47,784 nt of DNA from Mycobacterium sp. (lineage in GTDB: Bacteria > Actinomycetota > Actinomycetes > Mycobacteriales > Mycobacteriaceae). Under the pieces are notes generated by a model. It searched no databases. It was not told where the DNA came from and saw nothing but the letters and a program-made list of their open reading frames with translations. Shown in pieces: positions 1 to 47,784 of the stretch (position 1 is its first letter; each line of letters begins with the position of its first letter). The DNA lies in contig JAGQTV010000094.1 in assembly GCA_020438845.1 (NCBI GenBank), positions 1 through 47,784 on the forward strand. The letters are read 5' to 3'. The translations under genes and the position numbers were made by a program.

Positions 1-92
1 AGATCCCTCTCGCTTGCCGCGACCCCTGCGGTCACGGACGAAAGCAATCCTCCAAAGCGCTACCAGATACCCGCGCCACCGCTACCGGATAG

Positions 93-578
93 TTACACCG
101 GTGCTACCGGAAGCGCCGACTTAACAGGAGCGCCGTCGAAGACGTGGTCGGCGAGTTCCACCTCGAATCCGTACTTGCGGTAGTCGGGCCGGAAGGAGTA
201 CACGCCGAGATTGGTGTTCACGGTGACGAACCGGCCGCCCCGCTTGATCCGGCACGCCAGGCCACGGCCCATCTGTGCGAGCTCTGCGCGGTCTTGGGCG
301 TACACCAGCAGCCAAGCGCAGACGACGATGTCGTAATCCTGTTGCGGGACGATCGAACGGGCATCCGCCACCGTGTATTCGATGCCCAACGGCTCCTGCG
401 ATTCCTGTTCACGGGCGAGGGCGATCATGCGTTCGGAGATGTCGAGTCCGACTACCTGCGCGGCGCCGGCACGACGCAGCAGGCGAGTGAAATGCCCTTC
501 GCCGCAGGCCACGTCAGACCGAGCAGACTGTCGGCATCGTCGAGCGCCGGACGAACGCGAAAACCCGTGGAGGAGCAA
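93..578 (-). pseudogene. SAM-dependent methyltransferase, 5'-truncated
   Basis: The frame carries recognisable class I S-adenosylmethionine methyltransferase signatures: the glycine-rich motif I (DVACGEGHF), the acidic end of strand 2 (VVGLDIS) and a strand-4 segment (DIVVCAWLLVYA). In an intact enzyme about 40 or more residues precede motif I. Here the roughly 24 residues before it do not resemble the fold, and there is no room for more because the lyase gene begins at 580 on the other strand. The frame upstream appears to have been cut or shifted near position 530. The 3' half looks intact. The substrate cannot be inferred. I read it as a remnant, although a short expressed protein is not excluded. 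Confidence 0.6.
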
Positions 579-579
579 A

Positions 580-1989
580 ATGGGTACAGAGCTTCCGTTT
601 TCCCTGCTGACGCAACTTGCTGGTGAGCCTGTCCACCTGGAGTTGTTCGGTCCCGATGCGTGCCTGCAAAGCTGGCTGGCCGCCGAACGGGCGCTGGCAC
701 TTGCTCAATCGGAGCTAGGGATCATCGACTTGGCGGACGCCGCGGCAATCAGCGCCGCTGCTCGGCTGGACAACATCGATCGCGACGAGCTGTGGGCGTC
801 GGCCAAGAACGTCGGCTACCCCATCCTTGGCATGGTTCGCCAGATTTCCCGCTTGTTGCCTGAAGGACCCAATGGTCGGGTGCACTACGGTGCCACTACA
901 CAAGACATCATGGACACCGGACTGGCATTGCAGATGCAGCGATCGTTATACGAGCTGGATGCACGGCTCGGCCAGTTGGGCGAGGCACTGGCCCGACAGT
1001 GCGAAGCAAACGCCAAGACTGTGATGCCGGCCCGCACCCACGCTCAGCAGGCGGTCCCCACAACACTGGGCGCGACTCTGGCTTCTCTTCTCGCGCAGTT
1101 CGCGCGCCACCGCGAGCGTGTGAACCAGGCGCTACCGCGGGTCGCGGTGGTATCGATGTTCGGCGCCGGAGGTACCTCAGCGGCCTACGGTGCGCAATCG
1201 GTGCACCTACGTGAGCGGATGGCCCGGCGACTCGGACTGCATCCGACCGACGTGCCGTGGCATGTCGCTCGCGACGGGTTGGCCGAGTATGGCTGGTTGT
1301 GCGTGATCCTCACCGCCACCTGTGCCAGGCTCGCGCGCAACATCGTGGACTTGTCGCGTACCGAGATCGGTGAGGTGTTCGAGCCCTTCAACAGCCATCG
1401 TGGCGCATCGTCGACGATGCCGCAGAAAGTCAATCCCATCTCCTCGGAGTTCATCATCGGTCTTGCGGGAACAGCGGGCGCTCTCGCGTCGTCGCTGGCG
1501 CGCATCCAAGAGGCGGGTCATGAACGTGCTGCTGGTGAGTGGCAGATCGAATGGCAGGTCATCCCCCAGCTCGGCATGATCGCCGGTAGCGCTCTCCAGC
1601 AGGCGCAGCTGATCATCGAGGGGTTGCGGGTCGACGCCGAGCGCATGAGGAAGAACCTCAAACTCGACAGCGGCCTGATCATGGCTGAGGCGCAGATGAT
1701 TCACCTGGCACAGACACTGGGCCGAGAAACCGCCCACGACCTGGTCTACGAGGCCGCCCAACGCGCCCGCTCGGAGCATCGAATCCTTCAGGAAACCTTG
1801 CCTGAGGTGCTCATCGAACACGGCGTGGCCAACCAGGTGCCTGACCCGATTCGGGCGGGCGACTACCTCGGTGAGGCAGAAGGCATCGTCACCGAGGCCG
1901 TTCGCCTGTGGAATGCCGCACCCACGGTCACCGAACCGCCGGATCTGGCGGAACTTGCCCATGCCCCCGACGGCGACATGTCCCGCTGA
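580..1989 (+). CDS. Lyase of the fumarase/aspartase superfamily (adenylosuccinate lyase / carboxymuconate cycloisomerase type)
   Basis: The 469-residue product has the superfamily signature loop SSTMPQKVNPISSE, which supplies the catalytic serine and substrate contacts. It also has the conserved region GATTQDIMDTG and the TxxPARTHxQ-like segment MPARTHAQQAVPTT. Such enzymes are homotetrameric cytosolic lyases that remove fumarate, or cyclise muconates, by beta-elimination. The ATG at 580 is chosen because GGAGGAG lies about six bases upstream; an earlier in-frame ATG at 373 would run antiparallel through the methyltransferase remnant. Local context is catabolic rather than purine biosynthetic, so 3-carboxy-cis,cis-muconate cycloisomerase or a related amino-acid lyase is more likely than purB. 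That assignment is inference; the superfamily is secure. Confidence 0.85.
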   Translation: MGTELPFSLLTQLAGEPVHLELFGPDACLQSWLAAERALALAQSELGIIDLADAAAISAAARLDNIDRDELWASAKNVGYPILGMVRQISRLLPEGPNGRVHYGATTQDIMDTGLALQMQRSLYELDARLGQLGEALARQCEANAKTVMPARTHAQQAVPTTLGATLASLLAQFARHRERVNQALPRVAVVSMFGAGGTSAAYGAQSVHLRERMARRLGLHPTDVPWHVARDGLAEYGWLCVILTATCARLARNIVDLSRTEIGEVFEPFNSHRGASSTMPQKVNPISSEFIIGLAGTAGALASSLARIQEAGHERAAGEWQIEWQVIPQLGMIAGSALQQAQLIIEGLRVDAERMRKNLKLDSGLIMAEAQMIHLAQTLGRETAHDLVYEAAQRARSEHRILQETLPEVLIEHGVANQVPDPIRAGDYLGEAEGIVTEAVRLWNAAPTVTEPPDLAELAHAPDGDMSR

Positions 1990-2052
1990 CGCGTTCGAGA
2001 AGGCTGTCGAGGGAGACCTGATCACCGTACGGGAACATTGAAGGAGGTAGCG

Positions 2053-2200
2053 ATTACCACCAGATATGACGCGATCGTCGTCGGCAGCGGCCATAACTGC
2101 CTGACGTGTGCCTGCTATTTGGCGAGAGCGGACCTGAAGTTACTCGTTCTCGAGACTTACCATTCCATCGCCGGTGTGACAGCTCCGTCCGATCGCTAGG
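2053..2200 (+). pseudogene. FAD-dependent oxidoreductase (phytoene-desaturase-like), N-terminal remnant
   Basis: A strong ribosome-binding site (AAGGAGGT, 2041-2048) is followed by a frame reading YDAIVVGSGHNCLTCACYLA and ending in LLVLET. This is the classic Rossmann dinucleotide-binding fold of the phytoene dehydrogenase/CrtI-like group. The reading frame stops at a TAG after about 49 codons, whereas the family needs about 500. The codon at the expected start is ATT rather than ATG. No continuation was recognised downstream to 2374. It is the 5' stub of a lost gene. A carotenoid-type enzyme would fit the carotenoid oxygenase 4 kb away, but that link is speculative. Confidence 0.6.
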
Positions 2201-2374
2201 TGTTCGGGCTCCACCTCCACCGGCAGCCTGTCTTCCCGGCCGGTCTATGCGTGGCCAGCACCCTGCAACGGGTCCATGAGAGAGCACTAATTTTCATCCC
2301 ATCGGGACATCACTTCGCCCCCGGAATCTGGACACATCCGCGAAATCACCGGACCAGATGACAAGGAGCACAAC

Positions 2375-2692
2375 ATGACACGAACTGCCACCTGGAAAGC
2401 CTTCGCCTTAGCCGCCGCACTGACCGGCGCCGGTATGTTCGGCGCGGCAGCGGCGACCGCCGAGCCCAAGACCATTGGATCGGGCAGTTCGACCTCTCGA
2501 TCGAGTGATTCGGTGCGAGGTGGTTCCGGCAAGACCGGCTTGAGCGACTCGACGTCGCAGTCCACCCGCAAGACCAAAATCCCCCTCCCAGTGCGCGGGA
2601 GCTCCGAGACTGCCGGCAAGGCCGGCTCGGACACCTCGACTCCAAAGTCCGGCGAGGGCTCACGGGCCGTTATTACCCTTCCCCGGCGATAA
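2375..2692 (+). CDS. Small secreted Ser/Thr-rich protein
   Basis: The 105-residue product starts with a positively charged Sec signal peptide (MTRTATWKAFALAAALTGAG) and a probable cleavage site near AAATAEP around residue 30. The mature part is rich in Ser, Gly, Thr and Lys, has no cysteine and looks disordered. AAGGAG lies about eight bases before the ATG, which supports the start. It stands alone, with a remnant upstream and a gene-poor stretch downstream. I do not recognise a family. It is likely a secreted or wall-associated protein. Confidence 0.7.
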   Translation: MTRTATWKAFALAAALTGAGMFGAAAATAEPKTIGSGSSTSRSSDSVRGGSGKTGLSDSTSQSTRKTKIPLPVRGSSETAGKAGSDTSTPKSGEGSRAVITLPRR

Positions 2693-3300
2693 GGACGAGT
2701 GCTTGAAGTTCGGTCGCCATCGCCCAGGTGCCGGACGACGTCGGTCGGAGCTTCGTTCGCCCAGAACGCCTTTGCACCTGGCGCCGGTCCACAAGCGCAC
2801 GCGCTCGTCATACGAGCTCTCGCGCGGACACTGCATTGGACAGCCTGCGTGTCGGACGAACTCAGCGGATCCGCCCTGACTGCTCCATCACCTGTGCGGC
2901 ACGTCCCGTCACAACGCGCCCCCTCCTTGCGCTGCACGTTCTCTGTGTTTCCGATCAGGACCGCAAGCGGCTTCTCCGCATTTCGTGGCGAATACGAGAA
3001 CCGTATCGTTCTACCCTTCTCGCGCCCGGCGCATGCAGAACAGGCGTAGAATTCAATCAGGACAGCGGCATTCCGCATATGACTGAACGGAGTTGTGTCG
3101 TCGCTGATTTCGGTGATCCAGTCCTTAGCGGCTGGGATGGGAGCGTCGCGATGACGCATCAACGGTTAAGCACCTGCTGCCACAAAGTCAGCTGCACAGC
3201 ACAATTGGCCCTCCCGCGGCAACAGCTGCTGAGCAGGGCCGCTGGGAATCCGAGGGCGGAGCAGTGAGTGGCCGCCGGAGGCTGGCAGGAGCACAGGGAT
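2693..3300. other. Gene-poor interval with a partial copy of the interspersed repeat
   Basis: No convincing gene is seen in these 600 bases; open frames on both strands lack ribosome-binding sites and recognisable motifs. The only structured item is at 2972-3012, where about 40 bases match the 3' end of the repeat found complete at 30.8, 34.2 and 47.5 kb. It includes an imperfect version of the AACCGTACGGTT palindrome at 2999-3010. Confidence 0.5.
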
Positions 3301-3528
3301 ATGGCCGCTGAGGATCCGGCGTTCGAATCGCTTAGCATCATTGATATTCCGGTCGAGGCACAGATCTCTCAACGGATGCTCCGTCGGCTCGCCGACATCG
3401 AGAACTCGGCCAGCGCCGGCCCGGTCACGCCAGCCGCCCGTGCAGCTCTCGCGTCCAGCGTCATCGCCCACGCTGTGGTCGAACTCGAACTCAAACTCAT
3501 CGCGCAACAGGAGCGGAGCAGGAAATGA
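3301..3528 (+). CDS. Small hypothetical protein
   Basis: This 75-residue acidic protein is predicted to be mostly helical: a leader ending in DIPVEAQISQRMLRRLADIE, then an Ala-rich helix with VVELELKLIAQQER. The ATG at 3301 is preceded by AGGAG at 3287-3291; a GTG at 3268 in the same frame is possible. The stop overlaps the start of the next gene by four bases (ATGA), so the two are probably translationally coupled. I do not recognise the family. Compact coupled pairs of this kind occur on prophages and in toxin-antitoxin-like loci, but nothing here shows such a role. Confidence 0.6.
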   Translation: MAAEDPAFESLSIIDIPVEAQISQRMLRRLADIENSASAGPVTPAARAALASSVIAHAVVELELKLIAQQERSRK

Positions 3529-3755
3529 CAGTCTGGGTAACGCGGAACGACGGAGTCGTTGAGGACTTCACCCGCTCTGCTGACCACTACGTCGAACACT
3601 TCGACGGATCGCTCGAAGTGATCCGTGGTGGGACAGCGCCACCGGAAAGCTTTCCGGCCGGGGGCTGGACCGCCGTGCGCGGAGACGGCAGACAGCAAAG
3701 CCGCGGACATCTCCGCGATCTCATCAAACGCCTCGCGAGTACCCCCGAGCACTAA
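3525..3755 (+). CDS. Small hypothetical protein, coupled to the preceding gene
   Basis: The 76-residue product begins MTVWVTRNDGVVEDF and contains aromatic, acidic beta-prone segments (DHYVEHFDGSLEVIRGG). It ends in a basic helix (RGHLRDLIKRLAST). Its ATG overlaps the upstream stop by four bases, with a purine-rich AGGAG stretch inside the upstream gene. Together they look like a two-gene transcript. No known domain is recognised. Confidence 0.6.
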   Translation: MTVWVTRNDGVVEDFTRSADHYVEHFDGSLEVIRGGTAPPESFPAGGWTAVRGDGRQQSRGHLRDLIKRLASTPEH

Positions 3756-3853
3756 CGGGGGAAGCGAGATTCGAGGAATGGATGATCGGTAGCGGTGCGG
3801 TAGTTGGGCACCGCCGTATCGAATGTTCGCTGACAACGAGAGGGTGGTGCGCG

Positions 3854-4273
3854 ATGTCCAACTACACAGCAACGGGGCACGGACCAGTGGGCCTGCTGAG
3901 GGTGGCAGTGGCCGTCGTCGGCGTAATCTTCGTGGTTGGCATTTACCCCCTTACCAAGGTGTGGCCGTCCGGGTGGTCGTGGGGGCACGGGGCTTCGCAC
4001 TATCTGGCAATGATCATCGGGTTGTATGCCACCCTCGGGGTTTTTCTACTGCTGGCCACCCGTGATCCACTGGCCAACCGCAGCCTGATCTGGTTCACCG
4101 TAGTGTCGAGCGTCGTACACGCCGTGATCATGGCCGTCCAGGCTCTAACAGATTCCAACGAGCGCGGCCATCTATTGGGCGATGTGCCAGCACTTCTGAT
4201 CATCGCGGCTGTTCTCGCGGTGCTGCTGCAGCGGGCGGACACCCCAAGGGCAGCTGGCGCCGATTCTCGTTGA
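3854..4273 (+). CDS. Four-helix membrane protein (DUF6632-like)
   Basis: The 139-residue product has four predicted transmembrane segments: near residues 10-35 (VAVAVVGVIFVVGIYPL), 50-75, 82-105 and 110-130. The linker is polar with conserved-looking WPSGWSWGHGASHY, and LATRDPLANRSLIWFTV follows. This layout matches the actinobacterial DUF6632 membrane family, whose function is unknown. The start at 3854 fits the N-terminus of the family better than the longer frame from 3782, though the ribosome-binding site is weak. It is a single gene; the next gene faces the opposite way. Confidence 0.75.
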   Translation: MSNYTATGHGPVGLLRVAVAVVGVIFVVGIYPLTKVWPSGWSWGHGASHYLAMIIGLYATLGVFLLLATRDPLANRSLIWFTVVSSVVHAVIMAVQALTDSNERGHLLGDVPALLIIAAVLAVLLQRADTPRAAGADSR

Positions 4274-4414
4274 ACGAGATAGGCAATTCAGTCGAGGGTG
4301 ACCGCCACGTTCAGGGGACACAACGGACGCGCCCGCGCCAGCCGTGCGGTCGGGTCTTGTCGGAACGGTGAGTCCAGCCCACTGCTACGTGCACGACGTG
4401 TTCAGCGGTTCGGG

Positions 4415-5116
4415 TCATCGACTTTCTTCCTGTGCAATGTCGAAAGCGGGACCGTCGGCCCGGTCGACGGTGGTGAACGAGCGAACCGGCCTTCGGCGCA
4501 GTCGCTTTCGCGGGTGGGCCGGATGGCCTAGCGCGACGACGGCAGCCAGCGCCCAGCGCTCCGGCGCGCCCAGTAGGTGCTTCACCTCGGGCTCCATCCG
4601 TACCAGCATCGTGGTCATCACCCCGCCGAGGCCCTCGGCGTGGGCAGCCAGCAGGATGCTCCACACGAACGGGTACACCGAGGCTCCTCCCGCGATGGGG
4701 TATCGGTCGACGTCGCGGTCCACCGCGGCGAGCGCCGACAGATCGGCGAACACCGCCAACAACACAGGAACCCGGTCGAACTCGCCGGCGAACCCCTGCG
4801 CCGCCGCCGAGGCAAGTTCGGCGGGGATTGCCGACACCGCGGCAGCCTCAGCCTCCGGATCGTTGCCCGGCGCCCACGGTCGCAGGCCTGACGCACTCAT
4901 AGCAAGATAGTCACGCCAACCGGGAATGTAGAGATCCCGCAATCGCTTTCGGGTATACCCGTCCTTGATCACCACCACGTGCCAGGCCTGGGCGTTGCCG
5001 CCGCTGGGCGCGAAACGGGCATTGTCGAGGATGCGCCTGACGACGTCATCGGCGACAGGTTCGTCGATGAACTCGCGCACCGCCCCGGTACTACGCAGCG
5101 TCTCAATCAGATCCAT
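4415..5116 (-). CDS. Nitroreductase family protein (FMN-dependent)
   Basis: The 233-residue product has the nitroreductase fold signatures. The N-terminal phosphate-binding region (LIETLRSTGAVREF) is followed by RFAPSGGNAQAWHVVVI, which binds FMN, and a C-terminal GLGGVMTTM segment next to VKHLLGAPERWALAAVVALG. Such enzymes are usually cytosolic FMN homodimers that reduce nitro groups, quinones or enones with NAD(P)H. The start at 5116 has GAGGAG upstream. It is the last gene of the operon with the alpha/beta hydrolase and the carotenoid oxygenase (20-base gap to the hydrolase). A role in reducing an oxygenase-derived intermediate is inferred. Confidence 0.85.
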   Translation of the reverse strand: MDLIETLRSTGAVREFIDEPVADDVVRRILDNARFAPSGGNAQAWHVVVIKDGYTRKRLRDLYIPGWRDYLAMSASGLRPWAPGNDPEAEAAAVSAIPAELASAAAQGFAGEFDRVPVLLAVFADLSALAAVDRDVDRYPIAGGASVYPFVWSILLAAHAEGLGGVMTTMLVRMEPEVKHLLGAPERWALAAVVALGHPAHPRKRLRRRPVRSFTTVDRADGPAFDIAQEESR

Positions 5117-5135
5117 TGCAGTGCTCCTCGTTCGG

Positions 5136-5945
5136 TCAACACCGTCGGGCCAGCGAATCCAGCGCGGCAACAACGGCTTCAGGGGCCTCCAGCGGGGCGA
5201 GATGCCCGCAATTCGGCACGACCTCGATGGTGGCCCGGGGCGCCAGGCGGGCCAACGGCATCGCGGCATCGACCGGGTACAGCGCGTCCTGCGCGCCCAT
5301 CAGGATCGTGGTCGGCACCCGCAGCTCCGGCAGCACCGCGGCCAGCCCCTGGGAACGGGTCAGCACCGTGCGCACCGTCGACGTCGCCGCCGCGCGGTCG
5401 AAGGACCGGAAGGCCGAGACGAAGGCGTCGACCCGGTCGCGGTGAGCCTGCCAGGTGGGGGCAGCGATCATCGACCGGGCGACGCCCTTGCCCCAGAACG
5501 CCGTCGACCCCACCGCGCGGGTACCGACAACCTGCATATGGTGCCCGCCGAGACTAGCCGCGAGCGGGGTGTTCATCATGAGTACCGCGGTGACCCGATC
5601 CGGGTACTGCACGCCGGTGTGCGCGGCGACCTGACCGCCCCACGAGCAGCCGGCCAGCACCGCGGCCTCGATCCCCAGTTCGTCGAGGAGATCGACCACC
5701 GCCCCGGCGTAACGCTCGGGTTGGACGTCGCCTCGCGGCGCGTCGCTGCGCCCGAATCCAGGACCGTCCACGCGGATGGCCCGCCACTGCGGGCCGAGTA
5801 ATGCCGCGACGTGGTGGTAGAGGCGGTGGTCGCTGAACAGTGACGGCCACAGCACCACCGGTGTGCCGTCGCCCTCACTATGACCGCTGTCGGCCACGGC
5901 CAGTGTTCCGATGCTGGTCGGTATGCGCCGGTTTAGTGCTGTCAT
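5136..5945 (-). CDS. Alpha/beta hydrolase
   Basis: The 269-residue product is a typical alpha/beta-hydrolase. It has the oxyanion strand region (VVLWPSLFSDH), the nucleophile elbow GCSWGG, a later acid in GAQDALYP and a catalytic histidine in NCGHLAPLE. RVDGPGFGRSD is typical of the C-C bond hydrolase and esterase branch. Its start overlaps the stop of the carotenoid oxygenase by four bases, so the two are co-translated. Possible roles are hydrolysis of an ester or beta-diketone formed after oxidative cleavage; the substrate is not visible from the sequence. Confidence 0.85.
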   Translation of the reverse strand: MTALNRRIPTSIGTLAVADSGHSEGDGTPVVLWPSLFSDHRLYHHVAALLGPQWRAIRVDGPGFGRSDAPRGDVQPERYAGAVVDLLDELGIEAAVLAGCSWGGQVAAHTGVQYPDRVTAVLMMNTPLAASLGGHHMQVVGTRAVGSTAFWGKGVARSMIAAPTWQAHRDRVDAFVSAFRSFDRAAATSTVRTVLTRSQGLAAVLPELRVPTTILMGAQDALYPVDAAMPLARLAPRATIEVVPNCGHLAPLEAPEAVVAALDSLARRC

Positions 5946-7297
5946 GCCATCACCCTGACTGCGTGGTCGCTGATCCAGCTGCCGTGAAAGCCGAACGGAA
6001 CCCGCTGCGGCAGAGGAATTCTGGCGACCGGCCCCGCCTTGACATCAAGGGCGTCGAGGACGACGAACTCACTGCTGTCGGTAGCCGCGTCATACGCATA
6101 GCTCATCAGCCAGCCGTCGTCCTCGCTGAGGGGGTTTTCCCGCGGCACGAAGTCGGTTTCAGCCGAGCCGCGCCCGACCCCGAGGGAGTGCACGTCCACG
6201 GTGTCCTTGTCCATGTCGTACTTGTAGATGTCGCCGGGAGCGAAGCCGTCGCCGACACCGACGCCGTAGCCGAACCGGTGCCGGCTCGCCGACACCGACG
6301 GGGCGACGCGGGGGAACTCCAGGGTCCGCTCGTCGAGACGCTCCTGGCGGACCTTGCGGCCCGCTGGGTCGACGGTCCAGCGGTACAGGCTGGGCAGGCT
6401 GTCCCCGGCAGGGCCGAGGATGTCGCGGTCGAACATCCGGTCGTAGCGGCAGATGTCTATGACGACGGTGCCGTCGTCGGCGTCGTAGGCGTTCATCGGG
6501 TGATAGGCGTAGCAGGGTTCGATCGCGCACCAGATGATGTCGGCGGCGTCGGTACTGGAGCGGGGCAGTAGGCCGACCCGCGGGGTGTAGTCCGGGTTCC
6601 AGCGGTACGGGAAGCGACGTGCCCCGGCGAGGTCGAGGTCGACGGTCACCGGCAGGTCGTAGACCACCGCGTAGCTGCGGGTCAGTGACATGTCGTGCAC
6701 CATCACCATGCCGGGCAGCGGGATGTCGACGCTCTTAGACACCTCCCCCTCGGCGCCGACGACCAGGTACTTGATGTGGTCGTTCCACTGCGCCCACGCG
6801 TAACACATCGCGTGCCACTCGCCGGTGAGCGGATCGAACTTGGGGTGCGCAGTGAAGCCGCCCGGCGGCGTTGCGCCGAACGGGCGAGCTCCGATGGTGT
6901 CGAGGTCGTAGCCCATCTCCACCGGAGCGCCGCCGGCCTCGACCAGCGCCAGCGTCCGGCCCGCCCAAGCGGCGATGTTGGTGTTCGGCGCGCCGTCCGG
7001 CTGTTCGTCAGCGACGTCCTCGCCCAGATCGGCGCGCACGGCCCGGCTGCGCACGTACCGGTTGCGGTACCACTCCGCGCGCCCGTCGCGCAGTCGCACG
7101 CCGTGGATCATCCCGGTTCCGGCGAACCAATTGTGCTGCTCGGGTCTCTCGACGGTTACCGGGTTGGGTCCGTTGCGCAGATACCGACCCTCCAGTTCGG
7201 CCGGGATCTGACCGATCACTTCCAGATCGAAGGCCGTGACTTCAGTGTCGACCGGAGCGAAGTTGCCTTGCAGATAGATGTTCTGGGATTTCATCAT
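5942..7297 (-). CDS. Carotenoid / lignostilbene cleavage oxygenase
   Basis: The 451-residue product is a full-length member of the carotenoid oxygenase (RPE65/NinaB/lignostilbene dioxygenase) family. These are non-haem Fe(II) enzymes with a seven-bladed propeller. The four iron-binding histidines are visible at about residues 151 (TAHPKFD), 201 (VHDMSLT), 266 (YHPMNAYD) and 438 (FHGSW). The N-terminal RYLRNGPNP and HNWFAGTGMIHG motifs are also conserved. It cleaves a conjugated double bond to give two aldehydes or ketones. GAGGTGAC lies just before the ATG. It heads the operon with the hydrolase and nitroreductase and faces the TetR gene. The choice between carotenoid and stilbene substrate cannot be made here. 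Confidence 0.93.
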   Translation of the reverse strand: MMKSQNIYLQGNFAPVDTEVTAFDLEVIGQIPAELEGRYLRNGPNPVTVERPEQHNWFAGTGMIHGVRLRDGRAEWYRNRYVRSRAVRADLGEDVADEQPDGAPNTNIAAWAGRTLALVEAGGAPVEMGYDLDTIGARPFGATPPGGFTAHPKFDPLTGEWHAMCYAWAQWNDHIKYLVVGAEGEVSKSVDIPLPGMVMVHDMSLTRSYAVVYDLPVTVDLDLAGARRFPYRWNPDYTPRVGLLPRSSTDAADIIWCAIEPCYAYHPMNAYDADDGTVVIDICRYDRMFDRDILGPAGDSLPSLYRWTVDPAGRKVRQERLDERTLEFPRVAPSVSASRHRFGYGVGVGDGFAPGDIYKYDMDKDTVDVHSLGVGRGSAETDFVPRENPLSEDDGWLMSYAYDAATDSSEFVVLDALDVKAGPVARIPLPQRVPFGFHGSWISDHAVRVMA

Positions 7298-7303
7298 GTC
7301 ACC

Positions 7304-7438
7304 TCAGTTGCTGATGCTCGGCGTCGATTGGACGAGCTCCGCGGACGTCGCCTGAGCTAGGGGGAAGCGCGCGGCCTCGCCGGCGGTAATCGAGAGGCCG
7401 ATCCCCCGGTCGGTAGTACCGAAGACGGCGAGCTTCAT
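7304..7438 (-). CDS. Possible short leader protein before the oxygenase
   Basis: A 44-codon frame starting MKLAVFGTTDRGIG ends six bases before the oxygenase start, and the oxygenase ribosome-binding site overlaps its end. The first residues resemble the beginning of larger enzymes such as the fumarylacetoacetate hydrolase family, so it may be a stub of one. Its position suggests translation and possible coupling to the oxygenase. No strong ribosome-binding site is seen for it. Weak call. Confidence 0.35.
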   Translation of the reverse strand: MKLAVFGTTDRGIGLSITAGEAARFPLAQATSAELVQSTPSISN

Positions 7439-7480
7439 TTGTGCCCTGCGCCCGCAAATCGGGTCCAGTGATGACTTCAT

Positions 7481-7495
7481 GTTCACAGCGTGAAC
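7481..7495. promoter_or_regulatory. Operator-like palindrome 1 in the TetR/oxygenase divergent region
   Basis: GTTCACAGCGTGAAC has perfect six-base arms around three bases. It lies between the divergent oxygenase operon and the TetR gene and matches a second site 28 bases away. It is a likely TetR-family operator. Confidence 0.65.
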
Positions 7496-7507
7496 TTTAC
7501 TTCGAGG

Positions 7508-7524
7508 TGTTCACACTGTCAACA
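7508..7524. promoter_or_regulatory. Operator-like palindrome 2, next to the TetR start
   Basis: TGTTCACACTGTCAACA is symmetric except at three C/G positions and repeats the core of the first site (GTTCACA, then GT, then AAC). It ends eight bases before the GTG of the TetR gene. Binding here would repress the regulator itself. Confidence 0.6.
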
Positions 7525-7532
7525 TGTAGCGC

Positions 7533-8168
7533 GTGGCGAAGCCGAAGAACACATACCACCACGGGGATCTGCGCAACGCCCTGGTCCTCACGGCCGTGCG
7601 CCTCATCGAGGACGAGGGGCTCGACGAGTTCAGTCTGCGGGCCGCCGCCCGCGAGGTAGGAGTCTCGGCCAATGCCGCCTACCGGCACTTCAGCGACAAG
7701 TCTGAACTGCTGACCGCCGTCGCTGCCCACGGGTTCGAACAACTGGCCCAGCGGATGCGGCGAACGATGAACGCCACCCGGACCGGCAAGACCCCGGCTG
7801 AACTGGCCATCAACCGATTCAAAGCGACCGGCCGGGCCTACGTGGAGTTCGCCCTGGCCCATCCTGAATTGTTCGAAGTGATGTTCGGCCGCAGCGGCGC
7901 CCATGCCTTGGCGCCGAGGGACCCGGCCGATGACGAGGTCGGTACCTACGCACTGCTCGGCAGTGCCCTGGACGATCTGGTTTCCACCGGCGTTCTCACC
8001 GCGGCCCGCCGACCCGGGGCTGAACTCAAAGCCTGGGTCACCGTCCACGGCTTCGCCAGGCTGTGTCTGGATGGGGCCGTGCATCTCACTTCGGGCTGCG
8101 CACGGGCCAGCGCGCTGGAGTCCCTGCTCGACTTCGCAGTGGCGGGAGTCCGCAACTCGGATTCGTAA
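7533..8168 (+). CDS. TetR-family transcriptional regulator
   Basis: The 211-residue product has an N-terminal TetR DNA-binding domain: the helix-turn-helix is in SLRAAAREVGVSANAAYRHF at residues about 29-48, followed by SDKSELL. The ligand-binding domain resembles the WHG-type C-terminal domain, with AWVTVHGFARLCLDGAV near residues 168-184. It starts with GTG and has no clear ribosome-binding site. It is transcribed away from the carotenoid oxygenase operon, with two matching palindromes between them, so it probably represses that operon and itself. An inducer derived from the oxygenase substrate or product is inferred. Confidence 0.9.
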   Translation: MAKPKNTYHHGDLRNALVLTAVRLIEDEGLDEFSLRAAAREVGVSANAAYRHFSDKSELLTAVAAHGFEQLAQRMRRTMNATRTGKTPAELAINRFKATGRAYVEFALAHPELFEVMFGRSGAHALAPRDPADDEVGTYALLGSALDDLVSTGVLTAARRPGAELKAWVTVHGFARLCLDGAVHLTSGCARASALESLLDFAVAGVRNSDS

Positions 8169-8224
8169 GCTGGAGCCTCAGGGGCACAACCGGTTCCAGC
8201 CCAGAGTCTTGGCGATCTTCCCGT

Positions 8225-8713
8225 TCACGGTGTCTTGCCTTCCGCCGACTGCCGGACTGCCTCGACATAACCGCCGTAAGCCGTGCAGCGGCAGAGGTTT
8301 CCGCTCAGCCCTTCCCGCACGTCCTCGGCGCTGGCTCCGGGTTGCTCCTCGATCAGCGCCGCCGCGGACATCACCATGCCCGGTACGCAGTACCCGCACT
8401 GCAGGTCCGCGCATGTCACGATCGCCTCCTGCAATGGGGTGAGGCTGCCATCAGCCGGCGAGTACCCCTCGATCGTCGTGATCTGGTGCCCCTGGTCGAG
8501 AGCCGCCAGTTCCAGACAGGCGTTGACCGGACGGCCGTCGATGTGAACGGTGCAGGCACCGCACTGTCCGGTACCGCACGCGAACTTGGTGCCGATTAAT
8601 CCGAGCCGGTTGCGCAGTACCTCGAGCAGTGTCTCGAAGTACCAGGCGTTGTCGACCCGGCGCTCTTCACCGTTGACGGTCAGCGTGTAGGACAGCTTCT
8701 CTTCTTCGCTCAC
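8225..8713 (-). CDS. 2Fe-2S subunit of a molybdenum hydroxylase (CoxS/PaoA-like)
   Basis: The 162-residue product contains both cluster domains of the small subunit. The plant-ferredoxin-type cluster is in CGTGQCGACTVHIDG followed by VNAC, near residues 45-70. The all-helical second cluster is in CADLQCGYCVPGM and GNLCRCTAYGGY, near residues 106-150. It passes electrons between the molybdenum centre and FAD. No signal peptide is present. Its start overlaps the stop of the FAD subunit by four bases. It has no large-subunit gene directly beside it; the large subunit lies at 15.2-17.6 kb on the same strand. Confidence 0.93.
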   Translation of the reverse strand: MSEEEKLSYTLTVNGEERRVDNAWYFETLLEVLRNRLGLIGTKFACGTGQCGACTVHIDGRPVNACLELAALDQGHQITTIEGYSPADGSLTPLQEAIVTCADLQCGYCVPGMVMSAAALIEEQPGASAEDVREGLSGNLCRCTAYGGYVEAVRQSAEGKTP

Positions 8714-9564
8714 GCGGAATCCTCCTCGAAGAGATGTCGTAACGCGCGGCGGGCCATCACCGCTATGGCGTGACGCCGGTAGTCGGCGCTGGCCGTCACA
8801 TCCGTGACGGGGTCGGCGGACTGGGCCGCGGCCGCGCCGAAGGCCTCGGCCACGTCATCGTCGACTCGTTTTGCCTCCCAGTCGATTCCCGATACGGCGA
8901 TGGCCTCGGCGGAGGGCGAACGCACCGCGGTCGGTGCCACACTCCCGAGTGCGAGCCGGACCGAACGGGCCGGTTCGTCGACGACGACGGTCACGGATGC
9001 GGTGGCATAGCAGACCGCGTTGCGGGGCCCGACCCGGTAGTACCGTTGCGGCCCGGTAGCGGGCGTGAAACGGACCGCCGTGAGGATCTCGTCCTCAGCC
9101 AGAAGGGTTCCCTCGGGTGCGAGCACCTCCGAGAGTGGCATGCTGCGCTGGCCCTGCCGGCCCACGACGTCGACGACGGCGTCATAAGCCAGCAGGACAG
9201 GGATCAGTGTTCGCTGCGGCCCCCCGCCGCAGATGTTCCCGCCGACGGTAGCGCTGTTGCGGATCTGCCGTGATGCCAACGACCGAGTGGCATGGCCCAG
9301 AGCTGTGGATGGGGGTGCCAGTTGATCGTTGGCCCGAACCTCGGCGACGGTGCACGTTGCCCCTAACCGCCACTGGCCACCCTCCTGTTGAAGGCCGCGC
9401 AGTTCGCGCAGCCCGCGGAGGCTGACGAAACCCGTTGGCGGAGCACCTCTATTCACGTCGGCGACGACGTCGGTGCCCCCGGCGATGAGCCGTGCGTCCG
9501 GGTACGCGCCTCGAAAGTCGACCGCCTCCGCAAGGTTTGTGGGCATCAACAGCGTGCCGGTCAT
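8710..9564 (-). CDS. FAD-binding subunit of a molybdenum hydroxylase (CoxM/PaoB-like)
   Basis: The 284-residue product shows the FAD-binding motifs of the xanthine dehydrogenase medium subunit: RLIAGGTDVV (family ALAGGTDL) near residue 27 and ATVGGNICGGGPQ (family TVGGNIAxA) near residue 110. A C-terminal CO-dehydrogenase-flavoprotein domain ends in the AVMARRALRHLF helix. It forms the middle of the electron path from molybdopterin through Fe-S to FAD. It is translationally coupled to the 2Fe-2S subunit and divergent from the xdhC-like gene, with 63 bases between the starts. Confidence 0.92.
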   Translation of the reverse strand: MTGTLLMPTNLAEAVDFRGAYPDARLIAGGTDVVADVNRGAPPTGFVSLRGLRELRGLQQEGGQWRLGATCTVAEVRANDQLAPPSTALGHATRSLASRQIRNSATVGGNICGGGPQRTLIPVLLAYDAVVDVVGRQGQRSMPLSEVLAPEGTLLAEDEILTAVRFTPATGPQRYYRVGPRNAVCYATASVTVVVDEPARSVRLALGSVAPTAVRSPSAEAIAVSGIDWEAKRVDDDVAEAFGAAAAQSADPVTDVTASADYRRHAIAVMARRALRHLFEEDSA

Positions 9565-9614
9565 ATCCGCCTGTCCGTCTTCGGGTTACCACTGCACCGT
9601 AACCAAGACTGGAC

Positions 9615-9620
9615 TATAAC
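9615..9620 (+). promoter_or_regulatory. Probable -10 box for the xdhC-mocA-oxidase operon
   Basis: TATAAC lies seven bases before the GTG at 9628, the spacing expected for a leaderless mycobacterial transcript. No clear -35 is seen. Moderate call based on spacing alone. Confidence 0.45.
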
Positions 9621-9627
9621 GAAGAGC

Positions 9628-10683
9628 GTGCGGCAACTTCGTGAGGCGATTTCGGCCTGGTCCTCGGCGGACCTCAGGCTGGCGGGTGCCACCCTCGTCG
9701 AGGCCAACGGATCGACACCCCACCAGCTGGGCCTTTCGTTGGTCACCTCCGAGGTGGGAGATACCGTCGGGGCCTTGTCGGGGGGCTGCGTCGACGCCGA
9801 TCTCGTCCTGGCCTGCGACCGAGTCCTCGCGGGCGGTCCGCCCGAGGTGCTCAGGTTCGGCGCCGGCGATGACGGCGTGAGCGAACTCGCCTGCGGTGGT
9901 TCCCTCACCGTTTGGGTACACGAACTCGACCCGGGGGCGATCTCGGCGACAATCGGCGCTTCCGATGCAGCCGTCCTCACCGAACTCGCCGGTGACAGCA
10001 TCCGGCAGTATGCCGTATCCAGTTCGGAAACAGCGGCCTACGATTGCGGCCGTTCGGAGATGGACCCGGCCCGCGCGATTGCCGCCCGGTGGCTGCTCGA
10101 GTCCCGCCGTCGTACCGAGTTAGTGGAGACCCCCGGCGGCGGGCGGATCTTCCTGGAAGCGTTCGGGCGGCGGGGCCTGTTCATCGTGGTGGGTTCAAGC
10201 GGCTATACCGAGGCGCTGTGCGCTCAAGCGGACCTTCTCGGATACCAGACCGTCGTGATCGAACCGCGCCCTCGGTTCGCCGCCGGGATCACCTGCGCCG
10301 GTGAGGTGATCGGCAGCTGGCCCGACGCGGCGCTGGAAAAGTTGACCGAGCACGGGCGACTCGATGACCGCTCGGCGATCGTGGTCTGCACCCACGACCC
10401 GAAGTTCGACGAGCCGGCGCTGGAGGCCGCCCTGGCGACACCCGCCGGTTTCATCGGTGCGCTTGGATCGCGGACCACCAGCGCCGACCGGCGCGAGCGA
10501 TTACGCGCCCGCGGCATCACCGAGGCTGCACTGCAACGCATCAACTCTCCCGTGGGCCTCGATCTCGGTGGCGCGAGTCCAGCCGAGACGGCGGTGTCCG
10601 TCGTCGCCCAGATCATCGCCGTCACCCGCGGACGCAGTGCCGCGCCGCTGCGAGACACGGAAGGGCCCCTGCATGCCCGCTGA
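9628..10683 (+). CDS. XdhC/CoxF-family maturation factor for the molybdenum hydroxylase
   Basis: The 351-residue product matches the XdhC/CoxI family. The N-terminal domain has TLVEANGSTPHQLG and the conserved cysteine loop GALSGGCVDADL. The C-terminal Rossmann domain has FIVVGSSGYTEALC, then STHDPKFD-like VVCTHDPKFD and FIGALGSRTT. These proteins bind molybdenum cofactor, help its sulfuration and insert it into the large subunit; PaoD plays this part for PaoABC. The GTG at 9628 is chosen because TATAAC sits seven bases upstream; the open frame extends 80 codons further, overlapping the divergent coxM-like gene. It overlaps the next gene by 11 bases. Confidence 0.9.
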   Translation: MRQLREAISAWSSADLRLAGATLVEANGSTPHQLGLSLVTSEVGDTVGALSGGCVDADLVLACDRVLAGGPPEVLRFGAGDDGVSELACGGSLTVWVHELDPGAISATIGASDAAVLTELAGDSIRQYAVSSSETAAYDCGRSEMDPARAIAARWLLESRRRTELVETPGGGRIFLEAFGRRGLFIVVGSSGYTEALCAQADLLGYQTVVIEPRPRFAAGITCAGEVIGSWPDAALEKLTEHGRLDDRSAIVVCTHDPKFDEPALEAALATPAGFIGALGSRTTSADRRERLRARGITEAALQRINSPVGLDLGGASPAETAVSVVAQIIAVTRGRSAAPLRDTEGPLHAR

Positions 10684-11278
10684 ACGCATCGGCGGAGTAC
10701 TGCTGGCCGCAGGTGCCGGAAAGCGGTTCGGCGCAGACAAGCTGGCTGCGGAACTTCGGGGGGAGAGTCTGCTCTACCGGTCGGTCACAGCGATGCTCAG
10801 GGCGGCTCTCGACCCGGTCATAGTCGTGGTCGCCCCCGGCACCGAACGGCCCGTTCCACACGGGGCGACGACAGTGGTCAACGACCGTTCCATCGACGGC
10901 ATCGCCACCAGCGTCCAGGTCGGTCTGGCCACTTTGCGCGACGTGCCCGACGTGGCCGCCGCCGTCATCGCGCCGGCCGACCAGCCCTGGTGCGGGGCAG
11001 CAGTGCACCAGAGGCTTGTCGAGGCCTACAAGCAGACGAACCGGCCCGTGGTCGTGGCCACCTTCGGCGGCGCCGTGCGAAACCCGGTGCTGCTGGCACG
11101 AGGACAGTGGTGTCTCTCCGAACGGATCTGCGGCGACGTCGGTCTGTCCGCCGTCGTGCGCGAACTGTCACCGCTGAGAGTGGAATGCGATGACGTCGGC
11201 TCAGTCGCCGATGTCGATACTCCCGCAGACCTGGTGCTCGCCCGACGAACCGAGGAGGCCCAAGCGGGTGGAGCCTGA
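10673..11278 (+). CDS. MocA/MobA-like molybdenum cofactor nucleotidyltransferase
   Basis: The 201-residue product has the nucleotidyltransferase signature LLAAGAGKRFGADK at residues about 9-22. The metal-binding region AAVIAPADQPW lies near residue 100, with a C-terminal DVDTPADL. MocA enzymes transfer CMP to molybdopterin to make the dinucleotide cofactor used by this hydroxylase family. The gene overlaps xdhC by 11 bases and the multicopper oxidase by 11 bases, so the three form one tightly packed operon. The position next to coxS/coxM-like and coxL-like genes supports the role. CTP rather than GTP specificity is inferred from context. Confidence 0.88.
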   Translation: MPAERIGGVLLAAGAGKRFGADKLAAELRGESLLYRSVTAMLRAALDPVIVVVAPGTERPVPHGATTVVNDRSIDGIATSVQVGLATLRDVPDVAAAVIAPADQPWCGAAVHQRLVEAYKQTNRPVVVATFGGAVRNPVLLARGQWCLSERICGDVGLSAVVRELSPLRVECDDVGSVADVDTPADLVLARRTEEAQAGGA

Positions 11279-14200
11279 CGAAGCAGAACGGAAGGCCGGT
11301 TCACGGTATGTGAAGTCCAGCCTTGCCTGGCTGCTCGCGTTCGTCCTGGTCATGTCCGGATGCACAAGTGGCTCTCGCAACAGCACCGATATTTCGCCCT
11401 CCTTTCGGGAACCCGTCAAGCTGAGCAGCGAGCATGGAGTGCTCGAAGTTCGTCTGACGGCGCGGCAATCCGAGACGACACTCAACACCGTGGCCAGGCC
11501 GGTCACCGGGATGCTGCTGTACGACTGGCGCTTGGTGCGCGGAACCTCCTCTGACGGAACTAGTTCCGGAGGACATTCCTACCCCGCACCGACTCTGGCG
11601 GTGCAGCCCGGAGAGAAGCTCATCATCCACATGAGCAACGGTCTGCATGACCTGACGATCCCTGACTTCATCGATCCCGTACTCACACCTGCTGGCGCGA
11701 CAGTGCCACTGGTTCCGGCACCGGCAACCAGTGTGCCGATCAACCTGCACACCCATGGGCTTCACGTCAGTCCGAATCTCAACGCCGACAACGTCTTGCT
11801 CGACATCCCCGCCGGCATGGGGAACACCTACGAGTACGACATTCCCTTCGATCATCCCCAGGGGGTGTACTGGTATCACCCGCACCGTCATCAACTCACC
11901 GAGTCCCAGGTGTATCGGGGACTGGCAGGGCTGATCGAAGTCGGCCGGCCCGAAGGGGATCTGTCCAAGGTCGCCGACAACCACCTGCCAGTGCGCACCA
12001 TGGCCCTGCAGATGAATTTCGTCCCGAACCGGGCGGGGGGGCAACACTACCTTGGGTACACGTCGTGGTCGCAGATGCTGAACACCAAGGCAAACCCCGC
12101 TCCAGGGGCGCTGAAGGGTGGCAGCTATCGACCACTATTGGCGCCAGTGAATTTCGCCGATTCGGCACCGGGCACGACGTTCAAGACCAATTGGTACTCC
12201 GGCCCCTTGGATTTCACGAACAAGCGGGGTGCCTTCCAGTTCATACCGCAGAATCTCATCGACTTCTCCGGCGATGACCCCGCTGTGGTGTCACCTGCGG
12301 ATCGCACTGTGCCGGACCAACTGCGCGATATCCAGTTCACCGTGAACGGTCAGTTTCAGCCGGTCATCGAAGCCGCTCCCGGGCAGACTGAGGTCTGGAA
12401 TCTGGCGAACATCGGCTCGCAGGGCTACATGAACATCGGCGTTCGTAACACTGCCACAAAACAATTGGAGCCACTTCGTGTGCTCGGCCGTGACGGTAAC
12501 CCGGACCCCGCTGTCGGGACGGGGATGGCGCGTGACGGTACGACCTACCTGCTGGCACCGGCATCACGAGTCACGCTGGCCGTGACGATGCCGCAAGCCG
12601 GAGGCCTGGAGTTGGTGATGCCACCGCTAGAGGGCCCGGACACGAGACACACGCAACCATTGAGCACGAGAGGCATCCTCTACACCAAGACCAAGGACAA
12701 CGCGGTGTCCGGACAACTGGGGACCGTCAGCGTTGACATGGCTAATCTCAATTGGCTGGACGGGTTCAAGTCGACCCCGGTGCAAACCCTTGCTGCGGTG
12801 AGACTGACGGGTGCGCCGGTGGCGAGCGTGCCGTTCACCCCAGGGGAGCCTCTGACGGATCATTCCTCTTTTGTAGACACTTCAGCGATGAAGGTGGATC
12901 AGCGTCGGGTCTTCACCATCGGCGGCGGGTCCAGCCCCCGGGTTAATCCCGACGATCCGAACGCCTTCATGTACATGTTCAACAAGACCACCTGGCCGAC
13001 GACCCCGGTGATCCACCCGCGGCTGAATTCGGTCGAGGAATGGCGCTTCATCAACACCAACAACGATCAGCATCCAATCCACGTTCATGTCAACGATTTT
13101 CAGGTGATGGGGACTATCGATCCGGTGACGGGAGTGAATTCGGGCACTCAATCGCACGCCTACGACAACTTCAACGTCCCCGCCCCCCTACTCGACTCCG
13201 CGGACCAGGCAACCACTCCCGGAGAGATGACGATCCGCTCGCTGTTCAAAGACTTCACCGGAACGTTCGTCACGCACTGCCATCGGTTGGATCATGAGGA
13301 CAACGGCCTGATGATGACCATTAACGTCATCCCGGCGGTGTCCACTTACGCCGTCGCAACGCAGCAGGGGGAAGCCTCGGCCGAGGTGGAGGTGCGCGAT
13401 CAGTCCAATAACGCTGTGGTCGGCCATGTCGCCCCGTTTACCAATTCCCGGGGACTTCCCAACGTCACGATGGCCGACGTCGACGGCGATCAGGTATTGG
13501 ACCTCCTCGTCGGCAGCGGCCCAGGCGACCGTGGCGAAGTGGTCGCTTTCTCCGGAGCAGGGGGCGCTTTCACGCGTGAGCTGGCGAGGTTTCGCGTGTT
13601 CGGCGACGACTTCCGCGGCGGGGTGAACGTCGCCGCCGGGCACATCGCGGGCTCACCGCTGGCGAGCAATATCGTGGTGAGCTCCGGGCCCGGCCGAGAC
13701 AACGAAGTCGTCGTCTATTCCAATGTGCTGCCAAACACGCTTGGCTCGGCGCCGGCGGTCTTCTCGTCCTTCCAACCACACCCCGGACAGGACGGCACCA
13801 CGCTTGCGGCCGGGCTTACCGACCCCATGGGCAGGGTCAGCATCGTCACAGCTCCGACGAACGGATCCAAGGTCAGGGTTTTCAACTACCCGTTGCTCAC
13901 GAGCGATGACGGTGCTCATCACCACGGGGGTTCCCCCGCAGGCGATTCTCATGGAGCCGATTCCCCTGGAGGCGAGGGGCCACAACTGGTGACCGAGTTC
14001 ACCGCGTTCAACAACTACTACGGGCCGATGTCGTTGGCCACCGGATGGATCGCGGCGAATGAGGGCGGCGCGGAGAGCATTCTGGTGGCTCAGCGCGACG
14101 GCCAGGGGTTGGTTCGCAGCTTCTCGTCGGGTTCAGAGTTGACGGGGCAGTCCGGCATGTATGTCGAGCCCTTCGAGCATCAGATGAAAGTGGAGTTCAC

Positions 14201-14423
14201 ACCGACGATGACGTTCCAGCCGTTCGGTTCCGGCGTCACGGTGGCCACCACCTCGACCACGTCGGGCGCGAAGGTACTGGCCTTCGGCACCCAGGACGGC
14301 ACATCGGTGATGAAGTCCTTCGACGTCGAGCGATCCCCGCAAGAGCCCGCATCGCTTCGACCGATCGGCGCCGGGGTTTTCACGTTCCCGGGTGTCAGTA
14401 GTGGAGCAGTGGGAGGCGACTAG
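11268..14423 (+). CDS. Multicopper oxidase lipoprotein with C-terminal VCBS/FG-GAP-like repeats
   Basis: The 1051-residue product has a lipoprotein-type signal (LLAFVLVMSGC, cysteine near residue 29), followed by multicopper oxidase domains. The four copper motifs are visible: HTHG near 161, HPHRH near 204, HPIHVH near 602 and HCHRLDHEDNGLM near 670. Beyond about residue 720, some 330 residues carry FG-GAP/VCBS-type repeats (ADVDGDQVLDLLVG) and a His-rich linker (AHHHGG). The GTG at 11268 has GAGGAGG nine bases upstream; another GTG at 11310 would still keep the signal. It is the last gene of the xdhC-mocA operon. Typical relatives are about 500 residues and lack the repeat domain. Confidence 0.9.
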   Translation: MEPDEAERKAGSRYVKSSLAWLLAFVLVMSGCTSGSRNSTDISPSFREPVKLSSEHGVLEVRLTARQSETTLNTVARPVTGMLLYDWRLVRGTSSDGTSSGGHSYPAPTLAVQPGEKLIIHMSNGLHDLTIPDFIDPVLTPAGATVPLVPAPATSVPINLHTHGLHVSPNLNADNVLLDIPAGMGNTYEYDIPFDHPQGVYWYHPHRHQLTESQVYRGLAGLIEVGRPEGDLSKVADNHLPVRTMALQMNFVPNRAGGQHYLGYTSWSQMLNTKANPAPGALKGGSYRPLLAPVNFADSAPGTTFKTNWYSGPLDFTNKRGAFQFIPQNLIDFSGDDPAVVSPADRTVPDQLRDIQFTVNGQFQPVIEAAPGQTEVWNLANIGSQGYMNIGVRNTATKQLEPLRVLGRDGNPDPAVGTGMARDGTTYLLAPASRVTLAVTMPQAGGLELVMPPLEGPDTRHTQPLSTRGILYTKTKDNAVSGQLGTVSVDMANLNWLDGFKSTPVQTLAAVRLTGAPVASVPFTPGEPLTDHSSFVDTSAMKVDQRRVFTIGGGSSPRVNPDDPNAFMYMFNKTTWPTTPVIHPRLNSVEEWRFINTNNDQHPIHVHVNDFQVMGTIDPVTGVNSGTQSHAYDNFNVPAPLLDSADQATTPGEMTIRSLFKDFTGTFVTHCHRLDHEDNGLMMTINVIPAVSTYAVATQQGEASAEVEVRDQSNNAVVGHVAPFTNSRGLPNVTMADVDGDQVLDLLVGSGPGDRGEVVAFSGAGGAFTRELARFRVFGDDFRGGVNVAAGHIAGSPLASNIVVSSGPGRDNEVVVYSNVLPNTLGSAPAVFSSFQPHPGQDGTTLAAGLTDPMGRVSIVTAPTNGSKVRVFNYPLLTSDDGAHHHGGSPAGDSHGADSPGGEGPQLVTEFTAFNNYYGPMSLATGWIAANEGGAESILVAQRDGQGLVRSFSSGSELTGQSGMYVEPFEHQMKVEFTPTMTFQPFGSGVTVATTSTTSGAKVLAFGTQDGTSVMKSFDVERSPQEPASLRPIGAGVFTFPGVSSGAVGGD

Positions 14424-14450
14424 ATCCGGTTCCCCCTCGACGACTGGCGG

Positions 14451-14618
14451 TCATCCGCTGGTCTTGCCCGTCGGGGTCTGGGTGAGGGTGGCGGGCTGGC
14501 GCCCGAGCAGCGTCTGGGAAACGCAGATATTCGCACCCGCCGAAATCATCAGAGCCGCACACGTGTGCCGCAACGAGTGGGGCGTGATGACTGGTCCCCT
14601 TTGCAAGACCGGAGCCAG
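14451..14618 (-). pseudogene. Tyrosine recombinase (integrase) C-terminal remnant
   Basis: Read on the minus strand, these 56 codons give TPHSLRHTCAALMISAGAN followed by SQTLLGRQPATLTQ. This is the box II region of phage-type integrases, where H-x-L-R-H-T carries catalytic His and Arg. The usual LLGH histidine is replaced by Arg (LLGRQ) and the catalytic tyrosine is missing. A stop codon bounds it upstream. It is a decayed fragment of an integrated element, wedged between the multicopper oxidase and the small secreted protein. Confidence 0.7.
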
Positions 14619-14664
14619 TCACAGCAGCGAACGACCGACGCACCCTTTACGCCGCCCGGACGGA

Positions 14665-14964
14665 TCACATGGCCGGCTTGTATATCGCGGACGATGTGAT
14701 CGTGCCGTCGGTGGCGGGCTTGCTGCGGAAGCCGTCAGCGGCATCGGTTCCTACGCGCGCCCCGTGCAGGTTGGCATCTTGTACGCATACCGTGGAATTC
14801 GGCGCCTTGAGTGCGAGTGAACCCGGGGTCGTGAGGTTCGCGGAGGCAGTGGAGACGGCGTCGGACAAACCGGGCGTCGGCGCCGGGGTTGCACCGGCGG
14901 GAGCTGCCAGCGCCAGCGACGCGGCCGCGACTGCTGCTCCGATGAAAGCCGATGACCGTCTCAC
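14665..14964 (-). CDS. Small secreted protein of unknown function
   Basis: The 99-residue product begins with a signal peptide (MRRSSAFIGAAVAAASLALA) and a likely AGA/TP cleavage site near residue 26. The mature domain is about 70 residues with a single cysteine (STVCVQDANLHG). The GTG at 14964 is supported by AGGAG seven bases upstream. It lies between the multicopper oxidase and the large molybdenum subunit, both extracytoplasmic. I do not recognise the family; a partner role for one of those oxidases is only suggested by position. Confidence 0.7.
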   Translation of the reverse strand: MRRSSAFIGAAVAAASLALAAPAGATPAPTPGLSDAVSTASANLTTPGSLALKAPNSTVCVQDANLHGARVGTDAADGFRSKPATDGTITSSAIYKPAM

Positions 14965-15170
14965 GATTTTCTCCTGAAATCTTGGGTGGATGTGCGGTTT
15001 CAGTTGTTCCGCTGGCAAAAGCGTACGGATTTCGTCGTCACACTGGGAAGGCTTTGTTGTCTGCATCACAGGTGTTGTGTGCGTCACGTATGGGCGCATA
15101 GTGGTTGCCGCGTCGGCTCGTTGATGACGATTCCGTTTCCGCTGGCCATTGCGGGTGAACCTGCAGAAGG

Positions 15171-17576
15171 CTAGGGCCAGTCGCGCGCGAACCAGGCGGT
15201 TCCGGCGCCGTCCTTCTTGAGCGCGGCGATCCCGGCGAGCATTCCCGCGGTCGCCGGCGCGGCGGACAGTTCTCGCCCCGTCGCCGCGCGCAGCGCAGAG
15301 AGCACCGCGGGAGGCGCCTGGACGTGGGGCAACTCTCCCATTCCCTTGATGCCATAGCTGATTCCCGGTTCGGGCTCCTCGACGAAGCGGGTGTTGATCA
15401 CCGGGACGTCCACTGCGGTCGGGATCATATAGGTCGAGAAGTCGGTGTTGACCGGGTGCCCGTCGGCGACCTGCAGATGCTCCATCAGCGCCAGACCCAT
15501 TCCCATCACTGAGCCACCGGCGATCTGGTAATGGGCGGCAACGGGATTCACGGCTTTGCCGACATCCTGGGCCACGTCCATCTGGATCACCTTGACCAGG
15601 CCCAGTTCCGCATCGACGTCGACCACGCACCGGTTGGCCGAGAAGTCGAGGGTGACGTGCATCGGATCGGGGCTGTCGAGGTCTTCCAACCGCCGCGTGC
15701 GGCGCTGTTCGAAACGCCCGGTGGCCCGGAATTCCCGCCCAGCCCCCGCCTCGGCGACCGACATGAGGCGCCGCCCCGACCGGTCGACGACATAGTCCTC
15801 CCGGATGTCCAGTTCGGTTGGGTCAACCTGATGTTCGCGACCGTAGAAACTCAGGAGCTGCTCCTTGACCGCGCCCGCGGCACGGTCGATGGCCGGACCG
15901 GAGGTCATGGTCTGCTGCTGGCCGTCGGTGGTCGCCGCGGGGGCCAGCGCTGTCGACGCGCCACCGATCTGGACCTTGGTCACCCCGAGAGTCGACTGCG
16001 CGATCTGTACGGCCGCGCCGACGAATCCCTGGCCGACTTCGGCTGCCGCGCACTCGATCACTGCCTCGCCGTCGCGCAGGGTTACCACTGCCGTGGAGTT
16101 CACCGGCGCACCCTCGGAGAGACAGACATTCTTGGTTGCGGCGGCGTAACCGACTGCGCGCCGAACGTATTCGCGCCGTGCAGGACTCGACACGCCGCCA
16201 GGAAGATCCACCGGATGTCGGGGGGCGACATCGGCCGGCAGTGGCATCCGGTCAGCCGTCTCCATCACCGGGTGGGTCGGGGTGGGCCGGTCCTGGAGCT
16301 GGTTGAAGATCCAGCGGTCGCCGCGCTGAATTGCGTTGATGCGCCGCAGTTGCGCCCCATCCATACCGAGGGTCCGGGCGAGGTTGTCCATATTGGACTC
16401 GCAGGCGAACATTGGCTCCACCACGCCGAATCCGCGCATCGACCCGCACATGCCGTTGTTCGTCGCCACCGACCAGCCCTCGACGGCGGCGTTCGGAATC
16501 GCGTAGGGGCCTTGGATCATCGAGCAGCTGTTGCCGATCCCTGCATCGGCGGCATGCATGTACGGACCGTCTTCAAGGAGGATCTTGGCCTCTAGTTTGA
16601 CCAGGCGGCCGTCCCGGGTGGCGTGGTGGCGAACCCAGATCCGCGACGGATGGCGGTGATATCGGGCCAGCATGGTCTCCTGGCGGGTGTAGAGGAACTT
16701 CACCGGCCGGCCGGTGTGCAGGGCGAGCAGGGCCCCGTGCAACTGCCAGGTCATCGAGACCCGGCCGCCGAATGCTCCGCCGATCCCGGAGTTGCGAACT
16801 AGAACCATCTCCTCGGGAAGGCCGAGGGCAGCCGCGATCTGTGGTCGATCGGCGTGGACCCACTGCGCTGCACCGATGATCTCCACCCCGCCCCGGCCGT
16901 CCGGCCGCGCGATTCCGGCGTCGGGGGCCAGGAAGGCGTGGTCCTGCCGGGCGGTGAAGTATTCGCCCTCGGCCTGAACCTCGCCCTTAATATCCGGGTC
17001 GCCGTGGGTGAATTTCACGTGCCGGTAGACCGCTCCGGCCTCCAGTGCGGCAACCGGGTCCAGAACTGCCGGCAGGGGTTTGTACTCCACTTCGACCGCA
17101 TCCGCCGCGCGCCGGGCCAGGACCGGATCCTCAGCCGCGACGATCGCGATCGGCTCACCGACATAGCGAACCCGATCGTCGGCGAGTACCGGAGTGTCGG
17201 ATCGGATCAGGCCGAACGAGTTCCTGGGCACGTCCCTGGCGATGAGCACGGCCTTCACCCCCGGCATCGTGCGGGCTGCGTCGAGATTGACGTTACGGAT
17301 CAGCGCATGCGGGTGGACCGACCGAACCGTGGCCCCCCACAGCATGTTTCGGTCAGAGAGATCCGGGGCGTACTCGAATTCGCCGCGAACTTTGGCGTTG
17401 ACGTCCTGGCGTCGGCGCGGGGCTCCCACGCCCACGGCAGTCGGGTCGGTGGGCTGCGTCGGCAAGGTCGTGGACTTCGTGCCGAACCGCCCCCAGGCGG
17501 CCAGGGCGGCACCGGCCACCAGGCTGCCGGCCAGAAACGTTCGTCTGCTCAGCCGCCGAAGCGGGGAATCGGACAC
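15171..17576 (-). CDS. Molybdopterin-binding large subunit of an aldehyde-oxidase-type molybdenum hydroxylase, Tat-exported
   Basis: The 801-residue product starts with a twin-arginine signal (LSRRTFLAGSLVAGAALAAW, RR at residues 11-12). Two molybdopterin domains follow, with GIGGAFGGR near 263, GSMRGFGVVEPM, and the active-site glutamate in GIKGMGELP at about residue 748. Length and motifs match periplasmic aldehyde oxidoreductases and IorB-like proteins. GTG at 17576 has an AGGAAGGGG stretch upstream. It is on the same strand as the coxS/coxM-like genes but 5.6 kb away. The small subunits have no signal, so the complex would have to assemble before export (hitchhiking), as described for other Tat-exported complexes. 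Aldehyde substrate is inferred. Confidence 0.9.
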   Translation of the reverse strand: MSDSPLRRLSRRTFLAGSLVAGAALAAWGRFGTKSTTLPTQPTDPTAVGVGAPRRRQDVNAKVRGEFEYAPDLSDRNMLWGATVRSVHPHALIRNVNLDAARTMPGVKAVLIARDVPRNSFGLIRSDTPVLADDRVRYVGEPIAIVAAEDPVLARRAADAVEVEYKPLPAVLDPVAALEAGAVYRHVKFTHGDPDIKGEVQAEGEYFTARQDHAFLAPDAGIARPDGRGGVEIIGAAQWVHADRPQIAAALGLPEEMVLVRNSGIGGAFGGRVSMTWQLHGALLALHTGRPVKFLYTRQETMLARYHRHPSRIWVRHHATRDGRLVKLEAKILLEDGPYMHAADAGIGNSCSMIQGPYAIPNAAVEGWSVATNNGMCGSMRGFGVVEPMFACESNMDNLARTLGMDGAQLRRINAIQRGDRWIFNQLQDRPTPTHPVMETADRMPLPADVAPRHPVDLPGGVSSPARREYVRRAVGYAAATKNVCLSEGAPVNSTAVVTLRDGEAVIECAAAEVGQGFVGAAVQIAQSTLGVTKVQIGGASTALAPAATTDGQQQTMTSGPAIDRAAGAVKEQLLSFYGREHQVDPTELDIREDYVVDRSGRRLMSVAEAGAGREFRATGRFEQRRTRRLEDLDSPDPMHVTLDFSANRCVVDVDAELGLVKVIQMDVAQDVGKAVNPVAAHYQIAGGSVMGMGLALMEHLQVADGHPVNTDFSTYMIPTAVDVPVINTRFVEEPEPGISYGIKGMGELPHVQAPPAVLSALRAATGRELSAAPATAGMLAGIAALKKDGAGTAWFARDWP

Positions 17577-17775
17577 GCCAGTGGTCCCCTTCCTGGGAAT
17601 TCACTTCCTGCTAGCCGGAGATGCTACGTAGCGGCTGCTAGTCCGGGCAGCCCAACGGTTGATCCGGACCCAGGAGGTCGGTGGTGATCACCGCGCAGAA
17701 GTCATCCACCGGCAAAAGAACGACGCCCCTCACTAGTCGGCGGCCTGGGAATTCTCCGAGGTCTAACGTGGGCGG

Positions 17776-18144
17776 ATGGGTTTGTTCAGTCATGAGGAGT
17801 TCCAGGACCCTGCCGATGCCCAGGGCGGCGGCGTTAGTGGTGGGGTTGTTGAGCGCGCTCGACGTGCTGAGTTGGGTGAGTACGGGGTGGATGACCCTGT
17901 GGTGGTGGGTCCGGGTTTGCCGCCCGAGGATGGTTCCTGCGGTCAGTTCGCGGTGCAGTTTCACGTGTCCACGTCGATGCTGCTCAGGCTCAAGCGTATT
18001 GCTGATATGCGTGGGGTGAGCGTGCCGGAGGTGTGCCGGCAGGTGATCGGTGTGTTCGTTGCCCAGCAGGAGGGCGAACTAGGTGCATTGCTTGCTGCCG
18101 AGGCCGAGGCGGCTGATTACCGGCCGACTTTGGGTCAGGCCTAG
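17776..18144 (+). CDS. Hypothetical protein with ribbon-helix-helix-like C-terminus
   Basis: The 122-residue product has a glycine-rich N-terminus. A predicted beta strand with two helices follows (QFHVSTSMLLRLKRIADMRG then VPEVCRQVIGVFVAQQ), resembling Arc/MetJ-type ribbon-helix-helix DNA-binding modules. It ends with an Ala/Glu-rich helix. No strong ribosome-binding site precedes ATG 17776. A DNA-binding or antitoxin-like role is inferred from the fold only; no toxin gene follows. Confidence 0.55.
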   Translation: MGLFSHEEFQDPADAQGGGVSGGVVERARRAELGEYGVDDPVVVGPGLPPEDGSCGQFAVQFHVSTSMLLRLKRIADMRGVSVPEVCRQVIGVFVAQQEGELGALLAAEAEAADYRPTLGQA

Positions 18145-18553
18145 CCGCGGCCGCCGCTGCGTCGCCGCCGGAGGCACAGATGTTGTCCCAATTAGATTCA
18201 CAGACGTGGCAACTTCTGCAGCCGACAGCTTGGTCCGGCTTGGCGCAGCGATCTCGGTGGGGGCTTCTGCAACCGGAGGCCCTGAACTGCTCGTTCGAGA
18301 TCCTTTTCGCGGGACTGCAGCCGCTGTTTGTCTCATGGAACGCTGCATTTCCTAACGGCCTTCACCAGCTACCTGCCCGAAGTGCGGGATGTCCGAACGC
18401 CGACGCGCCGCCGGGAGGCGAAGCAGCCCAACTCACGCAGAGTGGTTGGCTTGACTGATTGGTCCATGACGGGTCTTACTAAGCTGCGGCCGGTAATGGC
18501 CGAGTAGCTGTTGACACAACTCATGCCGTGAGCACGACCTGATTGGAGCGATC
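18145..18553. other. Intergenic interval without a supported gene
   Basis: About 400 bases with only unsupported short frames. The stretch 18285-18355 (ending CATTTCCTAAC) loosely resembles 28645-28720 (ending CACTTCCTAAC), possibly a degenerate repeat. A TTGACA at about 18512 has no matching -10 at standard spacing. Confidence 0.4.
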
Positions 18554-19357
18554 ATGGCCCTGCCTGAACCATCACCGGAGTCGGCCTGCTTGATCACCGG
18601 CGCGTCATCGGGTATCGGTGTCGAGATCGCTCGTGCGCTCGCCAAGCGTGGCCAGAACCTTGTTCTGCTCGCTCGGCGCGTCGACCGGCTCGAAAGGCTG
18701 GCATCCGAGCTTTCCGACGAGTTCGGTGTCCGGGTCGAGGTACTCGGCTGCGACATCAGCGACCCGGCAGCGCGCGCCGAGGTGCCCGACCGTGTCGCCC
18801 AGCTCGGTCTCACGGTCGAGGTGCTGGTCAACAACGCGGGTTACGGTACGGCGGGCAAGTTCGTCGAGCTCAACCCTGAACGCGAGGTGGGCATGGTCCG
18901 CGTCAACGTCGAGGCGGTCACCGCGTTGTGCAGCGCGTTCGTCCCGCCCATGGTGGACCGCGGACGTGGAGCGGTGCTCAACGTCGCCTCAACGATCGCA
19001 TTCCAACCGATGCCCGGCCAGGCCGGCTATGCGGCGACGAAAGCGTACGTGCTCTCTTTCACTCAGGCACTGGACACCGAGCTGCACGGGACCGGTGTTA
19101 CTGCCACGGCGCTGTGCCCCGGGCCGGTCAAGACTGAGTTCATGGACGAGCCCGGCATGGAGGAAAGCGCATCGGCGCTACCCAAGCCGATGTGGCTGGA
19201 CCCGGCCGAGGTCGCTGAGGCCGGTGTGCGCGGCGTAGAGAGCGGCACTGGGATCGTCGTCCCAGGCGTGGCCAACGTCGTCAGCCGCTTGATCGGCCGG
19301 CACACGCCGCGGTGGCTGCTGCTCAGCACGATCCGGCGGTTAACCGGCATCGGGTGA
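18554..19357 (+). CDS. Short-chain dehydrogenase/reductase
   Basis: The 267-residue product is a classical SDR. The cofactor motif TGASSGIG is at about residues 14-21, NNAGYG near 97, a catalytic serine in VASTIAF near 145, and YAATK near 160. Arginines after the first strand (LLARRVDR) suggest NADPH preference. The C-terminal 40 residues include a hydrophobic, basic tail (PRWLLLSTIRRL), as in membrane-attached SDRs. GGAG sits about seven bases before the ATG. The substrate is unknown; the gene stands alone. Confidence 0.88.
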   Translation: MALPEPSPESACLITGASSGIGVEIARALAKRGQNLVLLARRVDRLERLASELSDEFGVRVEVLGCDISDPAARAEVPDRVAQLGLTVEVLVNNAGYGTAGKFVELNPEREVGMVRVNVEAVTALCSAFVPPMVDRGRGAVLNVASTIAFQPMPGQAGYAATKAYVLSFTQALDTELHGTGVTATALCPGPVKTEFMDEPGMEESASALPKPMWLDPAEVAEAGVRGVESGTGIVVPGVANVVSRLIGRHTPRWLLLSTIRRLTGIG

Positions 19358-19812
19358 GGCGACCGAGCTTGCTCCGCCTGAGCGTGCTGCGCGCCTCGGG
19401 CTGAGCTTCACCGGTCCCCTGGGCCGGATCGGCGCGCACCGCCTGAATCTGTTTCTCAAGTTCCACTGCACGGCGGTCGGCGTGCTGACCACCGTGGATG
19501 GGCGGGCCCGGCTGGTCGGCGAACAGCCATGACAGGGTGTCCGGCTTTGGCATGGGCCGATCATGGTCCGGCCGAAGAGCTCCCGTCGGTCAACTACGAT
19601 CCGCATGTCCAGCGGGTTTCCCCGATTCGGCCGGAGCACAAGCAAAAGTTCAGGAGTAACCATGCCCAACGCGCGCTTGTTGACCGAACGGGTGCGGCCG
19701 CTGGGTTTCCAATCGAAATTGCTCATCATGCTGCCGTCGAAAGTTGCAGCCCGCACTCGCTCCAACAGCTCTGCCGAAACAGCCCGTTACGGTATCGATA
19801 CGCTGCTAGCGG
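19358..19812. other. Interval with unassigned, probably decayed coding DNA
   Basis: Long open frames exist on both strands, for example minus-strand segments with SWLFADQPGPP and PELLLVLRPNRG, and a plus-strand frame from 19661 with AGGAG upstream. None resembles a family I know, and the plausible minus segments lie in different frames. This fits a degraded gene rather than a live one. No function can be given. Confidence 0.3.
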
Positions 19813-20178
19813 TCATGCACTCGGCGGATTGATCCAGCGGAGTCCGGGGAACCGCATGAAATCTGTATCGGCAGAGATCAATTCGGTCCCGTGCTCAACA
19901 GCAAGGGCTGCCAGTTGCGCATCGGGCACGAGATTGCCCGTAGTCTCCATTTGTTCGCACAGTCTTGCGTAGACCCGGGCCGTGTTCTCGGTCACGGGCG
20001 GGATCATCGTCGAGCAGATCGAGAACGTGGGCGACGTTCGTGACGTCAACCTTCAGGCCGATTCGCGAGGTCCGATGCTTGTACTCGACCCTCTCGGATG
20101 CCGGTTCCCTGGTCATATCCCTCGAAGGCGCTCGATCTCGGCGGCGACGTCGCTGTCAATCACCACTGTTGTCCGCAT
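19813..20178 (-). pseudogene. vapBC toxin-antitoxin remnant
   Basis: The minus strand begins like a VapB antitoxin (MRTTVVIDSDVAAEIERLR) and hits TGA after 21 codons. It resumes in another frame with RIGLKVDVTNVAHVLDLLDD, the typical C-terminal region of this antitoxin type. Without a full toxin start it runs into LVPDAQLAALAVEHGTELIS, then FMRFPGLRWINP, the C-terminal half of a PIN-domain VapC. The N-terminal half of the toxin is missing, so a deletion joined the two genes and a frameshift broke the antitoxin. It is inactive as a toxin-antitoxin system. Confidence 0.75.
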
Positions 20179-20243
20179 GAATCCAATGCCAGCGAGGCCG
20201 GGGCATCATGATGTACCGCGATCGGCATGGACATGCCTCAGGT

Positions 20244-21473
20244 TCAGCGCAACCCGCGCCAGCGCAGTACGTCCAGCGCCACGGCGACGTTCACGAGTCG
20301 TTCAGCCAGGGGCGTCGGCAGGAGTTCGTCTGCGCGAGCCAGTCGGCGCAGGAGCGTATTTCGGTGAATGTAGAGGCGGGCCGCGGCCCGTGAGGCGTTG
20401 CACTGCTCGTCGATGAATACCCTTACGGTGTCCTGCAATTCGGGACCGGCCGTTTCCAAGCCCCCGAGTACGTGTTTGACAAAGCCGGCGGCCCGGTCGG
20501 CGTCTGTGGTGATGAGGGCTACCAGTTGGATGTCTGAAAAGAACACGATCTGTTGCGGTGAGTGCAGTCGCACCATCATCTGCTGGGTGGTGAGCGCGTC
20601 GAAATGGCAGCGCCGGAATCCCTCGATACCGTTGCCGGTCGAACCGATCGCGACGCGGACGCCGTGTGCGGAGCCGATCGATCGCAGCATCGCGGCGGTG
20701 TCGACGGTGGCGGCGGTGTCGGCCGCGACGGGCACCCATACCCAGCGAGTGGCCGTGCTGGCCAGCACGCTGAGTGCCCGCCCCACCCCGGTTGCCTGGC
20801 CGAAGGCCTCGATAGCCCGGTCCAGACGAGTCGCGTCACCGTCTGGGTCCTCGCTCCAGATGACCGCTGCGGTGTGGGTGCCGGTCAGGGCGTAGCCCAG
20901 GCGAGCCTCAGCGCGCGCCCGCGGGATCGGTGCGCCATCGAGGAGCAGCGCGGCGGTTTCGCGGCGTTCGGCGTGTGTGCCGTGGGTGAGTTCGTCGCGC
21001 TCGACGTCGATCTGCGCGGCGATACGCGCCAGTGTCGCGTCGATGAACGAGCTGATCGATCGAGAGCACACGTCGAGGAGTTCGTGCAGTTCGGCTGGGT
21101 CGGAGGTCAGTTCGAAGGCGATCTCCATCAGGCGCCGCCACGCCACGCTTTCCCCAATTCGGTAGGCGTCGAGGGCGGACCCGTCGAGTCCCCGGCGCAC
21201 CAGTTCGCGGGCGATGATCAACGGCTCGGCTCCGCTGTTGGGGGGTACGGGCGCCCCGGGATCGCGCACATTGGCGGTTCCCCAGAAGAACAGGTTGGCC
21301 CGGTTGCTGCGGCTGACCGCCGCGGCGAGTTCGGGGTCCGCGGCGATCACCGGGTTGGCCGCGAGCACCGCCTCGTCAAGTTCGTCGAGCCATTCCGGGC
21401 GCGCACTGACGACGACCTGTGCGCACTGGCGAATCAACTCGCGGACAGGGCCGGAGGGGAATTTCCAGGACAT
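20244..21473 (-). CDS. PucR/CdaR-type transcriptional regulator
   Basis: The 409-residue product has a long N-terminal sensory region and a GGDEF-like middle domain. Its C-terminal PucR helix-turn-helix reads NASRAAARLYIHRNTLLRRL at about residues 362-381. Such regulators control catabolic genes in response to a pathway compound. It starts at 21473 with an AGGGTGAT stretch upstream, and it faces the flavin monooxygenase gene across a 130-base divergent region. Control of that monooxygenase is the natural inference. A short inverted repeat (GTGCA, three bases, TGCAC) at 21494-21506 lies in that region. Confidence 0.88.
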   Translation of the reverse strand: MSWKFPSGPVRELIRQCAQVVVSARPEWLDELDEAVLAANPVIAADPELAAAVSRSNRANLFFWGTANVRDPGAPVPPNSGAEPLIIARELVRRGLDGSALDAYRIGESVAWRRLMEIAFELTSDPAELHELLDVCSRSISSFIDATLARIAAQIDVERDELTHGTHAERRETAALLLDGAPIPRARAEARLGYALTGTHTAAVIWSEDPDGDATRLDRAIEAFGQATGVGRALSVLASTATRWVWVPVAADTAATVDTAAMLRSIGSAHGVRVAIGSTGNGIEGFRRCHFDALTTQQMMVRLHSPQQIVFFSDIQLVALITTDADRAAGFVKHVLGGLETAGPELQDTVRVFIDEQCNASRAAARLYIHRNTLLRRLARADELLPTPLAERLVNVAVALDVLRWRGLR

Positions 21474-21604
21474 CCGATCACCCTAGAGCGGTGGTGCACT
21501 ATGCACTGTCAGGCGAATGAATTGGGAAGATTTGACCTTAGCGCGGGCGGCTCGAAACGAAAAGATGGACGCATCGGTTCGTACCAATACCAGGAGTCAC
21601 CACC

Positions 21605-23128
21605 ATGAGCTACCGACCAATCCAACCCGAACACCTTGATGTGCTGATCGTCGGCGCGGGGATCTCCGGCATTGGCGCCGCCTACTACCTGCAGCAGCAG
21701 CATCCGAGCCGGACCTACGCAATCCTCGAGGCACGTGGGGCGACTGGCGGCACGTGGGATCTGTTCCGCTACCCCGGAATCCGTTCGGACTCCGACCTGC
21801 ACACCTTCGGATACGAGTTCAAGCCGTGGCGCGACGATCACGCCATCGCCTCCGGCGACAAGATACTGGCCTACCTGCGGGAGGCGGCTGCTGAGAACCG
21901 CATCGACGAGAAGGTCCGGTTCCACCACAAGGTGCTCGGTGCGGAATGGTCGAGCGCCGACGCGCGATGGATGGTCGACATCGAGCGCACCGACACGGTT
22001 GGCGGGGATTCAGAGCTGATCCAGATCGCTGCCAACTGGCTCTTCAGCGCTGGCGGCTACTACCGCTACGACGAGGGATACACCCCGCACTTCGAGGGCC
22101 GCGAGCGCTTCACCGGACAGATCGTGCATCCCCAACATTGGCCCGAGGACCTCGACTACACGGGCAAGAAAGTGGTCATCATCGGCAGTGGCGCCACCGC
22201 CGTGACGCTGCTACCCGCCATGGCCGAAAAAGCCGGGCACGTCACCATGCTGCAGCGCTCGGCGACCTACATCATGCCGGTGCCGTCCAAGGACGTCTTC
22301 GCCAACACCGCCCAGCGGGTGCTCGGCCCCAAACGTGGGTACGCGCTGGCTCGGCGAAAGAACATCGCCAAACAGCGCTACGTGTACCAGTTCTGCCAGA
22401 AACACCCGAGCGTGGCCCGTCGGCTGATCCGCCGGCTCAACGCCAAGCAACTGCCCGACGGCTACCCGGTCGACGAGCACTTCAGTCCGGCCTACAACCC
22501 GTGGGACCAGCGACTGTGCGCGGTGCCCGACAGCGATTTGTTCGCCGCGATCAGTAACGGCAGCGCCTCGGTCGTCACCGACCGGATCGCAACGTTCACC
22601 GAAACGGGCATCCGGCTGGAGTCCGGACGTGAATTGGACGCCGACATCGTCGTCACGGCCACCGGATTGAACATGCAGGCCTTCGGCGGATTGTCGCTAA
22701 CGGTGGACGGGCAGGCCGTGAACCTACCCGACACGGTGGCCTATCGGGGAATGATGCTGTCCGGGGTGCCGAACTTCGCCTATGCCGTCGGCTACACCAA
22801 TTCCTCGTGGACTCTGAAGATCGACCTGGTGTGCGAACGCCTGTGTCGGCTGCTGACCCATATGGACGTCCACGGGTACACCACCGCGCGCCCCGAACTC
22901 GACGACCCAGACATGCAGACCCGCCCGTTCATGGATTTCGCCGCAGGTTATGTCCAGCGTGCCGCCGACCAGTTGCCCCGCCAGGGCGCCCAGCGCCCCT
23001 GGCTGACATCGATGGACTACCAGACCGATGTGAAACTGCTACGCGAGGACTCCATCGTCGACTCGAACTTGACGTTGACTGCCGTGGCCGGTGCCGGCGC
23101 CCGGTGCGCCGCGATGGCGGCGACGTGA
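21605..23128 (+). CDS. Flavin-containing / Baeyer-Villiger monooxygenase (EthA/MymA-like)
   Basis: The 507-residue product has two dinucleotide-binding motifs: VLIVGAGISGIGAAYYL near residue 16 for FAD and VVIIGSGATAVTLLPAMA near 190 for NADPH. Between them is the Baeyer-Villiger fingerprint FTGQIVHPQHWPEDL near 170. Length and motif order match the mycobacterial EthA/MymA subgroup. It would insert oxygen into ketones or aldehydes, or oxidise sulfur or nitrogen atoms, using NADPH and O2. ATG 21605 has AGGAG about seven bases upstream. It is divergent from the PucR regulator. Confidence 0.92.
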   Translation: MSYRPIQPEHLDVLIVGAGISGIGAAYYLQQQHPSRTYAILEARGATGGTWDLFRYPGIRSDSDLHTFGYEFKPWRDDHAIASGDKILAYLREAAAENRIDEKVRFHHKVLGAEWSSADARWMVDIERTDTVGGDSELIQIAANWLFSAGGYYRYDEGYTPHFEGRERFTGQIVHPQHWPEDLDYTGKKVVIIGSGATAVTLLPAMAEKAGHVTMLQRSATYIMPVPSKDVFANTAQRVLGPKRGYALARRKNIAKQRYVYQFCQKHPSVARRLIRRLNAKQLPDGYPVDEHFSPAYNPWDQRLCAVPDSDLFAAISNGSASVVTDRIATFTETGIRLESGRELDADIVVTATGLNMQAFGGLSLTVDGQAVNLPDTVAYRGMMLSGVPNFAYAVGYTNSSWTLKIDLVCERLCRLLTHMDVHGYTTARPELDDPDMQTRPFMDFAAGYVQRAADQLPRQGAQRPWLTSMDYQTDVKLLREDSIVDSNLTLTAVAGAGARCAAMAAT

Positions 23129-23194
23129 GCCTCTCCGCTGAGGACTGCACCCTGTGGTTGAAGTACCGACCTGGTTTGCGGCAAAGGGCGGGGA

Positions 23195-23386
23195 TTAGCG
23201 CCGAGGACGGTTGACGAACGCCAGCGCCACCCCGGTTCCGGCGATCATCGGCCCGAGCAGCGACCACGTCGTGGTGTTGCTCATCGGGCTGCCCTGCACC
23301 ACCCCCAACCCCTGCAGGGTGAACAGCGCGCCGCTCATTGCCAGCAGGATCCCGACTACCAGTAGTGCCTGTCTCATACCTGCCAT
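23195..23386 (-). CDS. Small two-helix membrane protein
   Basis: The 63-residue product has two hydrophobic helices (ALLVVGILLAMSGALFTLQG and LLGPMIAGTGVALAFV) joined by a polar loop with SPMSNTTTW and ending NRPRR. Similar short proteins are common in mycobacterial genomes and have no known function. A second start (MRQ, 23377) is three codons in. It lies convergent to the monooxygenase. Confidence 0.65.
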   Translation of the reverse strand: MAGMRQALLVVGILLAMSGALFTLQGLGVVQGSPMSNTTTWSLLGPMIAGTGVALAFVNRPRR

Positions 23387-23599
23387 CGTGCCGCAGAACA
23401 GGCCTTAGGTGTCGGTCGTCGGTACGACAGTGCTCGACCGTTCTAGTCGAAACCATCACCAGGGCGGGCTGCTGAGGCCCGCAACCTCCGTCCCGTTGGA
23501 GCCATCTCCCTCTGATGCGGACTGGCGGCGGTCTTGTGCGATGGTTGAACCCGATCGCATCACGTCGGCGGAGTCTGGTGTCCAGAGGGGCGAGGGTTG

Positions 23600-23905
23600 T
23601 CGGAGCAGGATAAGGCGGATGCCTGAATTCCCCTCCCCCGCAATAGGAAACAAGAGCAACACCGTCACCACCGAGGGCGACATTCCCACCAATTTAATGG
23701 GGCGCTTTACACCCTGGGCGGCGCCGCGGGCGGGCGGACAGCCTATTTCGACGAGGGTTGCCTATGCTTCGAATACAACCGATTCATCCTGTCACGCACC
23801 AAAATCCGTTCCGCGCACAAGATTGGCCCGGAATCGGCGACCGGGCGGGTCCCGGCCACCGCCCCACTGGTCCAAGGACTACGCGCGCCTCATCGAACTC
23901 GACTG
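23600..23905 (+). pseudogene. Arylsulfatase C-terminal remnant
   Basis: One frame gives MPEFPSPAIGNKSNTVT, and after a frameshift near 23700 another gives GGAAGGRTAYFDEGCLCFEY followed by NRFILSRTKIRSAHKIGPE. Together they match the C-terminal sub-domain of mycobacterial arylsulfatases, the region after the alkaline-phosphatase-like core. The catalytic Cys/Ser-x-Pro-x-Arg part is absent. No start or full frame remains, so it is a relic. The intact gene would have removed sulfate from esters. Confidence 0.6.
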
Positions 23906-23909
23906 AGGT

Positions 23910-24677
23910 TCAGCGCCGGGTGAACGGGATCCAGTACGGAACGCGGCGCGCGTAGTCGTCGAACTGCTGACCGTAGGTCCGCCGATACCGCCGTTCCTTG
24001 AGGCGCGGGGCCGCGACGCAGTAGGCCGTGAGCACGACTGCCACGACAAGTTGGTCGGGTGTCCAGGTGGGCACGGTCCACAGAGTAAGGGCGAAGGAAA
24101 CGTAGATGGGCTGGCGCACGATGCGGAAAAGCCCCGTCTGTGGCATCGCTGGATAGCGCGGTTTCCGGCCGGCCAGCAACGCGGTCCAGCCGAGGCTGCC
24201 GGTCTGCAACCCCAGTCCGGCGGAGTACATCGAGTACCCGAGCAGCAGCCAGGAAATCGCGTACAGCGCACTGAGCACCCCCAGGGCCACCCCGTGGGCG
24301 CTCCACCAGACGGTGCCGCTGGGGGACCACAGCGCGAACAGGGCGAAGGTCTGTACCGCGGCGATCGTCGCGAATGTCGTCGTCGACAGCGTGGCGCCGG
24401 TTCCGGCGGGGGCCAGTCGGGTGAGGACCCGCCGTCCACGGCCGGTCAGCAACGCCGAATGCACGGCCGGGAACTGAGCGATCAGTGCCGCGTTGGCGGC
24501 CCAGTTCCACGGCGACGGTACGGTGCCCAGCGATCGGCTCATACCGAAGAACATCGCGACGCTCATCGCTCCCACACCGGCCGCGAAGCAGAGGTGACAG
24601 ACCAGGCCGTAACCCAGCGCCACCAGGGTGCGGGCCGGCGCGTCGTAACCGGTCGCCCCGGTGCGGAATGCGTTCAC
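23910..24677 (-). CDS. NnrU / isoprenylcysteine-methyltransferase-like membrane protein
   Basis: The 255-residue product has about six transmembrane helices. Its C-terminus (LFRIVRQPIYVSFALTLW, PTWTPDQL, RLKERRYRRTYGQQFDDYA) is typical of the NnrU/ICMT superfamily, including methanethiol S-methyltransferase MddA. In ICMT enzymes this segment binds S-adenosylmethionine, and R-x-P-x-Y plus the E-x-x-Y region are conserved. The GTG start has GGGGAAGGGCGG upstream. It is divergent from the O-methyltransferase gene. A membrane thiol or lipid methyltransferase is a reasonable inference; the exact substrate is open. Confidence 0.75.
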   Translation of the reverse strand: MNAFRTGATGYDAPARTLVALGYGLVCHLCFAAGVGAMSVAMFFGMSRSLGTVPSPWNWAANAALIAQFPAVHSALLTGRGRRVLTRLAPAGTGATLSTTTFATIAAVQTFALFALWSPSGTVWWSAHGVALGVLSALYAISWLLLGYSMYSAGLGLQTGSLGWTALLAGRKPRYPAMPQTGLFRIVRQPIYVSFALTLWTVPTWTPDQLVVAVVLTAYCVAAPRLKERRYRRTYGQQFDDYARRVPYWIPFTRR

Positions 24678-24736
24678 CCGGACACCGCCCTTCCCCTGGC
24701 TTCACCATAAGGCTCGGCCCCGTTCATGATGAACAC

Positions 24737-25489
24737 ATGGATCTTGGTCGACGGCTACCCATGTTGCGCTGGTCGGTGCTGCGGGCGGCGGTGGCCAACC
24801 GGAATTTCACCACGACCGGACAACTCGGCGACGGCCGGGAAGCGGCCGCCGCCGAGTACGTTGTGAGCCGTGCCCGCCCCGCCGATGCGGCCGATGCGCT
24901 GGCCATGCTGGACGAGTTCGCCTACCGGAAGTCATTTCTGGTCAGTATCGGAGACGAGAAGGGCCGGTTGCTCGATGCCGCCGTGCGCCGTGCCAACCCC
25001 CGGCTGGCCCTCGAACTGGGCACCTATTGCGGCTACGGCGCGCTGCGCATCGCCGCGGCGGCCCCGGCCGCAAGGGTGGTTTCCGTCGAACTGTCGGCCG
25101 GCAATGCCGAGGTGGCGCAGCGGATCTGGGAGCACGCCGGCGTGGCGGACCGGGTGCGCTGTGTCGTCGGCACGATCGGGGACGGCGGCGCGACCCTGGA
25201 CCGGTTGCAGAACGAGTACGGATGCGGGGAGGGCGCGGTGGACCTTCTCTTCATCGACCACGACAAGAACGCCTACCTGGCCGACCTGCAGAGCATCGTC
25301 GGCCGCGGGTGGCTACACCGCGGTTCCATCGTGGTCGCCGACAACGTCGGCATCCCCGGTGCGCCCAAGTACCGCCGTTACATGCGCGAGCAGCAGGACC
25401 GCCGGTGGCGCACCACCGAACACCGCACCCACGTGGAGTACCAGACTCTGCTGCGGGACCTGGTGCTGGAGTCCGAGTATCTCGGCTAG
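24737..25489 (+). CDS. O-methyltransferase (catechol-O-methyltransferase-like)
   Basis: The 250-residue product has SAM-binding motif I (ALELGTYCGYGALRIA), the acidic residue after VVSVELS, and the metal/substrate loop DLLFIDHDKNAYLADL with VVADNVGIPGAPKY. These match the COMT branch of cation-dependent O-methyltransferases. The N-terminal 45 residues are extra and basic. It would methylate a catechol or related hydroxyl in the cytosol. No clear ribosome-binding site precedes ATG 24737, so it may be leaderless. A strong hairpin follows the stop. Confidence 0.88.
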   Translation: MDLGRRLPMLRWSVLRAAVANRNFTTTGQLGDGREAAAAEYVVSRARPADAADALAMLDEFAYRKSFLVSIGDEKGRLLDAAVRRANPRLALELGTYCGYGALRIAAAAPAARVVSVELSAGNAEVAQRIWEHAGVADRVRCVVGTIGDGGATLDRLQNEYGCGEGAVDLLFIDHDKNAYLADLQSIVGRGWLHRGSIVVADNVGIPGAPKYRRYMREQQDRRWRTTEHRTHVEYQTLLRDLVLESEYLG

Positions 25490-25494
25490 GCGAC

Positions 25495-25540
25495 TTCGGC
25501 GCGGATTTCTGCGCTAAAAAGCGACGGTGACCGCGCCGAA
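25495..25540 (+). terminator. Hairpin after the O-methyltransferase gene
   Basis: A ten-base stem (TTCGGCGCGG pairing CCGCGCCGAA) encloses 26 bases, with a smaller CGCT/AGCG hairpin around AAAA inside. It begins six bases after the stop codon. A T-tract is lacking, as is usual in mycobacteria. Confidence 0.6.
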
Positions 25541-25677
25541 GGCATGCCGGCTACGCCGACGAACCCGCCTGCGTACGGACGTATTGGCCCGAATCTGCGC
25601 CAGCGGGCGGGGCGAGAGCGAAACACGATAAAGCTGCTGCCCAAAACGCGATAGGGGAAGGGTTCCCCTCTTAAAGG

Positions 25678-26019
25678 TCATGGGTTACCAACTTTCGGGC
25701 ACAGAGTGTCAACCGCGACGTGGACCGGGCTGCCAATCGCGGCGTTCAAGCTCATGACCCCGCAGCCATACAGCGATTTCCGCCGAGCTTCTTTGGCGCT
25801 GTCCGTGGAGCCCCCGTTGCGGCGGACGCTGCAGGCTTGATAGCCGAGTTGGAGCAGCCGCTGGTCCGTCACCGACGGATGGGCCTACAGATACACCTGC
25901 GAGTAGGAATTCTGTTCTGCTGCGGTGCTGCCCGGTGTCGCCTGAGCCGCAGGAGTCCTGGCGACAGATACCGATGCCAGCGTTGAAACCGTTGCGAAGC
26001 AACGCTTTAGAAGGCGCAT
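25678..26019 (-). pseudogene. DUF732-like secreted protein with an internal amber codon
   Basis: Reading from ATG 26019, the frame gives a signal peptide (MRLLKRCFATVSTLASVSVA, then PAAQATPGS) and QNSYSQVYL. A TAG at 25885-25887 follows, and then the frame continues as AHPSVTDQRLLQLGYQACSV and ends VHVAVDTLCPKVG. Length (113 codons), two cysteines and the LLQLGYQAC segment match the DUF732 family of small exported mycobacterial proteins. The stop sits where Trp is likely (YLWAHPSVTD), a one-base change from TGG. The frame beyond it is otherwise intact, so this is a recent nonsense mutation or a readthrough site. Confidence 0.65.
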
Positions 26020-26225
26020 ACCCCGAGTCAAATTCACCCCCGGTGCCTATGGATTCGTTGCACTTCGTGCACGGCGGCTCGAGCTACTCGGGCCGACCGG
26101 CCGTGTTTGCACCTAGTCGGACGTCACCCAGCGGTGTCCGTCTTACGTTGGGGCCGATCGCCTGCAGCATCGTCAAACGAGTGGAGATGTGTTGCCCGAA
26201 CGAACCGCGTCCCTGATAAATCGGC

Positions 26226-26639
26226 TCAGGAGTGGACGACCTCGGTGATGACCCCGAGCGCCTCATAGGTGGTCCGCGCCCGGGCATCACGAGTCGCCAG
26301 CACCACTCCGTGATCACGCGCGGCCAGGGCGATCAACCCGTCATATACCGCACCTCCGGCGATACCGCGCCGTCCGAACTCGCGATAGGCCGATCGCGAG
26401 GCTCGCGCTCCAAGCTGCACCGGGATCGGGAAGTTTTCGTCGATCAGTGCCACGGCATCGGCCGGGGCGAGGCGAGCATCGCCGGGCAGCCGGGTCAGAA
26501 CCGAATACGTTTCGGCCAGCGCATGTCCACACAGACTCAACGTCCGGCCGCGGGCCCACAGCGCAACCGGCGCATGGCACTGGTGCGAGCACACCAGTAG
26601 CGGAACCGCCACACTGGTGTCGATCGCCGTCGTCGTCAC
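26226..26639 (-). CDS. VapC-type PIN-domain toxin
   Basis: The 137-residue product is a PIN-domain ribonuclease. The first acid is in TAIDTSVAVPLL, a conserved glutamate in HALAETYSVLTRLPG near residue 43, and later acids in AVYDGLIALAARDHG and LATRDARA. VapC toxins cleave specific structured RNAs with Mg2+. Its start overlaps the antitoxin stop by four bases. The partner is an AbrB-type antitoxin, a combination common in mycobacteria. The module looks intact. Confidence 0.9.
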   Translation of the reverse strand: MTTTAIDTSVAVPLLVCSHQCHAPVALWARGRTLSLCGHALAETYSVLTRLPGDARLAPADAVALIDENFPIPVQLGARASRSAYREFGRRGIAGGAVYDGLIALAARDHGVVLATRDARARTTYEALGVITEVVHS

Positions 26640-26875
26640 CGGCGCGCGGAGTCGATCAGGGCAAACATCGTCTCGTCAGTGACTTCGGTGTCGGCACGTG
26701 CTACCAGGCGCCCGTCCTCATCGCGTTCAAGGCGGGCGGTTCGGCCGCCCGGGACGATCCGCAGTCCGTCCCCGTACGCCGAGATGTCGACCGTCGACCC
26801 GGGAGCAAGCCCCAACGCCTCTCGCAGGTGTTTGGGCAGGACGACACGACCGCCGGAATCAATGACAGCATCCAT
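26636..26875 (-). CDS. AbrB/SpoVT-type antitoxin of the VapC pair
   Basis: The 79-residue product has a swapped-hairpin AbrB domain ([20 protein letters not shown] then [20 protein letters not shown]) and an acidic C-terminus that would embrace the toxin. Two starts are possible, 26902 and 26875. I prefer 26875: TATTCT lies six bases before it, fitting a leaderless transcript, and the palindrome at 26888-26905 then lies in the promoter. The longer start would put that palindrome inside the gene. Repression of its own promoter is expected. Confidence 0.85.
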
Positions 26876-26887
26876 GGGATCAGAATA

Positions 26888-26905
26888 CCAATGAAATCCC
26901 ATTGG
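26888..26905. promoter_or_regulatory. Palindromic operator of the vapBC-like operon
   Basis: CCAATG and CATTGG flank six bases, just upstream of the antitoxin start. A second inverted pair, ATGGGAT and ATCCCAT on the minus strand, overlaps it. It is a likely autoregulatory site for the AbrB-type antitoxin. Confidence 0.5.
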
Positions 26906-27035
26906 AGCGCATTCACGGACACCGGCCGCGCCAACTTCTCGGCGGCGCCGTCAGGGGACGAATTGCGATCGAAACACGATTGCTGCTGCAAGGTAGTCGC
27001 TGCTGTAGTCCATGTCTAGAATCCTTCTTAGCGGA

Positions 27036-27041
27036 TATAAT
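27036..27041 (+). promoter_or_regulatory. Consensus -10 box of the second toxin-antitoxin operon
   Basis: TATAAT ends seven bases before the ATG at 27049, so the transcript probably starts at or next to the start codon (leaderless). There is no ribosome-binding site, which agrees. Confidence 0.7.
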
Positions 27042-27048
27042 CAAGACT

Positions 27049-27303
27049 ATGGCGTTGAGTATCAAAGATCCCGAGGCTGATCGGCTCGCACGGGAACTGG
27101 CAGCTCGAACCGGGGAAACGTTGACCGAGGCGGTTGTCGTTGCGCTCAGGGAACGGCTGGCCCGAGAGACCGGGCGTTCCAGGTCCATTCCGCTGAGTGA
27201 GGAATTAGCCGCCATCCGCCGTCGGTGCGCGGCCCTGCCGGTGCTGGACGACCGCTCCGTCGCCGCGATTGTCGGCTACGACCAGCACGGATTGCCCACC
27301 TGA
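27049..27303 (+). CDS. VapB-type antitoxin (Rv0623-like)
   Basis: The 84-residue product begins [20 protein letters not shown] and continues [18 protein letters not shown]. This is the N-terminal ribbon-helix-helix of the transcription-factor-like antitoxins exemplified by M. tuberculosis Rv0623. The C-terminal part ([18 protein letters not shown]) binds the toxin. TATAAT lies seven bases before the ATG. The stop codon overlaps the toxin start (TGATG). The operon is divergent from the AbrB/VapC pair, leaving about 170 bases for both promoters. Confidence 0.9.
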
Positions 27304-27719
27304 TGGTGATCGATACCTCCGCGCTCGTCGCGATGCTCGGTGACGAGCCGGAGGCGCAACGGTTCGAAGTGGCGGTGCAGGACGATCCGGTGAGATTGAT
27401 GTCTTCGGCGTCGTATCTGGAGGCGGCCATCGTGATCGAGGCGCGGTTCGGCGAGCCGGGAGGGCGTGAATTGGACCTCTGGCTGCATCGGGCCGGAGTC
27501 GATCTCGTCGGCGTGGATGCCGACCAGGCCGAAGTCGCGCGGGCCGCCTATCGACGCTATGGCAAGGGACGGCATCGCGCCGGGTTGAACTACGGGGACT
27601 GTTTTGCCTACGCACTGGCGACGATCAGCGGCGAGCCTCTCTTGTTCAAGGGAAATGACTTCGTTCATACCGACATCGGCGTGGTCGGCGTCGGCGGACG
27701 CGACCCCGGCCCAACGTAG
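27303..27719 (+). CDS. VapC-type PIN-domain toxin
   Basis: The 138-residue product shows the PIN active-site acids: [12 protein letters not shown] at the start, then SASYLEAAIVIEARFG, LNYGDCFAYALA and FKGNDFVHTDIG. It matches the mycobacterial VapC group paired with Rv0623-like antitoxins, which cut RNA with Mg2+. The ATG overlaps the antitoxin stop. All motif residues are present, so it should be active. Confidence 0.92.
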   Translation: MVIDTSALVAMLGDEPEAQRFEVAVQDDPVRLMSSASYLEAAIVIEARFGEPGGRELDLWLHRAGVDLVGVDADQAEVARAAYRRYGKGRHRAGLNYGDCFAYALATISGEPLLFKGNDFVHTDIGVVGVGGRDPGPT

Positions 27720-27869
27720 CCGCGATCACCCGTAGCCCCGCTATGGGCGGCTGGCGGGTGAACGAAGCGGGACAGCGAGGGTTTCCTCTGCCTTGTATGT
27801 GCCGGAGCCACGGAAGACTGGTGTGCGGTGGCCGTCGGTCCGGAACAGCTACTCGACTACCGTTGATGT

Positions 27870-28349
27870 ATGTCAGAACAGAGCGCGGCGGTGATCCCGT
27901 CGCATCCGCCCGAGCCGATGATGCGGGCGATGAACTCGGTCTTGCGGCGGTTGTTGGGGACCCCGCTGGGCAGGCCGCTTACGGACTTCATGGTGCTGAA
28001 CTTCGCCGGGCGCAAGTCGGGGCGTCGGTTCTCGATACCGGTGAGCGCACATGTCGTCGACGGGACCTTGTACGCGCTGGCGAACGCAGGGTGGAAGGTG
28101 AACTTCCGTGGTGGCGCGCCCGCGCAGGTGGTCCGCGGCGGAAAGACGACCGCCATGCTTGGCGAGCTGATTGAGGACCCCGACGTCATCGCGGATCTGT
28201 GCCACCGCACAGCGACGGGCTACGGGGCAAGCAAGGCACAGCGGAACATGGGGCTGAAGTTCCGGGACGCCGGCGTGCCGTCGCTGCAGGAGTTCCGGCG
28301 GGCGGTCGACGAAAACAAACTGGCGGCAATCCGTTTCACGACGAACTAG
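27870..28349 (+). CDS. F420-type nitroreductase/quinone reductase family protein (DDN-like)
   Basis: The 159-residue product resembles the deazaflavin-dependent nitroreductase family: a helical N-terminus, then VLNFAGRKSGRRFSIPVSAH and YALANAGWKVNFRGGAPAQV. This is the split beta-barrel that binds F420 and is best known from Ddn. Such enzymes reduce quinones or nitro compounds with F420H2. Its position next to toxin-antitoxin genes gives no hint of substrate. The C-terminal 50 residues are less typical. Confidence 0.75.
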   Translation: MSEQSAAVIPSHPPEPMMRAMNSVLRRLLGTPLGRPLTDFMVLNFAGRKSGRRFSIPVSAHVVDGTLYALANAGWKVNFRGGAPAQVVRGGKTTAMLGELIEDPDVIADLCHRTATGYGASKAQRNMGLKFRDAGVPSLQEFRRAVDENKLAAIRFTTN

Positions 28350-29310
28350 CCGTAACAGTCTCGACGGTGACCCCGCGTTACCGACGGTGGCGGGCAGATC
28401 CCATGGCAGGGACGGGTCGGCAACGTCGTGGGTGAACAACCCACGGTGCCCGGCAGAAGAAGATGCCGACGCCCTTGCACGCGGACGGATTGGGTGCGAT
28501 CCGCATGAGCGTTGATGACCGTCCGGCGGACAAGCCTTGTGGGCACTTGCGTTCTTGGTCAAAGTAGCCCGGCGCTTCTCGTCAATCTCTCCTGCATCTC
28601 GACAACACATGGAGATTCTCACTATCCGCTGCACTTGCAGTGCGATTTACCTGCTGGTTTGATCGATTTCTCGCGCGTTTGCACCTCTGATTTGCTCGCT
28701 GGGAACTGCACTTCCTAACCTGGCCCCTGTCCCTGGGTGTCCCTAGTGAGGGGCCTGCTGCGGCTGGCTGATGATGGCGCGAAGTGGGTGCAAGCGCCGG
28801 CAGCGGGATACAGCAAGAGGTCCGCCCCGAGCGCGGGCCGAGCCTGCAACACGAAACGCCTTGCAAACCGATAGAGCGCTGGACCGGGGTTAGCCTTCGT
28901 TGGCCGGCTGTTGCCGACCTGCGCCGAGAGATTGAGGTCGACGTGGCTGAGGACGCGGTTTCGGCAAGCGCGGTCAAGCCTTCAGCCCCGTGATGTGATG
29001 CCGCGACTGCGACGTGTCGCCAAGGCACACGGTCGATGGCTCTCGCCATGAGAGCCATCAACAGGACCGGGTTGGTAATTTCGGCTTTCCCGGTTCTGCT
29101 CTTGAGTGGTTCGTCGCGCCCGATCACCGACCTCAGATGGTGATCAGACAACCCCGCGTCCAGGCTGCGGTGGGATGCCGAAGAAGGCGGCGCGGCGCAG
29201 GGGTCCGTTCGAGTGAAAGAGCCCGCGCAGGGGTGTCCGAGCGCGCTAACATTTCTGGACTGTCGGTCGTTTTCCGATCGTGGTTTGGGACACCATAAGA
29301 GTTCGATGGG
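28350..29310. other. Gene-poor interval of about 1 kb
   Basis: No supported gene is seen. Long frames on either strand lack start signals and known motifs. The stretch includes a possible degenerate repeat (28630-28720) and a perfect hairpin at 29035-29059. Confidence 0.45.
29035..29059. terminator. Perfect ten-base hairpin
   Basis: GATGGCTCTC and GAGAGCCATC pair perfectly around a five-base loop. It lies in gene-poor DNA 250 bases before the next start and has no T-tract. It may end a transcript from either side, or be a structured relic. Confidence 0.4.
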
Positions 29311-30540
29311 GTGGTGGTTGTGGACGTGCGGCGCGGTGTCAGGGTTGGTTTGGCAGCGTTGGTGGTGGGCTGGTCGCTGACCGGTGGTGCGGGGGTGGGG
29401 TTCGCCGACACCGGCAGTGCTTCTGCCGCGACGTCGCCGGGTTCGTCGCGGGATTCCGCAGGCGCGTCAGCCTCGCGCGCGGCAGCCGCTGGCGCCCCGG
29501 GTTCCCACCGGGCACGGCCGGTGGCCGCCAGGGCCACCGACAAGACCGCAGCAGGCGCTCCGGGCACCGCTGCTGCGCGGGCCGCCGCCGGCGTTGGCAC
29601 GCCGACGGTGGCAACGGCGATCGCTGCTGGCCGAGCCGACGGTCCGCCCCGCCGGCAGGGAAGGGTCACCGGCGACACGCCACGGGCGGCAACTCTCGCT
29701 CACAGGGCGCGGGCCGCGGTCGCGATCCCCGGACTGCCCGCCCCCGAACCCACCCCGGCGGTGGGGGCGGTCGCCGCCGCGCAAGCCCAGCCGGCGGTGG
29801 AAGGTTCGCCGGCGGCCACGGCCGCAGCGACCGCCACCGCCCAGCGCGCCACAACTCCCACCCGCGAGATCTCCCCCTCGTCGGTCCTGACCACCGCGGC
29901 CGCCAGGATCACCGCTGCCATCGACAAGGTGCTCAACCGGCTGTCGACCCTGCCCGCCAGCCGGATCAACGAGTTCCTCTCCGGTGCACTGCTTCTGGTG
30001 CGCCGGGCGTTGCAACCGACGGGGTCGTTGCCCGGCGCCCCATTTCGCAACGGCGCGACCCAGCTGACCGTCCGCAACAAGACCGACGTCAGCTTCGAAA
30101 TCTGGGCTTACGCGGACGGCGATACGGACAACGAACTTCTTTACGTCACCACCCTGGCGCCCGGCGCCGAATGGACCAACACCGCACAGAATTACTGGCA
30201 TCGCGACCACGATCTCGTGCTCGGGGTGACCGGCCCGAATGGTCAGTTGAGCAAGCGCATGGAGTTCGTCGCCCAAAGCTTCTCGGATAGCGACTACATG
30301 GATCTGGAATGGGTGCGACTTATTGAGGGGCGCGAACAAACTGTGGGTGATAGTCCAGAGGGCCGAATCGCAGAGGGGCAATCGTTCTTGTTTGGGAGCA
30401 GCCACAACGATGTGGTGGCCTGGGGGTACCGGGGCTACAACATCGAGAGCTCGGATTGGTGGGATGCGCCGACCGTGGTTTTCGAAGTCGAGATCTGGCG
30501 GATGCCTGAGTTTGAGCTAAACGTCGACGACGAGACGTAG
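29311..30540 (+). CDS. Exported Ala/Pro-rich protein with C-terminal beta-rich domain
   Basis: The 409-residue product has a signal peptide (VRVGLAALVVGWSLTGGAG, cleavage near GFADT). A low-complexity Ala/Thr/Pro/Arg-rich region runs to about residue 210. A short motif common in mycobacterial exported proteins (INEFLSGALLLVRRAL) is followed by a globular, aromatic domain of about 150 residues (LTVRNKTDVSFEIWAYADGD to EIWRMPEFELN). GTG starts at 29311 or 29323 are both possible, and no strong ribosome-binding site is seen. It is probably a cell-envelope or secreted protein. Function unknown. Confidence 0.75.
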   Translation: MVVVDVRRGVRVGLAALVVGWSLTGGAGVGFADTGSASAATSPGSSRDSAGASASRAAAAGAPGSHRARPVAARATDKTAAGAPGTAAARAAAGVGTPTVATAIAAGRADGPPRRQGRVTGDTPRAATLAHRARAAVAIPGLPAPEPTPAVGAVAAAQAQPAVEGSPAATAAATATAQRATTPTREISPSSVLTTAAARITAAIDKVLNRLSTLPASRINEFLSGALLLVRRALQPTGSLPGAPFRNGATQLTVRNKTDVSFEIWAYADGDTDNELLYVTTLAPGAEWTNTAQNYWHRDHDLVLGVTGPNGQLSKRMEFVAQSFSDSDYMDLEWVRLIEGREQTVGDSPEGRIAEGQSFLFGSSHNDVVAWGYRGYNIESSDWWDAPTVVFEVEIWRMPEFELNVDDET

Positions 30541-30707
30541 GTGTTGAAGAAGTTGCAGCCAGCCAGATGGCTCTTGCCGGTGTGTGCGTCGATCATCGCG
30601 ATGTCTGAGATTTTGGCTTCGGACACACACGAGGAGGCTTGACTCGCTGGCGGCCGAAATTTCGCTGCTACTGCGGGGCGAGTACCCGACTAGCTAGCTA
30701 AGCTAGG

Positions 30708-30909
30708 AATTCTCGACTTAGCTGCACAAGTGCAGAAAAGTGCAGCCGTTGCCGAGGAGGGCCATCAGATTTGAGAACCTACAACTGTAGGTTCCGCTTT
30801 CGCTTGGCGAACCACCACGGCTCTGATCAGTGCAATTGGCTAGATTCCGGACGTGTTGGCGAAGGGGTTTATCCGGTTTTCGTGGCGAATCCGAGAACCG
30901 TACGGTTGT
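30708..30909 (+). repeat. Interspersed structured repeat, copy A (near-complete)
   Basis: About 200 bases are shared with 47360-47579. The 3' 119 bases (30791-30909) differ from that copy at only 12 positions, with no gap. It contains the hairpin GAACCTACA/TGTAGGTTC (two-base loop), a TGCACAAGTGCA near-palindrome and the palindrome AACCGTACGGTT at 30896-30907. There is no gene in it. Confidence 0.8.
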
Positions 30910-31053
30910 GCCGGTCTCGCCCGATGCTGCGAGCACACTATCGGGGTCGCTCTCGCTACCAGCTGCCCCTTCGCCCTATGCCCAGCAATCCGGAAACCTC
31001 GACCTGTGCCTCGGCCCGGCTACCACCGGCAGCTCTGAGGTAAAGATGTCCGC

Positions 31054-31497
31054 ATGACAACACTGCACGAGGCCGCAGGGCTGGCGAGCGGCGACAACGG
31101 CCTGGCTGTCGTATCAACATTGCGGGCCGATCACACCATCCAGGCATCGCTGGTCAACGCCGGCGTCGTTGCACACCCTTCCACCAACCTGCCCGTGCTG
31201 GGCTTTGTCACCTACGGACGAATCAAGCTGGCCAACCTGCGAGCACGCCCCCAGCTGGCTGTGACGTTCCGCAACGGCTGGCAGTGGGCGACGGTCGAGG
31301 GAACCGCTGAACTCGCCGGTCCCGATGACACCCAGCGATGGCTGCACGGAGCCGAGCATCTACGACTTCTCCTACGTGAAGTGTTCACCGCCTGCGGCGG
31401 TACCCACGACGATTGGAACGAATATGACCGCGTGATGGCCGAACAAGGCCGCACCGTAGTGCTCATCACGCCGACTCGGATTTACAGCAACGGTTAA
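31054..31497 (+). CDS. Split-barrel F420- or FMN-dependent oxidoreductase (PNPOx-like)
   Basis: The 147-residue product has the features of the PNPOx-like split barrel: GLAVVSTLRADHTIQASLVN for the first strands, KLANLRARPQLAVTFRNGWQ for cofactor phosphate contacts, and WATVEGTAELAG. It matches the F420-dependent TIGR03618-type group common in mycobacteria, which includes biliverdin reductases. The cofactor assignment is by family resemblance. It stands alone, 140 bases after repeat copy A. Confidence 0.82.
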   Translation: MTTLHEAAGLASGDNGLAVVSTLRADHTIQASLVNAGVVAHPSTNLPVLGFVTYGRIKLANLRARPQLAVTFRNGWQWATVEGTAELAGPDDTQRWLHGAEHLRLLLREVFTACGGTHDDWNEYDRVMAEQGRTVVLITPTRIYSNG

Positions 31498-31502
31498 CCG
31501 GT

Positions 31503-31679
31503 CTAGCGGGGCAGCAACGAGTGGGCCGCCACTGCCGCAGCCACTCGGCGGGCCGCCACCCCGGCAATGGTCCCAGCCAGCGCCCCCGCCTGGACCTCCC
31601 CGCGGGAACCTGCGGCTAGCTTGTCGGCCCGAAAGGTGTCGCGCTGCAGCCCACACCGCTCAGCTTCCTTGCCTTCCAT
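31503..31679 (-). CDS. Possible small basic protein
   Basis: A 58-residue frame (MEGKEAERCGLQRDTFRADK, then GALAGTIAGVAARRVAAAVA) ends five bases from the preceding gene on the other strand. It would have a polar N-terminus and an Ala-rich amphipathic helix. No ribosome-binding site is visible and no family is known. Weak call. Confidence 0.3.
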   Translation of the reverse strand: MEGKEAERCGLQRDTFRADKLAAGSRGEVQAGALAGTIAGVAARRVAAAVAAHSLLPR

Positions 31680-31759
31680 AACCCGGCACGTGACAACCTC
31701 GGCACCGGTAGGCACCGGAAGCCCACCGCAGCCGGGCGCGGCCGACCTATCCTTCGACG

Positions 31760-32152
31760 ATGAACACCCGATTCCGGCTGCGACGTTGCGCCACCGCTCT
31801 CACGCTCGCATCGCTACCACTGCTCGGCGTTGGGCTCGCGCCGAGCAGCCTGGCCGACGACATGGGGCCCTGCGGCTGGGACGTGGGCTCGATGGCGTGC
31901 CTGCAGTACTCGATAGGCGGAGCCGGCCCCAATGGCCCCTGCGGCTGGGACGCCGGCTCGATGGCGTGCCTGCAGGCTCAAACGGCAGCCGGCGCCAACT
32001 GCAGCCAGGGGGGAATCACGCCTACGACCGACTGCATGTGGTCTCCGAATGGCGGCTTCGACTACAGTCCGCCTGCTCCAGCTGCACCCCCCCTGACCCC
32101 TGCTCCAGGGGCACCGCCCGCCCCCGCCCCAGAGGTGCCTCCAGCTCCTTAA
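31760..32152 (+). CDS. Small secreted protein with a duplicated cysteine motif
   Basis: The 130-residue product has a signal peptide (RCATALTLASLPLLGVGLAP, cleavage near SLADD). The motif GPCGWDVGSMACLQ is repeated as GPCGWDAGSMACLQ 24 residues later. Two more cysteines (NCSQGG, DCMWSPNGG) follow, then a Pro/Ala-rich tail. The two motif copies are nearly identical in nucleotides, pointing to a recent internal duplication. The cysteines probably form disulfides outside the cell. Function unknown. Confidence 0.75.
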   Translation: MNTRFRLRRCATALTLASLPLLGVGLAPSSLADDMGPCGWDVGSMACLQYSIGGAGPNGPCGWDAGSMACLQAQTAAGANCSQGGITPTTDCMWSPNGGFDYSPPAPAAPPLTPAPGAPPAPAPEVPPAP

Positions 32153-32157
32153 CCCGG

Positions 32158-32361
32158 ATGCACCGATTCGGCAGCGGTGGTCGGTGGGTGGTGGCGGCGC
32201 TGCCGAACCTGTCTGTGGTGCAGATACCGCACGCGCCGGTGCAGCAATTGGCCCAGACTGTCGGTCGACGGGTCGGGGCGCAGGTGATGGTCATGGAAGG
32301 TCAGGTGATGATGACCGTGGGCGGAGTCGACGTCACTTTCACGCCCGAGCAACTGGAGTGA
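32158..32361 (+). CDS. Small hypothetical protein
   Basis: A 67-residue frame starts five bases after the secreted-protein stop: MHRFGSGGRWVVAALPNLSV, then a segment rich in Val and Met (QVMVMEGQVMMTVGGVDVTF). GGAG-like signals are weak and the family is unknown, but the tight spacing suggests one transcript with the upstream gene. Confidence 0.5.
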   Translation: MHRFGSGGRWVVAALPNLSVVQIPHAPVQQLAQTVGRRVGAQVMVMEGQVMMTVGGVDVTFTPEQLE

Positions 32362-32412
32362 ACGTCTGAGCCCGAGGTGCTAGGACGTTGCCGTCCCAGC
32401 TACGCTGAAACA

Positions 32413-32460
32413 GCTTGTCTCAGAGGATTTCATCTGAGCTTGTCTCAAATGCGTTTGAGA
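32413..32460. other. Tandem TGTCTCA hairpins
   Basis: GCTTGTCTCA occurs at 32413-32422 and again at 32438-32447. Each copy begins an inverted repeat: CTCAGA/TCTGAG around eight bases, then TCTCAAA/TTTGAGA around four bases. A 14-base perfect palindrome (TGGCGGATCCGCCA, 32562-32575) follows further on. There is no gene. It resembles a recombinase-binding array. Confidence 0.5.
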
Positions 32461-32747
32461 TTCTTCTCGCGGATGAAGTCGAGCAGATGTTCACCGCGAA
32501 CCTCGGCTAGACGTGCCGGGGCGCGCTCAGGATATTGAATCTCCCGCGCGTCTCACGAATTTGGCGGATCCGCCATCGCGGGTGAGATTCCGCCACGAGC
32601 CGTGAGAACCTACAACCACCACTGTAGACGGTATGGGGGCTAGCTGAGGCCCGAAGGCCTCGTGCTGCAAAAGGATTCGTGGGTTGCCGGCGTGGGTGAA
32701 CACTCGCGCTGGTAGTGCCACATTTGCAGATCAGGAGGCCTCCGGTG

Positions 32748-33825
32748 ATGGTTCAGGGTACGAGTGTCGGGTTGGACGTGCATGCGCTTTCGGTTGTCGC
32801 GCATGGCATTGACGAGGAGACGGGCAAGATTGCTCGGGCACGGTTGTGTCCGGACTACGGCGAGGTCCTGGGTTGGCTGGGCCAGCTTCGGGCCCCGGTG
32901 CGGGTGACCTATGAAGCGGGCCCGACCGGGTTCGGGCTGGCGCGGGCGATCAAGGCCGCGGGGATGACTTGCCTGGTCGCCGCACCGTCGAAGCTGCAGC
33001 GCCCGGCCGGGGATCGGATCAAGACCGATGCCCGCGACGCCGCACACCTGGCCCGGCTGTTGCGGCTGGGTGAGATCACCGAAGTGGCGGTCCCTGAGCC
33101 CGAGATCGAGGCGGTCCGCGATCTGGTGCGGGCCCGCGAAGACCCCAGAGCTGATCTGATGCGGGTGCGACACATTGTCGAAATTGCTTCTGCGGCAGGG
33201 CATCATCTACTACGGCGGAACGGCCTGGACGGGCAAAGACGAGCAATGGCTGCGTCGGCAACGCTTCGCGGACCGCCACCTCAGAGCGGCCTTCGACCAC
33301 GGCTTCGACGCCGTCCTGGCGGCGACTGCGGCCCGCGATCGCCTCGATGAACAGATCCTGGAGGTGGCCGCCTCGCCCCGGTTCGCCGACCCGGTCAACC
33401 GGCTGGGCTGCCTGCGCGGCATCTCGGCGCTGACCGGCCTTGCGTTGACCGTGGAGATCGGTGACTGGTCGCGGTTCACCGGATCCTCGATCGGCGCCTA
33501 CGTCGGGCTGGTGCCCTGCGAGCACTCCTCGGGAGGCTCCCGCGTTCAGGGCTCGATCACCAAGGCCGGCAACACCCACGTGCGGCGGCTGCTGATCGAG
33601 TCGGCCTGGCATCACCGCAAGTCCTACAGCACCTCCGGGCCCACACTGCGGGCCCGCTGGGCCAAGGTCGATCCCGCCCTGCGGGCCCGCGGCCATACCG
33701 GCAACCGCCGATTGAACAAGCGCTGGCAGGGCTTCATCGAACGCGGGAAGAACCCGATCGTGGCCAACGTCGCCATCGCCCGCGAACTGGCCGGCTGGTG
33801 CTGGTCCCTGGCCACTCTGCAGTAG
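32748..33825 (+). pseudogene. IS110-family transposase, frameshifted
   Basis: The N-terminal part carries the DEDD/RuvC-like domain (SVGLDVHALSVVAHG, later DRIKTDARDAAHLARLL). The C-terminal part carries the Tnp_20 domain with its conserved serine region (GLVPCEHSSGGSRVQGSITK). They lie in two frames. At about 33174, CGACAC-A-TTGTCGAAATTG has one extra base; removing it restores RVRH followed by LSKLLLRQGI. AGGAGG lies about ten bases before ATG 32748. The element is therefore likely immobile unless the second element or a relative acts on it. Confidence 0.88.
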
Positions 33826-34067
33826 GGCCGCACCCTGAACCTGACTGGGCCCGGCTGATCAAGCAGCGACGCGGTGAGTGAACGAATCTGCGGAGAACCT
33901 ATGAGCCACAGCATGATTGACACACATGAGTGCCGGTGACGCTCGATTGTAGACAGCAGTACCGTTCACATCCGAACATCGTCCTGCGGTACCCAACCCG
34001 CGCATATCAGCCTGACACCACCGTCGTGAGCAACGACCGTCGCCGCCCTCACCAGGCCCAGTCAAAC

Positions 34068-34101
34068 GAAAGCCGCCCCGGCCACCGTCGGGGCGGCTTT
34101 C
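34068..34101. terminator. Strong terminator hairpin near the right end of IS110 element 1
   Basis: A perfect 13-base stem (GAAAGCCGCCCCG with CGGGGCGGCTTTC) encloses eight bases. The CTTTC after the GC stem gives a short T-run on the plus strand, and the reverse reading is equally good. It lies 35 bases before the repeat resumes. Confidence 0.75.
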
Positions 34102-34135
34102 ACCTACCCTCTTCACGAAATGGCCTCCATATCAG

Positions 34136-34254
34136 GTTCCGCTTTCCCTTGGCGAACCGGCGCAGCGCTGATCTGCAGTTTCGATGATTTTCCGCTCATC
34201 GTGGCGAAGCGGCTTTTCCGCTTTTCGTAGCGAATCCGAGAACCGTACGGTTGT
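34136..34254 (+). repeat. Interspersed repeat, copy C (3' part)
   Basis: Exactly 119 bases align without gaps to copies A and D. Both ends are nearly identical (GTTCCGCTTT and GAATCCGAGAACCGTACGG) and the middle is diverged. The palindrome AACCGTACGGTT is at 34241-34252. The 5' half appears to lie on the far side of the IS110 element. Confidence 0.7.
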
Positions 34255-34340
34255 GCGGGTTTGGCGCAGCCCCCGAACTGCGACGGCACCGTCGGGCTGT
34301 CGTTGACCGACCGTTGAGACGTCTTGGCCACTGCATGGCC

Positions 34341-34637
34341 TCAGTCGAGGTGCCGGTCGGCATCCATCCGTTGGTGGAGTACACGCACCACATCGATTAC
34401 GTCGTCGCTGCCAATCCGGTAGTACAGCGTGTGCGATCCGACAACGTGCTTGCGGTAACCGGGGCGGACATCATTGCAGGCCCGTCCGATCGTCGGATTT
34501 GAAACGACGCGTTCGATCGCACGCTGGATTTCGCGCAGGTACTGCTCGGCCTGATCGTCATCCCAGCGCTCAGAGCTGTAATCCCAAATCTGTTCGAGAT
34601 CGGCACGTGCGGCTGGTGAAAGCACGTACCGGCTCAC
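34341..34637 (-). CDS. ParE/RelE-type toxin
   Basis: The 98-residue product begins RYVLSPAARADLEQIWDY and has the C-terminal GSHTLYYRIGSDDVIDVVRVLHQR of the ParE family (usual ending h-x-R-x-D). ParE toxins poison DNA gyrase. The ATG overlaps the antitoxin stop by four bases. The family core is complete, so the protein should be active. Confidence 0.9.
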   Translation of the reverse strand: MSRYVLSPAARADLEQIWDYSSERWDDDQAEQYLREIQRAIERVVSNPTIGRACNDVRPGYRKHVVGSHTLYYRIGSDDVIDVVRVLHQRMDADRHLD

Positions 34638-34885
34638 CGGCGGCGAGGCTCCTCGGCTCGCTTACGAGCAACGAACTCGTCGAAGTCGAACGGCGTCGAG
34701 TCACCACTGTGCTCGCCAGCAACGAGGGCCTGTCTCAACGCCCGCAGGCGGGTCTCACGATCCTCAAGCAACCGTAGGGCAGACCGCACTACGTCGCTGG
34801 CCGAGCCGTAACGGCCGGAAGCAACCTCATCCTCGATGAACGCGCTGAAATGCTCATCAAGGCTGAAGGACGTATTCCTACCCAT
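34634..34885 (-). CDS. ParD-type antitoxin
   Basis: The 83-residue product begins MGRNTSFSLDEHFSAFIEDE and continues GRYGSASDVVRSALRLLED. This is the ribbon-helix-helix domain and helix of the ParD/CC2985-type antitoxins. An acidic C-terminus (FDFDEFVARKRAEE) wraps the toxin. The start at 34885 matches the family's usual N-terminus; the frame is open to 34942. Autoregulation is expected. Confidence 0.9.
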   Translation of the reverse strand: MGRNTSFSLDEHFSAFIEDEVASGRYGSASDVVRSALRLLEDRETRLRALRQALVAGEHSGDSTPFDFDEFVARKRAEEPRRR

Positions 34886-35006
34886 ATGCGTGAGAGTACC
34901 AACTCTTGGTATCGGCGGGCCAGAAACCCTACTAAGCGCCAACGACGTGCGCCCACTCAGCGAAAAACAAGACCCACGGAAGGGTCAGGAGAGCCGGGGT
35001 AGCGGG

Positions 35007-35909
35007 TTAGCGCAGTGTGAGCCAGGCGAGGCCCCCGCCGCCGAGGATGAGGCAGTAGATGGCGAAGGGTGTCAGGGTGCGGGTTTCGAAATATGTGGTG
35101 AGGAACCGGACGGCGAGGTAGGCGGCCAGGAATGCGGCCAGACTCCCGGCGAGGACGTGTCCGTGGATGCCGGCGCCGAGTGGGCCGAAGAGGTCGGGAA
35201 CCTTGAATACCCCGGCGGCGAGGATGATCGGCGTTGCGAGCAGGAATGAGAAGCGTGCTGCTTCTTCGTGGGACAGGCCTCGCCACAGTCCGGCGACCAT
35301 GGCGATTCCTGAGCGGCTGATGCCCGGCAGCAGAGCCAGGGTCTGGGCGCTGCCAATCAGAATTCCCTGGGGAAGGGTTTGTTGAGCAAGGCGGTCATCG
35401 ACGTCGTCGCCGAGGGAACCGTCAGTCCCGGTGGCGCTGGGGGCGGGCACTTTTCGGCGTTGGCGTTCACCGGCGAGGAGCAGGAGGCCATTGACGATCA
35501 AAAAGGCTGCTGCGGGAACGGGTTTGCCAAGGGTGGTGCGGAACAGGTGCTCCAAGGCCAGCCCGGACAGTCCGACGGGAATGGTGGCCAGAACGATGAG
35601 CCAGGCCAGCCGTTCGGGGCGGGTCGAGATGCGACGGTGGCGCAGCGAACTGGCGAAGCCGCCGAGGATGGCGATCCAGTCGCGCCAGAAGAACAGCAGC
35701 AATGCTGCTGCGGTGGCGACGTGCAGTCCGACGATGAAGGCCAGGTAGGGCGATTCGGGTGCGGAGACGTTGAGGTCGCGGGCCCACTGGCCGCCCAGCA
35801 GTGCGGGCAGCAGCACCGAGTGCCCCAGGCTGGAGACGGGAAAGAGTTCGGTGACGCCTTGGAAGAGGCCGACGACGACGGCTTCGACATAGCTGAGGTG
35901 GGCTGTCAT
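35007..35909 (-). CDS. uppP: Undecaprenyl-diphosphatase (UppP/BacA)
   Basis: The 300-residue membrane protein has the two active-site motifs of the family: LFQGVTELFPVSSLGH at about residues 14-29 and LPGISRSGIAMVAGL near 194. About eight transmembrane helices are predicted. It removes a phosphate from undecaprenyl pyrophosphate so the lipid carrier can be reused for wall synthesis. Its ATG overlaps, by four bases, the stop of the ancestral reading frame of the PAP2 gene upstream. The two therefore once formed a coupled pair with the same kind of activity. Mycobacteria usually have another copy elsewhere; that cannot be checked here. Confidence 0.9.
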   Translation of the reverse strand: MTAHLSYVEAVVVGLFQGVTELFPVSSLGHSVLLPALLGGQWARDLNVSAPESPYLAFIVGLHVATAAALLLFFWRDWIAILGGFASSLRHRRISTRPERLAWLIVLATIPVGLSGLALEHLFRTTLGKPVPAAAFLIVNGLLLLAGERQRRKVPAPSATGTDGSLGDDVDDRLAQQTLPQGILIGSAQTLALLPGISRSGIAMVAGLWRGLSHEEAARFSFLLATPIILAAGVFKVPDLFGPLGAGIHGHVLAGSLAAFLAAYLAVRFLTTYFETRTLTPFAIYCLILGGGGLAWLTLR

Positions 35910-35951
35910 GGTTGGTGGTGCCTTTCAGGGTCGTTCGGGGGCATCGAATGG

Positions 35952-36848
35952 CTACGGGTTCGGCGCCGGTTGGGCAGGATTCGAGGGCGCTCCGAGCGTG
36001 ACCGCCATGCCGTCACGAGGATGGCGGTGGCGGTCCAGGCGGTGCCGAGCAGCCAGCCGGCCAGTACGTTCGGTGACGAAGTGCACACCCAGGTAGAGCG
36101 GGGAAAACCCAATCACGATGATGGCGGTAATGGTCAGCGCCCAGACCGCGACCTGACCCGCCCATCGGTGCACGACCCATCGGCAAAGCATCCAGGCGCA
36201 CAGCAGCCCGACGGCGGCGGCGCCGGCGGCGTGGCCGGAGGGAAGCGACAATCCGTGACCATCGACGACCGCGAAGGGAAGATCGGGGCGCTGGCGGCCC
36301 ACAAGGGTTTTCGCCGTCACCAGGATGACAGAGATACCAATGCCTCCGACGAGTCCGAGGATCACCGGCAGCCACGAGCAGGAACGCCATGCGCAGAGCG
36401 TGCAGACGACGATCAGCCCTATCGTTTGTGCCGGTGGGCCACCCAGGTGAGTCACCAGGGTCAAGGTCGCGTTCAGCCATCCCTCCCGGTGGCTGGACAG
36501 CCACGCCACCACGGGTTTGTCGAACTGGGCAATACCGGCACCTTCGAGGGCGTCGTCGAGTAGAGCGGTGAACCCGACCGCCAACACCAAGACGGCGATC
36601 AGACCGGCCAGCAGCACCGCCGCGGCTGCCCCATGGCGTCCGAGCCGATCCCGCATGCCAGTCATGACCCCACCGAAATGTGCTGCAGCCCAAACGTGTA
36701 ACCGGTCGATCACCGGCAGGGCCGCGAGGCTGTGGGGCACACCGCGCCGCTGTGGGTGCCGGGCCAGCCATACCGCCAAACCCCCCAGCAGCAGCACCGC
36801 AGCAATGAGCCCAACACCGATAGGGCCGAAACGGCTTGCCTGCATCAT
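35952..36848 (-). CDS. PAP2-family membrane phosphatase, C-terminus frameshifted
   Basis: The product has the three PAP2 motifs: KTLVGRQRP, the PSGHA pair in LSLPSGHAAGAAA, and YLGVHF. Five or so transmembrane helices precede. Family members hydrolyse phosphatidic acid or undecaprenyl pyrophosphate. At about 36069 the frame changes: the encoded tail becomes ERTGRLAARHRLDRHRH, while the next frame reads NVLAGWLLGTAWTATAILV, a perfect last helix. That frame ends at 35906 and overlaps uppP. One extra base in GAACGTACTGG explains it. The present tail lacks the sixth helix, so activity may be impaired. The start at 36848 is one of two adjacent ATGs; the frame is open further. Confidence 0.82.
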   Translation of the reverse strand: MMQASRFGPIGVGLIAAVLLLGGLAVWLARHPQRRGVPHSLAALPVIDRLHVWAAAHFGGVMTGMRDRLGRHGAAAAVLLAGLIAVLVLAVGFTALLDDALEGAGIAQFDKPVVAWLSSHREGWLNATLTLVTHLGGPPAQTIGLIVVCTLCAWRSCSWLPVILGLVGGIGISVILVTAKTLVGRQRPDLPFAVVDGHGLSLPSGHAAGAAAVGLLCAWMLCRWVVHRWAGQVAVWALTITAIIVIGFSPLYLGVHFVTERTGRLAARHRLDRHRHPRDGMAVTLGAPSNPAQPAPNP

Positions 36849-36955
36849 CACCGCCCGCCCTCTCACCCCGTCTGGTTTCGTCACCAGGCCCCGCTGTGGC
36901 CCGGGTACAAGCCACGCGCCAATGTGGCAGAACCACAAGGCGGCGCGCCACCGGG

Positions 36956-36973
36956 TCTCAGCGATCCCTCAGC
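36956..36973. promoter_or_regulatory. Direct-repeat response-regulator box 1
   Basis: TCTCAGC at 36956-36962 and CCTCAGC at 36967-36973 are spaced 11 bases start to start. They lie between the divergent PAP2-uppP operon and the histidine kinase gene. The 11-base period matches OmpR/PhoP-type binding sites. An almost identical pair is at 39540-39557. Confidence 0.55.
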
Positions 36974-37103
36974 CACCGTCGCTGACCATGGGCGGCAGTG
37001 GTCACAGCGGCTTGTACGGTCCTGGTGTGTCCACGATGGCGGACGGAGGTGCGAGGGCCATGGAACAGGCGCGCGCCTCGACCGCTCGGCAGCCGGTATC
37101 GCG

Positions 37104-38498
37104 GTGACGGCGGTACGCCGCTGGTGGGGGTGGGTTGATCCCCGCTCGTGGGGCATTCCGGTGCGTTCGGCCATGGCGGCCGCCGCGGTGGTGCTGATCG
37201 CGTTCCTGGCGATGGCTGCGGTGGTGCTGGGGGTGCTGCATCGGCAGTTGCTGACCGATGTGGATGCCGCCGCAGACCGTCGGGTCCGTGACGTGGTGGC
37301 CGGATTGCAGTTCGATCCGCCGGCCGAGTTGGACACCGGCTTGTTGGCGACCGATTCACAGATCGCCGTGGTGCAGGTCATCGACAGCTCCGGTGCGCTG
37401 GTACGCGCCTCGGCCGGCGCTCCACGTGATCCGCTGACCGATCCGGCGTTGTTCGGCGAGGTCCGCACCACGGTGAGCACCGAGAGCGAGGACGGCACGG
37501 ATCTGCGTGTCAGCGGGGCGCCGGCCGATCGCCAAGGCACCCGCTACACCGTGCTGGTGGGCGCGGACGGCACCGGTGTGGACTCGACGGTCACCATTGT
37601 GGCGGTGCTGTTGGCGATCGCCATGCCCATTGTGGTGACCGGCGCTGCAGCCGCCACGTTCGTTCTGGTGCGCCGCTCCCTGCGCTCCGTTGAGGCCATC
37701 CGCCTGCGCGTCGCCGAGATCAGCGCCCATGACCTCTCCGAGCGGGTGCCGGTACCGGTCCACCGCGACGAGGTCTCCGCGCTGGCGGTGACGATGAACG
37801 ACATGCTCGCCCGCATCCAGTCCGGTCACGCCGCCCAGCGCCGGTTCGTCGGGGATGCCTCCCACGAACTGCGCAGCCCGTTGAGCACGATCATCTCGGC
37901 CCTGGAGGTCGGGTTGACCCACCCGGATCTGCTCAAGGCGGAACTCGTGGGTGAGGCCGTCCTGCCCGAGGCTCAGCGGATGCAGACCCTGATTGACGAC
38001 CTGTTGTTGCTGGCGCGCGCCGATGAACATGGCGTGCCGCTGCGCACCGGGGATGTCGACCTCGATGACCTCGCCGTGGCCGAAGCCCGACGGATAGAGC
38101 GCGCGACAACGCACACGGTGCAGGCAGATCTCGCGCCGGCACGCCTGACCGGCGACGCGGATGCTCTGACCCGGGTTCTACGTAACCTGCTGGAAAACGC
38201 TGTGCGCCATGCCCACTCACGTATCGAAGTCGCAGTGGGCACCGAAGACGGGATGGTGTGGCTCAGCGTCGCCGACGACGGGCCCGGCATTCCCGCCGAG
38301 GAACGCCAGCGGGTGTTCGACCGGTTCGTCCGTCTGGACTCCGACCGTTCACGCACGGGCGGGGGCAGCGGTCTCGGTTTGGCGATCGTCGCCGAGATAG
38401 TGTCCGCCCACCGCGGGTCGGTGAGTGCCGGCGAACGGGCCGGCGGCGGAACGGTGATGACCGTTCAGCTTCCTGCGCCCAACGAGTCGAGCCGGTAA
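37104..38498 (+). CDS. Sensor histidine kinase
   Basis: The 464-residue product has a transmembrane helix near residues 25-50, an extracytoplasmic sensor of about 120 residues, a second helix near 170-195, a HAMP domain (AEISAHDLSERVPV), and the dimerisation histidine in FVGDASHELRSPLS at about residue 254. The ATP-binding motifs follow: N-box LLENAVRHA, G1 VADDGPGIP, F-box VFDRF and G2 GGSGLGLAIV. The GTG at 37104 is chosen; an ATG at 37173 would cut into the first helix. It converges with, and overlaps by 34 bases, the response regulator gene, which is an unusual arrangement for a cognate pair. Confidence 0.9.
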   Translation: MTAVRRWWGWVDPRSWGIPVRSAMAAAAVVLIAFLAMAAVVLGVLHRQLLTDVDAAADRRVRDVVAGLQFDPPAELDTGLLATDSQIAVVQVIDSSGALVRASAGAPRDPLTDPALFGEVRTTVSTESEDGTDLRVSGAPADRQGTRYTVLVGADGTGVDSTVTIVAVLLAIAMPIVVTGAAAATFVLVRRSLRSVEAIRLRVAEISAHDLSERVPVPVHRDEVSALAVTMNDMLARIQSGHAAQRRFVGDASHELRSPLSTIISALEVGLTHPDLLKAELVGEAVLPEAQRMQTLIDDLLLLARADEHGVPLRTGDVDLDDLAVAEARRIERATTHTVQADLAPARLTGDADALTRVLRNLLENAVRHAHSRIEVAVGTEDGMVWLSVADDGPGIPAEERQRVFDRFVRLDSDRSRTGGGSGLGLAIVAEIVSAHRGSVSAGERAGGGTVMTVQLPAPNESSR

Positions 38499-39148
38499 CC
38501 CACCCCGCGCACGGTTTCGATGGTGTGGGTGCCGAATGGGGTGTCGATCTTGCGGCGCAGATACCCCATGTAGACCTCGACGACGTTATCGGGTCCGGCG
38601 TAGTGGGAGTCCCAGACATGGTGCAGGATCTGCGTTTTGGTGACGGCGATGTCCTTGTTACGCATCAGGTACTCCAGTAGCCCGAACTCCCGCGGGGTCA
38701 AGCTGATCGGGGTATCACCGCGGTGCACGACCCGCCGCGCGGGATCCACCGACAGATCACCGACGGTCAGAACCGCGGGGCGTTGCGGTGCCCCCCGGCG
38801 CATCAGGGCGCGCAGCCGGGCGGTAAGCACGATGAAAGAGAACGGTTTGGTGAGGTAGTCGTCAGCCCCCAGGTCAAATGCGTCGGCCTGCTCGTAATCG
38901 CCGTCTTTGGCGGTCAGCATCAGCACTGGGGTCCACACGCCGGCCGCGCGCATCCGGCGCAGCACCTCGTAGCCGCTCAGGCCCGGCAACATGATGTCGA
39001 GCACCATCACGTCGAAGGGCTGTTCGGTGGCCAGCCAGAGTCCGTCGGTGCCGTTATCGGCGGTCACCACGACGAATCCCTCCGCCCCCAGGCCCATCTG
39101 CAGGGTCTTGGCCAGCCGCGGTTCGTCCTCGACGACAAGCACCCGCAT
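38465..39148 (-). CDS. OmpR-family response regulator
   Basis: The 227-residue product has a receiver domain with VVEDEP acids at 7-9, the phosphoacceptor Asp51 in VMVLDIMLPG, Thr in MLTAKDG and Lys in YLTKPF. The C-terminal winged helix follows (LTPREFGLLEYLMRN, VRGVGYRLD). Ribosome-binding GGGGAAGGGG lies upstream of the ATG. It is convergent to the kinase; their 3' ends overlap by 34 bases. The likely binding sites are the two CTCAGC direct repeats in this cluster. It resembles regulators of the MprA/TcrA kind. Confidence 0.93.
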   Translation of the reverse strand: MRVLVVEDEPRLAKTLQMGLGAEGFVVVTADNGTDGLWLATEQPFDVMVLDIMLPGLSGYEVLRRMRAAGVWTPVLMLTAKDGDYEQADAFDLGADDYLTKPFSFIVLTARLRALMRRGAPQRPAVLTVGDLSVDPARRVVHRGDTPISLTPREFGLLEYLMRNKDIAVTKTQILHHVWDSHYAGPDNVVEVYMGYLRRKIDTPFGTHTIETVRGVGYRLDSLGAGS

Positions 39149-39179
39149 GGCTCGGGTCCCCTTCCCCGTTGACCACCCG

Positions 39180-39212
39180 CGCTGGGGACGGGTTACTGCG
39201 CCGTCCCCAGCG
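39180..39212 (-). terminator. Terminator between the small secreted protein and the response regulator
   Basis: A perfect 12-base stem (CGCTGGGGACGG with CCGTCCCCAGCG) encloses nine bases, 24 bases after the stop of the small gene. It should isolate the response regulator from transcription of that gene. Confidence 0.75.
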
Positions 39213-39235
39213 TCAGGAGTGACGATTCCTGGTTC

Positions 39236-39433
39236 CTAGTCTCCGGCATCCGGAGTGTCGCCGGGCTCGGGCAGGTCGGGGACCCCGGGGGCATCGGGGC
39301 CTTCGGCGGGCTGTTCGCTGCTGGCCGGGGCATGCCAGAGGTTCACCGGATGGGTGATGGCGACGGCACCGGCGGTACCGAGCACGACCGCCGATCCGGC
39401 CAGAACGGCGGCGATCTTACTACGTGGGGACAT
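39236..39433 (-). CDS. Small exported protein with acidic Pro-rich tail
   Basis: The 65-residue product has a basic start and a hydrophobic segment (MSPRSKIAAVLAGSAVVLGT, then AGAVAIT). A Pro/Asp/Glu-rich tail follows (PDAPGVPDLPEPGDTPDAGD). It looks like a signal-anchored or secreted peptide. Purine-rich GGAA lies ahead of the ATG. It is divergent from the COG4705-type gene and shares its promoter region, including the direct-repeat box at 39540. A role as sensor accessory or regulon output is inferred from place only. Confidence 0.7.
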   Translation of the reverse strand: MSPRSKIAAVLAGSAVVLGTAGAVAITHPVNLWHAPASSEQPAEGPDAPGVPDLPEPGDTPDAGD

Positions 39434-39539
39434 GACTAATTCCTTCCCTTGGGCATCACCGGTCGGTGACGCGTGACATCACCGAGGCTGGCCCCGCACC
39501 GCTGTGAATCCACTGAGACCACACAGGACGGCGGTGGGC

Positions 39540-39557
39540 CCTCAGCGATTCCTCAGC
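39540..39557. promoter_or_regulatory. Direct-repeat response-regulator box 2
   Basis: CCTCAGC at 39540-39546 and CCTCAGC at 39551-39557 repeat with an 11-base period, joined by GATT (box 1 has GATC). It lies just upstream of the COG4705-type gene and about 110 bases from the divergent small secreted gene. Confidence 0.58.
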
Positions 39558-39579
39558 GCGGCCTGTCACCGTGGCGCCC

Positions 39580-40806
39580 ATGCCGATCACGCGCCGGATG
39601 CTCAGCAAGGTTCCCGAGGTCACCATCTGGTTCTGGATCATCAAGATCCTGTGCACCACCGTCGGGGAGAGCTTCGCCGACTGGATCAGCGTCACCATGG
39701 GGTTGGGCCTAAACACCACCACGGTCATCTTCACCGTGGTCCTTGTCGCGGTGCTGGCCTGGCAGATGAGCCTGCGCCGCTATGTGCCGTTTGTGTACTG
39801 GCTGACCGTGGTGGTCCTCAGCGTCACCGGCACCCTCTACACCGACATCCTCACCGACGCCCTCGGCGTCCCGCTTGCGTTGAGCACCGCCGTGTTCGCC
39901 GCGATCCTCGCAGTCGTGTTCGGAATCTGGTGGGCCCGCGAGCGCGCCCTGTCGATCCACAGCATCATCACCACCCCGCGCGAAGGCTTCTACTGGCTGG
40001 CGGTGCTGGTCACCTTCGCCCTGGGCACCGCCGTCGGCGACTGGACCCTCGAGCTGACCGGATGGAGCCCCGGGGTGGCCGTGCTGCTGCCGGCCGGGCT
40101 GATCGCCGCGATCGCCCTCGGTTGGCGGATGGGCGCCAACCCGGTCCTGGCGTTCTGGCTGGCCTACATCCTGACCCGCCCGCTGGGGGCCAACCTGGGT
40201 GACTGGCTGGCCCGCTCCACCGCCGAGGGCGGCCTGGGCTTGGGCACCGCAGGCACCAGCGTGGTGTTCCTGCTCGCGATCCTGGCCACCGTGGTCTACC
40301 TGACCTTCACCCACTCCGATGTCATTGAGGACCCCGAGGTCGAACGTCCCGTCACCGTCGCGCACCCGAGGGAACGGGTGATGTTGGGTTACTTCGCTGC
40401 CCTGGCAGTGGGCACGGCTGCACTGTTGGGGTGGGCCTCGGCGCAGCCGCACGGCACCACTGCGGCCTTGGAAGAAGAAACCCCGACAGCACCCGCGGTC
40501 ACAGCGATGCCCGCCGGTCAAGCGACCGCGAAGTTCCCGCCTACTGACGTCGCCGCGTTCCGCACCATCGTCACCGACACCCTCACCAAAGTGCAGGCCG
40601 GTGACCAGGCCGGTGCGGTCGCCCGCATCACCGACCTGGAATCGGGGTGGGACGACGCCCAGGACAGGTTGCAGCCCCTGGACCCGACCGGGTGGGGATT
40701 CCTTGACGGCAAGATCGACCACGCCCTCAATGCGGTGCGGGCACCCGACCCTGAACCGGCCACCGAGAAGCAGTCCCTGAATGACCTCGCGAGCGCCCTG
40801 AGCTGA
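39580..40806 (+). CDS. Membrane-anchored protein of the COG4705 type
   Basis: The 408-residue product has about eight to ten transmembrane helices. Repeated motifs suggest internal symmetry: ILCTTVGESFADWI near the start, LVTFALGTAVGDWTLE near residue 150, and YILTRPLGANLGDWLA near 205. These G-E/D-x-x-D-type helices are characteristic of COG4705. A soluble C-terminal domain of about 110 residues (from FPPTDVAAFRTIV) follows an Ala/Thr linker and is not usual for the family as I know it. An alternative GTG start is at 39571. The direct-repeat box lies directly upstream. Transport is likely, but the substrate is unknown. Confidence 0.78.
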   Translation: MPITRRMLSKVPEVTIWFWIIKILCTTVGESFADWISVTMGLGLNTTTVIFTVVLVAVLAWQMSLRRYVPFVYWLTVVVLSVTGTLYTDILTDALGVPLALSTAVFAAILAVVFGIWWARERALSIHSIITTPREGFYWLAVLVTFALGTAVGDWTLELTGWSPGVAVLLPAGLIAAIALGWRMGANPVLAFWLAYILTRPLGANLGDWLARSTAEGGLGLGTAGTSVVFLLAILATVVYLTFTHSDVIEDPEVERPVTVAHPRERVMLGYFAALAVGTAALLGWASAQPHGTTAALEEETPTAPAVTAMPAGQATAKFPPTDVAAFRTIVTDTLTKVQAGDQAGAVARITDLESGWDDAQDRLQPLDPTGWGFLDGKIDHALNAVRAPDPEPATEKQSLNDLASALS

Positions 40807-40836
40807 CGAATACGACTGCGACGTAAGGGCGCATGG

Positions 40837-41598
40837 GTGTTCGCGCGAGACTGGGGCGTGCACACCTCCCAGCCCGTCATCGGTCCGGCCCTCATCGTCG
40901 TCTGCATCGTAATGGTCGCCGCGGCCGCGCTGGTCTACCGCATTGCCGCGCTGGGATCGGTGTGGACAGTGCCCCGAGCCGCGCTTCGCGCAGCAGCGCA
41001 ACTGGCGGCGGTCGCCGGTGTGCTGGCGGCGGCGATGAGTCGTCTGTGGTCCTCGGTTCTGGTTCTGGCGGTCATGTTCGTGGTCGCCGCGGCCACGGCG
41101 GCGCGACGAAGCCAAGCCCAGAGCGGTTCGTGGTGGCTGGCCGGCTCACTCGCCGTAGGCCTGTTATCGGTACTGCCCCTGCTTCTGCTCTCGGGTGTGG
41201 TGCCCCTCAACGGTGTCGCGATCGTGCCGATGGTCGGCATCGTTCTCGGCGGGACAATGACCGCGGTGGCCGTCGCCGCCCGGCGAGCCCTCGACACCCT
41301 CGGACTGCGGGTAGGCGAAGTCGAAGCGGCGTTGAGCCTGGGCATCAACGAACGCGACTCACGGATGGAAATCATCGGCCGATCCGCCGCTGATGCGTTG
41401 CTTCCCAACCTCGATCAAACCCGCACGGTCGGAATCGTGACACTGCCCGGAGCGTTCGTCGGCGTCCTGCTCAGCACCGGTTCACCCGTGCAAGCCGGTG
41501 CCGTTCAAATCCTCATCCTGCTCGCCCTGCTGCTATCGCAGACCTGTGCGGTGGCGGCCACCATCGAACTGATCGCCCGCGGCGCTATGGCCCGCTGA
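40837..41598 (+). CDS. FetB/UPF0014-like ABC transporter permease
   Basis: The 253-residue protein has about seven transmembrane helices. The conserved MVGIVLGGTMTAVAVAARR segment and the motif ESRNxEAALSLGxxxxE-like GEVEAALSLGINERD are typical of the FetB/YbbM (UPF0014) group, followed by NLDQTRTVGIVTLPGAFVGV. E. coli FetAB has been linked to iron export. No FetA-type ATPase gene is beside it. The GTG at 40837 is used; no strong ribosome-binding site is visible. It lies 30 bases after the COG4705-type gene and may share its transcript. Confidence 0.8.
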   Translation: MFARDWGVHTSQPVIGPALIVVCIVMVAAAALVYRIAALGSVWTVPRAALRAAAQLAAVAGVLAAAMSRLWSSVLVLAVMFVVAAATAARRSQAQSGSWWLAGSLAVGLLSVLPLLLLSGVVPLNGVAIVPMVGIVLGGTMTAVAVAARRALDTLGLRVGEVEAALSLGINERDSRMEIIGRSAADALLPNLDQTRTVGIVTLPGAFVGVLLSTGSPVQAGAVQILILLALLLSQTCAVAATIELIARGAMAR

Positions 41599-41710
41599 AC
41601 AAAGCCGAACCATCTAAAGTCCCCGGGAGAATCCGGAACCAGTCCCTCTGCTTCGGCGGAATTCGATTCACCCGAATGCCGGAAAGGAGATGAATGAATG
41701 CGACATATCC

Positions 41711-41814
41711 ATTGAGACAACAACATTCAACATGAGAACCTGACCTGAGTTTCTTCGTTTCGTCTCACGTCGTTTCATGCGCGGCCTGTCTCACAAACGA
41801 TTTCATTTCCTAAT
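41711..41814. other. Cluster of GTCTCA motifs upstream of IS110 element 2
   Basis: ATTGAGACAA (inverted, 41711-41720), CGTCTCAC (41761-41768) and TGTCTCAC (41787-41794) occur within about 85 bases, the last two each followed by CG-x-TTTCAT. The arrangement recalls the hairpins at 32413-32460, which lie a similar distance upstream of the other IS110 transposase. No gene is seen from 41599 to 42082. Confidence 0.45.
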
Positions 41815-43310
41815 GGGAACCGATCGGTGTGGCGTTGGCCGCGGCTTGGCCCTGGTGGCGGGATGCTGAGCCGCTGAGCCGCTGACCGGTGAGCACTGCC
41901 ATTTCCTGGGGTGTAGGTCGATTCCTAGCGCTAGATCGTGCCCCGGTCGGTTCGGTGAGGTCGCTTGTAGCGCTGATGGGGTGTCGTGCCGGTATGAGCA
42001 CTGATCCATTAGGTCGCCGCCAGGTGTCCTCGGGCTCGCCGAAAGAGATAGCGAGGGAACAGGACTGGAGGAGGTGGCATGGATGGTCTTCGTCGGCGAT
42101 GACTGGGCCGAAGACCATCACGACGTGTATCTGATGGATGAGGCCGGCACTCGGCTGGCCTCTCGGCGACTGTCTGAGGGCATGACCGGAATCCGAGCGC
42201 TGCACGAGTTGATCGCGGCGCACTGCGATGACCCCGCGCAGGTGGTGGTCGGGATCGAGACCGACCGCGGGCTGTGGGTGACCGCGCTGGTCGCGGCGGG
42301 CTATGGGGTGTGGGCGATTAACCCGATGGCCGCGGCGCGGTACCGCGACCGCCACCACGTCTCAGGGGCCAAGTCGGACAGCTCTGATGCCAAGCTGCTG
42401 GCCGATCTGGTGCGCACCGACCGCCACAACCACCGCCAGGTCGCCGGAGACACCCCCGCCGCCGAAGCGGTCAAGGTCCTCGCCCGGGCCCATCAGAGCC
42501 TGATCTGGGCGCGGACCCGGCACGCGAACATGCTGCGTAGTGCGCTGCGCGAGTACTACCCCGCCGCGCTGGAAGCCTTCGACACCCTCACCGATCGCGA
42601 TGCCCTGGCGGTGCTCGGGCGAGCACCGACCCCGGCACAAGGCGCCCGGTTGAGCCTGGCCAAGATCAGTGCCGCGCTCAAATCCGCAGGGCGCCAACGC
42701 AACATCGACGCCCGGGCCCGCGACATCCACGCCGCGCTACGCACCGAGCACCTGGCCGCACCCGAGGCGGTCGCCGCCGCGTTCGGGGCCACCACCACCG
42801 CGGCGGTTCATGTCATCGCCGAACTCAACGACCAGATCGTCGAGCTCGAGACCGCGTTGGCCGCCCATTTTGAGACACACCCGGACGCCGACATCTACCG
42901 CTCCCTGCCAGGACTTGGTGTCATCCTCGGCGCCCGGGTGCTCGGTGAGTTCGGGGACGACCCGAACCGCTACACCACCGCCAAGTCTCGCAAGAACTAC
43001 GCCGGAACCTCTCCATTGACCATCGCGTCGGGCAAGAAACGCGCCGTGCTGGCCCGCCACGTGCGCAACCGACGCCTCTACGACGCAATCGACCAATGGG
43101 CCTTCTGCGCGATAACCAACAGCCCCGGCGCCCGCACCTTCTACGACGCCCACCGCGCCGCCGGCGACACCCACCACCAAGCCCTGCGAGCCCTGCGCAA
43201 CCGCCTCGTCGGCATCCTGCACGGCTGCCTACGCCACCGCGCCCACTACGACGAACACAAAGCCTGGGCCCACCGCGCTGCCGCAGCAGCTTGACGCCTT
43301 ACAACCCTGG
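41815..43310 (+). mobile_element. IS110-family element 2 (apparently intact)
   Basis: A complete transposase frame sits behind about 270 bases of non-coding DNA, the usual layout of the IS110 subgroup, whose 5' end encodes the bridge RNA. No terminal inverted repeats or target duplications are visible, as expected. The edges are estimates. The element abuts a truncated flavin-reductase-like gene on its right. Confidence 0.65.
42083..43294 (+). CDS. IS110-family transposase
   Basis: The 403-residue product has the N-terminal DEDD/RuvC-like domain (VGDDWAEDHHDVYLMDEAG, VVVGIETDRGLWV and SGAKSDSSDAKLLADLVRTD). The C-terminal Tnp_20 domain follows (LPGLGVILGARVLGEFGDD, YAGTSPLTIASGKKRAV). In this family a serine in the second domain performs recombination guided by a bridge RNA. 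ATG 42083 has GGAGGAGG about eight bases upstream. All recognised motifs are in one frame, unlike element 1, so this copy could be active. Confidence 0.93.
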   Translation: MVFVGDDWAEDHHDVYLMDEAGTRLASRRLSEGMTGIRALHELIAAHCDDPAQVVVGIETDRGLWVTALVAAGYGVWAINPMAAARYRDRHHVSGAKSDSSDAKLLADLVRTDRHNHRQVAGDTPAAEAVKVLARAHQSLIWARTRHANMLRSALREYYPAALEAFDTLTDRDALAVLGRAPTPAQGARLSLAKISAALKSAGRQRNIDARARDIHAALRTEHLAAPEAVAAAFGATTTAAVHVIAELNDQIVELETALAAHFETHPDADIYRSLPGLGVILGARVLGEFGDDPNRYTTAKSRKNYAGTSPLTIASGKKRAVLARHVRNRRLYDAIDQWAFCAITNSPGARTFYDAHRAAGDTHHQALRALRNRLVGILHGCLRHRAHYDEHKAWAHRAAAAA

Positions 43311-43315
43311 GGTAT

Positions 43316-43776
43316 CTAGCGAACGCGGTCGGCCGCCACCGCATCTCCTCCCGGGGAAGCGTTGTAGGGAAAGTGGATTGCGCCGTCCGGTTGCACACCG
43401 TCGGGTGAGCTGGCTATGGCAGCCATGGCAGCCTTGTTGTTGCCGAAGGTGTAGTCGAAGTAGCCCGAAGGGCAGTTGGCTCGCCGGTGATGTTGACGGC
43501 TTCGCGGAGTTCGTGCGTCGCCATGTTCCAGACGAACTCGCCTGTCGTCTCGGCGTTGCGGACCGAGTCCTTGCGTTCACCCTCGGGGGTCTGCTGGGCG
43601 CTGAACATGACGATGGGTGGATCGAAGGTGACGTTCTGAAATTGGCTGACCGGGGCGAGGTTGTCGCGGCCTTGCGCATCGACGGTCGAAATCCAGCCGA
43701 TGGGCCGGGGAACCACGCATGACTTGAACGGATCGTGCGGCAGGCCGTGGGGTGTGACGCCGGGTTCGTAGTACAT
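43316..43776 (-). pseudogene. Flavin-reductase-like gene, truncated next to IS110 element 2
   Basis: The first 100 residues match the flavin reductase-like (DIM6/COG1853) FMN-binding domain: CVVPRPIGWISTVDAQGRDN, PVSQFQNVTFDPPIVMFSAQ, KDSVRNAETTGEFVWNMATH and REAVNITGEP. After that, near 43475, the frame turns into non-family sequence and stops at 43414. A neighbouring frame (GYFDYTFGNNKAAMAAIAS) stays open to 43316. Intact members are about 200 residues, so the 3' half is lost. The break lies within 200 bases of the IS110 end, which points to insertion or a deletion beside it. Confidence 0.7.
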
Positions 43777-43926
43777 GGTGCCTCCTGTTGCTGGGCGGGT
43801 GGGTGCCCGAATTCGGACGATAGGTCTGACGCAGACCCCGAATTAATCTAATGTCAGGTGCCGAAAACGAACGGACCGCGGAACCGCGCCCGGTACCGGA
43901 GACGGACTCGCAGAGGGAGACCGGCT

Positions 43927-44715
43927 ATGCCGAGCCCAAGCACCGAGCGCGTTACCACTTACGTGGGCGACAGTTCCATCGTGACTCTGGTGCACGGCGG
44001 CGGTCCGGCCATTGTGGTTCTACCGTCCTACGGCCGTGATGGTGGTCTGGAATATGACGACTTTGCCGCCCGTGCTGCCGGACAGGGCTGGTGCGTGCTG
44101 CGGCCGCAGCCCCGCGGTGCCCTCGGCTCTGTCGGCTCGATGCAGGGCGTGTCGTTTCGCGAGCTGGCCGCTGACGTTGCCGGCGTCATGGGCGCGCTGG
44201 TCGACGGCCCGACCGTCTTGGTCGGCCATGCTTTCGGCAACCTGCTCTCCCGGATGGTGACGACCGAACACCCAGACCTGATCAGGGCCGTGGCAATTGT
44301 CGCTTCGCAGTCCAGAGAGGTGCCGGAGCGAATCGCGCGGACGCCCTTCATCGTTGGTGATCCGACCAGACCGACCCATGAGCGGCTCGCCGTGCTGGAG
44401 GAGGCCTTCTTCGCACCGGGTAATGATGCCCGCGTGTGGCTGGACGGCTGGTATCCGCAGACTCTGGCCATGCAACGTGCTGCGGTTGAGAGCGTGCCAT
44501 TGCAGGAGTACTGGCGCTGCGGTTCGGTTCCGCTGCTTGAGGTGATCCCGGACCACGACGCCTTCAAGCCAAGGAAGTATTGGGGTGAGATGCGGGAAGA
44601 TTTCGGTGACCGCGTGAGTACCGCGGTGGTCGCAGGTGCGGGGCACGCGCTGTTCCCCGAGCAGCCGGAAGCCGCCGCCGACGCCATCCTCTCCTGGGCG
44701 CAACGTTTCCGCTAA
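43927..44715 (+). CDS. Alpha/beta-hydrolase-fold protein without the usual nucleophilic serine
   Basis: The 262-residue product has the hydrolase fold: strand TYVGDSSIVTLVHGGGPAIV, VLRPQPRGALGS, and the nucleophile elbow region VLVGHAFGNLLSRM. An acid in VIPDHDAF and a histidine in GAGHALFPEQPE are present. At about residue 102 the elbow reads G-H-A-F-G, so the expected serine is alanine (codon GCT). GAGGGAG precedes ATG 43927. The stop overlaps the next start (TAATG). It is the first gene of a four-gene operon. Either it has a different chemistry or it has lost activity; similar elbows may be a subfamily trait. Confidence 0.82.
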   Translation: MPSPSTERVTTYVGDSSIVTLVHGGGPAIVVLPSYGRDGGLEYDDFAARAAGQGWCVLRPQPRGALGSVGSMQGVSFRELAADVAGVMGALVDGPTVLVGHAFGNLLSRMVTTEHPDLIRAVAIVASQSREVPERIARTPFIVGDPTRPTHERLAVLEEAFFAPGNDARVWLDGWYPQTLAMQRAAVESVPLQEYWRCGSVPLLEVIPDHDAFKPRKYWGEMREDFGDRVSTAVVAGAGHALFPEQPEAAADAILSWAQRFR

Positions 44716-45803
44716 TGCACAACAAGGACGCTTCGGGCGAGGGAACCCTCTTCGTGCTGCGCAAGATGCCACCGGCCATCCTGACGCTGCGTTCCGACGG
44801 CAGCGGACTCCGGACAATTCTGGACGGATTCGAGGGTGAACCCGATGGGGTACAAGTCGATTCAGCCTCCGGCACCATTTTCTGGACGAACATGGGTGTG
44901 GACGTCACGGCCGCGGACGGAGCCGTCTACCGCTCCGATCTCGACGGCGGTAACGCCGTGCTTTTGGTCGGCTACGGGACGGTAGTCACGCCGAAGCAGT
45001 TACAGCGCGACCCTGTCGCCGGTCATCTCTATTGGTGCGATCGTGAGGGCATGCGCGTCATGCGCTCCACTGAGGATGGTGGCGACGTGACGGTCCTGGT
45101 ACGCAGAGGCCGCTTCCCCGAGGATGCGGGCGACGAACGTCGTCATTGTGTGGGCATCGCCATAGACATGGTCAAGCGCCATGTTTACTGGACTCAGAAG
45201 GGACCCAAAAACGGTGGGCAGGGTGCGATCTACCGCGCCGGGCTGGACATACCGCCCGGGACCGATGCAGACAGTCGCGACGACATCGAAACGCTGGTGA
45301 CCGGGTTGCCAGAGCCGATCGACCTCGCACTGGATCCGGGCAACGCGACCCTGTATTGGACTGACCGCGGCGATGAGCCGGACGGTAACACTCTCAATCG
45401 TGCGCGGATCGGGCCGGACGGGCTCTCGGGGCGTGAGGTCGTCGCAAGAGGTCTAGCCGAGGGCATAGGCCTCGCGCTAGACCATTCTGGTCAAAAGGCG
45501 TTCGTGACCGATCTGGGTGGAACGGTGTATGTCTGCAACCTGCAGCCGGGCAGCAGGTTCACGCCGATCGCGGCCTGGCCCGATGACCGGGATCGCCTAC
45601 GTTCCCGATGCACTCCCAACAGCAGCGAAGCTGCTGATACGCACCAACCAATGAGTCAGGGAGCCGAATATGACCTTTCTGATCGAGACGTTCGACAATC
45701 AAGAGCGCGAGCACATCCGCAAGGAAGCGTTGTCCGATCACCTCCGCTTTCTCGCCGCGCACGCGTCCAAGCTGATCGCGTGCGGATCGAAGAAGAAGGA
45801 TGA
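44715..45803 (+). CDS. YWTD-type beta-propeller protein, 3' end frameshifted
   Basis: The product contains repeated six-bladed propeller motifs like those of LDL-receptor YWTD domains: GTIFWTN, GHLYWCDREG, RHVYWTQKG and ATLYWTDRGDEPDG, each about 50-60 residues apart. No signal peptide is seen. The frame runs to 45803, overlapping the next gene by 134 bases. However, from 45583 another frame reads MTGIAYVPDALPTAAKLLIR and ends at 45654, 15 bases before the next gene. That is clearly the ancestral end, so a small indel lies near 45583. The first 290 or so residues are unaffected. Role in the operon unknown, perhaps a lactonase-like or binding propeller. Confidence 0.8.
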   Translation: MHNKDASGEGTLFVLRKMPPAILTLRSDGSGLRTILDGFEGEPDGVQVDSASGTIFWTNMGVDVTAADGAVYRSDLDGGNAVLLVGYGTVVTPKQLQRDPVAGHLYWCDREGMRVMRSTEDGGDVTVLVRRGRFPEDAGDERRHCVGIAIDMVKRHVYWTQKGPKNGGQGAIYRAGLDIPPGTDADSRDDIETLVTGLPEPIDLALDPGNATLYWTDRGDEPDGNTLNRARIGPDGLSGREVVARGLAEGIGLALDHSGQKAFVTDLGGTVYVCNLQPGSRFTPIAAWPDDRDRLRSRCTPNSSEAADTHQPMSQGAEYDLSDRDVRQSRARAHPQGSVVRSPPLSRRARVQADRVRIEEEG

Positions 45804-45975
45804 TGGCAGCGACCTCGGCGGCGGCATCTACATAATCGACGTCGATCACCGGAGCGACGCCGAGGCATTCATCGCGCAAGACCCGTACAAGCTCGCCGAT
45901 CTCTTCGAAAGGGTCGAGATCATCCGGTGGAACAAGGCCTACGTCGATGGCCGCTGCTACATGTCAACGGAGTGA
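45670..45975 (+). CDS. YciI-like protein
   Basis: The 101-residue product has the YciI/YCII ferredoxin-like fold features: LSDHLRFLAAHASKLIACGS with its His, GGGIYIIDVDHRSDAEAFIA and DPYKLADLFERVEIIRWNKA. Members include muconolactone isomerase-like and dehalogenase-type enzymes and stand-alone proteins in aromatic pathways. An AGGGAG-type site precedes the ATG. It lies directly before the enol-lactonase-like gene, suggesting a shared lactone or aromatic pathway. Confidence 0.85.
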   Translation: MTFLIETFDNQEREHIRKEALSDHLRFLAAHASKLIACGSKKKDDGSDLGGGIYIIDVDHRSDAEAFIAQDPYKLADLFERVEIIRWNKAYVDGRCYMSTE

Positions 45976-45981
45976 GATTCG

Positions 45982-46788
45982 TTGGCCCTCAGCGTGAATT
46001 ACACGACGACCAGCGACGGGTGCCGTCTTGCGTGGCGGCGTGACGGCACCGCGGCAGGAGTGCCCCTGCTGTTCTGTAACTCGATCGGCACCAGCCTCGA
46101 ACTCTGGGATGCCCAGGTCATTGCCTTGCAGCACGACTTTGACGTTATCCGCTTCGACACCCGGGGCCATGGCGGATCGGACGCGCCGGACGGCGACTAC
46201 AACTTAACGGCCCTGGCAAGGGACGCCATCCAGGTGCTCAACGCGGCGGGGTTGGACCGCGCGAACATTTGCGGAATCTCGCTAGGCGGCATCACAGCGA
46301 TGCGACTGGCGCTGGACTTCCCCCATCGGGTACAGCGGCTGGTTCTCGGCGATACGGCAGCCCGAATCGGCACCAGTCAATCCTGGGAAAAACGGCGGCG
46401 GACGGTGCTGACTGGCGGATTGGCACCCATCGCCGACGTCGCCATGGAGCGCTTCTTCTCGCCGGAATTCCGGCACCACCGACCAGAGACGGTAACCCGA
46501 TTCAGGCAGGCCTTGCTGGATACCTCGGCGGCGGGCTACGCCGGCTGCTGTGCGGCGCTTCGCGATGCCGACCTGACACTCGATGTCAACCGGATCGAAA
46601 TACCGACCCTGGTGATCGCCGGACTTCGCGACGTTTCCACCACGCCCGCGCAGTTGCGGGCACTCGCCGCCGCCATCACCGGCAGTCAACTCGCTGAATT
46701 GGACGCCGCGCATCTGTCAAACGTCGAGCGGCCGGAGGAGTTTTCCCGAATGGTAGGTAGTTTCTTCCTTCGCTCCGCGGCACACTAG
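45982..46788 (+). CDS. 3-oxoadipate enol-lactonase-like alpha/beta hydrolase
   Basis: The 268-residue product matches the PcaD group: LLFCNSIGTSLELWDAQV at the oxyanion region, VIRFDTRGHGGSDAPDGDYN, and nucleophile elbow ICGISLGGITAMRLAL with Ser near residue 99. RFFSPEFR in the lid and catalytic His in LDAAHLSNVERPEEF follow. These enzymes open beta-ketoadipate enol-lactone or related lactones. The TTG at 45982, eight bases after GGAG, is used; a GTG at 45994 is possible. It is last in the operon and overlaps the convergent truncated SDR by four bases. Confidence 0.85.
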   Translation: MALSVNYTTTSDGCRLAWRRDGTAAGVPLLFCNSIGTSLELWDAQVIALQHDFDVIRFDTRGHGGSDAPDGDYNLTALARDAIQVLNAAGLDRANICGISLGGITAMRLALDFPHRVQRLVLGDTAARIGTSQSWEKRRRTVLTGGLAPIADVAMERFFSPEFRHHRPETVTRFRQALLDTSAAGYAGCCAALRDADLTLDVNRIEIPTLVIAGLRDVSTTPAQLRALAAAITGSQLAELDAAHLSNVERPEEFSRMVGSFFLRSAAH

Positions 46789-47075
46789 AAATAGCGCTCG
46801 ACGCTGGACCGGTTGCCTTCCGCCCAGCCGAACACGGGACCCCTGATCTCATCGGCGTAGAGCAGGAACCCCTCTCGTTCGGTCACGTCGAGGCGATCTG
46901 CCTTCACTGTCGCGCCGATCGAGGTCAGAAACCACTCAGTGGCCGACAGACCGTCGGTGTCGATGTCGCTGATCGCCACCGCCGCGCCGCGGCGCCCCAG
47001 TTCTACCGCCAGCGCCCGACCGATACCTGATCCGCCTCCGGTGACTACCGCGACTTTTCCGGCGAATCCAGGCAT
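46785..47075 (-). pseudogene. Short-chain dehydrogenase, N-terminal fragment
   Basis: The 96-residue product has the NAD(P)-binding half of an SDR: AVVTGGGSGIGRALAVELGR, DIDTDGL and VKADRLDVTERE. It ends in FGWAEGNRSSVERYF just where the NNAG motif should begin. The catalytic Ser-Tyr-Lys half is absent. AAGGAG lies five bases before ATG 47075, so the start is intact and the 3' end has been lost. The lost part may have been displaced by the neighbouring convergent gene. Confidence 0.7.
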
Positions 47076-47359
47076 CAGCACTCCTTCTCAATCCCTGTCG
47101 GACGCAACCAAAGCGCTTGCCGTTCCCCGGGGTCGGCAGTACCAAACTTGACGGTATTGCTATTCGATTGAAGTTGCTGCGATGCAGGAGCAGGGTCCAG
47201 CCGGGTCCCGCGCTGCGGCAACGGCAAAGCCAAACCAATAGAGATTGTTCGCACGTGATGCCCGGGGTGACGGGAACAACGATCAAGACGGTTGGCTGTC
47301 CACCTTGAAATTCTCAATAGCAAGGCTGCTTGCGTTCCGCCGGCGGCGGCTAACGGCCC
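47076..47359. other. Interval without a gene
   Basis: About 280 bases between the SDR fragment and repeat copy D. No supported coding frame, hairpin or promoter was recognised. Confidence 0.4.
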
Positions 47360-47579
47360 AATTCTCAGTTTCACTGCACAAGTGCAACGGAAGTGCAGGC
47401 AGTCACTGAGAAAGTTCAGTCGGAACTGAGAACCTACAAACAAACAACAACAACCTGTAGGTTCCGCTTTCGCTTGGCACACCACGAGAGCTCCGATCAG
47501 CGCAATTGCCGAGATTCCGGACGTGCTGACGAAGGGGTTTTTCCGGTTTTCGTGGCGAATCCGAGAACCGTACGGTTGT
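47360..47579 (+). repeat. Interspersed structured repeat, copy D (near-complete)
   Basis: It matches copy A over the whole unit: the CTGCACAAGTGCA region at 47373, the hairpin arms GAACCTACA and TGTAGGTTC (here with a 17-base A/C-rich loop), and the 119-base 3' part at 47461-47579 (107 of 119 identical). AACCGTACGGTT is at 47566-47577. It ends 87 bases before the IS21-type istB stop codon. Confidence 0.8.
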
Positions 47580-47665
47580 CCAGAACTTCGCACGAGTGGT
47601 ACACCCAGGGTTTTGAGAGCGATCGTGCGGGAGCACCACACCATGTGATGGTCAGCCTGGCAATG

Positions 47666-47784
47666 TCAACTTGAGTTGGCCCCGGTAGGACGGCTTGATT
47701 TGGCCCCAGTCGCTTTGGTTGGTCGGGTGTTTCGGGCGTGGGAGAGTCGGTAGGAGTGGGTGCCGGTTTCGATGATCTGGCCGG
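47666..47784 (-). CDS. IstB-type IS21 helper ATPase, C-terminal end (partial)
   Basis: The minus strand gives GQIIETGTHSYRLSHARNTR and stops at 47666-47668. The I-(I/V)-E-T-G-T-x-S-x-R-L-x-x-A-R ending is the standard C-terminus of IstB, the AAA+ protein that assists the IS21 transposase. The gene continues beyond the window. Two direct copies of CTTGA-x-TTGGCCCC (47670-47683 and 47694-47707, 24 bases apart) mark the inner edge of the element's terminal repeats, which overlap the end of the gene. Confidence 0.8.
   Translation of the reverse strand, partial: GQIIETGTHSYRLSHARNTRPTKATGAKSSRPTGANSS

Follow-up and report, generated by a model that had tools for sequence, protein, structure and literature searches.

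Full copies of an intergenic repeat in a Mycobacterium contig as probable junctions between Tn7-like transposon ends

The intergenic repeat of about 200 bp found in a 47,784-nt stretch of Mycobacterium sp. DNA (assembly GCA_020438845.1, contig JAGQTV010000094.1, designated C77; hereafter the window) is very probably a composite structure, in which each full copy represents the RE of one Tn7-like transposon meeting the LE of the next one in a head-to-tail arrangement (probability approximately 0.93). The unit breaks at an apparent hairpin that reads ...GAGAACCTACA, spacer, TGTAGGTTC...; the arms of this hairpin, GAACCTACA and TGTAGGTTC, are two facing transposon termini, and its loops are the DNA located between neighbouring elements. 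The outermost termini of the ends have the form TGTAGG.../...CCTACA, and several short repeats were read by eye in each end, both LE and RE, which by their sequence and arrangement are putative TnsB-binding sites.

The repetition itself, described in a first-pass annotation of the sequence, is real. A BLAST comparison within the window aligned copy A (30708-30909) with copy D (47360-47579) at 78% identity over 220 columns and an E-value of 3e-46. This alignment includes 18 gap columns, and the description of the repeat as gap-free accordingly applies to part of the unit, namely to copy C against copy D (gapless over 34134-34254, 75% identity), but not to A against D. Copies C and A were aligned with 79% identity over 129 columns, four of which are gaps. 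Copy B, which extends from 2965 to 3023 according to BLAST and from 2923 to 3012 according to the profile, and copy C match the right-hand part of the unit only. The palindrome said to be kept in all copies in this or a close form is indeed present as an exact AACCGTACGGTT in copies A, C and D and as AACCGTATCGTT in copy B, and the loop lengths of 2 and 17 bases had been given correctly. Two other contigs of this genome, C79 and C93, hold further copies. With profiles generated for both types of ends, the LE profile yielded 106 bits (30786-30911), 104 bits (47456-47582), 98.5 bits (34134-34256) and 48 bits (2923-3012) and the RE profile 58 bits (30707-30783) and 65 bits (47361-47438), scores that are inflated by construction because the sequences used for training included the window copies; the BLAST E-values therefore provide the cleaner evidence. 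The profile scores are nevertheless far above the maxima of 10.6 bits (LE profile) and 8.8 bits (RE profile) obtained with 50 shuffled copies of the window, in which only 2-base blocks were preserved.

The ends and elements of the window are all oriented on the plus strand. The first full junction begins with the RE of a Tn7-like element to the left (30707-30783), which contains CTGCAC-type repeats and terminates with ...GAGAACCTACA at position 30783; this type of end also adjoins tnsA in the genomes G020, G302, G378, G184 and G196. A 2-bp spacer AC (30784-30785), corresponding to the short loop, separates this RE from the P-type LE of the next element (30786-30911), which is characterized by TTCCG-N-TGGCGAA repeats and belongs to an LE family that is also present in the G233 array described below. 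By our inferred pairing of the ends, this LE and the RE terminating at 32614 delimit a probable small non-autonomous element of 1.8 kb (30786-32614), with ORFs for an F420-dependent PPOX oxidoreductase (31054-31497) and a second protein (31567-32361) in its interior. The RE in question (32550-32614) carries TTCTCAC-N-TGGCGGA repeats and GGCGGATCCGCC and resembles the RE adjoining tnsA in G306 (L092). It is followed by an 8-bp spacer ACCACCAC (32615-32622) and by copy C, which is another RE/LE junction, split by an IS110-family element. The first bases of the copy C LE, TGTAG (32623-32627), are severed by this element (32628-34133) from the remainder of the P-type LE (34134-34256) that had been noted as the third copy. 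The IS110-family element was recognized by tblastn and by Pfam Transposase_20, its borders were set by comparison with G395, and its reading frame is broken near position 33173.

The second full junction comprises a CTGCAC-type RE of an element to the left (47361-47438), a 17-bp spacer AACAAACAACAACAACC corresponding to the long loop (47439-47455) and the P-type LE of an element extending past the end of the contig (47456-47582). The fourth copy (2923-3012) is a partial P-type LE that has lost its outer terminus. A decayed LE at 41737-41771 (16.2 bits versus 8.6 bits in 50 shuffles) could be paired with the RE at 47438, and a possible decayed CTGCAC-type LE at 28611-28637 is perhaps the partner of the RE at 30783, although this weak candidate is not significant alone (8.3 bits versus 8.6 bits in shuffles). 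The window showed no RE of the P type. The genes located between the ends are either cargo or old chromosome; among their products are the F420-dependent oxidoreductase, a ParE-type toxin, BacA, PAP2, a sensor kinase and a response regulator. A tblastn search of the window at E 1e-4 detected no match to tnsA, tnsB, tnsC or tniQ. Since the window is devoid of recognisable transposition genes, the elements in it appear to be non-autonomous or decayed. The earlier proposal of a non-autonomous mobile element was nearly right, except that the repeat consists of ends of such elements and is not one element.

The search of mycobacterial genomes that had been proposed with the first annotation did reveal further copies. 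Within the genus, the unit was matched in 116 of 396 genomes, including its own, at E <= 0.1, and in at least 33 of the 396 at E <= 1e-5, the latter number being a lower bound because scoring was confined to two candidates in each genome. In the genomes other than the own, strong matches (E <= 1e-5) cover either the right half or the left half of the unit, with the exception of one match of 37 query bases that spans the hairpin itself (query positions 60-96). It was from these separate matches across the genus that the composite nature of the unit first became apparent; the repeat annotated as a single unit of about 200 bp is made up of two, an RE part plus an LE part.

A scripted search of the loci, covering spacers of up to 20 bp, yielded a set of 32 back-to-back junctions, in which probable chance pairs, such as two from L080, were left. 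The spacer measures 5 bp in 12 of these junctions, 4 bp in seven, 2 bp in three and has other lengths in ten; compared with this commonest spacer of 5 bp, those of the window are 2, 8 and 17 bp long. Between facing termini of the own genome, spacers of 2 bp (A), 4 bp (C93), 17 bp (D) and 67 bp (C79) were found. According to a reading by eye, P-type repeats are present on either side in at least eight of the 32 junctions, and same-family elements therefore adjoin each other.

Several long spacers and flanks are triplet-like in appearance, including CAACAACAAC, GCAGCAGCAGC, GTCGTCGTCGTC and CCGCCGCC (for instance at 47439-47455 of the window, in L028, L029 and L068 and in L003 on C79). Such flanks may reflect a target preference or scars from repeated insertion and loss. 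On the own contig C79 (L022/L164), at about positions 250-410, several truncated transposon ends are apparently crowded within approximately 150 bp.

The conserved stem and the variable loop had originally been regarded as a sign of selection on structure. A structured RNA or a regulatory hairpin under pairing selection would account for the palindrome as well as for the complementary arms, which are found in both full copies and are fully complementary in 17 of the 32 junctions. The remaining junctions, however, deviate from the consensus pairs 29 times, at six positions; one deviation is compensated, six result in G-T and 22 break the pair, within an arm variation that was itself limited because the search fixed ACA/TGT and one C and tolerated no more than two mismatches in each arm. 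With a single compensated deviation among 29, covariation in the stem is absent, an outcome that the first annotation had listed as a refutation. Moreover, single arms are kept where no partner faces them, for example beside dnaB, and no Rfam family was detected at the copies at gathering scores, the sole match of the window lying elsewhere. Based on the non-covarying arms and on this Rfam result, a structured RNA was rejected as very improbable.

It is likewise improbable that the whole 200-bp unit moves as RE plus LE in the manner of a small non-autonomous MITE-like element. The three own-genome junctions A, D and C93 do share one order, with a CTGCAC-type RE followed by a P-type LE, but strong matches in other genomes cover one or the other half, the spacer between the halves ranges from 2 to 67 bp in A, C93, D and C79, and the P-type LE also faces other types of RE. 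As each half is also found on its own or next to a different partner, an element moving as one unit was rejected. Gene blocks separated by palindromic sites also recall integron-like attC cassette recombination sites between cargo genes, an explanation considered extremely unlikely on the basis of the 5-bp duplications and of the tns genes, since tnsABC-tniQ adjoin ends of this type, each of which carries several repeats. Junctions between Tn7-like ends are thus the preferred reading of the repeat, and the initial suggestion of a protein-binding site came near the mark, as the ends carry repeats that resemble transposase sites.

In related genomes, genes with predicted functions in transposition are located directly beside such ends. 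In G354 (L076), the RE (9016-9093) adjoins four inward-reading genes, the proteins of which match Pfam Tn7_TnsA-like_N, Mu-transpos_C, TniB/AAA_22 and TniQ, respectively, and a P-type LE starts 4 bp past this RE. The CTGCAC-type RE, which is the type of copies A and D, adjoins matches to tnsA, tnsB, tnsC and tniQ in G020 and in both copies of G302. The TnsA protein of G020 matches NCBIfam TnsA_like_Actin (9.8e-73), its Pfam score being under the Pfam cut-off. Comparison of the G020 TnsB with solved TnsB chains yielded E-values of 5.6e-19 for 7svw and 8rdu, 7.8e-10 for Tn6677 and 2.6e-4 for Tn7, and that of TnsC with the solved structure of Tn6677 TnsC a value of 6.8e-7. From these similarities, the elements of the relatives are predicted to carry the DDE transposase TnsB, the endonuclease TnsA, the ATPase TnsC and a TniQ/TnsD protein. 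As read, the TniQ proteins at L079:2925-5909 and L076:2250-5240 comprise about 1000 aa and contain a C-terminal LysR-type HTH_1 domain, which is a possible candidate for the target-reading part.

To characterize the insertion sites, 53 loci representing the surroundings of TnsB or tnsA matches were examined, some of which overlap (L090 and L078 belong to one G302 element). An RE terminus upstream of tnsA was recognized in 24 of them, which is a lower bound because the terminus pattern is strict and misses, for instance, the RE of L058; none was recognized by pattern in the other 29. In 15 of the 24 loci with a recognized RE, 13-18 nt separate the end of the DnaB match from the RE terminus, and the flanks of the remaining nine are other than dnaB or lie outside the view. 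In G191, G206 and G233, P-type REs (TGTAGGTTCCGCTTTTCGATGGCGGAATTCCGC...) adjoin tnsA and lie 15-18 nt beyond the DnaB match. In the dnaB gene of G378 (L087:1-621), an intein splicing domain immediately precedes the C-terminal portion, which is the part next to the transposon; the G378 query piece also matches DnaB_C.

Exact 5-bp target duplications were identified in four of 12 elements of the relatives, namely GATTC in G061, ACTTG in G357, GAACT in G308 and TTGTG in G306. Of the others, three lacked an LE candidate in the DNA examined, three lacked a matching candidate and two are the copies of G302. These two near-identical elements (L078 and L079) share GGAAC crosswise, the LE flank of one being equal to the RE flank of the other, and their other flanks (TCATC and ATCCG) mismatch. 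Recombination between the copies could be one explanation of the crosswise flank.

A stacked arrangement of such elements is found in G233. The row starts with dnaB and a P-type RE at 89650, continues with tnsA, tnsB, tnsC and two TniQ matches up to 98499, the second of which is on the opposite strand, and reaches a P-type LE at 109882. After 5 bp, a P-type RE at 109888 and a P-type LE at 124841 follow, and after another 5 bp a P-type RE at 124847 and a P-type LE at 134509; a further junction is located at 149655/149660. The flanks and spacers of this array are unlike one another. The second and the third element possess both ends, and no match to TnsA, TnsB, TnsC or TniQ was detected in them at E 1e-6. 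Blocks with matching ends that are devoid of recognisable transposition genes therefore exist.

In the own genome, dnaB is located on contig C110 (603-2534, minus strand) and encodes a protein of 643 aa with matches to DnaB_C (1.4e-96) and TIGR00665 (1.2e-157). The RE terminus that follows it at C110:575 has repeats of another type (TTTCAT), and next to dnaB a TnsA fragment (NCBIfam 1.2e-43) runs off the end of C110. A whole-genome search with a TnsB protein query, which gives matches of 52-55% identity in relatives, yielded no TnsB in the own assembly; this assembly consists of 118 contigs, with a break inside tnsA. When the own genome was searched with the P-type RE of G206, three matches were obtained, all of them short, at C79:385, C32:7630 and C93:3456; the best two, each with an E-value of 0.007, cover bases 1-26 (C79:385) and 36-65 (C32) of the query. 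It is plausible that the window belongs to the dnaB island of C110, although located on a separate contig.

IS110-family elements were also observed in the outer LE terminus of other transposons. They occupy one position (TGTAG / AGGTTC) in copy C of the window (32623-34139), in G395 (L162) and in G314 (L071), and the right-hand boundary of the IS110-family element in L072 of G314 is identical to those of the other three. The LE sequences beyond these insertions differ, which suggests independent insertions that target the terminus. A comparable insertion of IS110/IS1111-type elements into a transposon terminus is known from IS4321/IS5075 of the IS1111 family, which, according to the title of a study cited in PMC11187229, target the terminal repeats of the Tn21 family, whereas the target here is the TGTAGGTTC terminus of Tn7-like ends. 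The sole match of the window at Rfam gathering scores, the actinobacterial sRNA Ms_AS-4 at 42904-42985 on the minus strand, is located inside the ORF of an IS110-family transposase (42074-43294), on the strand opposite to it.

Tn7 itself is characterized by the gene order tnsA-tnsB-tnsC-tniQ/tnsD inward from the RE, by a 5-bp target duplication and by a target immunity that discourages same-family neighbours. The elements described here resemble Tn7-like transposons in the order of the tns genes in the relatives, the arrays of subterminal repeats, the 5-bp duplications and the insertion just past a conserved gene. The ends of Tn5053/Tn402 (tni) elements contain repeat arrays with CTGCAC-like cores as well; by contrast, the elements described here have TnsA, and many of them are located at dnaB.

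Tn7-like elements, the repeat arrays of their ends and neighbouring insertions giving several LEs and REs have been described, and the accessible part of that study includes a clade dominated by Actinobacteria with no experimentally characterized member (Benler et al. 2021, PMC8649781). Compared with that clade, the site is here the 3' end of dnaB, and the window is without detected transposition genes. As far as the accessible text tells, Tn7706 of Rhodococcus erythropolis contains tnsA, tnsB, tniB and tniQ, occurs on plasmids and islands and shows flanks exchanged between copies (PMC12915292); it thus resembles the present elements in its actinobacterial tns gene set and in a flank exchange as may have occurred in G302. 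In Mycobacterium avium subsp. hominissuis, genes for TniQ, an ATP-binding protein and a protein with a Mu-transposase C-terminal domain, with arsenic genes a few kb away, were reported as recombination hotspots (PMC12584985); these are similar genes in a mycobacterium, and the portion of the report available to us mentions neither TnsA nor ends nor dnaB. No title dealing with Tn7-like elements at dnaB or with mycobacterial arrays was present among the matches listed in a literature search conducted mostly without subscription journals. Accordingly, the kind of transposon is known, and mycobacterial dnaB-anchored arrays with transposase-less cargo blocks seem to be little described.

With regard to mechanism, TnsB together with TnsA would cut at these ends, as in Tn7, and TnsC and a TniQ/TnsD protein would guide new copies to the 3' end of dnaB. 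Elements arriving at one site in succession would then be stacked, each about 5 bp away from its neighbour. The window would be part of such a stack, containing ends and other genes and no recognisable transposition genes, and its elements would move only with proteins supplied from elsewhere, or be decayed. A further-reaching and rather speculative idea is that the cargo stored beside dnaB in mycobacteria keeps growing, with one tns-bearing element serving transposase-less blocks in trans, the blocks being inserted about 5 bp apart even beside ends of their own family, and with IS110-family elements that target the termini and thereby lock the blocks in place. If true, this stacking of elements of one family would imply that the group has weak target immunity or none.

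An apparently mysterious repeat is turned by these data into a set of mappable boundaries, and the end profiles enable the delimitation of DNA borne by Tn7-like elements in mycobacteria even in regions without transposase genes. The dnaB site along with the same-family stacking makes target choice and immunity testable in what may be a clade without experimentally studied members.
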